From: a virus
Length of the DNA stretch: 32,406 bases
Reading direction: 5' to 3' (one strand)
Virus record (IMG/VR): IMGVR_UViG_3300010391_000184
Location: 1-32,406 of that record
Both the position numbers and the translations under genes were made by a program. Every line of letters starts with the position of its first letter. Position 1 is the stretch's first letter. Below are positions 1 to 32,406 of the stretch, one piece after another. The notes under the pieces are model-generated. The model was not told where the DNA came from. It worked only from the letters and a program-made list of their open reading frames with translations, and did no database searches.

Positions 1-291
1 CCAGGGGATCGCAGGGACGGGCCCGCAGACAGGCATTCCCAGGGGATCGCAGGGACGGGCCCGCAGACAGGCATTCCCAGGGGATCGCAGGGACGGGCCT
101 GCAGACAGGCATTCCCAGGGGATCGCAGGGACGGGCCTGCAGACAGGCATTCCCAGGGGCAGCCAGGGGCAGCCAGGGGCAGCCAGGGGCTTCCCAGGGG
201 CAGCCAGGGGCATTCCCAGGGGATCGCAGGGACGGGCCCGCAGAGAGGCATTCCCAGGGGCAGCCAGGGGCTTCCCAGGGGCAGCCAGGGA
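1..291. repeat. GC-rich tandem repeat array with 38-bp and 10-12-bp units
   Basis: Four head-to-tail copies of a 38-bp unit, each starting CCAGGGGATCGCAGGGACGG and ending GGCATTC, fill 1-152; a fifth copy lies at 216-253. Between and after them are shorter units that all begin CCAGGGG (CCAGGGGCAG, CCAGGGGCTTC, CCAGGGGCATTC). The copies differ at single positions (GGGCCCGC versus GGGCCTGC). No gene is seen here and the array continues to the window edge. It lies just beyond the terminator of the leftmost transcription unit. Its role is unknown; a recombination, packaging or replication site is possible but not shown. Confidence 0.93.
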
Positions 292-329
292 CAAAAGAAA
301 GGGACCGTAGCTAGCTAGCTACGGTCCCT
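292..329 (-). terminator. Strong rho-independent terminator
   Basis: Bases 300-329 form a perfect 30-bp palindrome (arms AGGGACCGTAGCTAG and CTAGCTACGGTCCCT). On the minus strand it is followed directly by TTTCTTTT (299-292). This is the classic stem plus U-rich tail and closes the minus-strand unit that contains the genes at 380-883 and 932-1156. Confidence 0.85.
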
Positions 330-334
330 GCAAT

Positions 335-373
335 CCCCTGTTTTCGTCTTCTCAGGGGCATCATCGGATGCCC
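335..373 (-). promoter_or_regulatory. Repeated hairpin/leader element, copy 3
   Basis: On the minus strand this reads GGGCATC-CGAT-GATGCCC (7-bp stem, 4-base loop), then CTGAGAAGACGAAAACAGGGG. It matches the elements at 893-930 and 1165-1203 nearly base for base. This copy lies after the stop of the gene at 380-883 and before the terminator, with no gene following it. It may be the relic of a lost gene of the same series. Confidence 0.75.
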
Positions 374-379
374 GAACGA

Positions 380-883
380 CTACAGCAGCCAGTCCCTTGC
401 TTCATCATCCGTCAAGGAAAGCAATTCCTTGAAATGCCCAACGGCAAGGCGAAGGGCCGCTTGCACGCGGTGTGGCTTAAATCCAGGGAATGCTTTCTCA
501 AAGACTTCCCACAATTCCCCTTGCAAATCCTCAAATAGAGACCCACGCTCGCCGACGGATAGGTCACACAAGAGCCCCCGATTTACCATTTTCGGGGGGT
601 CGGTCCCAGCCGTCGGAGCCGCCGCAACATGCGGTAAATCACACGACGCCGATGCCGTTGTTTCCGTCGTTTTCGTTGCATTCTCAGTTCCCTTTCGACA
701 ATCGCAATCCGGGTGAGCACAGCGAATTACGTCACCCCCCATCTTCCCGCTTTCCGGGTTTTCAAGGGCCGTCACACGGGCCGCTAACTGCTGTTCCCGA
801 ATGACACACGCCGACAAGCGATCGGAAACAAAATCGGCCAATCCTTCAACGTCCACCATTCTTTGCTCAATAGTCTTTGTCAT
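380..883 (-). CDS. Hypothetical protein, 167 aa
   Basis: I do not recognise this family. The protein begins with a helical region (about residues 1-40, MTKTIEQRMVDVEGLADFVS), has a small Cys/His cluster (CAHPDCDC, about residues 55-62) that could bind a metal, then a Thr/Ala/Pro-rich linker, and ends in a helical acidic domain (about residues 108-167). A GGAG site 7 bases before the ATG, inside the repeated hairpin element at 893-930, supports the start. It is the second gene of a two-gene unit read from the promoter at 1217-1245. Forward-strand reading frames over it lack comparable initiation signals and are taken as shadows. Confidence 0.65.
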   Translation of the reverse strand: MTKTIEQRMVDVEGLADFVSDRLSACVIREQQLAARVTALENPESGKMGGDVIRCAHPDCDCRKGTENATKTTETTASASCDLPHVAAAPTAGTDPPKMVNRGLLCDLSVGERGSLFEDLQGELWEVFEKAFPGFKPHRVQAALRLAVGHFKELLSLTDDEARDWLL

Positions 884-892
884 TTTCGTTCT

Positions 893-930
893 CCTTGTTT
901 TCGTCTTCTCAGGGGCATCACCGGATGCCC
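893..930 (-). promoter_or_regulatory. Repeated hairpin/leader element, copy 2, with ribosome site
   Basis: Minus strand: GGGCATC-CGGT-GATGCCC hairpin, then CTGAGAAGACGAAAACAAGG. The GGAG ribosome site of the gene at 380-883 sits at its 3' end. Compared with copy 3 the loop changes from CGAT to CGGT while the stem is intact. Its position between two genes suggests control of translation or an RNA-processing site. Confidence 0.75.
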
Positions 931-931
931 T

Positions 932-1156
932 TCAATTCCCGCTTTCGGGGAATACATCAGACAATGGCACAATGCTAGCAAGCCTAATTCCGGGGCGAAA
1001 ATCGCCATGCAAAGTAAACAAAAATTGCCGGCAATTTTCACAAAACACGCAACCGCCATCCCCCACCCGAACCAACCACCCGTAAACGTCGTCTCCGGGG
1101 TGACACCTAGGACAGCCAATTCCGGGTTCATTGTCCACTACGATTCTCATTCTCAT
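932..1156 (-). CDS. Small putative zinc-binding protein, 74 aa
   Basis: The protein has cysteines arranged CPRC (about residues 15-18) and CVFCENC (about 36-42), suggesting one bound zinc in a compact ribbon. No family is recognised. The ATG at 1156 is preceded by GGGAG with a 6-base spacer, located at the end of a hairpin element (1165-1203) that recurs before the next gene. An overlapping minus-strand frame at 880-1131 is longer but lacks a ribosome site and cysteine pattern, so this frame is preferred. It is the first gene downstream of the promoter at 1217-1245. Confidence 0.6.
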   Translation of the reverse strand: MRMRIVVDNEPGIGCPRCHPGDDVYGWLVRVGDGGCVFCENCRQFLFTLHGDFRPGIRLASIVPLSDVFPESGN

Positions 1157-1164
1157 TCTCTTCT

Positions 1165-1203
1165 CCCTGTTTTCGACTTCTCAGGGGCAACATCGGATGC
1201 CCC
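1165..1203 (-). promoter_or_regulatory. Repeated hairpin/leader element, copy 1, with ribosome site
   Basis: Minus strand: GGGGCATCCGATGTTGCCCC (imperfect stem), then TGAGAAGTCGAAAACAGGGAG, the last bases being the ribosome site of the gene at 932-1156. It lies in the 5' leader, a few bases beyond the -10 box at 1217-1222, so it would be at the very start of the transcript. Relative to copies 2 and 3 it differs at two or three positions. Confidence 0.75.
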
Positions 1204-1216
1204 TTTGTCTATCGGA

Positions 1217-1245
1217 AGTCTACCCCGAAAACTAGAGGCTGTCAA
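1217..1245 (-). promoter_or_regulatory. Sigma70-like promoter
   Basis: Minus strand: TTGACA (1245-1240), a 17-base spacer, and TAGACT (1222-1217). The bases upstream of the -35 box are A/T-rich (1246-1278), like an UP element. The 14 bases TTTTGCTTGACAGC are identical to those at the promoter near 30.2 kb. It should drive the genes at 932-1156 and 380-883. Confidence 0.75.
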
Positions 1246-1291
1246 GCAAAATCCCCTAGAAAAATAGGAATTTTTTGCAAACCGGGCGCCC

Positions 1292-1390
1292 CCAGGATGG
1301 GGCTTCCCAGGGGATCCCAGGGGCAGCCAGGGGCTTCCCAGGGGATCGCAGGGGCGGACGGGCCCGCAGACAGGCATTCCCAGGGGATCG
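1292..1390. repeat. CCAGGGG-type repeat array, second block
   Basis: Contains CCAGGGGATC, CCAGGGGCAG and CCAGGGGCTTC units and a slightly expanded copy of the 38-bp unit seen at 1-152 (extra GGCG before GACGGGCCCGCAGACAGGCATTC). It shares origin with the array at the left window edge. It lies upstream of the promoter at 1217-1245; no gene is visible in it. Confidence 0.88.
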
Positions 1391-1426
1391 GAATAAATGA
1401 TAAAGATACTTTACAACACCGAAAAG

Positions 1427-1529
1427 GACAGAGACAGTCGGGCCGTGTCGAGGACAGAGACAGTCGGGCCGTGTCGAGGACAGAGACAGTCGGGCCGTGT
1501 CGAGGACAGAGACAGTCGGGCCGTGTCGA
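1427..1529. repeat. 26-bp tandem repeat, four copies
   Basis: Four consecutive near-perfect copies of a 26-base unit (GACAGAGACAGTCGGGCCGT followed by GTCGAG); the last copy is truncated. The sequence is unrelated to the CCAGGGG arrays. It begins directly after the stop of the smallest membrane-peptide gene (1535). Short forward frames across it are artefacts of the repeat. Between 1391 and 1426 there is only A/T-rich DNA without a recognised feature. Confidence 0.93.
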
Positions 1530-1534
1530 TGTCC

Positions 1535-1621
1535 CTACAAACAGCCCAGAATAGCAACAAAAAACAATACCAACATCACAACCACAACCAGGAATAGAAA
1601 ATCAAGAATTGCAGATCGCAC
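1535..1621 (-). CDS. Very small hydrophobic peptide, 28 aa, one membrane segment
   Basis: A GTG-started frame encodes a peptide with a continuous hydrophobic stretch (FLFLVVVVMLVLFFVAIL, about residues 8-25), a single predicted transmembrane helix. A GAGGT ribosome-site match lies 8 bases before the GTG, inside the last codons of the preceding gene, and the gap to that gene is 4 bases. It would be the last gene of the long leftward operon. Function is unknown; small phage membrane peptides can be lysis or exclusion factors, but nothing here shows that. Confidence 0.4.
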   Translation of the reverse strand: MRSAILDFLFLVVVVMLVLFFVAILGCL

Positions 1622-1625
1622 AATA

Positions 1626-1817
1626 CTATACCTCGGCATCGACAAGCAACACACGCAAACCTACGCTAACACAAGACAAACAGCACATAGCCATAATCGT
1701 GTCCGGATCACGTACAAAAGACACCCCACAAGCAACACCTGAAACAAGCGTAGCGGCCGAAGTGAAAATCCAGAACCAACGAACAAACCAAGCAATCACA
1801 CCATCCGCGACGATCAT
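1626..1817 (-). CDS. Small membrane protein, 63 aa
   Basis: Two hydrophobic segments are visible (about residues 8-32 and 40-59), with a short charged loop (VRDPDT) between them, a holin-like layout but without a recognisable family. The ATG overlaps the stop of the zinc-ribbon gene at 1814-1987 as ATGA, and AAGGA lies just before it. The second segment contains three cysteines (CCLSC). It may form a pair with the 28-aa membrane peptide immediately downstream. Confidence 0.5.
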   Translation of the reverse strand: MIVADGVIAWFVRWFWIFTSAATLVSGVACGVSFVRDPDTIMAMCCLSCVSVGLRVLLVDAEV

Positions 1818-1987
1818 TCCTTCTCATCCTTCATCGGCATGAACCTCGATCTGGACATTCCCTTGCCACATATGCCACACCTAGCTACAGGATCCTTACC
1901 CAAATACCGCCAGAAGGCCGGCTTACGACCGCACAACGAACACGGTAACGGCTGGTGATCCAAACCTATCGCAGCTTTCAATTTCAT
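1814..1987 (-). CDS. Small zinc-ribbon protein, 57 aa
   Basis: The translation has two CxxC pairs, CSLC (about residues 16-19) and CGIC (about 38-41), typical of a treble-clef or zinc-ribbon fold, followed by a basic tail. The ATG at 1987 overlaps the stop of the gene at 1984-2877 as ATGA, and its own stop overlaps the ATG of the next gene the same way. This double coupling is good evidence that it is real despite its size. Function is unknown; such ribbons often bind nucleic acid or RNA polymerase. Confidence 0.7.
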   Translation of the reverse strand: MKLKAAIGLDHQPLPCSLCGRKPAFWRYLGKDPVARCGICGKGMSRSRFMPMKDEKE

Positions 1988-2877
1988 GACAATACAACCT
2001 GTGTAGGACTGGTCTGAGCAAGTACAGCATATGCACTAAGCAAACCTGGAATCCGAATCGTAGGACAATAAACTACCTGGCCTACTGTCTCGGGAAACCA
2101 CTTCCGCATCGTATCGATTTCCAATGCCTGGGCTTCGGCAACGGACAAGCGTGGCAAAGAACGTGGTTCTGGCTCGGCAAAGGTCCCCCACAAATCAAAC
2201 ATAGTATCATGCCATTCAAGAGGCCAGTGTTGAGGCACAAGCCACGGACTAGCAGTGGCTCTCTTGTAGTATGTCCCTTGATTCCAGTGCAACGTCCTCA
2301 ATCCACCCAGATACATAAAAGCCCACTTGTACGAATACTGCAAATCCCCACCCTTCGGCGTCACAACATGCAGCACATTACCAGCCAACCTTGACCCTAC
2401 ACTAACCTGATCGCGAATCTCCAAAAACAAATCCAGTGGTATCGACCTCTCGGTTCCGTCAACATTCTTCGCCACATCCTTTAACGGATTACTCCCACCG
2501 TAAGGCTCGAAGTCCATACCTCTCTTGCACCCAGCTGAAACAGCGGATCCACAAACAAAGTCAATCTCAGCTGCCACATAATCTGCATCGCGGAAACAAT
2601 TAAGGTAGGGTTTATTGTCTCCCCATGACAATGCAAAATTGTGCATTGACACCACACTCTTCCCGCGACGAAGACACGTTTCAACAGCAACATCCGCATT
2701 CAGCGATGCGACACCAAAAAACCGATCGTGCCGAGATGGTCTCGCGACAATCACAGTACCAAACTTGTCCACCCCCAACGACGTCTTCAATGCTTCTACT
2801 GCCCGACTTTCTGAAGCAACAGTTGACGGATTGGGATTACCTGAAAAGTACACGTACAATGCACGCGGCGTAAACAT
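1984..2877 (-). CDS. Hypothetical protein, 297 aa
   Basis: No family is recognised. The first half looks like an alpha/beta domain (YVYFSGNP near residue 8, then FGTVIVARPSRHDRFFG and GKSVVSMHNFALSWGDNKPY), the second half is rich in Trp and Tyr (about residues 180-235). No membrane segment or signal peptide is apparent. The start is firm: ATG is preceded by AGGAGGT. Only 18 bases separate it from the HAD phosphatase gene upstream, so they are probably co-transcribed. Confidence 0.75.
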   Translation of the reverse strand: MFTPRALYVYFSGNPNPSTVASESRAVEALKTSLGVDKFGTVIVARPSRHDRFFGVASLNADVAVETCLRRGKSVVSMHNFALSWGDNKPYLNCFRDADYVAAEIDFVCGSAVSAGCKRGMDFEPYGGSNPLKDVAKNVDGTERSIPLDLFLEIRDQVSVGSRLAGNVLHVVTPKGGDLQYSYKWAFMYLGGLRTLHWNQGTYYKRATASPWLVPQHWPLEWHDTMFDLWGTFAEPEPRSLPRLSVAEAQALEIDTMRKWFPETVGQVVYCPTIRIPGLLSAYAVLAQTSPTQVVLS

Positions 2878-2895
2878 ACATACCTCCTAACAAAA

Positions 2896-3441
2896 CTATA
2901 CAACTTCGCCAGTACAAAGCTGATCGGGCAATTCAGGCCAAGCATCAGCACGATCGTCCGGGAACTCCTCAACCTCTCCCGGCAGAACATCCTGGAAAAA
3001 CTCCACATCCTCCTGCAACGGGTGACAGACGTGTCGCTTCCCAAGAATGCGCTTCACATCATCAAACACCAAGTCCCACTTACGACCATTGCCAGCCACA
3101 ACCGCCCGATCATCAATGTACACATCGGCTAGGGGCTTCGCAATCCCAGTAAACACTTGGTGGTACGAGAACCCGGCACCGTCCAACCACTCCCGGACGT
3201 TCCCCTCGAGCGCGGCCACCACACTATCGGAAGCGGTAACACCAGCCAACTCAGGATTACATCTGCACGTATAAATGATCACTGTACCCATTTCGTACAG
3301 ATGTCGCACGAACGTGACGGCACCGACTACCGGAAGTCCGAAATGACGTATGCCCTTAAACGAATCAAAACTACACAACACACCATCCAGGTCAACCGCA
3401 ATCACAGGACGGTTCACGAGTAAACCATCATCTTCGCTCAT
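2896..3441 (-). CDS. HAD-family phosphatase, 181 aa
   Basis: HAD motif I is seen as VDLDGVLCSFD (about residues 16-26), a motif II-like YTCR (about 57-60), and the acidic motif III/IV region KPLADVYIDDRA (about 102-113). The size and motif spacing resemble small phage HAD proteins such as 5'-nucleotidases or the 3'-phosphatase part of polynucleotide kinase; the substrate cannot be decided. The last 50 residues form an acidic extension (EDVEFF, EEFPDDRADAWPE). The ATG overlaps the stop of the beta-helix gene as ATGA. Confidence 0.82.
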   Translation of the reverse strand: MSEDDGLLVNRPVIAVDLDGVLCSFDSFKGIRHFGLPVVGAVTFVRHLYEMGTVIIYTCRCNPELAGVTASDSVVAALEGNVREWLDGAGFSYHQVFTGIAKPLADVYIDDRAVVAGNGRKWDLVFDDVKRILGKRHVCHPLQEDVEFFQDVLPGEVEEFPDDRADAWPELPDQLCTGEVV

Positions 3442-4007
3442 CTTCGCTTCCTCACTTTTTCAACATTGCCTACCACACTATTATCGGTACAACCGACAAC
3501 ATCTTCCGACACATATGCATCACTTATCCTAATACGCGAATTGATATGCGAATTCCCGCACACAACTGCATATCCAGAAATCCTAGCTCTCCCTTCTACA
3601 AACGCACTATCCAAAATCCTCGCATGGCCAGTAATAATAGCATCACCACCAATGATAGCATGACCAGAAACCACAGCCCATTTACAAACGATGGCATTGC
3701 CACGTATCACAGCAAAATCCTTAATGACGACGCGTCCAGTAATCCTAGCATCACCAAAAACTCTTGCACTATCCGAAATCCTTGTGAATTTAATTACTTG
3801 TGCCGACCCACCCACAAAAGCCAAATCTGACACTACTGAAGCTCTTTCTATGTGCGCGGTAAGTTCAACCTGTGCAGTATCCTGTACCCAACCTCCACCA
3901 TTCCCGTGTCTATGCCAACCAACAGGCAAAACAGGTAGGAAGGAATGATACTTTCGAGCAAGAATCCAGGACTTCTCGTCAGGAAGAAATTTCAACAACT
4001 GTGCCAA
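3438..4007 (-). CDS. Left-handed beta-helix (hexapeptide-like repeat) protein, about 189 aa
   Basis: After an N-terminal segment with GWHRHGNGGGWVQ (about residues 30-42), the protein is a run of six-residue-like turns with aliphatic residues every second or third position (for example RISDSARVFGDARITGRVVI). This is the pattern of the parallel beta-helix found in hexapeptide transferases and YdcK-like proteins. Catalytic residues are not evident, so a structural or binding role is as likely. I place the start at the TTG at 4007, which has AGGAG 7 bases upstream; a TTG at 4022 is also in frame. The start overlaps the Rad50 C-half gene by 29 bases. Confidence 0.65.
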   Translation of the reverse strand: MAQLLKFLPDEKSWILARKYHSFLPVLPVGWHRHGNGGGWVQDTAQVELTAHIERASVVSDLAFVGGSAQVIKFTRISDSARVFGDARITGRVVIKDFAVIRGNAIVCKWAVVSGHAIIGGDAIITGHARILDSAFVEGRARISGYAVVCGNSHINSRIRISDAYVSEDVVGCTDNSVVGNVEKVRKRR

Positions 4008-4557
4008 TCCTGAACTCCTCAATATGAGTTACCAACACTATCTGAATATGCAATTCCTCTGCTAGCTTCACCAACAACTCTGCTAATCTCTCCCGGTACT
4101 CCTGTGACACGAACTTGAATGGCTCGTCAAGCACCAACACCTTAGCAACCTTCGAACCTGCTAGGACTAGAGCTGCCAATCTCAACGCGAAAGCTGATAC
4201 ATCCACCACGCCTCCTCCAGACGCACTCATCGGATCCACTTCATTGCCATTTCTTAGAAATGCCAACTCCACTTCGGTCCGCCCACGTTTCTCCACGAAC
4301 CTCATCACAAACTCATATGGCTCATCGAAAATGGCCTGCAAGCATCTGGACACCACTGCGGCAACACAACTGTACATCCTAGTCTGTACTAGCTTAGCCA
4401 CCGATTGTACAACCTGCTGTGCTGTAATGGAATCACGAACTCGATTCTTAATTCTGTTCAGGTTCTGCTTCTCCTCCACCAACGACTTACGAAGTCGCGA
4501 TAGCTCTGCCACAGCTGTGTTCGTGACAACACGATAATTCCTTAATGTACCCGACAT
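3979..4557 (-). CDS. Rad50/SbcC-like ATPase, C-terminal half, 192 aa
   Basis: The protein holds only the C-terminal half of an SMC/Rad50-type ATPase: a coiled-coil entry (about residues 15-60), the ABC signature SASGGGVVDVSAFALRLAAL (about 111-130), Walker B VLVLDEP (about 140-146) and the D-/H-loop region LVTHIEE (about 175-181). It has no Walker A. The matching N-terminal half is encoded separately at 5764-6783, on the other side of the Mre11-like gene. The two should pair to make one ATPase head working with Mre11 in double-strand-end processing, as T4 gp46/gp47 do. The ATG at 4557 is chosen; a GTG at 4566 just after the upstream stop is possible. Confidence 0.82.
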   Translation of the reverse strand: MSGTLRNYRVVTNTAVAELSRLRKSLVEEKQNLNRIKNRVRDSITAQQVVQSVAKLVQTRMYSCVAAVVSRCLQAIFDEPYEFVMRFVEKRGRTEVELAFLRNGNEVDPMSASGGGVVDVSAFALRLAALVLAGSKVAKVLVLDEPFKFVSQEYRERLAELLVKLAEELHIQIVLVTHIEEFRIGTVVEISS

Positions 4558-4565
4558 GGCTACCA

Positions 4566-4865
4566 CTAGCTCAGCTTATCCAACTCCCGCAACTTTTCAC
4601 CCCAACGTTCCTCAAAGTTCGCCAGTTGTGCTTTATAGTCGGATTCCAACTTCTCCAACTCTCCGCCCATTTCACGCAGCTTCTCCACACCCTCCCCCAG
4701 ACTAGCACAACCCCATTGCGTCTTGAGTTCCTCGGTCAACTTTTCTACCACACCAGCCGCCCGTTCCGCTTTCGCCCTGCAGGCATCCACTCGCTTCTTC
4801 AATGCCATCAACTGCTCGGTTCCGTCCGTACTAAATCGCGCCGTCCTGAATTCCTCCGCACTCAT
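4566..4865 (-). CDS. Small coiled-coil protein, 99 aa
   Basis: Residues about 15-95 are strongly helical with heptad spacing (LMALKKRVDACRAKAERAA, then LEKLESDYKAQLANFEERWG), interrupted by TQWGCASLGEG (about 49-59). No enzymatic motif is seen. It starts with ATGA overlap at the end of the Mre11-like gene, with GGAGG 7 bases before, and ends 8 bases before the Rad50 C-half. Its place suggests that it supplies part of the second coiled-coil arm, or a subunit, of the split Rad50 complex; this is inference. It has no CxxC to complete a zinc hook itself. Confidence 0.7.
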   Translation of the reverse strand: MSAEEFRTARFSTDGTEQLMALKKRVDACRAKAERAAGVVEKLTEELKTQWGCASLGEGVEKLREMGGELEKLESDYKAQLANFEERWGEKLRELDKLS

Positions 4866-5794
4866 GCAAACGCCTCCTGTACAATCTCCCCCACAGATTC
4901 CGGATGCTTACGCAACTCCTTACGCAGTGCCTCGCGGAAGTCCAGCGGGTCCGCCTCCAAGCTAGCTAGCTGTCCCATAAACGAATCAAAATCTGCACCA
5001 GGCTCGGCCTCAAACGACGACGGCACCTCCATCTTGTCCTTGTCCGTGTCCAAATAGTGCAACTTAACCTTACCTGAACTATACAACACACCAACTCGGG
5101 GACGATAATCTACCTCAGCTGCCGTCCTTCTGAAGAACGTCCCGCAGTTCAACAAACCATCAACAAGAAATCCCTTATGATTATCACCAAACACCGCGAA
5201 GCTGTACCCACTAAGGAGAGATTTGAAACGTCGAACATGTGATTCGTTCCCAACACCAGGATAACCATTCTCGCTCCTGCACCAAACAAACGCATGCACC
5301 ACAGCAAGTGAAAAGTCAGGTCCATCGTCCTGCAACTGTGGCACGAACTTTATAGGCTCATCCCAACCGAATCCAAATGCCTTCAACTTGCCAATACGAA
5401 GCCCGAGTGGAGAGAGTAACGTAACCTTTCCTGCACTTACTAATGTCCAGAATGCGCTTCGTTTGATCAGATCGAGCCGGTGGTAGGGTAGATCGTGTTG
5501 CCCAGGAACAGCAAACATACCAGGTAATCGTTCAATCGCAAAGTTTATCAGTGCAGGGGGACTATTCCATCTATCGAAAACGTCGCCCGCACAAATGATA
5601 GGCAAGGCAGGGCAAAAAGACTTCGCTAACATACCCAACTGATCCAACTGCCTACCCATTGCCTCAAACCAACCTGAGTAGTCAGACCCGGATGGCTGCT
5701 CGTTCTCCAACCTTCTGCATACGGGCGGGGACGACGACAAATGGATATCAGCACAAAGTATGGCTATCGGATCGCCTGACCGCAGAGAGGACAT
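4862..5794 (-). CDS. Mre11/SbcD-like nuclease (T4 gp47-like), 310 aa
   Basis: A calcineurin-like metallophosphoesterase with the expected metal-ligand motifs in order: ADIHLS (residues 15-20), GDVFDRW (70-76), GQHD (98-101, in place of GNHD), VVHAF (165-169) and GDNHKGF (203-209, in place of GHxH). This is the Mre11/SbcD/gp47 type that pairs with Rad50-like ATPases to process DNA ends. The C-terminal 70 residues are helical and probably bind the ATPase coiled coil. The gene starts 31 bases inside the end of the Rad50 N-half and is followed by the small coiled-coil gene and the Rad50 C-half. Confidence 0.88.
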   Translation of the reverse strand: MSSLRSGDPIAILCADIHLSSSPPVCRRLENEQPSGSDYSGWFEAMGRQLDQLGMLAKSFCPALPIICAGDVFDRWNSPPALINFAIERLPGMFAVPGQHDLPYHRLDLIKRSAFWTLVSAGKVTLLSPLGLRIGKLKAFGFGWDEPIKFVPQLQDDGPDFSLAVVHAFVWCRSENGYPGVGNESHVRRFKSLLSGYSFAVFGDNHKGFLVDGLLNCGTFFRRTAAEVDYRPRVGVLYSSGKVKLHYLDTDKDKMEVPSSFEAEPGADFDSFMGQLASLEADPLDFREALRKELRKHPESVGEIVQEAFA

Positions 5795-6783
5795 GAATCA
5801 CCTAACCTTTCTGTGTAATCGGCCTGTAGTGGAACCAATTCATCCTGCAACCGCTTAGCCGCTAATCTAGCCCCCTTAACATCGTCTATCATGTTCTTCA
5901 AACAATCATAACTACCAGCCGCCACACGTCTACTGGATTCGGACTCCTCCAGAACAGCGAGGCAATTAGGTGGGACTCGCGGCACACTCGCGAGCCGCCT
6001 GAGTTGATCCACAACTGCACGCAAACGCAGTACGGATGACGACAACTTTTCGTGACGCGCCCACGACTCTAATGCACCATCACCTGCCCTAGCAATCTTA
6101 GCACAAGATTCATTCACAAACCGACTACCTTTCAATCTCCCCAACAAGTCAGTCAGTTCATTAACAGAAGAACCAGCTTCCAGTATTGCCTCGTTGGCCC
6201 GCTCCAGTTCCGACAACTCCTTATCAAGATCGGTTGCGAACTGCCATTCTTCAACACGATCCTTCAACTGCCGTCGTCTCTCCTTCACTGAATCATACTC
6301 GGCCCGAGACTTACGAGCCCCAGCAACGAGCTTCGATAGTACTGAATCAATGATCTCCAGATTAACAATTCGATTGAGACTTCTTGCCACCTCTCCGGCT
6401 GTACTACTCAACCAGAATGGTGAATCATACTGACCCTGGAAGTTTATGTCAGCCAATCCAAGAGCGGATTGGATTTCAGGAGGTACGCCGTTCCCGAATG
6501 CACGAAACTCCTTGCCATCCAGTTTGTAGATATTCTCACCGCCGCGTTCTCTTACCACCGACACACCACTAGACAACTTCAGACGAACTTGAGACCCGCT
6601 AGAACCCCAACGAACAAACTCCTCACCTGACGGCTCATTCGTAGCAAGCCACCGAATCGCCCTAATAACCGAACTCTTGCCAGAATCTGTGGGACCGACA
6701 ATCGCTGTGACACCAGCATCGAATGCGATACCAAAGTCCTCGTGTGCCTGGAAGTTCTTAATCCTCAAACTATCGAGTAGCAT
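5764..6783 (-). CDS. Rad50/SbcC-like ATPase, N-terminal half with zinc hook, 339 aa
   Basis: The N-terminus is the SMC/Rad50 head: LRIKNFQAHEDF (residues 6-17), Walker A GPTDSGKS (30-37) and a Q-loop-like INFQGQYDSPFWL region (about 117-129). A long coiled coil follows (about 150-325). The protein then ends only five residues after a CPLC zinc-hook motif (331-334). A complete Rad50 would turn at the hook and return to the Walker B half; here that half is a separate gene at 3979-4557. The ATG at 6783 has AGGA 8 bases upstream and lies just after the stop of the nuclease-like gene at 6798. Confidence 0.86.
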   Translation of the reverse strand: MLLDSLRIKNFQAHEDFGIAFDAGVTAIVGPTDSGKSSVIRAIRWLATNEPSGEEFVRWGSSGSQVRLKLSSGVSVVRERGGENIYKLDGKEFRAFGNGVPPEIQSALGLADINFQGQYDSPFWLSSTAGEVARSLNRIVNLEIIDSVLSKLVAGARKSRAEYDSVKERRRQLKDRVEEWQFATDLDKELSELERANEAILEAGSSVNELTDLLGRLKGSRFVNESCAKIARAGDGALESWARHEKLSSSVLRLRAVVDQLRRLASVPRVPPNCLAVLEESESSRRVAAGSYDCLKNMIDDVKGARLAAKRLQDELVPLQADYTERLGDSCPLCGQAIR

Positions 6784-6797
6784 AAACAGCGTCCTAA

Positions 6798-7346
6798 TCA
6801 AATATCTTCCGGCTTCAGCCATTGTAGAAAGTCAGACAACTTCATTACCACCCAATTCCCCCTCCCACATGAAGCAAGTCGTACAATCAATCGCTTGTGC
6901 ATCGGTCTCTTCTTCATCCCAGCCAATTTAGAATACAACCTGTCTTCGAAGCAAACCAATACATCCTTACCCAAACGACGAAATATCAACACACCTATTC
7001 CACCTGAACGCCGGCAATGCTCACACAACTTCACCAACCACTTCGACATCATGCCACCAGTATCGCTGTCGATAAGTGATGTAAAATCCACATTACGATA
7101 ACCGGTTTTCAATTCGAACGTGAACATAGTAGTGAGTCGGGAAGCAATTGTCTCGGTAGCGGTAATATCGCCCACTTGTCCTGGGGTGGCTTTACCTTTC
7201 TTAGCACGCTGGGTAGCACGAGCGCCACTAGTCTGAGTACGCCAGAACACATCATCACGCTTTCCATACGTCCACCAGAGGCTCAATTGCTTGCAAATCT
7301 TCCGCTCGAACTTACTGCCCTTAGCATGTCCGCCGCCAGGTTTCAT
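6798..7346 (-). CDS. PD-(D/E)XK-like nuclease, 182 aa
   Basis: Residues 8-15 (AKGSKFER) provide the conserved Glu of an N-terminal helix, and GQVGDI (about 56-61) followed by TFELKTGY (about 75-82) gives the D...ExK core of the PD-(D/E)XK nuclease fold. Phage proteins of this type serve as Holliday-junction resolvases, recombination nucleases or restriction-like enzymes; which one applies is not clear. The C-terminal half (IGVLIFRRLG, KRLIVRLAS) is beta-rich. The ATG overlaps the preceding gene's stop as ATGA and has GGGAGGG upstream, so I prefer it to the longer frame starting at 7394. Confidence 0.65.
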   Translation of the reverse strand: MKPGGGHAKGSKFERKICKQLSLWWTYGKRDDVFWRTQTSGARATQRAKKGKATPGQVGDITATETIASRLTTMFTFELKTGYRNVDFTSLIDSDTGGMMSKWLVKLCEHCRRSGGIGVLIFRRLGKDVLVCFEDRLYSKLAGMKKRPMHKRLIVRLASCGRGNWVVMKLSDFLQWLKPEDI

Positions 7347-7723
7347 ATCACATCCCTCCCACCTATCCCACACCGCTCCCGATGTGAGAGACAACCTTCA
7401 CAACCAATCTTGAATTCACGGCACGTTGTCGGTCGATGCTCGTAATGGCGGCAACGCCGTGTCGCTTCATCGTACCAGAGGCAGGGTGTGTCATCGTTCA
7501 GCGTTCGATCAGGGATCGTCTCAGCGACAAACACTCCGTAGTAGTACGCGGCAAGTTCTGCTTTTAGCCCGGCCGGCATGTCGCGGAAGATTTCCCAGTT
7601 ATACGACATTTCCATTTCTCGTTGCGACCAAGTGCCGAAGAACATCGCAAAGTCCGGCGGCGTCCCCATATGCGTACAACAGGCTCCGCAGTTGTCACAA
7701 TTCAATACGGACAATGAAGTCAC
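7343..7723 (-). CDS. YkgJ-type cysteine-cluster protein, 126 aa
   Basis: The cysteine pattern CDNCGACC (about residues 9-16), PCLWYDEATRRCRHYEHRP (about 80-98) with CREF after it, and a C-terminal CEGC is that of the YkgJ/UPF0153 family, thought to bind Zn or an Fe-S cluster. The biochemical role of the family is unsettled. The GTG start overlaps the FEN-like nuclease stop as GTGA, with GAGG 6 bases upstream. It sits between two nuclease genes, hinting at a DNA-metabolism role, but that is only context. Confidence 0.78.
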   Translation of the reverse strand: MTSLSVLNCDNCGACCTHMGTPPDFAMFFGTWSQREMEMSYNWEIFRDMPAGLKAELAAYYYGVFVAETIPDRTLNDDTPCLWYDEATRRCRHYEHRPTTCREFKIGCEGCLSHRERCGIGGRDVI

Positions 7724-8667
7724 GCCACACCTCTCTTCCTCTTACGCTGCCGATCGGCAATGGAAAAATGACCGGAGAGAATCGTCTGCCATTCGATAGC
7801 CCCCAGTCCCGCCAACAATCCGGGCATCGCAAAGGATAAGATACGAAACTTCTCTCTATCCCAACCTGGAATTCGAGGTTTGATAGATGGCGTACCTGGA
7901 TAGGGCAAGCGAACCAGCTGGCTCTGACGATCCATAAATACCTTGCACGACTTCGCGGAATCTATGGCCGTCAACTTCGCCTTCGATTTCAGTTTACCAG
8001 TAAGATACTTCACCGCTGTCTTTTCTCCCACACCTTCGATGCCCCGGACATCATCCCCATGACAACCAGCCAATTCCTTAACATCCGCCCACTGCCAAGG
8101 GTTGATGTCGTACTGCTGGTGAAAGGTCCGCATGTCCACACGTCTACCTGAAGTAGGATTGAACCAGATAGTTTTGGAACCCACACACTGCCACAAGTCC
8201 TGGTCAGCAGTAACTATCACGTGGTTATCCATAAGTGGCGTAGAAGCAGTAGCTGAAGCAATTAGATCGTCCGCCTCATAACCCTGCTCTTCAAAACACG
8301 GAATACCCAAATACTCCAAATACTTACGTCGCAACTCGTCCATCTGATTGCGCAGAGTAAGTTTGTCCTGGAGTTCCCCATGCTTCGTCATCAACCGCTT
8401 CGTCTTGTAGGATGGGAAAATTGCACGACGCAGAAGAGTCCGTGAATCAAAAAACAAGTTCACCAGATTACTTCGGCAATTCTGGTCGAGGCAGATGTGA
8501 CGCAACTGATCGAGAACAATGAATGCCAGCAAATCCAGTGTATCTGGACCCCACTTATCCCGCAGCGTCCACCTCGCTCGGTACACCAGCCAATTCCCGT
8601 CCACTAGGAGCCAGGTCCTCGGAGTATTTTGGCTTGCGCTTTGGTCTTGCTGCTCGCTCAATTTCAT
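7720..8667 (-). CDS. FEN-like 5'-3' exonuclease, about 315 aa
   Basis: Family motifs are in order: LLVDGNWLVYRA (residues 20-31, first metal Asp), FFDS (72-75), YEADDLIA (130-137), TADQDLWQ (153-160) and a helix-3-turn-helix GDDVRGIEGVGEKTAVKY (about 205-222). This is the 5'-nuclease fold of Pol I N-domains and T4 RNase H/T5 D15, used to remove RNA primers and flaps. The polymerase in this window lacks such a domain, so this protein would supply it. The ATG at 8667 has GGAG 10 bases upstream; the gene overlaps the end of the RecA-like gene by 113 bases, and the essential first motif lies inside the overlap. Confidence 0.9.
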   Translation of the reverse strand: MKLSEQQDQSASQNTPRTWLLVDGNWLVYRARWTLRDKWGPDTLDLLAFIVLDQLRHICLDQNCRSNLVNLFFDSRTLLRRAIFPSYKTKRLMTKHGELQDKLTLRNQMDELRRKYLEYLGIPCFEEQGYEADDLIASATASTPLMDNHVIVTADQDLWQCVGSKTIWFNPTSGRRVDMRTFHQQYDINPWQWADVKELAGCHGDDVRGIEGVGEKTAVKYLTGKLKSKAKLTAIDSAKSCKVFMDRQSQLVRLPYPGTPSIKPRIPGWDREKFRILSFAMPGLLAGLGAIEWQTILSGHFSIADRQRKRKRGVA

Positions 8668-9700
8668 GCCAGCACTTCTCCACTTCTCTCCGCAACTTCC
8701 GTACCAGATTCCGTTTTTCAATAATCCGAATCAACTTGTGTCGGACCAACACCAAATCCAGAGATCGAGCGTTGATCTTGTTGCCTCTTTGCGGCCACCA
8801 CTTCTCCGACACCAAATAGTCTATGCACGATCCGATATCGTCTATACCGTATTGAGGGTAGATATCGAACCCCACTTCATACAAAGCTCCAAGCACGCGA
8901 TTCTTCTTCACTTTCCATTCTACAGACACACCCAACTGCCTGGACGATCCACGAATGTTTTTCTTGATCGTGCCCACCACCGACGCCCAGAGCTCGAGTG
9001 TAGCATAGAACCGTAAAGCATGCCCGCCGGAACGAGTCTTCTTGTTGAAACCCCAGCCGAGATTCGCCCTTGTCTGGGAAAGGATCAACAACATCGAATC
9101 CGTCCTGCGAAGATCACGAAGTACTTTACGCAACCCCTGCGAATTCTGTCTTGCTTTGTTGGTGCCATATGAACCAGTGGCATCCTTTCCCCCACGTACT
9201 GCGCGCTTGTTCTTATCGAACTTCTTGTCCTCCTCATCGGATGTCAGCGCATCCATCGAATCAAGCACATAAATGAACGGCTTGCCCTCCTTTACAGCAT
9301 CGTCAAGATTGAAATACAATTCCTCCACAGTAGAACTGTACATGGGCATGGAATCAGTATCCACTGCGGGAGGCTCGAGACGACGTTCAAGCTCAGCATG
9401 GAACAGGGACTTCAGATCGAACAAACAACCATCCTCTACGTTGTCATATATCAATCTGTAGTCATCGAAGGTAGGATTGAGACAAGCCTCGGCGAGACAA
9501 CTCACTGCCAAGAACGTCTTACCAGCCGAAGCATCACCAACACACAGATGATACTTACCTACCAACAATCCGCCGTTGCGAGAACCGGAACAAGCCAAAT
9601 TCAGCAATGTGGACCCGGTAGGAACAAATCTGGCTGGATTCTCATCCACTTGTGGATCGACTACCGATTCCGCCGCCGCTATCATCTCTCCGCTCGTCAT
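8555..9700 (-). CDS. RecA/UvsX-like recombinase, 381 aa
   Basis: Walker A GDASAGKT is at residues 55-62, Walker B FIYVLDSMD at 142-150, and the loop region LLILSQTRANLGWGF (204-218) followed by TRSGGHALRFYATLELW matches the RecA/UvsX core. It should form filaments on ssDNA and drive strand exchange, working with the gp32-like protein encoded just upstream. The C-terminus is basic (KRKPKYSED) and runs 113 bases into the FEN-like gene. A 114-base gap with a GC-rich hairpin separates it from the ssDNA-binding-protein gene. Confidence 0.9.
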   Translation of the reverse strand: MTSGEMIAAAESVVDPQVDENPARFVPTGSTLLNLACSGSRNGGLLVGKYHLCVGDASAGKTFLAVSCLAEACLNPTFDDYRLIYDNVEDGCLFDLKSLFHAELERRLEPPAVDTDSMPMYSSTVEELYFNLDDAVKEGKPFIYVLDSMDALTSDEEDKKFDKNKRAVRGGKDATGSYGTNKARQNSQGLRKVLRDLRRTDSMLLILSQTRANLGWGFNKKTRSGGHALRFYATLELWASVVGTIKKNIRGSSRQLGVSVEWKVKKNRVLGALYEVGFDIYPQYGIDDIGSCIDYLVSEKWWPQRGNKINARSLDLVLVRHKLIRIIEKRNLVRKLRREVEKCWHEIERAARPKRKPKYSEDLAPSGRELAGVPSEVDAAG

Positions 9701-9742
9701 TACACCCTCCGCAACGTCCTAATCATGCCCAAGCCCTTGTTG

Positions 9743-9805
9743 CCAGGACCAGGACAGGACAAGGCAGCCCAAGGCCGCCTCTGAGCACGACCCTGGGCTG
9801 CCTGG
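9743..9805 (-). repeat. CCTGG-rich hairpin between ssb-like and recA-like genes
   Basis: Arms at 9760-9774 and 9791-9805 are complementary over 13 of 15 bases (around GGCAGCCC), with the 11-mer CCAGGACCAGG at 9743-9753 alongside. It fills the only sizeable gap in this part of the operon (9701-9814). No U-tract follows on the minus strand, so it is a weak terminator at best; it may instead be an RNA-processing or attenuation site that lowers recombinase expression relative to the ssDNA-binding protein. Confidence 0.7.
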
Positions 9806-9814
9806 GCTCCTACG

Positions 9815-10927
9815 CTAATCCTCGTCCTCCTCATCATCACTCTCTTCATCCTTAGTGAGTGAACGAGGTTTCTTAGGAGATACTTTGCCCTTCTTGGAAG
9901 GTTTCGCGGAAGTATCATCCGATTCATCCTCCTCATCCAACTCATCGAAAAACTCATCCTCGTCTTCGGATTCTGGCTCTTCCGCCTTTGAGGATGATTT
10001 GAACTTCCCTTTCTTCTTATCCTTGCTCTTCTTCAAAGGTTTAGAAGTGGAAGTCTCTTCATCATCTTCATCGGCATCACTACGCTCCAATTCATCCTCT
10101 TCTTCCACCTCATCATCATCCTCAACTACAGGCTTGGATTTCTTTTGGGGTTTGGAGAACTTAGTTTCGGACTTACTGGATGACGGATGTATGTCACGCT
10201 CGCCAGAAGATTCGTCGTTCGATTCTCCACGAAACTTCTTCTTCAGGTCCTTGTACGACTCGATATGCAATATCTTATCGAGACAAGCTACAGCTTCCAA
10301 AACGCCATCCTCGTCCATCACATCTCGTTCTGAGAAGTCAATTCGAGTAGCTTTGAGATACTTCCTCCCATTGTACTCGTCCTCACTGAAACGAATCTCC
10401 ACCGTCCTACCATCCTTCGTGACGTCATAGAAGTTCACGTTGTCCTCAGAGCCCTCCATCAGCTCGGCCTCGAACATCTCAGCAAACTTCCCACGAGACA
10501 TCATAAACACCGACACCTTGTCGGTATCTTCAGGATTCAGAACGTTATAGGCAACCCACTTCTGTGCACTCAGCGAGCGACAAGCCTCTTCATTCTCGTC
10601 CCAGTTCTTCGCCAGACGGGCCCGCTCTTCACAAATCGGACATGGAAGCCCACGTGAACCAGGACACACAACAGACTCACCTAACACACCAATGCTGCGA
10701 TGAACCGAAAACGGCAACTTGTACCAAATCGTATCCTTCTCGATACGATCCGGGTGGCCATCCTCGGACACAACATACGGTAGAAAATCGAGCCTTACCT
10801 TGCCCGACTTTTCCGGATGCCATTCCGTAATGCCTTTAGGCAACCGCAACCACGGAAACCCATCACCAGTCTTGTTATCCGCGGCATTCTGCTTCACCAT
10901 TTCACGAGACACACGCTTACGTTTCAT
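9815..10927 (-). CDS. gp32-like single-stranded DNA-binding protein, 370 aa
   Basis: The N-terminus is basic (MKRKRVSREMVKQN), like the cooperativity segment of T4 gp32. The central OB-like domain (about residues 25-220) includes a zinc-binding pattern CPGSRGLPCPIC (about 88-99). Residues 230-370 are a very long low-complexity tail alternating Lys/Ser and Asp/Glu tracts and ending EESDDEEDED, the acidic tail used by SSB proteins to recruit partners. The tail is much longer than in T4 gp32. The start overlaps the preceding gene's stop by 4 bases (ATGA). Confidence 0.83.
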   Translation of the reverse strand: MKRKRVSREMVKQNAADNKTGDGFPWLRLPKGITEWHPEKSGKVRLDFLPYVVSEDGHPDRIEKDTIWYKLPFSVHRSIGVLGESVVCPGSRGLPCPICEERARLAKNWDENEEACRSLSAQKWVAYNVLNPEDTDKVSVFMMSRGKFAEMFEAELMEGSEDNVNFYDVTKDGRTVEIRFSEDEYNGRKYLKATRIDFSERDVMDEDGVLEAVACLDKILHIESYKDLKKKFRGESNDESSGERDIHPSSSKSETKFSKPQKKSKPVVEDDDEVEEEDELERSDADEDDEETSTSKPLKKSKDKKKGKFKSSSKAEEPESEDEDEFFDELDEEDESDDTSAKPSKKGKVSPKKPRSLTKDEESDDEEDED

Positions 10928-11445
10928 TTTGACTCTCCATTACCAGGCGTCCGGCGACGGGCACGTTCCCGTTGAACGGAAGCTACCTGCTCCTGTTTCT
11001 TCTCTCGATATTCACGATACGCCGAAACAAGGTCCCGCGGCGTTGACGGTCCGGCAAAGTATTGTTGCCCATGTAGAGTTATCAACACTTCAATCATTCG
11101 CTTGCGTTGATTCATTGCCTCTACTGCTGCCTCCAACAGCAACATTTTCTCGCGGGCATCTAACAACTTCTTCTGCTGGTCCTTAAGTTCTGGATGACGA
11201 CGAATTGCATCACCAAGCCCGGCCTCAGTAACCTTCGCCAGACCAAAATCACCAGGGTTGGCCCTGGCATTCATGTTGAGTCGGCTAGTAATCAGTTCCA
11301 GACGAAGTTTCTCCCGGTCAAAGTACATCCTAGCACGTACAAGTTTCTCAGCCCAATCGAAAAACACATCCGCTTGCGTGGCGGCTGCCACGTCCAGTTG
11401 AGACGGATCAATTTCCTTGTCTCTGTTGAACTTGTCAAGATCCAT
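10924..11445 (-). CDS. Conserved-looking hypothetical protein, 173 aa
   Basis: Mostly helical: DVFFDWAEKLVRARMYFDREKLRLELI (about residues 27-53) and a coiled stretch around LKDQQKKLLDAREKMLLLEAAVEAM (about 87-111), then a basic C-terminus (REKKQEQVASVQRERARRR). No family is recognised. It lies between the clamp loader (11-base overlap) and the gp32-like gene (4-base overlap), so it likely acts in replication or recombination; a helicase-loader or recombination-mediator role such as that of T4 gp59 or UvsY is conceivable but unsupported by motifs. Confidence 0.78.
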   Translation of the reverse strand: MDLDKFNRDKEIDPSQLDVAAATQADVFFDWAEKLVRARMYFDREKLRLELITSRLNMNARANPGDFGLAKVTEAGLGDAIRRHPELKDQQKKLLDAREKMLLLEAAVEAMNQRKRMIEVLITLHGQQYFAGPSTPRDLVSAYREYREKKQEQVASVQRERARRRTPGNGESK

Positions 11446-12343
11446 TTATCACCTCGAAACAAGAACCCACAAGCCCCGCCTTCTTCGTGTTGAAGAACGG
11501 TTCACAAAACGACTGTATCATAAAGAAAGCCTGTGCATTCGACGTCTTTACCAGGACCGCCTGAGCATAACCAAGAACTGCCCACCTAACCTTCTCAGGA
11601 TCGTCGTCGATGCCACGCAGGATTTGTGCCACGACCTTCCACGGTTTCTTATTCAACAACGCACGACACAAATCAATCACCTTCTCAGAATCAATCCTAC
11701 CTTCCATAATCGCCTGTGACCAATCCTCACGTGGAAGATGCCGAATCCTGTCGAGAATAACCAAAGCAGCCCTAGCCGATCCATCGGCAGCTTCAACGAT
11801 GTCATCCACCGAATCCCCCACATCAAACTCCTCCGACCTGGAAACTCTGTTCACAATCTCTTTAACAGAATCAGGAGGGATTCTAGATACAGCAATATCA
11901 GTACACCGTGTCCTAATCGCGCGAATCAACTTCTCGGGCTCGGTAGTACACAAGAAGAGATACGTATTTCTTGGCGTGTCCTCCAACAACTTCAAAGCAG
12001 CATGTTGAGCATCGGACGTGAGCTTGTGTACCTCGTCAAGAATCCATACACGACTCTTGCTAAACGGGCACGATGCACTCTGCCTAGTCATCTCACGAAC
12101 ACTGTCTACTCCTCGATACGATGAGGAGTTCACTTCTATCAAATCAATGCCCGTACATCCTATCGACTCATCACTAGCAAGAATCCTAGCCAATGTAGTC
12201 TTCCCGCAACCACTAGGACCAGAAAACAAAATGGCCTGTGGAATCTCCCCTGTCTTGAGCATGGACTTCAATGTCCTAACTGCCACGTCCTGACCCACCA
12301 CATCATCAAGTGCCGCGGGACGATATTTCTTGTACAGTTCCAT
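11435..12343 (-). CDS. Clamp-loader AAA+ ATPase (DnaX/T4 gp44-like), 302 aa
   Basis: The start MELYKKYRPA is the classic beginning of DnaX/RFC subunits. Walker A SGPSGCGKT is at 41-49, Walker B ILDEVH at 101-106, sensor 1 FLCTTEP at about 130-136 and the arginine-finger motif RTRC at 144-147 (SRC in most relatives). It loads the DnaN-like clamp encoded at 14892-15962. No second clamp-loader subunit gene is seen, so it may form a homo-oligomer or use host subunits. The ATG shares one base with the polymerase stop and has GGAGG 7 bases before it; I do not use the longer frame to 12373. Confidence 0.92.
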   Translation of the reverse strand: MELYKKYRPAALDDVVGQDVAVRTLKSMLKTGEIPQAILFSGPSGCGKTTLARILASDESIGCTGIDLIEVNSSSYRGVDSVREMTRQSASCPFSKSRVWILDEVHKLTSDAQHAALKLLEDTPRNTYLFLCTTEPEKLIRAIRTRCTDIAVSRIPPDSVKEIVNRVSRSEEFDVGDSVDDIVEAADGSARAALVILDRIRHLPREDWSQAIMEGRIDSEKVIDLCRALLNKKPWKVVAQILRGIDDDPEKVRWAVLGYAQAVLVKTSNAQAFFMIQSFCEPFFNTKKAGLVGSCFEVINGS

Positions 12344-13704
12344 CAAGCGACCTCCTTCTCCGGCTCCGCCCAAGACCTGCCATACACAACTGTCTCAGCC
12401 ACCAGTGGCACAATAATCCACTTCCACAGCTTGGGAAGATCAACAGTCATTACACGAGTCACCAAATCAATATACGCCGGAACCTGGTCCGCACGAACAT
12501 CCCCAAGCAAACTGTCGTGAATCTGTCCCACGATAAGTGCATCAATCTTGTGACGTCGAAGCTCAACACGCACCAGCCTAATCAACGACCACAGCAAACA
12601 ATGAAACGCGGTGCCCTGTATGGCATAGTTAATGATCTCGGTACGCTTCTTCAAACCACGACACGTGAAGCCAGTGTACAATTGCAACTTCCCGTTACGC
12701 AAATACTCCGTCACCCAATTATCACGCCACTCTCCGTATACTCTGAACCTACGACCCCAAAAATCCTCCTCAACCGATCTCAAATGTCCGGCGAACGAAC
12801 CTCGATGACAGTCTTCAGTCCCCAATTTCGTAATGCCCTTCCTCAGCAAATACTCCTCCACAGCGACGCCCGAAACCGTCTTCAATCTCCCCTCTACTGC
12901 CGACTCCCAGAGATTCTGTGCACAATGCCAATACCAATCGCCGTAGAACTGTGGGAACACAAACTGATTCTTGCTCGCGTAGCGAAGCTCCTTTGTCACC
13001 TCAGAATTCGGTATGCAGTAACACTGTGCCGCCATATCTCGGTGCATGTCCTTACTCGGATCCTTAATATACTCTATCAATGCAGGATCCTCATTATAAC
13101 AAGCCGCAATCCGGACTTCAATCCCACCATAGTCCGTCTCTACCAACTTATGACCCGGACGTGGAATGATACAACGACGGATAAGTCTGGACACCTTCAG
13201 ATTACGAACAGGTATGTTTTGGAAGTTGATTGCATCACTGCTGGACCTGTACGTCGAAACGGTGTGTAAATTGAAAAATGGTCTCAGCAACCCATCCACG
13301 ACTTCACGCCTGATCCCCTCAAGATACGTACCACGCGCCTTCATCCATGACTGAAGCTCAAGATACATCTTCACAAAGTTCAGATCCAGCTCAGAAAGTG
13401 TCGGCTCGTCGGCCCTGGGCTTCCCGGATTTGGTTTCTGGCAAGTCGCAACCATAGAACGCCCTCAGAAGTTCGGCAAGTTGTACACGAGAGCCCAAATT
13501 CATTGACCTGCCGTACATACGCTTCCACTCAACACCCGCCTCCGAACTACACAACGCCTGCCGCATCCTGGAAATCTTGTCATCCACCTTCTCAACGGCA
13601 CGATTTACATAGTTCTCATCAATACAAATACCATTCGACTCCACCTGAGCGAGAGCAATGGCGCCCTGATGTAGTAAATCGTATCCGTCTCTAGTCGTGG
13701 CCAT
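12343..13704 (-). CDS. Family A DNA polymerase, polymerase domain only, 453 aa
   Basis: The protein contains the thumb, palm and fingers of a Pol I-type enzyme: SSSDAINFQNIP (about residues 154-165), motif A VETDYGGIEVRIA (188-200), motif B as KNQFVFPQFYGDWY (245-258) and motif C GQIHDSLL (393-400, HDS rather than HDE). There is no exonuclease domain; that is encoded by the preceding gene at 13691-14890, which overlaps by 14 bases in another frame. The two products together equal one ordinary UDG-exo-polymerase polypeptide of the SPO1 type. Whether they associate, or are joined by frameshifting, cannot be told from sequence alone. Confidence 0.9.
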   Translation of the reverse strand: MATTRDGYDLLHQGAIALAQVESNGICIDENYVNRAVEKVDDKISRMRQALCSSEAGVEWKRMYGRSMNLGSRVQLAELLRAFYGCDLPETKSGKPRADEPTLSELDLNFVKMYLELQSWMKARGTYLEGIRREVVDGLLRPFFNLHTVSTYRSSSDAINFQNIPVRNLKVSRLIRRCIIPRPGHKLVETDYGGIEVRIAACYNEDPALIEYIKDPSKDMHRDMAAQCYCIPNSEVTKELRYASKNQFVFPQFYGDWYWHCAQNLWESAVEGRLKTVSGVAVEEYLLRKGITKLGTEDCHRGSFAGHLRSVEEDFWGRRFRVYGEWRDNWVTEYLRNGKLQLYTGFTCRGLKKRTEIINYAIQGTAFHCLLWSLIRLVRVELRRHKIDALIVGQIHDSLLGDVRADQVPAYIDLVTRVMTVDLPKLWKWIIVPLVAETVVYGRSWAEPEKEVA

Positions 13705-14890
13705 CGAGCCCCATCTCCCTACGCTGATGTTGCATAACCTTGAATTCGAGCAGTGAATCTAACGCATTGTAAATCAGAAGCTCTTTCCTAGACACACGAT
13801 CTATCCGGTTAGTATCATTAGCGTGTTTCGCTTTCAGATAATCCGCAACTCCCTGTTCCCAACCCCCCACACCCAAACGAATAAACGCCTGGAATTTGAT
13901 ACTACAGATTCCAGGTCGGTTATCGAGACAATGTGCAGCAAGCATAGTGTCCCAATACCAACTAGCTACCCCCCTTCCGAACACACGACGCGTCCATCTC
14001 TCCTCGAACTTCATGTTGGACGCGACTTTGAGTAAATCACGATTGAACAGAACACGGGACAGAGGCTCCAACTGCTCTTCACCAATCATACATGCCCAAG
14101 CACCACGACCCTCAAAACAAAAGCTGCAACTAACAATGCGATGCTCGGACCTATCCGGCTTCAGTCCGGTGGTCTCATAATCAAATGCCAGTATACCCCG
14201 TCCGGCTGCAAGATCATTCAAACGCTTGACGGCCTCCTTACCATCCATTACAATCTCGACTTGAGATTTAAGATCCTGCATACTATGCAGTTTGGGCAAC
14301 GGGCGACCATCAAGTCGGAATGCAGTTTTCAAATCACGTTTGAAGTCCAGCTGTGTTATCTTATCATTCCTCATCCGCAACAAATACGATGGATGATACG
14401 TCGGGCACAACCAACATCCATACTCGAGCAACGGAATCTTAAATCCTCGCCACTTCGTTACGGGTATGCCATAACGATCCCACTCGGTAGGAATTACCTG
14501 GTGCAGTGCCCACTCACCTAAAGTGACGACAACGTCGAATCCCCTGGTAAGTAGAAGCTGACGGAGCACTGGACGACAGGCCGCATGATACTCCAACCTC
14601 ATTACATTCTTCGGAGGTCGGCAGATGATCGAATTGGTTATTGTACAATCATCCAAATCATAACCACACGACTCAATCACCTCGCGCAAGTACGCCCCCG
14701 CCTGCCCAACGAACTGCCTCCCTACCTGGTCCTCGTTCTCTCCAGGAGCCTCCCCTACGATAAGGACTCTATTACGAGCTAGTCCAGACGATTTCATTTT
14801 CGGAGAGTGGCAGTTAGCATATAAACCACAAAGGTGGCATTGTGGAAGTGTTAACGACGACTCAAAACCTGTATCGAAAAGTGGTGCCAC
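13691..14890 (-). CDS. Uracil-DNA glycosylase-like plus 3'-5' exonuclease protein, 399 aa
   Basis: Residues 1-195 resemble family 4 uracil-DNA glycosylases: CHLC (18-21) with C90 and C105 make the CX2C...CX14C iron-sulfur pattern, GEAPGENE is at 46-53 and YHPSYLL at 165-171. Residues 225-390 are a DEDDy 3'-5' exonuclease: FDYET (236-240), SNMKFEERW (with E where D is usual) and YNALDSLLE near the end. This is the N-terminal part of a SPO1-like DNA polymerase, encoded apart from the polymerase domain that follows in an overlapping frame. It could proofread and sense uracil during synthesis. Confidence 0.88.
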   Translation of the reverse strand: MAPLFDTGFESSLTLPQCHLCGLYANCHSPKMKSSGLARNRVLIVGEAPGENEDQVGRQFVGQAGAYLREVIESCGYDLDDCTITNSIICRPPKNVMRLEYHAACRPVLRQLLLTRGFDVVVTLGEWALHQVIPTEWDRYGIPVTKWRGFKIPLLEYGCWLCPTYHPSYLLRMRNDKITQLDFKRDLKTAFRLDGRPLPKLHSMQDLKSQVEIVMDGKEAVKRLNDLAAGRGILAFDYETTGLKPDRSEHRIVSCSFCFEGRGAWACMIGEEQLEPLSRVLFNRDLLKVASNMKFEERWTRRVFGRGVASWYWDTMLAAHCLDNRPGICSIKFQAFIRLGVGGWEQGVADYLKAKHANDTNRIDRVSRKELLIYNALDSLLEFKVMQHQRREMGLDGHD

Positions 14891-14891
14891 A

Positions 14892-15962
14892 CTATGCCTT
14901 GTTCTGGAGCGCGATCACGAAAGTCAGTTCCTTCGTCTTCGCCACTATCCTGTTCTCGTGCACAACAACAGCACAAGAATAGTCCATGATGTTGGCAAGC
15001 AACTTCGGATGCACTTCAAAAGCAAGATCGGGACCAGTATAATCAATACTGAATGTCTCACGATACCATCCAGTCTGGCATTTCGACGCGATCTTCCCCT
15101 TCTTCTTCGCGGAACACAAATCCACCGAAACCCGCGTCGCGTAACCTACACCCTCCGCTGTGACCATTGCCCGGTGAATCATACTGCGAAGTTGCTTAGG
15201 CAGCTCGATCGGTGTCCCACCCTTGGACTTACAAACAGGCGCGAGATCGGGATACTTCTCAAGCTGGATACCCCGCACACCAAGAACCAAACGCTTCGAC
15301 TTGAAGAAACACCACCTCTTCAACATCGAGAACTGATCGAAACCACAATGCTGGAAGAACCCCTGCATCGACCTACCGGACGACCATCCTGCACCGGACA
15401 CCTTCCAATAGTTGGTAGGATCAATACAGCTGGCAGCGAGGAATATCTCATCACTAAACGATGTCTTGCCTTTCCACCTAAACAATCGGTAGTTGTCGGT
15501 GGCCTCAAGTACATCCGGAGATATGTGAACACAAGTCGAAGATCCGAAGTTCTCCTCGGATCCGCACACACCGGAAGCTGTGGTAAGATAGTCAAGCGTT
15601 TCGCGCGGTAACGACAACCATTTCTTCGGCTGGGGCAGGTCGGTAGAGGTAATCTTAACGTCACGAGTACCCATTATACCTCCAGCCCGCCTGTGACCCT
15701 TGAATACCAACTCATCGCCTTTCTGAGCGATATCAACTTCCTTGTCAGGAAATCGATCCAACAAGTCAATGATATCAACCGATGGTACGACAAGATCAAT
15801 CCCCTCAAGCCCGAGAACCTTAGCATACAAGTCGCCACCAAACACTTCAATACAACCATTGCGGAAGATGAATGCGTCTGATTGCTCGACTATACCACGC
15901 TTCGACAACGCAAACGCCACACGTTGCAATCTAGCAATCAGCCTCGAGCGTTGAATAATCAT
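14892..15962 (-). CDS. DnaN-like sliding clamp, 356 aa
   Basis: Length and pattern fit a beta-clamp: an N-terminal MIIQRSRLIARLQRVAFALS helix, repeated beta-alpha units through the protein, and a C-terminal segment EVHPKLLANIMDYSCAVVVH...LTFVIAL near the end, like the last domain of DnaN. Similarity is at the fold-pattern level rather than strict motifs, so the call rests partly on its neighbours, the clamp loader and polymerase. The ATG overlaps the preceding small gene's stop as ATGA, with AAGGA 6 bases before it. Confidence 0.75.
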   Translation of the reverse strand: MIIQRSRLIARLQRVAFALSKRGIVEQSDAFIFRNGCIEVFGGDLYAKVLGLEGIDLVVPSVDIIDLLDRFPDKEVDIAQKGDELVFKGHRRAGGIMGTRDVKITSTDLPQPKKWLSLPRETLDYLTTASGVCGSEENFGSSTCVHISPDVLEATDNYRLFRWKGKTSFSDEIFLAASCIDPTNYWKVSGAGWSSGRSMQGFFQHCGFDQFSMLKRWCFFKSKRLVLGVRGIQLEKYPDLAPVCKSKGGTPIELPKQLRSMIHRAMVTAEGVGYATRVSVDLCSAKKKGKIASKCQTGWYRETFSIDYTGPDLAFEVHPKLLANIMDYSCAVVVHENRIVAKTKELTFVIALQNKA

Positions 15963-16195
15963 TTCTTGTCCTTTCCTGCAAGTACTGAAAGTGGCCTCTC
16001 CAAACAGATATGTCGCAGGTGGTCTGTCTGGATTTCAAAAAACGATACAAGCCTACCCAAACCTGGAAACCGTTTGTGAAGACGTTTGAAGCGCTTTGGC
16101 TTACTCATCCAATCACGCATCCCACCGAGATACACAATAGTATGCTCGGCTAGAGTAACGTTCTTACCGCGGCTCCGGCGAATCTTCTTGGCCAA
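15959..16195 (-). CDS. Small basic hypothetical protein, about 78 aa
   Basis: The frame encodes AKKIRRSRGKNVTLAEHTIV and then a basic segment MSKPKRFKRLHKRFPGLGR, with no recognised family. Its stop overlaps the clamp ATG (ATGA), which argues for translation. The start is uncertain: a TTG at 16195 has GAGAG 6 bases upstream and overlaps the DpdA-like gene by 46 bases, a TTG at 16258 would overlap by 109, and the ATG at 16120 would avoid overlap but lacks a ribosome site. A clamp- or DNA-associated role is plausible from charge and position only. Confidence 0.55.
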   Translation of the reverse strand: MAKKIRRSRGKNVTLAEHTIVYLGGMRDWMSKPKRFKRLHKRFPGLGRLVSFFEIQTDHLRHICLERPLSVLAGKDKK

Positions 16196-16950
16196 GACAA
16201 TCTCTCTTTCATAAAGCGGTGAAAGTAATACACGTTCACCTGGTAACGCGCCGACCAACTATGCCTTACACCATCATCACCTTCAATTTCACAACCGCAA
16301 GCCTGGACATACGACCTAACGTAATCAATCTCTTCAGGATTCAGGTATATCCGGTATCTGCGCTTACCACGCCACTGCATCTTCGGACCGGTAACAAAAC
16401 ACGTAAATGGTGTCCTTCTGAAATCATACTGACCTTCGGTAGGTTTAGGAATCAACAACGCGCCAACCGAAGCGTGCCTGAGCCAGGAAGTGCTATCAAT
16501 CGAATACCACGGATAACGCTCCATCAATCTAAAGCTAGCCAATCCCAGGCCATGCACACGAACCTTAGGCATGGACTTGTCATCCAGGAAGTACCGCTGC
16601 CACACAGAATCAAGAACAACCTGACGCTTCTTGTTTGAACGGAATGCAAGGTTACCAAGTGCAACATAGTCAGTCAGTTCAAGATACTTTGCCAGGTACC
16701 TCTCCGGTACGTTCACATGGTACACAGGCAGGGGATTCAAGCCGAGGTCCCGCATCCTCAGCCAGTTACAGTAGCTGTACTCTCCATCTCCTACACGGTC
16801 CAGATTTATGTAAACCAAATCGCAGTTAGGGTATGAACGAATGAGTCGCTTTACATACTTGACGTACTCATCAAAGTCCACCGAGCCACCAAGACTCCAC
16901 GCACTGAACGCCCCGGAATCCAACATGAATGGTACGTGGAGTTTACTCAT
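16150..16950 (-). CDS. dpdA: DpdA-like DNA 7-deazaguanine transglycosylase, 266 aa
   Basis: The opening motif FMLDSGAFSAWSLGG (residues 8-22), with the catalytic-type Asp, and a TIM-barrel-like pattern (DLVYINLDRVGDG, LPVYHVN, VHGLGLASFRLMERYPWYSIDSTSW) are those of the phage DpdA group, distant relatives of tRNA-guanine transglycosylase. DpdA swaps guanine in DNA for preQ0 or a derivative. The gene directly follows FolE, QueC, QueE and QueD genes, which make preQ0, completing a base-modification pathway that would shield DNA from restriction. The start overlaps the FolE stop by ATGA. Confidence 0.83.
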   Translation of the reverse strand: MSKLHVPFMLDSGAFSAWSLGGSVDFDEYVKYVKRLIRSYPNCDLVYINLDRVGDGEYSYCNWLRMRDLGLNPLPVYHVNVPERYLAKYLELTDYVALGNLAFRSNKKRQVVLDSVWQRYFLDDKSMPKVRVHGLGLASFRLMERYPWYSIDSTSWLRHASVGALLIPKPTEGQYDFRRTPFTCFVTGPKMQWRGKRRYRIYLNPEEIDYVRSYVQACGCEIEGDDGVRHSWSARYQVNVYYFHRFMKERLSWPRRFAGAAVRTLL

Positions 16951-17522
16951 CTGCCTATCATCCTGAAGAACTCGTCCTTGACATTCGGCAACCTAAACAC
17001 ACCACGCATACATGATGTAACCATTATCGAATTCTGCTTCATCACACCTCTACAACTCATACAGGTGTGTTTGGCTTCCAATACACATCCACAACCACTA
17101 GGCTGTAACTTCTCCACCAACTTATCGGTTACCTGAACTCCGATACGTTCCTGGATTTGCAACCTCCTAGCATAGCAGTCAAGAAGCCTGGCTAACTTTG
17201 ACACTCCAATGATTCGGCAGTCGGTGGGTAGATATCCGATAGAAGCGGTACCTGAAAACGGCATGAGATGATGTTCGCAATAGGAAGTGAATTCAATATC
17301 ACGCAGCACTACCATTTCATCGCAACCCGCCTCTACAAACGTAGTGAATAGCAGGTCCGGGTCAATTCTATACCCTACAAACGACGAATTCAACCACGCT
17401 TCTGCCACACGCCTGGGAGTGTCCACAAGACCAGGACGTGTCACATCCTCGCCCAACGTTAGCAGCATAGTGGTAACTGAACTCTGCAATGCTAAGCGAG
17501 GTTCTATATCCTCGGCATTCAT
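16947..17522 (-). CDS. folE: GTP cyclohydrolase I, 191 aa
   Basis: The conserved order is clear: GLVDTPRRVAEAW (about residues 31-43), FTSYCEHHLMPF (about 78-89, zinc Cys and His), GVSKLARLLDCYARRLQIQE (about 106-125) and the second zinc Cys in HTCMSCRGV (about 152-160). The enzyme converts GTP to dihydroneopterin triphosphate, the first step toward preQ0. The ATG overlaps the stop of the QueC C-terminal frame as ATGA. Having its own copy suggests that the phage needs a large flux into 7-deazaguanine. Confidence 0.94.
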   Translation of the reverse strand: MNAEDIEPRLALQSSVTTMLLTLGEDVTRPGLVDTPRRVAEAWLNSSFVGYRIDPDLLFTTFVEAGCDEMVVLRDIEFTSYCEHHLMPFSGTASIGYLPTDCRIIGVSKLARLLDCYARRLQIQERIGVQVTDKLVEKLQPSGCGCVLEAKHTCMSCRGVMKQNSIMVTSCMRGVFRLPNVKDEFFRMIGR

Positions 17523-18090
17523 TGTCCGTACCCCGAGAAGATTGTTTCTCGATCCACTCCCAAACTATCAAGCTCCTCCCAAACCTGTTCCTTTGTCAGA
17601 CCGAGCAACGGGGCGCAAACCTGTACGGGCCTGGACAACGATACACGCAACAACTCGTTCATTTTGTACACAAAGTCCTGCGTGCAATCAGGAAAGCCAT
17701 TCAGTTTGCTGGTGTAGTTAGCTCCGTACCAAACCTCCGACGCTCCCATAGACTCGGCCCACGAAACAGCTACGGAAAGAAATACCAGGTTGCGAGCAGG
17801 GACATACATCGAGTGAACACCTGGATAATCGACTTCTGTAGTCAACAAACGGGATTTCACATCGACAAACGCCGCCCTCAAACTACACTGACGATGCACA
17901 AGAATCTGTGGGGAAAAGGGAGAAGAACAAATGCAACAGCAGCTCCCACTTCCTCCTCCTCCATCCTCTGTCCGTACCGAAATATCAGAGCATACACTAC
18001 ATACCCCAAACGCTTAGCACGTTCCATCAGTAAACGAGAATCCGCCCCACCACTGAACAGGATTACTACTTTCTTCTGTGCAACTGCCAT
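17519..18090 (-). pseudogene. queC: QueC-like preQ0 synthase, frameshifted and lacking the zinc-binding tail
   Basis: Frame 1 (17878-18090) encodes the N-terminal ATP-binding part, VVILFSGGADSRLLMERAKR and FRYGQRMEEEE. Frame 2 (stop at 17519) encodes the rest, including YVPARNLVFLSVAVSWAE, WYGANY and GFPDCTQDF, all QueC landmarks. A -1 shift near 17880-17925 joins them into about 190 residues. The product ends at RETIFSGYGQ, before the C-terminal Cys cluster that binds zinc in usual QueC (about 230 aa). Start support is good (AGGAG, 6-base spacer). It could be a sequencing error, programmed frameshifting or a real lesion; no canonical X XXY YYZ slip site was found. Confidence 0.8.
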
Positions 18091-18099
18091 GACAAACTC

Positions 18100-18777
18100 C
18101 TAACGCAAACCCCAATCCTTGTGACGTTGTTCCGACACCCTCCACGACGGGTCTTTCATTACCATTGCCACGACTTCCTTTATGTTGGTAGGAGGCGTGG
18201 CCCCGGGATCGTACAGCGGCTGCAAGTACTTCACTGGCCACTTCAACGAGCCCCAATCCTCTACAATACGACTGAAATCGAAATCCTTCCACTTCCCCTG
18301 GATATCGTACACCACCTTAAGAGCCACACGTGGATTCTGTAGTAGCACTCTATACCAATAACCATACACCTCATCCCAATTCTTGATTCGTGATGCGTCC
18401 AGCTTAGGAGACACTACCACCTGTGTGAATTTGTGAATGCCTGGAATGGGAAACATACCATTCGTTTCAATGTGAAGCGAAAACCCGCACAAGTCAAACA
18501 GGTAGTCCACAAGAGCTTCGTCAACAGAGCGAGACGGCTCACCACCTGTGAAACAAACGTGTTCGATTCCATTCCAAACCGATCTTGTTCCAACAGCCTT
18601 TGTAACTAAACGTGCTAGCTCTCCAGGATCCTCTGCCTTCATCTTGAAACTGAAATCCGTGTCACACCACACGCAACGCAAGTTACAACCCGCCATACGC
18701 ACGAACGTCATAGCTTGACCGGCCCACGGCCCCTCTCCCTGGATTGAATAGAAGATTTCGGAAATTCTGTACGTCAC
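18100..18777 (-). CDS. queE: QueE-like radical SAM enzyme (7-carboxy-7-deazaguanine synthase), 225 aa
   Basis: The [4Fe-4S]/SAM motif CNLRCVWC is at residues 31-38, preceded by IFYSIQGEGPWAG (about 8-20), the QueE hallmark, and followed by CFTGGEPS (about 76-83) and LHIETNG. The enzyme converts carboxytetrahydropterin to 7-carboxy-7-deazaguanine. I chose the GTG at 18777, which has GGAG 7 bases upstream and lies 4 bases after the QueD stop; an ATG at 18825 is in frame but has only a poor site and would overlap queD. Confidence 0.9.
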   Translation of the reverse strand: MTYRISEIFYSIQGEGPWAGQAMTFVRMAGCNLRCVWCDTDFSFKMKAEDPGELARLVTKAVGTRSVWNGIEHVCFTGGEPSRSVDEALVDYLFDLCGFSLHIETNGMFPIPGIHKFTQVVVSPKLDASRIKNWDEVYGYWYRVLLQNPRVALKVVYDIQGKWKDFDFSRIVEDWGSLKWPVKYLQPLYDPGATPPTNIKEVVAMVMKDPSWRVSEQRHKDWGLR

Positions 18778-18781
18778 GGCA

Positions 18782-19222
18782 CTACTCCATCTCACAGTAA
18801 CTAGCACCACACGTGGTGGTTTCATTTACTGTAACCTGGAAAACCTCCACACCTCTGCTCACCAATTCGGTACCATTAACGAAACACCTCAGCCGTGTGA
18901 AGATATGCCGGGCAAGACATTCGGCAGTTGGATTGAACTGGCATATCATGACACGCTTCAGATCTTTTCGTCGAGCATACGTCTTAGCAATCTCTACAGG
19001 CAACAACAATGCATGATCGAATTCTGCCCGGATTTCGTCAATGAACTCGCGAAGTCTACCAAAATCAACCACCATGCCGTTTCCATCCAGACATGATGCC
19101 TGCAACGAAATACGACACTTGTATGAGTGTCCATGTATACAATCCGAACACTCCTTACTGAAACAACCGGGTAGCAACTGATGTGCCGCCTCAAAACTAA
19201 ATTCCTTCTCAACGACGTACAT
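18782..19222 (-). CDS. queD: QueD-like 6-carboxytetrahydropterin synthase, 146 aa
   Basis: Residues FSFEAAHQL (8-16) and CSDCIHGHSYKC (25-36) give the zinc histidines and the catalytic-cysteine region, DFGRLREFIDEI (about 55-66) and FDHALLL (about 71-77) are the next family motifs, and VNETTTC near the end supplies the catalytic Glu. It makes carboxytetrahydropterin from the FolE product. ATG with GGGAG 6 bases upstream is at 19222, one base from the end of the helicase gene, so it is translated within the replication operon. Confidence 0.9.
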   Translation of the reverse strand: MYVVEKEFSFEAAHQLLPGCFSKECSDCIHGHSYKCRISLQASCLDGNGMVVDFGRLREFIDEIRAEFDHALLLPVEIAKTYARRKDLKRVMICQFNPTAECLARHIFTRLRCFVNGTELVSRGVEVFQVTVNETTTCGASYCEME

Positions 19223-19223
19223 G

Positions 19224-20663
19224 CTATTCTCCCTTAACCTTCTCCCTTCTATTATCAATCGCCGAACAACACAGAGCACGCGATAGAGCGAAACACTGAG
19301 CAACCCACAGACACTTCGCAGGTTGATATGCTGACTCACGTAGCACCAACCAGTTCAAACGCATCAGGTTCAGTTGCTTCTCAGTCTCTATCTGGTTCAG
19401 ACCCAACATGCCAGTAACGTGTGCTAGCTTCCTCTTGTCCTCACTGAAGTTACGCATCGTCTGCGTCTGGCGGTCATACGATTCGGTATCAGCTTGCGTA
19501 GGTGCTACCACCAAACAATGCCGCTCTTGACTAAGACGCCGCATAGCCGCCCAAATGGAATTGACCTGATCACGCGCCTGTAACCGCGGATCTTCAGGAG
19601 CCAGGATATCGGCATAGTCAATAACCACAACGTCGGGAATGAAGTTGTGCTGAACTTCCCACCCATCCAGAATCGACTCCAAATTCTTTACACTAAGCGA
19701 GCCTGTTGGATGTACGGACACCAACAAGTACGGACGATGAGCAGGTATACCACATCTACGCAAGAACTTCTTGATCGCTGCCGAACAACTCCCCATACTT
19801 ACTGGTTCGGAACACTTATGGTTTCGGTAGGACACCGATGGAGTTTCGTCAAGCCCCACGAACTCAACCCTCTCTGGCACCCTAATAACGCCACACTGAG
19901 ACTTCCACAACGGGAGGCCAGTGATGCGAACAGCAATTCGCCGGAGGATCTGTCCTTCTGACAAGTCCCCCACCTCGAACAACGCCACACGACGACGCTG
20001 CTTCAATGCCTGCATCACAAACTCCAACGCCCAGAATGTCTTGCCTCTCTTCTCCGGCGCCTGTATACCTATCAACGAATCCCGTGCACAAGCAACATTC
20101 AAAAAACGGCCTGCAGGGCCGGGAAACAGCAACAACGGATCGGTATGTTCGGTGAATGCCCGGTCCCAAGCCTCGACGTCGTCAAACGGATTGACTCCCG
20201 TTTCTGCCCTGACATCCGCACACCGAAACGACTGCACGGCACGAAGAGCCTCGTCCACCTTCCCTCGATGCATAGATTCTTGCAGTGAATCAGTTAACCT
20301 GGACAACCGGCGTCCGGCAACGTACGAACCAAGCTGATCCTGCAGGTAGGCAAGATTGATCTTCTCGACGGATTTGAACGACGCCCCGAACTCGGTAAGC
20401 AAAGTGTGCAGAGAATTCGCATCAGCTTCCGGACGATCGCCACTCTCCAGCCAGGCAAAGTAGATTGACTCGATTGCCTGCTTAGGTGCCACTCCGTACG
20501 TCTTGTAGTAGTCCAGGGACCACTGAGCAAGCATCCTCAACTGAGGTGACAGGAGTAGGGCGGGGTCGAGCTTCAATGACGCGAGAGCGGCGAAGGCGTC
20601 ACTTACCATCAACGCCAGTACCAACTGCTTCTCTACTGTAGTATCAAGCCGTTTACGCAGCAT
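19224..20663 (-). CDS. DnaB-like replicative helicase, 479 aa
   Basis: The N-terminal helical domain (residues 1-110) resembles DnaB-N, and the RecA-type core has a Walker A APEKRGKT (202-209, Ala in place of the first Gly), a FEVGDLSEGQILRRIA segment (about 225-240), Walker B DVVVIDYADIL (about 345-355) and VVAPTQAD (about 384-391). It should form a hexamer that unwinds the fork with the primase. The last 50 residues are Arg- and Cys-rich (CLWVAQCFALSRALCCSA) and look atypical; a separate tail or a frame change there is possible. It overlaps the previous gene by 11 bases. Confidence 0.87.
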   Translation of the reverse strand: MLRKRLDTTVEKQLVLALMVSDAFAALASLKLDPALLLSPQLRMLAQWSLDYYKTYGVAPKQAIESIYFAWLESGDRPEADANSLHTLLTEFGASFKSVEKINLAYLQDQLGSYVAGRRLSRLTDSLQESMHRGKVDEALRAVQSFRCADVRAETGVNPFDDVEAWDRAFTEHTDPLLLFPGPAGRFLNVACARDSLIGIQAPEKRGKTFWALEFVMQALKQRRRVALFEVGDLSEGQILRRIAVRITGLPLWKSQCGVIRVPERVEFVGLDETPSVSYRNHKCSEPVSMGSCSAAIKKFLRRCGIPAHRPYLLVSVHPTGSLSVKNLESILDGWEVQHNFIPDVVVIDYADILAPEDPRLQARDQVNSIWAAMRRLSQERHCLVVAPTQADTESYDRQTQTMRNFSEDKRKLAHVTGMLGLNQIETEKQLNLMRLNWLVLRESAYQPAKCLWVAQCFALSRALCCSAIDNRREKVKGE

Positions 20664-21786
20664 CTAGTATCTTCAAAAGCCACTCCGGCAAGGCAGCCTG
20701 GGCAACTTCCCTATAACGAGCAGCAATCATGGCCATGAAGTGCTTACCACCAGGTTCGAACTCAGTCAGGTCACCGTTCCAGCTTTTAGGCCAGTTGCGA
20801 ACAAGTGAAATGAGATACTGACCTACCTGCTCGGCAAATGAAAGGCTACAGTAAGCCGTGAACTGTTCGGCAGTGAAGCGAATGAGAGTCTCACGTGAAT
20901 CACGTCCGTTATTCGCCACGGCACGAGCTTCTTTATCAAACCTAGCCTGGACCAGCTTATCCCAAGCATCTACACGAGCATATAACCTGGCTAGCACACT
21001 CGCATCAATACGCCAATCAAGCTCGGCACAGGAAAGATCACGCTCCGCAATTCTAAACCATTTCGAATCCTTCGGCAGGTCAGCAGCAGGGTGAGCCAGC
21101 TGCCACTTCTCCAGGATCCAACCAAACGTGCCACGGAACATCTTACCGGAGTAAACCTGTGGAAGCTTACCAGACGGATTCTTACGTCGCTTCTGACAGT
21201 ACCAACGTAACACGGTCCAAATACGTTCTCGTGACACCCCGTCCTCCTCGTGGAGCAGACGGAACTGTTCAGCCCACATCATCAGATGACGACCGTATCT
21301 AAACCCGTCCACTTCCTGGATCATCTTAATCAGCAGTTCAGCCATTACAATCCAGGTCTGGTCGATTCTTTTGATTCCTTTGCCATTTTTCACCAATACC
21401 AGATTTGGTGCCCGCACTACCCCTTTCCTTTCATTTTTTTTCTTGGAAGAAATAGAAGAAAGAATATAGTAGTATAAACGACCCTGGGAGGATTTGGTGA
21501 GTGTTTCGCGGCTCCTGCTTGCACCAGGGTTGTTTTTCGGACCAACCTGGTGACGTTTTACTCTACCAAGTTTGGTGCCCAATTTCAGGATGGTTTTTGC
21601 GTGCTTGTAGTGCCTTTCAATGACCCGTTGTTTTAGTCCCAGAACGTGAGCGATCTGTCCAAATGAGGGGGGTTCCTTTCCCCATGCTTGTCGTACAAAT
21701 TCGTATAGGATGATACGTTGGGCGATAGCGGATAAGTCTTTTCTTTTCAATACTGCTAACAGGAAAGTGAGGGTGTCTCTTTTCAT
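20653..21786 (-). CDS. Helix-turn-helix replication-associated protein, 377 aa
   Basis: Residues 35-70 (PPSFGQIAHVLGLKQRVIER) form a clear helix-turn-helix. A basic linker with a KKKNERKG segment follows (about 95-125), then a helical C-terminal region rich in Trp (for example FGWILEKWQLAH) of unknown fold. It lies between primase and helicase, the usual place for a helicase loader or initiator in phages, and may play such a part; no AAA+ Walker motif is present. The ATG overlaps the primase stop as ATGA with GGAG upstream. Confidence 0.72.
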   Translation of the reverse strand: MKRDTLTFLLAVLKRKDLSAIAQRIILYEFVRQAWGKEPPSFGQIAHVLGLKQRVIERHYKHAKTILKLGTKLGRVKRHQVGPKNNPGASRSRETLTKSSQGRLYYYILSSISSKKKNERKGVVRAPNLVLVKNGKGIKRIDQTWIVMAELLIKMIQEVDGFRYGRHLMMWAEQFRLLHEEDGVSRERIWTVLRWYCQKRRKNPSGKLPQVYSGKMFRGTFGWILEKWQLAHPAADLPKDSKWFRIAERDLSCAELDWRIDASVLARLYARVDAWDKLVQARFDKEARAVANNGRDSRETLIRFTAEQFTAYCSLSFAEQVGQYLISLVRNWPKSWNGDLTEFEPGGKHFMAMIAARYREVAQAALPEWLLKILDAA

Positions 21787-22697
21787 AATCCCAACTCCGC
21801 ACGCAATTCTCGTACCTGATCTGTCGATAGGTCACCCGGGTCAGTGTCCAGTCCGGTGATGATTTCTGTTATGCCAGGCAGGGCCGATAGCCATTGCGCC
21901 AACTTCATTGCTGATCCTTGGGCCTTTATCTCATTATCAAAACAAATAAATCTTCTCTCGTGATCGGCAATTCGTTTGGCTTGTTCGGTAGTCCAGCCTG
22001 TTCCAAGCGTCGCAATAGCTCCTGGGCCGATCCTCCATACGTCAACTGGTCCCTCAACTACGATGACGGCATCGGAACGAGCTAATGGTTCACCGTACAA
22101 CACGTCCTTCGGATGCCGGAGGCACTTCTCCAGTTCGAGTGTGTAGTAGCGCGGCTTGATGTCCGCGATCGACCGCCCTGTGTAGCTAATTACCATTCCG
22201 TCCCGGTCAGCAATAGGGATGAGTATTCTCCAGGACCAGGACCCACCGAGAGGTCCTACTCCGGTAAGGTCCCATAATCTGACTAGCTCTTCGGGATCGA
22301 ACCCTCGTTTGCGGAGATAGTCCAGGTGAGGTCTGCCGAGACCTGCCTGGTCCTGGGGCCAGGCTAGGGCCTTGGCATAGCTCTTGGGCTTTACGCCCTC
22401 TCCTGGTCCTGGCGTCCTGGAATAGGTCCGAAACAGGGTGGGCAGGTCCAGGCCGGAGGTTAGGGCTCGTAAGACCTTCCCAAGAGGTAGCTTCCCGCAT
22501 CGCCAGCAGTTGCACGTCCCGGATGTGGGAGACAGTCCTAAATGCCAACCGGAGGTTCTGTCTGAGCAGAATGGGCAATGCGTTTGAATCCAACCTTTGG
22601 TGCAGTGGTGGTGTCCCGAGTCAGTACTAGGTAGGTCGTGGTCTAGTAAGAATGTTTTGAAATCGAAGCGCATTGCTGGAAAGATCAAGGGCCCCAC
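21783..22697 (-). CDS. DnaG-like primase, about 296-304 aa
   Basis: An N-terminal CHC2-type zinc finger is seen as HCPFC (about residues 34-38 from the GTG) with CNCWRCG downstream. A TOPRIM core follows: VIVVEGPVDVW (motif with catalytic Glu), IATLGTGW and RRFICFDNEIKAQGSA. The protein is about half the length of bacterial DnaG, as in many phages. Two starts are possible: GTG at 22697 (weak AAGG site, inside a hairpin stem) and ATG at 22673 just after the hairpin with no ribosome site. The stretch between the two domains (SRTPGPGEG, LAWPQDQAGLGRP) is coded by CCTGG-rich DNA that resembles the dispersed repeat elsewhere. Confidence 0.88.
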   Translation of the reverse strand: MGPLIFPAMRFDFKTFLLDHDLPSTDSGHHHCTKGWIQTHCPFCSDRTSGWHLGLSPTSGTCNCWRCGKLPLGKVLRALTSGLDLPTLFRTYSRTPGPGEGVKPKSYAKALAWPQDQAGLGRPHLDYLRKRGFDPEELVRLWDLTGVGPLGGSWSWRILIPIADRDGMVISYTGRSIADIKPRYYTLELEKCLRHPKDVLYGEPLARSDAVIVVEGPVDVWRIGPGAIATLGTGWTTEQAKRIADHERRFICFDNEIKAQGSAMKLAQWLSALPGITEIITGLDTDPGDLSTDQVRELRAELGL

Positions 22698-22803
22698 GCC
22701 GTGCCTTGTATCATTCTGGCGTGGGGCCCTCTAACCGACAACTGTTTTCGTCGGTTCGGCGTTAAGGTTAACGCCTGTACTCAACGGGGCTTTGCATCCC
22801 CGT
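22688..22803 (-). promoter_or_regulatory. Cluster of four hairpins before the primase gene
   Basis: Four inverted repeats stand side by side: 22688-22730 (13-bp perfect arms, 17-base loop), 22733-22756 (7-bp arms), 22758-22775 (GGCGTTAA/TTAACGCC) and 22784-22803 (6-bp arms). They fill the gap between the 36-aa peptide gene and primase. The first stem contains the alternative GTG start of primase. A T-rich tract is only weak (TTGATCTTT), so this may be a leader that controls primase translation, a processing site, or part of a replication origin; the sequence alone does not decide. Confidence 0.6.
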
Positions 22804-22809
22804 ATCCCG

Positions 22810-22920
22810 CTAGATTGCGAATCTCTGTGCGAACTGCAGCAACCGCACCACAAGTTGCTGAGCAAACGAAAGCACTCCGGGAAGAAAGGCCAGAAACCCA
22901 AACAACACTTCTAAGCCCAT
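22810..22920 (-). CDS. Small hydrophobic peptide, 36 aa
   Basis: ATG with AGGAG 6 bases upstream opens a 36-codon frame whose product has a hydrophobic N-terminal half (VLFGFLAFLPGVLSF, about residues 5-19) and an amphipathic Gln/Arg second half. It resembles small single-pass membrane peptides but no family is recognised. It sits between the lysine/acid-rich gene and the hairpin cluster leading to primase, so it might also act as a leader peptide. Confidence 0.5.
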   Translation of the reverse strand: MGLEVLFGFLAFLPGVLSFAQQLVVRLLQFAQRFAI

Positions 22921-22981
22921 TTCTGTCTCCTATCATTGTGAAGCAACAAATCACACGCCACACACCTAATGCACCTAATTA

Positions 22982-23642
22982 TCAGGCGGCCCTCTTGCGA
23001 AGCAAGACACGGATCCGGTCCCGCTCGTGTTGCAACGGGCGTGAGTGCCGGATAAACCTTTTCACACTTGTCTTGTTTCGCATGTACTTCCTTACCAGTT
23101 TCCGAATGCGCTTTTCGAGAAGCTGAAACTGTTGTTCCAACCGCCCTCAGTCGTCCTCGTCCTCGTCTTCCTTCGTCGTCGTCCTCCTCGTCCTCCTCGT
23201 CCTCGTCTTCCTCGTCTTCCTTTGCAGGAGTAGTTGGGGCACTTGCCGTGGATGGGGGAGTATCTTCTTCCTCGTCGTCCTCATCCTCATCCTCATCCAC
23301 GTCCTCGTCGTCATCTTCGTCATCGACTGGCTTCGATGACTTCTTCGGAGGCCGACCTTTCTTCGCGGCTGGCATCTTCGCAACGGCCTTCGGCTTCGCA
23401 GCGGCCTTCTTCTTCCGCTTTGCGTCGCGAACGGCTTTCTTCTCCGTTTCCCTGGCCTCCTCCTTTGCTTTCTTGTCAACGGCTGGCTTGTCCTTGTTCG
23501 CCGTGACGAACGCCTCCACGGCGGCCTGCAGACCAGCACGGAACTTCACGTCCTGCTTGCTGCAAACCGCCTTGAAGGCCTTGCCAAGCTTTTCGTTGAC
23601 CTTCACCACCAAACGCACCAGCTTCACTGCCTCGTCATTCAT
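22982..23642 (-). pseudogene. Lysine- and acid-rich DNA-binding-like protein with apparent frameshift
   Basis: Residues 1-50 (KLVRLVVKVNEKLGKAFKAV and following) look like a ribbon-helix-helix domain. Then comes an Ala/Lys/Pro-rich histone H1-like stretch (KKAAAKPKAVAKMPAAKK, GRPPKKSSKP) and long Asp/Glu tracts. Reading straight on, the frame runs to 22911 with an implausible Cys-rich tail. If one G of the GGG run near 23144 is removed, the protein continues as LRRLEQQFQLLEKRIRKL and ends with a basic tail at 22982 (about 219 aa). I therefore mark it frameshifted. Start: ATG with GAGGTG upstream. Confidence 0.65.
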
Positions 23643-24291
23643 ACAGCACCTCTTCTATCTCGTCCAATACCACAGAGACAGGTTTGCCATTCGTGACATC
23701 CCGCTCCGTGAGATATCTCTCGATTTCTTCACGCGAATCACAACAACCAAATGCCGCCATCCGTGCCTCGGGGTTCTTCCTGAGCCATCGTACCAGACGT
23801 TGTGCCTCAGTACCAAGATCGGCATACATCTTGTCCCTCGACCTGGGTTCGGACGTAAGTACTGGTGGCAACGACCCCGGCTGGCTGAACTGACGCTTGC
23901 GTGCCGTCAGCAAGTGCCAGATGATCTTTCGTCCTACCCACGTTGACCTACTCGCCCTGGACGGATCGAACGTATCCCATTTCGTCATGATTATCAGGGC
24001 GAGCTGAGATTCGGCAAGTTCTTGAAAGTGATGCAAGTGTGGTCCCTGGATAACCAGCTTTGCCATTGCCCGCGCCTGATAGCGATACTTGAGGAACAGG
24101 TCTCCGGCAGTAGGCGCGGGCAGTATACGGTATGCCTCGTCACAACCGATACTCATAGCAGAGGCAATGGACGTGGCCGCGGCATCATCGAAGAGCGTAG
24201 CATTGTCTCGTGTCGTAAGAATATAACCGTCACGAGTCTTGCCAACAAACTTATCTTCCGTGGGGTTGTGCACGATGAATAGATCAGACAT
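23635..24291 (-). CDS. Sigma factor region 2-like protein, 218 aa
   Basis: Residues 68-132 (YRYQARAMAKLVIQG, FQELAESQLALIIMTKWDTF, DPSRASRSTWVGRKIIWHLL) follow the helix pattern of sigma70 region 2: polymerase contact, then -10 recognition. The first 58 residues look like a small separate domain (GYILTTRDNATLFDD). No clear region 4 helix-turn-helix is seen in the last 80 residues. It might direct host RNA polymerase to phage promoters, or be a degraded sigma fold with another job. ATG at 24291 has GGGAG 7 bases upstream within the end of the SNF2 gene. Confidence 0.5.
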   Translation of the reverse strand: MSDLFIVHNPTEDKFVGKTRDGYILTTRDNATLFDDAAATSIASAMSIGCDEAYRILPAPTAGDLFLKYRYQARAMAKLVIQGPHLHHFQELAESQLALIIMTKWDTFDPSRASRSTWVGRKIIWHLLTARKRQFSQPGSLPPVLTSEPRSRDKMYADLGTEAQRLVRWLRKNPEARMAAFGCCDSREEIERYLTERDVTNGKPVSVVLDEIEEVLYE

Positions 24292-25807
24292 TCGTTATCT
24301 CCCTGTCAAGCGATTTCGTAACAACATTCTGCTTACGCACCAACACCTTTACCATTCTAGCGTCCAAGCTACGCGCCAGGACTAGGTGCTGTATCAACAC
24401 GGAACCAGTCTGCCCGATCCTGTGGCAACGATCCTCGGCTTGAGTCATCACGCTAGGTGTCCAATCAAGTTCGGCAAACACAACATGCTGGGCTCTCGTG
24501 AGTGTTATCCCAACGCCCACACTTCGGATCGTTCCAACGAATAGGTTTGCCTTGCCTTTCTGAAACGCAATTACACTGTCGTTGCGCAAACTCGGTGGCG
24601 TTCTGCCAGTTACAAGTACGGCTACTCTGGTGAAAGCCTTAGCAATCTGTTCCGCGATTGATCTGTGATAAGCAAACACCACAACTGGGTTCTCGACAAG
24701 GATGTCTTGTAGATGTTCAATCACCTGTGGTAACTTTCGTTGTGCGACTTCCTGACGAAACTTTGTGAGTTCCGTGAACTTGATTCTCTTGGCCTGTCCG
24801 CGATGCCCAGCCGAAAGCAATTCACGATACGTGCTATAGACACGCCTCTCGCTATCCAGCAAGTCGTGCATTTCCTCGCTAGGCAATTCGATGATCTGCC
24901 TCCGCTTTGCTGGAAGCTCGGTTAGGACTTCGGACTTCAAGCGGCGGATCATAATTCCGTCCCTTAGCTTGTCGTGCAACTCGTCGAGGTTCCGTGTCCG
25001 GTCGTAGCGTAGGCCCCACCTAGTATGACGCGGCGGACAGTACCGCGACGTGAAGTCCCAGAACCTGCGTCCCAAGCCTTTCGGGTCCAGTACCGTAAGC
25101 ATTGGCCACAAGTCTAGCGGCCGATCCATGATCGGCGTTCCCGTCAAGAACATCCATCTACGGCCGGACAGCGGTTTGAGATCCTTCCGTGTTTTTGTGT
25201 CTCTGCCGCCGACTATCATCTTCGTCCGCTGGGCCCGAACACTCTTACAGTAGTGTGCCTCGTCAACGATGATCAGGTCCCAGTCCTGCTTTTCCAAATA
25301 TGCTCGATGATCCTTCAGGATGTCATAGTTGATGATGATTACTCGGCCTTCGGGAACGGGCCGGCTTGGAAAGGTCATCTGTGCGCGACCAGAAATTATT
25401 TGAGTACGACACCAGCAACCTGCCCAGAGTTTGAATTCGGCGGCCCAATTGAGTTTCACCACGGCGGGACAAATCACAAGACAACGACCCTTGCCGGACT
25501 TGCGTTCCGCATTGTAGACTCCGATGGCCTGGATCGTCTTGCCCAAGCCCATCTCGTCAGCTAGCAGAACCTTCGATCTGCACAATGCTTGTCGAATGCC
25601 CTCGATCTGGAAGGGTAGGCAAACAAGTCCCGGATTGCCAGGAGCCCTTGCCCACCAGGGACCCTGGAATGAGCCGATCCCGAAGGGGTCGCCCTGGCCT
25701 GGTCCTGGCAACCTTGCCTGGACCGTGTCCTGGCTGCCGGCAGCCGGTTGCGGACGGTCCCGTCCACGCGATACCGACTCGACGTCGTTGTTCGAGTTCA
25801 AAGTCAA
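24284..25807 (-). CDS. SNF2-family DNA helicase/translocase, about 507 aa
   Basis: Superfamily 2 motifs are complete: ADEMGLGKT (motif I), DEAH (II), LTGTP (III), VFAYHRS region (IV), and QAEDRCHRIGQT (VI), the SNF2 signature. It resembles single-chain SNF2 proteins such as the phage and SMARCAL1-like type used in fork remodelling or annealing. The N-terminal 75 residues are low-complexity (LPGPGQGDPFGIGSFQGPWW) and coded by CCTGG-rich DNA. The TTG at 25807 overlaps the upstream stop as TTGA with AGGA 6 bases before, so I start there. The gene leads into a sigma-like and a DNA-binding-like gene. Confidence 0.92.
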   Translation of the reverse strand: MTLNSNNDVESVSRGRDRPQPAAGSQDTVQARLPGPGQGDPFGIGSFQGPWWARAPGNPGLVCLPFQIEGIRQALCRSKVLLADEMGLGKTIQAIGVYNAERKSGKGRCLVICPAVVKLNWAAEFKLWAGCWCRTQIISGRAQMTFPSRPVPEGRVIIINYDILKDHRAYLEKQDWDLIIVDEAHYCKSVRAQRTKMIVGGRDTKTRKDLKPLSGRRWMFLTGTPIMDRPLDLWPMLTVLDPKGLGRRFWDFTSRYCPPRHTRWGLRYDRTRNLDELHDKLRDGIMIRRLKSEVLTELPAKRRQIIELPSEEMHDLLDSERRVYSTYRELLSAGHRGQAKRIKFTELTKFRQEVAQRKLPQVIEHLQDILVENPVVVFAYHRSIAEQIAKAFTRVAVLVTGRTPPSLRNDSVIAFQKGKANLFVGTIRSVGVGITLTRAQHVVFAELDWTPSVMTQAEDRCHRIGQTGSVLIQHLVLARSLDARMVKVLVRKQNVVTKSLDREITNV

Positions 25808-26121
25808 TTCCAATCCTGCGCCAACTCACGGTCGTCACGAGTAACTAACAGGTCCGACTTGTGTCGCAGGTTGAAACGCACTGTTGATGCGTAGACTCTA
25901 ACGGAGTTGTTACAGTCTTGGCAACGTATCGTAAACATCTTCTCAAGCCTGATTGACTGTGCAACTGGCCTGCGACTGCAACATCGTTTCACCAGTGTAT
26001 ACTGGTTTTGGGCAATGTTCGACTTCCCCCTACGCTCGATGTGGTGGATTATGAGCGGGACTAATTCAGCCAGCAAGTCTGCAGAAAGCACGTCCTGATC
26101 TTGTGTGCCGACCATGTGCAT
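25804..26121 (-). CDS. Small hypothetical protein with cysteine pairs, 105 aa
   Basis: Contains LVPLIIHHIERRGKS (about residues 21-35), then VKRCCSRR and CQDC (about 67-70), so a single metal site made from CC and CxxC is possible. No family is recognised. ATG at 26121 has GGAG 5 bases upstream. It overlaps the previous gene (26061-26309) by 61 bases in a different frame, which is long for this genome, and its stop overlaps the SNF2 TTG start. Confidence 0.68.
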   Translation of the reverse strand: MHMVGTQDQDVLSADLLAELVPLIIHHIERRGKSNIAQNQYTLVKRCCSRRPVAQSIRLEKMFTIRCQDCNNSVRVYASTVRFNLRHKSDLLVTRDDRELAQDWN

Positions 26122-26309
26122 CCAGTCTCCTGTTTGAACACCGACGCTGCGGCATCTAGTGCCTCATCGTCCGTACCAACGTCATCAAACGCCTCACTGT
26201 TTATGATTGCATCCGCGGCAAGAATGTACTCGCGGTGTACATCATGTTCTACGGTCCGAGCATGGAATGCACAAGCAACCAACGCTCGTGTTTCGCACAG
26301 CGACATCAT
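26061..26309 (-). CDS. Small hypothetical protein, 82 aa
   Basis: A helical, mildly acidic protein (REYILAADAIINSEAFDDVG, about residues 27-46) with four cysteines, unlike anything I recognise. The ATG has GGAGG 7 bases upstream and overlaps the stop of the 224-aa gene as ATGA. Its C-terminal 20 codons (CTWSAHKIRTCFLQTCWLN) overlap the next gene and look less conserved in character. Confidence 0.65.
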   Translation of the reverse strand: MMSLCETRALVACAFHARTVEHDVHREYILAADAIINSEAFDDVGTDDEALDAAASVFKQETGCTWSAHKIRTCFLQTCWLN

Positions 26310-26980
26310 CCTACTGCCTCCGGAAACATTATCAGGCCGCGACGCAATCCACTTCGGAATGCGACTTCATCCTTCACATGATACGAACGCCACACGGTTT
26401 CTATTTGGATTCCGCGACGCTTCTGCCACTGATCCAACAGCACGGCTCTTTCGCGTCGATCCTCAGCCGAACCGTACCGTCCATCCTTTTGAGCCACACG
26501 AGCTCTCTGGAACAAACCACGGAGACATCCCATAGCCCAGGCGTTGCCTAGCCGAGTAGAGACTCCACGATACACGGCGGTGGGCTGGACTTGGCCGTAG
26601 CTTGCAAGGGCCTCGCCAAGGATTGTACCGGACCAGCGCATGAACGTAGAGAGAGCTTTCGCTACGTTCTTCTCATTACCGTACCACACGATGCACCTGC
26701 TCGTGATCGGGATGTGGCCCAAGCCGTTAGGATGTGTTAGCTTGTCGCGGTACGTGCGAACGTCCGGATAGAACTTGCACACAACCGCGGCAAGCATGAA
26801 ATCCCAGGTCTCCCATTGCAAACGCACCGGACGCAAGATCGGATGCTCCGACAGCGTGTCGGGAAGTGGCGTCTTCTCGCCGGATTTACTGGGCTTGGTT
26901 TTCACGCACTTGCCCATCGGGTAGTAGTACGTGGTTTGCTTCGCCAGCTTCTTGAAACTTACGCTAAGGTTTTCCGGCAT
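26306..26980 (-). CDS. Hypothetical protein, 224 aa
   Basis: No recognised family. The basic N-terminus (KKLAKQTTYYYPMGKCVKTK) leads into a helical, tryptophan-containing core (VRLQWETWDFMLAAVVCKFY; WYGNEKNVAKALSTFMRWSG) and an Arg-rich C-terminal part (about residues 150-215). Charge suggests nucleic-acid contact, but nothing more specific can be read. GGGAG lies 7 bases before the ATG. It overlaps the gene at 26964-27428 by 17 bases. Confidence 0.72.
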   Translation of the reverse strand: MPENLSVSFKKLAKQTTYYYPMGKCVKTKPSKSGEKTPLPDTLSEHPILRPVRLQWETWDFMLAAVVCKFYPDVRTYRDKLTHPNGLGHIPITSRCIVWYGNEKNVAKALSTFMRWSGTILGEALASYGQVQPTAVYRGVSTRLGNAWAMGCLRGLFQRARVAQKDGRYGSAEDRRERAVLLDQWQKRRGIQIETVWRSYHVKDEVAFRSGLRRGLIMFPEAVG

Positions 26981-27428
26981 GTGAATTCTCCCTCTTCTTC
27001 GCTGCCAGCACGCACGCGGTGGAACGGCGGGCGCGGCCGATCAAGGCACTGAGTTGACCACGGAAATACTCAATCGTACGGTCAACGCCGCGTTCAAATC
27101 CGTAGTCCGCCGCATCATATCCTCGCCCTTGTAGATCGTGGTCTTCGACGCCGCAATGTAAACCTTTGCGATAGTCTCCTTGCAAGCACACGGAATCATC
27201 GTCTATTGGCAATTTCACTAACGTCGTCAACAGCTGCCTCGTCTCCCTCACCGCCTCGACGAGACGGGGAAGGTCGGTGCGAGATCCGTGGTAGAACCTA
27301 CACGACGGACAATTATCCCGTTCCGAATCATCGTGACAAGGACGTATCCGATCGCGACCTTCACTATCGAAGGCCGTGTCGTACCGTGCCTGAATCTCCG
27401 CAAGTTCTAGTTCGGTGGAGAGAGTCAT
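26964..27428 (-). CDS. Hypothetical protein, 154 aa
   Basis: The first 80 residues have the pattern of small phage proteins of the Ea22-like kind (EIQARYDTAFD, then LPRLVEAVRETRQLLTTLV), joined to a Cys-containing segment (NCPSCRFYHG). The second half (YDAADYGFERGVDRTIEYF) is helical. Function is unknown. The ribosome site is weak (a GGGG about 7 bases upstream), so the start is less certain. Upstream lies a 143-base gap with a terminator-like hairpin. Confidence 0.65.
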   Translation of the reverse strand: MTLSTELELAEIQARYDTAFDSEGRDRIRPCHDDSERDNCPSCRFYHGSRTDLPRLVEAVRETRQLLTTLVKLPIDDDSVCLQGDYRKGLHCGVEDHDLQGRGYDAADYGFERGVDRTIEYFRGQLSALIGRARRSTACVLAAKKRENSHAGKP

Positions 27429-27512
27429 GTCTTCGCCCCGTCTTCATAGCAATCAACTGAAACATCAATTGCCCATTGCCTCGTAAGTATCATTGGTCGC
27501 CTCAAAAGGTAT

Positions 27513-27561
27513 GGGGACCTGGGCCTGGGACAAGGAGATCAAACCCAGGTCCCAGGTCCCC
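27513..27561 (-). terminator. Terminator-like hairpin after the DUF932 gene
   Basis: On the minus strand, arms GGGGACCTGGGACCTGGG and CCCAGGCCCAGGTCCCC pair over about 16 bp with a small bulge and a 14-base loop, followed by ATACCTTTTGAGG. It stands 11 bases after the DUF932 stop. The short T run makes termination likely but perhaps incomplete. The arms belong to the CCAGG/CCTGG-rich sequences found elsewhere in the window. The rest of 27429-27571 shows no gene. Confidence 0.65.
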
Positions 27562-27571
27562 ACTCATCAAC

Positions 27572-28627
27572 TCAGTTGCTCGACACAAGTTGCATAGCAG
27601 CACCGAACGCTGCCGCCTTCTCGCGAGCCCGACCTCCCCAAAGCGAACCCACGTCCGCACCCGATCCCTCACGCCAGTCTGCCACCTCAGTTACCGCATT
27701 GTACGCGGCCCACAACGTACCGCGAAGATTACGCGGCTCAAACACACCAAACCTGTCCTGTACAGCACTACGCCTTGCTTCGACACGTGCCTTCTCTCGG
27801 TCGTAGTGTTCCTGTGCCCGGACGATCCGGTCGAAGCGATCTCCGAGTGCTTCCCTCAGTGCTCCCTGCTCGTTGCTCGTTAGCGCCGAGTTGAGCAGCC
27901 GAAGTTCGGCCGGGATCGCCGGGTCAGGAAAGGCAGCGCTTGCTATACGAACCAGCGCTTCCGGGGGCGCCTGGACAGACGCCAGCAGCTCGAAAGCTTC
28001 CCGTGTCCGCTGGCTGGTTTCCTTGAACTTCGCAACGAGCGTTGCCGCAAGGTTCAGTCGTTCCTTCGCGTCTGCCGAATGTGGGACGTTGATTGCAATG
28101 GACGCCCTCTCCGATGCGAGCATGTTCGTGTTGTAGCATACAACACGGACAGGCGCCGCCAGGGCTCGATGGGCCTTCCCTGGCTGGTTGCTGAGGTTGA
28201 TGATGAAGTAGTCTTGAATCTCATCCCCCTTGACAGCAAAGTCCGGGCCACGTAACGACAGGAAGCACAATGATCCGTCCTCGATCACACCGCACGTCTC
28301 GACCTTGTACGTCTTGCCCAGCTCGTCCATGGCCTGGGCAAGAACGACATACGGAATGTGATGCCACTTCTCCGTCGTGATCCCAAACACCTTGTGCGAC
28401 GGATCATCCACTGTCGGCTTGCGAATGATTGCGGTGTAGTCACAAGTCTGCACCGTACCGTCGGGGAGGTTGTAGTACAGCGGGGTCTGCATAACCTCGA
28501 TGTCGCCTGCAACCTCCTTCACTGCTTCGGAAGGAAGTACGACACGATCCTTCCCGAAGGTCCTGCCCAGGCCGTGCCATGCTGGCTCGACCCTACTCTG
28601 GAACCTACTACCAAATATCGCGTGCAC
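27572..28627 (-). CDS. DUF932 (phage/plasmid-like) protein, 351 aa
   Basis: The N-terminal WHGLG motif (about residues 18-22) and the central block (YVVLAQAMDELGKTYKVETC, then APVRVVCYNTNMLAS around 160-175) are hallmarks of the DUF932 family, common in phages and plasmids. Its function is unknown. The last 120 residues are helical (ALGDRFDRIVRAQEHYDREKA). A GTG start at 28627 has GGAG 7 bases upstream. It is flanked by a terminator-like hairpin on its 3' side. Confidence 0.88.
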   Translation of the reverse strand: MHAIFGSRFQSRVEPAWHGLGRTFGKDRVVLPSEAVKEVAGDIEVMQTPLYYNLPDGTVQTCDYTAIIRKPTVDDPSHKVFGITTEKWHHIPYVVLAQAMDELGKTYKVETCGVIEDGSLCFLSLRGPDFAVKGDEIQDYFIINLSNQPGKAHRALAAPVRVVCYNTNMLASERASIAINVPHSADAKERLNLAATLVAKFKETSQRTREAFELLASVQAPPEALVRIASAAFPDPAIPAELRLLNSALTSNEQGALREALGDRFDRIVRAQEHYDREKARVEARRSAVQDRFGVFEPRNLRGTLWAAYNAVTEVADWREGSGADVGSLWGGRAREKAAAFGAAMQLVSSN

Positions 28628-28631
28628 TGTT

Positions 28632-28715
28632 CTACTCCTGCGTACTGGTTCGAAACCTACACTGAGTTATCTGCGGCTCGACAACGACTCTCTCGGTACG
28701 CGACAAGATAATCAT
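28632..28715 (-). CDS. Possible short peptide, 27 aa
   Basis: Between the DUF2786 and DUF932 genes a small frame encodes MIILSRTERVVVEPQITQC and ends CRFRTSTQE, its stop overlapping the ribosome site of the DUF932 gene. A weak AAGGCGG lies upstream. Such an arrangement is typical of a coupled leader peptide, but coding evidence is thin, and it may be merely untranslated spacer. Confidence 0.3.
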   Translation of the reverse strand: MIILSRTERVVVEPQITQCRFRTSTQE

Positions 28716-28727
28716 TGTCCACCGCCT

Positions 28728-29528
28728 TCACGACAATTTCGGCTTGCGAGCGGCCTGAAAGTCCGCCCGACGCCCATCCTGCTTGCCAGACTCAAACGCG
28801 TCAACATCGGACTCGCCACGAAACGAATACCCACGACGCCTACGCTTGCTGGGAGTACGAAGCCTAATCCCTGTACCTCGCAACCAAACATCCACCTCGT
28901 TCCTGCGAGCCTGAATCACCTCAGCGAGTGATCCACCACCATACGGCACAATCGCCCTGGTGGAATCCGTTACAACACGCTTCCGGTCCTCACTAGCGAC
29001 TCGTGACTTGTCCATCAGAGACGTAGCGAAGCCCATGCAGTACCTGGCACCTGGACCGCCGTAAACGCCGCCGAACTTTCCCTGAGCTATCGTAGCAATC
29101 ACGTGCCGCCACTCACCAAACAACTCCGCGGCCAGATGTGCATCTTCTGCAGTTCCCACAAAGACTACACGGCTGCGGACCTCTTCCTTTCCGAACGTCC
29201 CCACCGAAACCCTACTACGACCATGCCAAGCACGTACCGAACCAACGAGCTCTTGAATAGCTAGCGTAAGGACTCCCTCCCACTTGGCGAACTTCTTTCC
29301 TACCGTTGCACCATACTCAATGAACTCGCGACTGCCCTGTACCAGGCCTTCCTGCTGAGCTTCGGTAGCCGCCTCAAGATCAGCCATGTCTAGCTGATAC
29401 TTCTCCATCGCGGCGGCTGCGAGCTTCATGGCAGCGGTGATTTCTCCGTCTACCTCGGCATCATCCGCTGCCAGGGCCAGTAGCTTACGGATCCGGTCCT
29501 TCACCTTGTCCATCTGTTCGGAACTCAT
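28728..29528 (-). CDS. DUF2786-type protein, 266 aa
   Basis: The N-terminal 45 residues (KDRIRKLLALAADDAEVDGE, then AAAAMEKYQLDMADLE) match the DUF2786 helical domain found in phage and bacterial proteins. The central part (about residues 75-160, including KWEGVLTLAIQELVG and VVFVGTAEDAHLAAELFGEW) fits the companion domain seen in this group. The C-terminus is basic (PSKRRRRGYSFRGESD). No enzymatic function is known. The ATG overlaps the stop of the next gene upstream as ATGA. Confidence 0.85.
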   Translation of the reverse strand: MSSEQMDKVKDRIRKLLALAADDAEVDGEITAAMKLAAAAMEKYQLDMADLEAATEAQQEGLVQGSREFIEYGATVGKKFAKWEGVLTLAIQELVGSVRAWHGRSRVSVGTFGKEEVRSRVVFVGTAEDAHLAAELFGEWRHVIATIAQGKFGGVYGGPGARYCMGFATSLMDKSRVASEDRKRVVTDSTRAIVPYGGGSLAEVIQARRNEVDVWLRGTGIRLRTPSKRRRRGYSFRGESDVDAFESGKQDGRRADFQAARKPKLS

Positions 29529-29809
29529 ACCCCATCCTCCCCTGCTTTCACCCGGGTTATCCAGTCTCCCAGGTTGTAGTCGTACGCGGCGAAACCGTGA
29601 TCCCGGCCAGCCAGTTGCTTCAGCCGATCCACGATGTTCGCCTGTGAATAACGATCGTCAAGATCATCAGTGACCTGTCCTGCAAGCGTGATGCACAAGT
29701 ACAACGCCTGCTGCGCAACCCGTAGCTTGTAGGAGTTCGGCCACATTTGGTAGTCCGGGTTCGCCTGGATAACAGCTACCAAATCCAACGGTTCAAGTAT
29801 CGTACTCAT
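29525..29809 (-). CDS. Small hypothetical protein, 94 aa
   Basis: A compact, mostly helical, acidic protein (MWPNSYKLRVAQQALYLCIT, about residues 22-41) of unknown family. Two adjacent ATGs are present; the second (29809) sits 6 bases from AAGGAG and is preferred to the first at 29812. It is co-transcribed with the DUF2786 gene, with which it overlaps by 4 bases. Confidence 0.72.
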   Translation of the reverse strand: MSTILEPLDLVAVIQANPDYQMWPNSYKLRVAQQALYLCITLAGQVTDDLDDRYSQANIVDRLKQLAGRDHGFAAYDYNLGDWITRVKAGEDGV

Positions 29810-29841
29810 CATCGTCTCCTTGTTACGTAGGCACGCGATGC

Positions 29842-30138
29842 CTACAACGCCAAGTCTGTCCTGGTACGCCGCGACGAAATCCGGTATACCTGGACTTCGA
29901 TGCCGCCCTTCTTAGCAGCAGCAACCCAGTGCAGTAGGTTCTTCTCAAGAGTACCGATCTCGTCGAAGTCTAAAGGATGGAACTCGCGGCTCATCCCTAT
30001 ACCCTTGTACCTGACACACAGTTCATAACATTCGAGCTTGCGGTCATCAGGAGTACCCACGTATTCCTGACTCCTCGGATTCCAAATCAACCGCTGTTCA
30101 TCGAGCCGCGGCTGCTTGCTCTTCTTCGTATCACTCAT
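29842..30138 (-). CDS. Small hypothetical protein, 98 aa, first gene after the main promoter
   Basis: A basic protein (SDTKKSKQPRLDEQRL at the start, SSRRTRTD at the end) with no recognised family. The start at 30138 is chosen because GGAG lies 6 bases upstream; the longer frame to 30192 would run into the promoter. It is the first gene read from the TTGACA promoter at 30195-30223, so it may be among the earliest made after infection. Confidence 0.75.
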   Translation of the reverse strand: MSDTKKSKQPRLDEQRLIWNPRSQEYVGTPDDRKLECYELCVRYKGIGMSREFHPLDFDEIGTLEKNLLHWVAAAKKGGIEVQVYRISSRRTRTDLAL

Positions 30139-30194
30139 CTCAATCTCCTTGTACAACCCCGCTCTGCGGCAACATGTCGCGGACGATCTCATGT

Positions 30195-30223
30195 AGGATA
30201 TATCGACCGGGGCTCGCTGTCAA
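30195..30223 (-). promoter_or_regulatory. Sigma70-like promoter of the long leftward operon
   Basis: Minus strand: TTGACA (30223-30218), a 17-base spacer, and TATCCT (30200-30195), with an A/T-rich stretch (AAAATTATTTTTTC) upstream of the -35 box. The block TTTTGCTTGACAGC is identical to that of the promoter at 1217-1245. The transcript would start about 30188 and enter the gene at 29842-30138 after a 50-base leader. Confidence 0.82.
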
Positions 30224-30472
30224 GCAAAAAGAAAAAATAATTTTGAGAAGCGGATCGGCCCTAGGACCCTGCCAGGGGGCGATCTTCCAGGAAAAACGCA
30301 GCATTAGGACAGCCAGGCACGAGGAATTGCCCCGATTAGGGCCTAAGGCTGGGGCTGCCAGGGCTAGGCCAGGGCGGGGCTTGCCGGGACGGGTCATTCC
30401 AGGGGGTTTGGCAAGGCTGGGCCGGCATTCATGGCACGGGGCGGCTCGCCCTACGCTGGACGTCCGCCCCGG

Positions 30473-30493
30473 CTAGTCGATGGAGCCGACTAG
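30473..30493 (-). terminator. Short hairpin after the dNTP-hydrolase-like gene
   Basis: On the minus strand CTAGTCG-GCTCCAT-CGACTAG forms a 7-bp perfect stem with a 7-base loop, beginning 2 bases after the TAG stop at 30495. A T tract is lacking, so it may stabilise the 3' end rather than stop transcription. Confidence 0.4.
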
Positions 30494-30494
30494 T

Positions 30495-31340
30495 CTATTT
30501 CCTATTCACTACAGGAACCGACTCGAGGGTGTGATAGATTTTCAACTTCCTGTCTGTTGCAATTTCTAATTCTCGATCCGCTCCGGGTGAAGCATCGATA
30601 CGAAACAGTGCCGTAGCCCAAAGCTTGACAATCGACAGGTCCAGGGCTAACAATGCCTCGTATTTCGACGGGCTGACTCGGACACCATCCGGACCACGTA
30701 CCACGTAGTTATGCGGAGTGAATACAATGTGTCCCTTGTCCTCTAGCGTTCTGCCTATCAACTGACCTAACTGGTGATTGCGTAAATACGCATCAGGATC
30801 ATCGGTGGAGATCGGACCGGACACGTAGATTCTTTCCTGCTCCACACTCTTGTTACTCGTCTTCCTAGCAACACAACACGTCTCATCCGCAAGAATTTCA
30901 GGTATTAGTGATCGAACCAACTTCTCGAATGTTGCTACTGGCTCACAACCCTGTATCTGCCAGGCAGGGGCAGGAACTGGAATGTCATACTTCGGCATGT
31001 CGTCAAGAGACCCCGGCAGAACTCCGCGACGGATCAGTTCCTCGTAGTGCATGATCGCTGCACACCAAAACCTAATCGCGGCCAAACAGTCACCGTGGTC
31101 GGGGTCGTTATCGCGTTTCATAAACTGCATCAGATGCCGGTGGATGGATTGGACACAACGTGAGAATGGGATGCCCTTCTCCCAATTGCGAAGCCCGCGA
31201 TGGGCCGAACCCCATTCGTACAACCTCGCGTCCCGCTCCTGAACGAACGGACTCATTAACTCGTACATTCCCCGACCTGCAGTTTTCTGACGGACGGCCC
31301 CTGTCTCAAGAGTTTCATTTGGAATCGGATTCACAATCAA
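30495..31340 (-). CDS. Fusion of a dATP/dGTP diphosphohydrolase-like domain and a DUF4406-like domain, 281 aa
   Basis: Residues 18-103 (KTAGRGMYELMSPF, LYEWGSAHRGLRNWEKGIPF, SIHRHLMQF, DCLAAIRFWCAAIMHYEEL) carry the HIS/Asp pattern of the DUF5664 family, annotated as phage dATP/dGTP diphosphohydrolase N-terminal domain. Residues 169-275 (RIYVSGPIS, GHIVFTPHNYV, LALDLSIVKLWATALFRID) fit the DUF4406/nucleoside 2-deoxyribosyltransferase-like fold. The fusion suggests nucleotide-pool remodelling, in line with the modified-base genes further left. The first domain lacks a check of active residues, and the substrate is unproven. It overlaps the winged-helix gene by 4 bases. Confidence 0.75.
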   Translation of the reverse strand: MIVNPIPNETLETGAVRQKTAGRGMYELMSPFVQERDARLYEWGSAHRGLRNWEKGIPFSRCVQSIHRHLMQFMKRDNDPDHGDCLAAIRFWCAAIMHYEELIRRGVLPGSLDDMPKYDIPVPAPAWQIQGCEPVATFEKLVRSLIPEILADETCCVARKTSNKSVEQERIYVSGPISTDDPDAYLRNHQLGQLIGRTLEDKGHIVFTPHNYVVRGPDGVRVSPSKYEALLALDLSIVKLWATALFRIDASPGADRELEIATDRKLKIYHTLESVPVVNRK

Positions 31341-31651
31341 CTCCTATCACGAACCTTTGACTTCGCTACCTTTACCTCGGACTCAACTGCTTTCAACGTG
31401 TAACAAGGGAACCAACATAAAACACCATCTATTCTGTTACCACGCTTTCTTGACAATTCGATACGTCCGTCACGTAGTTGTTCCCTCAGCCAGTTCCTCA
31501 CCCATTTATCGCTACGACCTGACAACCGGGATAACTCCGCAACCGTACAACCTGATCCATCCTGGGTAGAACACGAAGCCTCTCCAAACGCTTTCAACCA
31601 TTCTTGCTCAGTCGGCATCCGTGGTTCCGGTATACTATTCTGGTTCGTCAC
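31337..31651 (-). CDS. Small winged-helix DNA-binding protein, about 104 aa
   Basis: The segment TVAELSRLSGRSDKWVRNWL, then REQLRDGRIELSRKRGNRIDG is a helix-turn-helix followed by a beta wing, typical of small regulators. A GTG at 31651 with GGAG 8 bases upstream is preferred, overlapping the phosphoesterase gene by 17 bases; an ATG at 31618 (93 aa) has a poorer site. It may regulate the promoter at 30.2 kb, but this is a guess from position. Confidence 0.7.
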   Translation of the reverse strand: MTNQNSIPEPRMPTEQEWLKAFGEASCSTQDGSGCTVAELSRLSGRSDKWVRNWLREQLRDGRIELSRKRGNRIDGVLCWFPCYTLKAVESEVKVAKSKVRDRS

Positions 31652-32406
31652 GCTGCAGTCTCCATACCCGATGTCTCGGATAGATAAACTTCTCCGTCCT
31701 GGACCACGACAAAACAACGCCACCGAACTGCGGCTGAGACTGTCGAGCACCGGCAACCTTATGAGCAAAAGGCGTCTTGCCCTGCCAACCTGGAGTGACC
31801 AGGGCCAGAGCCTTACCCCTGCCCGTGGCAACCTCAATACAAATGTGCCTGTGCCGGTGCGAACGTACGATCACGTCCGGGGGGCGATCACCCCAACGAC
31901 CCGCATCCACATACGCCTCTATCAGTTCACGGTACACTGCTGTGGATTCATAAGCAGCACTACTCGTCGTCCCGATGTGATGAGTGAAATGGATTAGACC
32001 ACCCCACAGATTCTTCCAGAGATCGTATCTGGAATACTGCCCTATCTTATTAGGCTTCGCTCCCAACTCACGGGCCGTCCTTTCATCCTCCTGACCTGAC
32101 TTCCCTGAATGCGCTTCTGTGCCGCGTATGATATACAGATCACCTAAACAATTCTCGACTATCGGTTCCATCAACTTGATTGCGGCAGCTGATTGATCGG
32201 CAAGGTTGTGTGACCACTGCGTTACTGAACCATGATGAACGCCGTCAACCAACTCGCCATTCACAACAATGTCGTAGTCCTCACCCTCGGTGATCGCCGG
32301 CACTTCATCCTCCCAGAAGCGCCTCCACATGCCATACATGTACCTCTGGAACTCTGATGGATCGTATCTACCCCCCTCCGCCTTCTGGGCGCCATCAGGA
32401 TGACAA
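31635..32406 (-). CDS. Metallophosphoesterase, 5' end cut by window edge
   Basis: The reading frame is open to the window edge, so the N-terminus is missing. Motifs seen in order are VVNGELVDGVHHGS (usually GDxxDG), RGTEAHSG (GNHE position), HFTHHIG and VRSHRHRH (GHxH position), those of calcineurin-like phosphoesterases of phages. The residues just before the first internal ATG (GGRYDPSEFQRY) match the usual segment between motifs I and II, so the ATG at 32339 is not the true start. It may cleave nucleotides or DNA ends; the substrate is unknown. Confidence 0.8.
   Translation of the reverse strand, partial: CHPDGAQKAEGGRYDPSEFQRYMYGMWRRFWEDEVPAITEGEDYDIVVNGELVDGVHHGSVTQWSHNLADQSAAAIKLMEPIVENCLGDLYIIRGTEAHSGKSGQEDERTARELGAKPNKIGQYSRYDLWKNLWGGLIHFTHHIGTTSSAAYESTAVYRELIEAYVDAGRWGDRPPDVIVRSHRHRHICIEVATGRGKALALVTPGWQGKTPFAHKVAGARQSQPQFGGVVLSWSRTEKFIYPRHRVWRLQRDEPE

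Follow-up and report, generated by a model that had tools for sequence, protein, structure and literature searches.

A split Rad50 in phages and Bacillota whose N-terminal chain ends at the zinc hook

Four successive genes of a virus contig very probably encode an Mre11–Rad50 end-processing complex of the SbcCD or gp46–gp47 type, in which Rad50 is made from separate pieces. The contig, IMGVR_UViG_3300010391_000184, was analysed over its whole 32,406 nt (the window). Its Rad50 is divided into an N-terminal protein (RadN), a C-terminal protein (RadC) and, probably, a small coiled-coil protein (cc). RadN, Mre11, cc and RadC were found together, split at the same place, in more than 80 distinct loci, carried by Bacillus and Microcystis phages, by one phage of 485 kb, by prophages and by the chromosomes of Bacillota. 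We consider the split to be real, and to represent a known complex in a new architecture that occurs widely. No description of a split Rad50 or SbcC was found in the open-access literature, subscription papers and preprints lying outside the search.

Results

The locus in the window

RadN, Mre11, cc and RadC are successive genes on the minus strand (Table 1) and, according to the ORF calls, all overlap or almost touch. The ATG of Mre11 lies within the codons of the RadN hook, the end of Mre11 and the start of cc have an ATGA in common, and the stop codon of cc overlaps a possible GTG start of RadC at position 4566. The RadN ORF has an alternative start at 6822. Mre11 and cc thus separate RadN from RadC. 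The preliminary description had reported four ORFs, split halves and intervening genes, and all are present as stated, on the minus strand. In addition to the upstream genes listed in Table 1, the window contains a clamp loader, a DNA polymerase, a primase and helicases, a replication and recombination setting. A gene for a beta-solenoid (hexapeptide-like) protein at 3438-4022 (-) overlaps the end of RadC.

Table 1. Positions of the split complex and its upstream neighbours in the window, and of three fusion genes in other loci
Feature	Record	Position	Strand	Length and matches
RadN: N-lobe, Walker A, arm, zinc hook	window	6783-5764	-	339 aa; PF13476 AAA_23 9.8e-15
Mre11/SbcD-like nuclease	window	5794-4862	-	PF00149 1.1e-5 (weak); Mre11 profiles from relatives
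cc: two-helix coiled-coil protein	window	4865-4566	-	99 aa; family profile, AF2
RadC: return-coil base, signature, Walker B, H-loop	window	4557-3979	-	192 aa; phrog_15167 'ATPase' 4.9e-21
RusA-like / PDDEXK nuclease (context; directly upstream of RadN)	window	6798..7394	-	phrog_244 8.4e-13; PF24608 3.3e-17
5'-3' exonuclease (context)	window	7720..8721	-	PF02739 3.2e-20
UvsX/RecA-like recombinase (context)	window	8555..9700	-	phrog_97 2.7e-37
Armless Mre11-RadN-RadC fusion	L136	6264-8318	+	
Armless Mre11-RadN-RadC fusion	L137	7652-9754	-	
Armless Mre11-RadN-RadC fusion	L138	7583-9670	-	

RadN and its terminal hook

RadN has the Walker A motif GPTDSGKS and is matched by PHROG family 16465, 'exonuclease'. 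It aligns to positions 1-79 of the 878-position NCBIfam archaeal Rad50 model and RadC to positions 693-857, the two halves matching opposite ends of the NCBIfam Rad50 models; the window scored 46.5 bits, below the curated cut-off of 700. The RadN C terminus reads ...DSCPLCGQAIR, with the stop codon five residues past the CPLC hook. A CxxC motif was terminal in 95 of 97 distinct complete RadN sequences, which had a median of 10 residues beyond it. These data bear out the earlier claim that the hook lies at the end of a chain.

In a single-chain AlphaFold2 (AF2) model of RadN (60 rows; pLDDT 86.8, pTM 0.46), the N-lobe is followed by helices at residues 142-179, 182-266 and 275-327 and then by the hook, and the loop at 267-274 is a possible place for the arm to turn back. 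Among relatives, the arm ranges from 138 to 341 aa. According to Foldseek, the modelled N-lobe resembles Rad50, SMC and RecF heads, and the best PDB match of RadN was 1f2u_A, a Rad50 ABC-ATPase chain of 149 residues. In this entry, the N part of the head is likewise its own chain and the C part is presumably the second chain. Unlike the split form, however, 1F2U is a construct made in the laboratory and has neither arm nor hook.

RadC and Mre11

RadC carries the signature SASGGG, the Walker B motif VLVLDEP and the H-loop VTH, and also matches the C-terminal part of phrog_77 SbcC (positions 871-933 of 967). PHROG 15167 and PHROG 16465 are two separate families with no stated link to a split Rad50. 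The RadC motifs coincide with columns conserved over 58 distinct rows, and LDE was kept in most relatives. In the signature of the window, SGGG, S-G-G is retained and the last residue is G instead of E/Q; the signature serine is often replaced in relatives, by Arg in 40 of 78 loci. RadC falls into two ORFs in one metagenomic contig (L031, 12210-12845).

The Mre11 motifs of the window are ADIH, GDVFD, GQHD and GDNHKG. In 22 loci, the window among them, motif III reads GQHD, and in 51 it reads GNHD. The altered RadC signature and Mre11 motif III may change the handling of ATP and metal. Profiles detected an Mre11 gene in the window as well as in most other loci of sufficient extent, and found none in L069, L071 and L086. 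As a lone query, the Mre11 of the window had no match in Microbacterium phage Magritte, a single-query search that carries little weight.

Distribution and gene order

A six-row RadN alignment retrieved 79 loci from viral contigs; scans of the same contigs with single proteins (RadN, RadC or the RadN of Bacillus phage vB_BboS-125) yielded one or zero new loci, and further alignments lacked a segment of sufficient conservation to serve as a query. Profiles detected the common architecture in nearly all viral loci that extend far enough. An alignment of Bacillota RadC proteins, searched against bacterial genomes, added 28 loci, including one on the complete chromosome of Carboxydocella thermautotrophica, and the split complex thus occurs beyond phages. 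The 485-kb phage LR745208 carries the split Rad50, and the gene order of Microcystis phage Mvi-JY20 is identical to that of the window. In vB_BboS-125 the order is RadN, an AP2-domain gene, cc, RadC, Mre11. The pieces are scattered in Magritte (L005, L007): its RadN is hookless and, in the linear record, separated from RadC by ~93 kb, and a cc-like stretch occurs inside a 347-aa frame at 127.2 kb.

Three gene orders were observed in 83 loci: N-M-cc-C (40 loci, the order of the window, which had been sought in related phage genomes), N-cc-C-M (25) and M-N-cc-C (18). The succession of RadN, cc and RadC is constant, and Mre11 alone shifts. In a joined-protein tree (FastTree, midpoint root), the N-cc-C-M and M-N-cc-C loci each formed one group, with support of 0.98 and 0.99, respectively. 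Therefore, few moves of Mre11 account for all orders, and the initial view that the arrangement is hard to explain by one simple break is not supported in that form. Pairwise distances of the four families were correlated (r 0.71-0.86, Mantel p 0.001), a correlation that shared ancestry alone would produce at least in part.

A second Rad50 N-domain was found in none of ten carrier records, among them the complete genomes of vB_BboS-125, Magritte and Mvi-JY20 and the 485-kb LR745208; in each, the single AAA_23 match was RadN. The window, a 32.4-kb virus contig that is perhaps incomplete, likewise has one AAA_23 match only. A second, intact Rad50 elsewhere, which would have undermined the split, was accordingly rejected for the carrier records examined. 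Nor can resequencing join the halves, because two other conserved genes stand between them. Since other genes intervene, an intein or intron between the halves was also rejected.

RadN and RadC as parts of one head

In a sample of 398 genomes of the Carboxydocella phylum, RadC was found in 66 at a threshold of E <= 1e-15, as a stand-alone protein in 63 and fused in 3. The three fusions are Mre11-RadN-RadC proteins of ~690 aa without arm, CxxC or adjacent cc gene (Table 1). Such natural fusions argue that both halves are part of one ATPase head. Each fusion gene lies directly upstream of an addB-looking gene of 1150-1170 aa.

None of 12 genomes whose split or fusion is chromosomal contained canonical SbcC (TIGR00618); all three with a prophage-type split locus did. 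Across the 398 genomes, canonical SbcC was detected in 177, in a search that scored few candidates per genome, split RadC in 66 and both in 4. SbcC was thus present in 4 and absent from 62 of the RadC genomes, versus 173 and 159 of the remainder (Fisher p = 1e-13, the test counting genomes, not independent events). Two of the four genomes with both proteins rest on weak matches. On Bacillota chromosomes, the split form usually stands where canonical one-piece SbcC is missing. Together, co-occurrence, natural fusions and the replacement of canonical SbcC uphold, at the level of sequence, the proposal that the halves form one head.

The chromosomal Bacillota loci either follow NurA and HerA or adjoin recA, recX and rny. 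Two bacterial loci (L141, L115) are NurA-HerA-Mre11-RadN-cc-RadC operons of archaeal-like content; in six others (L097, L098, L099, L111, L094, L100), the split complex is located between recA or recX and rny.

The small coiled-coil protein

In nearly all loci that comprise RadC and its upstream region, a cc profile detected a cc ORF ahead of RadC. Detection extended to loci outside the set from which the profile was built; for some large phages the matches were weak (E 0.02-0.2). Relatives of cc are 75-129 aa long. The AF2 model of cc (pLDDT 91.5) consists of two helices of similar length, residues 3-51 and 56-98; it had no PDB matches in Foldseek, a result that carries no information on the fold. 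A gene for a large clamp-like protein lies between cc and RadC in some large phages (L006 9124-10257; also L080, L085 and L087).

The small protein had been suggested to form part of the return coil. The RadN arm did not vary in length with cc, nor with cc and the RadC coil taken together (rho -0.07, p 0.53), and this independence makes a simple lengthwise pairing of the longer RadN arms with these two pieces impossible. Together with the two similar helices, it leaves the idea of a plain return coil unsupported. Three arrangements are left: a RadN arm that folds on itself, an arm that is partly unpaired, or the binding of more than one cc. That the armless fusions have no adjacent cc gene suggests that cc belongs with the arm, on which it is expected to pack.

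Discussion

The proteins described here share with Rad50, SbcC and T4 gp46, and their partners Mre11, SbcD and gp47, the lobe motifs, a coiled arm, a CxxC hook and an adjacent Mre11 nuclease. Canonical Rad50 and SbcC comprise N-lobe, coil, hook, coil and C-lobe in one polypeptide, whereas the window has separate N and C genes. In the known proteins, including gp46, the hook is in a hairpin turn of one chain; in the split form, the RadN chain stops at the hook and the C-lobe is encoded as a protein of its own, there is an extra small coiled-coil protein and the signature of the window ends in G. Archaea have NurA-HerA-Mre11-Rad50 gene clusters (PMC2288612). In some Bacillota these four functions are likewise united in an operon, with Rad50 as three genes. 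Mre11/Rad50 fusion proteins are also known, including Mimivirus R555 and others, and the fusion in Bacillus phage 0305phi8-36 is reportedly missing one ATPase segment (PMC3175470). The three ~690-aa fusions have the joining order of the R555 type; they differ in being armless and hookless and in belonging to the split family. The arrangement in the window is the opposite of a fusion.

Rad50 has been regarded as a single chain folded back at its zinc hook, and models of DNA tethering rely on the hairpin. Its two lobes together make up a single nucleotide-binding head, ATP causes heads to dimerise, Mre11 sits at the base of the coil and pairs of CxxC motifs share a zinc. In the split complex, RadN would supply the N-lobe and an arm with the zinc hook at its end; the C-lobe and the base of the return coil would come from RadC, and cc would be a two-helix coiled-coil piece acting with the arm. 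RadN and RadC would co-fold into a single ATP-binding head at the arm base, and two such heads would sandwich ATP, Mre11 sitting where the coil starts. A zinc shared by two terminal CxxC motifs could join the arms, and a hook at a free chain end might alter the bridging of DNA, as the preliminary description supposed. The complex would trim or open DNA ends for recombination and replication. We infer that the split complex physically assembles, binds zinc and has ATPase and nuclease activity. By analogy with T4 gp46/gp47, its role in the window is likely to be end processing for recombination and recombination-dependent replication.

The part played by cc is the least certain element of this scheme. 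It is quite possible, if on balance doubtful, that cc is no structural piece of Rad50 but acts as an independent regulator or adaptor, with the arm, Mre11 or a phage replication protein as its binding partner. The independence of its length from the RadN arm, its two similar helices and the clamp-like gene that intervenes before RadC in huge phages would all fit such a role. However, whichever of the three gene orders applies, the cc gene comes after RadN or Mre11 and before RadC, usually with no gene between it and RadC, and it adjoins none of the armless fusions. A bolder proposal, which we hold only tentatively and consider rather unlikely, is that the split proteins constitute a distinct class of Mre11–Rad50: an arm of separate chains, a free-end hook, cc as an exchangeable clasp that closes or stiffens the arm, and a stand-in for SbcC in many Bacillota. 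If cc is such a clasp, the arm or hook could be opened by subunit exchange, which is impossible for a one-chain Rad50.

The assignment to Mre11–Rad50 itself has weaker rivals. RadN and RadC are separate genes, ~93 kb apart in Magritte, and might be two independent ATPase-like proteins without a split head; yet RadN has neither Walker B nor signature and RadC has no Walker A, the two co-occur, and the natural fusions unite N and C lobes with Mre11 in one chain, making this highly improbable. A Lamassu- or MADS-like role in defence or counter-defence in place of recombination is scarcely more probable. PADLOC matched RadN to LmuB and both halves to mad3, but these matches are far weaker than those inside the own family. 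Lamassu LmuB is, moreover, a single-chain, SMC-like protein, whereas the ATPase is split here, and the loci stand among replication and recombination genes in the window and with NurA-HerA or recA on chromosomes. For a split gene in a metagenomic contig, gene breakage, a frameshift or an error of assembly might be suspected. The likelihood of this is negligible: two conserved genes lie between the halves, and the same split recurs in many independent records, among them isolate phages and a complete bacterial chromosome. Sequencing or assembly error is thus refuted by conservation of the split.

As a natural, conserved version of Rad50 with the hook at a chain end, the split Mre11–Rad50 complex offers a ready system for asking what the hairpin does. 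Hook, arm and head are separate proteins that can be mixed, omitted or replaced. Many Bacillota seemingly lack SbcC, and this may be because the single-chain model misses the split protein. PHROG families and small coiled-coil genes currently listed as unknown also gain a suggested function from the present analysis.

Two further features of the window were observed. Its family A DNA polymerase is likewise split over two genes (14890-12343, minus strand): the gene at 14890-13691 encodes a uracil-DNA-glycosylase-like and a 3'-5' exonuclease domain and overlaps by 14 nt that at 13704-12343, which encodes the polymerase domain (PF00476 1.5e-42). At 1397-1560 (+), in a region without clear genes, short repeats encode DRDSRAV- and RTETVGPC-like peptides.

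Follow-up and report, generated by a model that had tools for sequence, protein, structure and literature searches.

Phage 7-deazaguanine cassettes have been described with several gene contents. The group 2 phage preQ0 cassettes (Hutinet 2019), including those of CAjan and Rosebush, consist of DpdA together with FolE, QueD, QueE, and QueC. The dG+ cassettes of 9g and PaMx25 (Queuovirinae) also contain QueE, QueD, and FolE, but their QueC is a Gat-QueC of about 470 residues, and the clamp gene follows DpdA. Canonical QueC (PF06508 cluster 1; PDB 3bl5 and 2pg3) has a C(x)8CxxCxxC zinc motif that has been described as its hallmark (PMC13329287). Cap9 of type IV CBASS (PDB 9nto), a minimal QueC-like enzyme acting on 7-carboxy-7-deazaguanine (CDG), retains a zinc motif and adjoins a CD-NTase (PMC13329287); Cap9 couples CDG with an amine, and the free base is not made (PMC13279940). 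A carboxyl base in phage DNA also serves as an amide-ligation handle in the CmoX/CmoY system of carboxymethylcytosine hypermodification, as described in PMC12783734, which cites a 2023 paper on four additional 7-deazaguanines.

We compared with these systems an operon in a viral DNA stretch of 32,406 nucleotides (the window; IMG/VR record IMGVR_UViG_3300010391_000184). The source record is a linear 32.4-kb fragment, and gene absences reported here for the window apply to this fragment only. A sequence-only reading had proposed that adjacent, overlapping genes for QueD, QueE, a QueC-like protein, FolE, and a DpdA-like protein form an operon that substitutes a 7-deazaguanine base for guanine in the phage DNA. 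The features are as follows.

19224..20663, minus strand: DnaB-type replicative helicase, upstream neighbor (phrog_19, E 4.8e-24)
18782..19222, minus strand: queD, 6-carboxytetrahydropterin synthase, 146 aa (PF01242, E 2.8e-26; phrog_2389, 9.8e-21)
18100..18825, minus strand: queE, 7-carboxy-7-deazaguanine synthase, radical SAM, 241 aa (PF04055, 7.1e-8; phrog_2076, 2.6e-32)
about 17908..18090, minus strand: N-terminal half of queC, with SGGADS and YGQRMEEE (PF06508, 4e-9)
17914..17920, minus strand: C_CCT_TTT, an in-phase X_XXY_YYZ heptamer near the frame break; candidate slippage site or error-prone run-rich stretch
17519..17899, minus strand: C-terminal half of queC, with VPARN, FPDCTQ, TKEQV, and the end IFSGYGQ; its frame is -1 with respect to the N-terminal half (PF06508, 6.4e-26)
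16947..17522, minus strand: folE, GTP cyclohydrolase I, 191 aa (PF01227, 1.5e-60; TIGR00063, above cut-off)
16150..16950, minus strand: dpdA, predicted DNA guanine transglycosylase, 266 aa, intact (phrog_887, 2e-44; structural model; tree)
about 15959..16135, minus strand: small putative DpdA companion ORF (YLGG..LVSFFEIQ), proposed GTG start (hhalign probability 64.5, E 6e-5)
14892..15962, minus strand: DNA polymerase processivity factor (clamp), downstream neighbor (phrog_947, E 2.7e-10)

The minus-strand order is thus QueD, QueE, QueC, FolE, and DpdA, flanked by the helicase and the clamp as proposed, and for QueD, QueE, FolE, and the DpdA-like protein the family matches and gene overlaps agree with the sequence-only reading. 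The ends of queD and queE have 44 nt in common, queC starts at 18090, 9 nt past queE, and the QueC/FolE and FolE/DpdA junctions are each an ATGA overlap. The sibling contig L032 has an identical cassette gene order at 32 to 60% identity, which argues against a chance arrangement. In the close relative L031, the interval between helicase and clamp is without any cassette. A near-DNA search for the window among phages gave zero matches, a search of viral contigs with the QueC C-terminal half or DnaB as the query gave zero relatives, and a polymerase search of genome contigs for the host returned two metagenome-assembled genome contigs only.

FolE, QueD, and QueE are all present and intact in the window. 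QueD and QueE matched TIGR03367 (9.2e-22) and TIGR04508 (7e-27), respectively, below the cut-offs, and direct reading identified HGHSY and ETTT motifs in QueD and CxxxCxxC in QueE. FolE is without the phosphoribosyltransferase-like extension seen in many relatives. By homology, the three enzymes would convert GTP to CDG. As the sequence-only reading had stated, neither QueF nor Gat-QueC was present among the proteins scanned: FolE alone matched QueF models, weakly, and QueC had no match to a GAT domain. An amidotransferase, QueA, QueG, and QueH were likewise absent among the proteins scanned.

DpdA had zero matches in Pfam and NCBIfam. Its structural model (pLDDT 91), compared by VIA-align, scored Z 12.7 to solved DpdA (7ui4) and Z 12.4 to 12.8 to TGTs, and the plain Foldseek ranking contained only TIM barrels and other folds, at E 0.02 or worse. 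The DpdA phylogeny, proposed earlier as a check, groups the protein with the phage DNA-modifying type; neither the tree nor VIA-align placed it with unrelated TIM barrels. A weak profile alignment with 7ui4 (E 0.068) pairs D11 and D152 with Asp, and over 41 aligned rows D152 is invariant and D11 is conserved in at least 90%, after L017, L021, L030, L044, and L057 (partial or odd) and further chosen rows were dropped. With its TGT fold, DpdA would by homology act by base exchange and replace part of the DNA guanine with 7-deazaguanine. Given the gene set, the synteny, the DpdA fold, and the phylogeny, the operon is almost certainly a phage cassette for 7-deazaguanine DNA modification via DpdA, as had been proposed, and the modified base probably shields the phage DNA from restriction.

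The companion ORF adjoins the 3' side of dpdA, beyond the interval 16150 to 19222 of the sequence-only reading, and has no match in Pfam. The DpdA proteins of L032 and L033 are 372 and 344 aa long; the window counterpart of their tails lies in a different frame. A frame break in dpdA as well was considered and ruled out, since the tail is a separate small ORF directly after DpdA in 18 of 27 lineage contigs, versus 0 of 29 (L002 to L030), in a motif scan. Because of this distribution, and because the window DpdA ends where that of the split-tail contigs ends, the ORF appears to be a split companion that is fused to DpdA in L032 and L033, although the homology is modest.

The window shares all five enzymes with the group 2 cassettes of CAjan and Rosebush, and no amidotransferase is seen. 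However, its DpdA lies in another well-supported clade, its FolE is located between QueC and DpdA with no other genes interposed, and its QueC is short, zinc-less, and frame-broken. The clamp follows DpdA as in 9g and PaMx25, whereas the window QueC is without a GAT domain and would have about 190 aa. The proposal of a QueC-like gene held only in part: PF06508 matches both pieces, but these lie in different frames and the zinc motif is missing. QueC of the window and of L032 ends at FSGYG, and the tree joins both with L118 to L125 in a monophyletic clade of short QueCs (10 rows; support, 99/99), all 10 of which are without C(x)8CxxCxxC. The clade retains SGGxDS, VPxRN, the PDC of YPDC, a Lys, and the Tyr in the terminal SGY, with FPDC replacing YPDC in every member. 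In the window, the phosphate loop SGGxDS is present as SGGADS and VPxRN as VPARN, but YxQxHxxE reads YGQRMEEE, without the His, whereas YGQIHAAE of L032 fits. The residues essential in E. coli QueC (PMC13329287) are all matched in the short clade, namely, the Tyr of YxQ, the Arg of VPxRN, an aromatic residue at Y131, and Tyr189; the Y131F variant of the E. coli enzyme is partly active (PMC13329287). The short-clade QueC thus keeps the motifs for binding ATP and CDG and has lost the zinc domain.

The L032 QueC model has the canonical fold (Z 19.2 and 18.6 to 3bl5 and 2pg3), and its nearest solved structures are Cap9 (Z 19.9; rmsd, 2.0; 161 aligned) and QueC (Z 19.2), tied. The Cap9 motif CE(x)6CxxCxxCxD is not found in the window QueC, which adjoins QueE and FolE, among 7-deazaguanine and DpdA genes, instead of a CD-NTase. 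The zinc motif is present in QueC of CAjan and 9g, and zinc motif and YPDC occur together in all 6 QueCs of cultured or named phages that were read from the best matches to short QueCs (219, 195, and 178 records). A simple absence of queC from many lineage cassettes was ruled out, as the full records L068, L088, and L098, with no QueC in the local cassette, carry one elsewhere (the locus ends within the L088 QueC, and its zinc status was left out). No QueC was found in the full records L046 and L108 (58 and 74 kb, with DpdA).

A short zinc-less QueC would still bind ATP and CDG and activate the CDG carboxyl, and it would most likely stop at the amide stage, the product being ADG or CDG coupled to a different amine. 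Our tentative preference is that the inserted base is dADG or a substituted carboxamide derived from CDG and not the nitrile dPreQ0, because Cap9, tied as nearest to the L032 QueC model, couples CDG to an amine and because amide ligation to a carboxyl base in phage DNA is known from CmoX/CmoY. The latter likeness is one of logic only, the base carboxyl offering an attachment point that an ATP-dependent amide ligase uses (PMC12783734); the base is different, and CmoY, homologous to asparagine synthetase, is not a QueC. Points against a carboxamide are the occurrence of a second QueC clade, with the zinc cysteines replaced, in complete DpdA cassettes, the window queC not being in one frame, and the YGQRMEEE without His.

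The sequence-only reading had named dPreQ0 as the simplest prediction in the absence of QueF and Gat-QueC. It stands as one candidate, but the step leading to it is weak because it assumes a canonical working QueC, and the window gene is split between frames and its product groups with zinc-less QueCs. CAjan and 9g, for which dPreQ0 or dG+ has been measured, are not close guides, since their QueC has the zinc motif. For dPreQ0 to be inserted, the short QueC would have to carry out both ATP-dependent steps, consistent with its counterparts of every essential E. coli QueC residue (PMC13329287), or host QueC would have to finish. PreQ0 may come from host QueC; such a supply is conceivable because the 9g DpdA on its own inserts dPreQ0 in E. 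coli (PMC6884629). However, the hallmark zinc motif retained by CAjan and 9g is missing in the window, L032, and the eight other short QueCs, and the window queC is frame-broken, so we consider dPreQ0 somewhat unlikely.

The frame break also bears on whether the gene is functional at all. A single sibling QueC protein matches the window queC in two different frames, in contrast to single-frame matches throughout for the 19 other window genes with relatives. A truly dead queC would leave a cassette that is decaying or QueC-free and inserts CDG (dCDG) or a host-made 7-deazaguanine, consistent with the cassette-free interval of L031 and with phage Bipper, which is without QueC only and for which CDG is named as a possible base in PMC6884629. 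However, the C-terminal half is still conserved (54% identical to L032 over residues 27 to 126), indicating that any break is recent, and the break lies inside C and T runs, making an assembly error plausible. A 21-base probe beside the break found no other contig for comparison. Relatives have the gene intact; the out-of-frame queC would reflect either faulty assembly or a lesion of recent origin, and a dead queC is doubtful. It is quite improbable that programmed -1 frameshifting at C_CCT_TTT expresses queC as a protein of about 190 aa: the heptamer (17920 to 17914) is in phase in the break region, the RNA just 3' of it is predicted to fold a little more stably than shuffled sequences (z -1.95), and the product length would suit the clade (184 to 192 aa in most members), but L032 and L118 to L125 encode queC in one frame, and such a heptamer is estimated to be not rare in 20 run-rich codons. 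That the genes instead raise queuosine in host tRNA and leave the DNA unmodified can practically be dismissed, as QueD, QueE, QueC, and FolE are common to tRNA queuosine synthesis (PMC6884629) but the operon includes a DpdA that belongs with the phage DNA-modifying enzymes (phrog_887; tree) and the proteins scanned include no QueF, QueA, QueG, or QueH.

The carboxamide reading can be extended by the partner genes of short QueC in relatives. Among the nine other short-QueC records, QueE occurs in eight and DpdA-like genes in seven. A glycosyltransferase and a PIG-L-like deacetylase are both found in seven of the nine, compared to 0 and 1 borderline case, respectively, in 21 records with other QueCs; both are absent from the 32-kb window fragment. 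The deacetylase search retrieved 27 loci, 26 of them with the glycosyltransferase within 5 kb, and 19 of 20 deacetylase records searched contain QueE. QueC is not an obligate partner, since 9 of the 20, including a 312-kb record, gave no match to QueC and another (L154) has a zinc-type QueC. The short zinc-less QueC could be a CDG amide ligase, not a nitrile synthase, that in the more complete cassettes of related phages, together with the glycosyltransferase, the deacetylase, and an extra radical SAM protein, would give a sugar-bearing, amide-linked 7-deazaguanine inserted by DpdA; the window would then hold a reduced or degenerating form of such a cassette, whose product would be dADG, dCDG, or none at all. 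We regard this scheme as a speculative and unlikely one. Mycothiol synthesis follows a comparable scheme of glycosyltransferase, deacetylase, and amide ligase.

With queC split between frames and its product on a short zinc-less branch of the enzyme, the exact base of the window phage is not deducible from known examples. Base prediction from phage gene content uses the rule that QueC without an amidotransferase means dPreQ0, and the zinc-less QueC branch traveling with DpdA is a place where this rule may fail. Defined genes and contigs are now available for asking which product zinc-less QueC forms. Should the sugar-linked reading prove true, these phages would have a class of glycosylated 7-deazaguanines of which our literature search found no description, and this would bear on restriction escape and on enzymes that attach bulky groups to DNA.

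On the minus strand of the window, the gene order is DnaB-type helicase, queD, queE, queC, folE, dpdA, clamp, UDG-exonuclease, and DNA polymerase A, with ATGA overlaps at the QueC/FolE and FolE/DpdA junctions. QueD, QueE, and FolE were ordinary family members in profile searches. The C(x)8CxxCxxC zinc motif, a hallmark of canonical QueC (PMC13329287), was absent from the QueC of the window and from that of L032, a sibling contig with the same cassette order. The L032 queC is in one frame, encodes 185 amino acids, and ends in FSGYGESR, and the C-terminal piece of the window QueC ends in IFSGYGQ. A search with these two sequences recovered eight more contigs with a short QueC, three of them at 119 to 223 kb. 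The eight contigs, L032, and the C half from the window formed a clade (support, 99/99; 100% of 200 bootstrap trees), and all its members carry FPDC instead of YPDC and an SGY end. In contrast, the zinc motif is present in the QueC of CAjan, 9g, PaMx25, VH7D, phi38:2, and Knocker. It was also kept in six of the best phage-collection matches to the short QueCs. Separate zinc losses by cysteine replacement were seen in the QueC of L002, L006, and kin and in L028/L029. These full-length proteins (HTSYDGKYPP..., MTDYNGD...; L002, L006-L008, L014, L016, L017, L019-L021, and L023; L028 and L029) sit, in both groups, in complete DpdA cassettes.

The window queC is split between frames. Pfam QueC profile positions 1 to 44 were matched in one frame and positions 73 to 184 in another, with both pieces covered by one sibling protein. 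The sequence-only reading, which listed a QueC-like gene, missed this break. The contig is not generally error ridden, as 19 other window genes with relatives each match in a single frame. One break per roughly 17 kb is compatible with an assembly error or a real lesion and does not tell them apart. An X_XXY_YYZ heptamer lies in phase within the region of the break, so slippage is also possible. In L031, a relative with 57 to 59% identity to the window in the helicase and polymerase, the helicase-clamp interval (3838-4363) lacks the cassette and contains just a handful of small ORFs, one of which resembles, by eye, a small ORF within the L032 cassette. Unrelated genes occupy the interval in other relatives. 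The interval is variable across the lineage, indicating that gain and loss of the cassette are common, which fits a queC lesion and is not proof of one.

Several other features of the lineage were observed. Throughout, a 3'-5' exonuclease carries a fused uracil-DNA glycosylase domain, and the polymerase A domain is encoded by a separate overlapping ORF (window 13691-14890 and 12343-13704). In an ORF at window 30495-31340, whose C-terminal part begins IYVSGPI, a nucleoside 2-deoxyribosyltransferase-type domain was suspected by eye. The lineage phages DCUA01000217.1 and QMSR01000001.1 (L127 and L128) were binned into MAGs of Firmicutes and Thermoplasmata, respectively; the latter contig equals viral contig L036 in length and is probably a mis-binned phage. 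Since the window is a linear record of 32,406 bases, its genome is probably incomplete.

The window DpdA had no match in Pfam or NCBIfam and matched phrog_887 in PHROGs (E 2e-44). Its model (266 amino acids; mean pLDDT, 91), built from 41 window and IMG/VR sequences, had no significant match by Foldseek E-value; with a second-look aligner, TGT enzymes and 7ui4, titled DNA preQ0 insertase DpdA, all aligned at Z 12.4 to 12.8. In the DpdA tree, the window grouped with the relatives L032 and L033 (support, 100/99), with L069 next, on a branch separate from the one that holds CAjan, 9g, and PaMx25. From the profile match, the structural alignment, and the tree placement, the protein is DpdA, and the identity suggested by the sequence-only reading was thus borne out, including by phylogeny. 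To our knowledge, this branch has no tested member. Directly after DpdA, a small conserved ORF (window 15959-16135) with the pattern MxIYFSGG..PE..LLTFYD was seen across L034-L101. It was present in 18 of 27 lineage contigs and fused to DpdA in L032 and L033; the two sequences tested had no Pfam match.

Short QueC belongs to a setting of 7-deazaguanine DNA modification. Among nine short-QueC records (L032 and L118-L125), QueE was found in eight, the exception being L124, a 16.6-kb contig; a DpdA-like gene was detected with phrog_887 in seven, QueD in four, and FolE in three. L124 and L125 (a 23-kb contig) had no phrog_887 match; an ORF bearing a DSGGF motif was spotted by eye in L125. Four of these DpdA-like genes (L118, L120, L121, and L122) matched phrog_887 weakly (E 1.5e-4 to 2.8e-8), and their open frames exceed the window DpdA in length. 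In large phages (L118, L120-L122, L125, and L129-L133), short QueC was seen among nucleotide genes (dCMP deaminase, nucleoside deoxyribosyltransferase-like, and ThyX), in several with a second glycosyltransferase-like gene nearby; elsewhere in these phages, QueE lay close to a long DpdA-like protein and to a protein that by eye is GroES-like.

FolE carried an N-terminal phosphoribosyltransferase-like fusion in L034, L038, L045, L049, L055, L069, L075, L084, L096, L110, and L119 (7648-8553). By motif, this fusion occurred in 14 of 25 FolE-bearing lineage contigs, and the Pribosyltran match was below the cutoff in all three fusions tested. The added domain might salvage guanine released by DpdA. 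In L008 (3560-4936), FolE appeared as two matches about 830 bases apart, perhaps split by an intron or inserted gene.

The cassettes of L119 and L123 are extended by a radical SAM protein, a protein resembling glycosyltransferases, and a small protein whose APHxDDE motif is that of PIG-L deacetylases; Pfam support was weak. The glycosyltransferase was present in seven of nine short-QueC records versus none of 21 with other QueCs (Fisher p 2e-5), and the deacetylase was present in the same seven versus one of the 21, a borderline fragment (E 1e-3). Neither was found in the 32,406 bases of the window, and no close match to either was found in the phage collection. Among 27 loci retrieved via the deacetylase, several of them near identical, the glycosyltransferase lay within 5 kb in 26. 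The order in L134-L138, L148-L151, L157, and L158 was radical SAM, short QueC, deacetylase, glycosyltransferase, DpdA, clamp, and UDG-exonuclease, the last two being replication neighbors like those of the window. An extra radical SAM gene, along with PIG-L-like deacetylase and glycosyltransferase genes between short QueC and DpdA, was noted in these uncultured phages and in L153, L119, and L123. The 16 QueCs lying near the deacetylase comprised 15 short, zinc-less proteins and one of the zinc type (L154). QueE was present in 19 of 20 deacetylase-bearing records versus QueC in 11, indicating that the module tracks synthesis of 7-carboxy-7-deazaguanine (CDG) more strictly than it tracks QueC.

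In the available parts of PMC6884629, PMC8306585, PMC13329287, PMC13279940, and PMC12783734, we found no description of a phage QueC that is short and zinc-less, nor of sugar-linked 7-deazaguanine in DNA.

FolE, QueD, and QueE would together yield CDG, and short QueC retains the elements required for ATP and CDG binding and for carboxyl activation. The nearest structures to the L032 QueC model (pLDDT, 86) were QueC and, tied with it, Cap9, the QueC-like enzyme of type IV CBASS that acts on CDG. An amide rather than preQ0 is the favored product, because Cap9 makes an amide and because the domain lost from short QueC is one kept by the nitrile-making family. The main rival is dPreQ0. Cap9, unlike short QueC, retains the zinc motif, so zinc loss per se is no sign of amide chemistry, and the case for an amide is weakest at this point. 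If the favored amide is formed, its simplest form in the DNA of the window phage, which has no sugar genes in its record, would be dADG. The extended cassettes of relatives may yield a sugar-bearing 7-deazaguanine.
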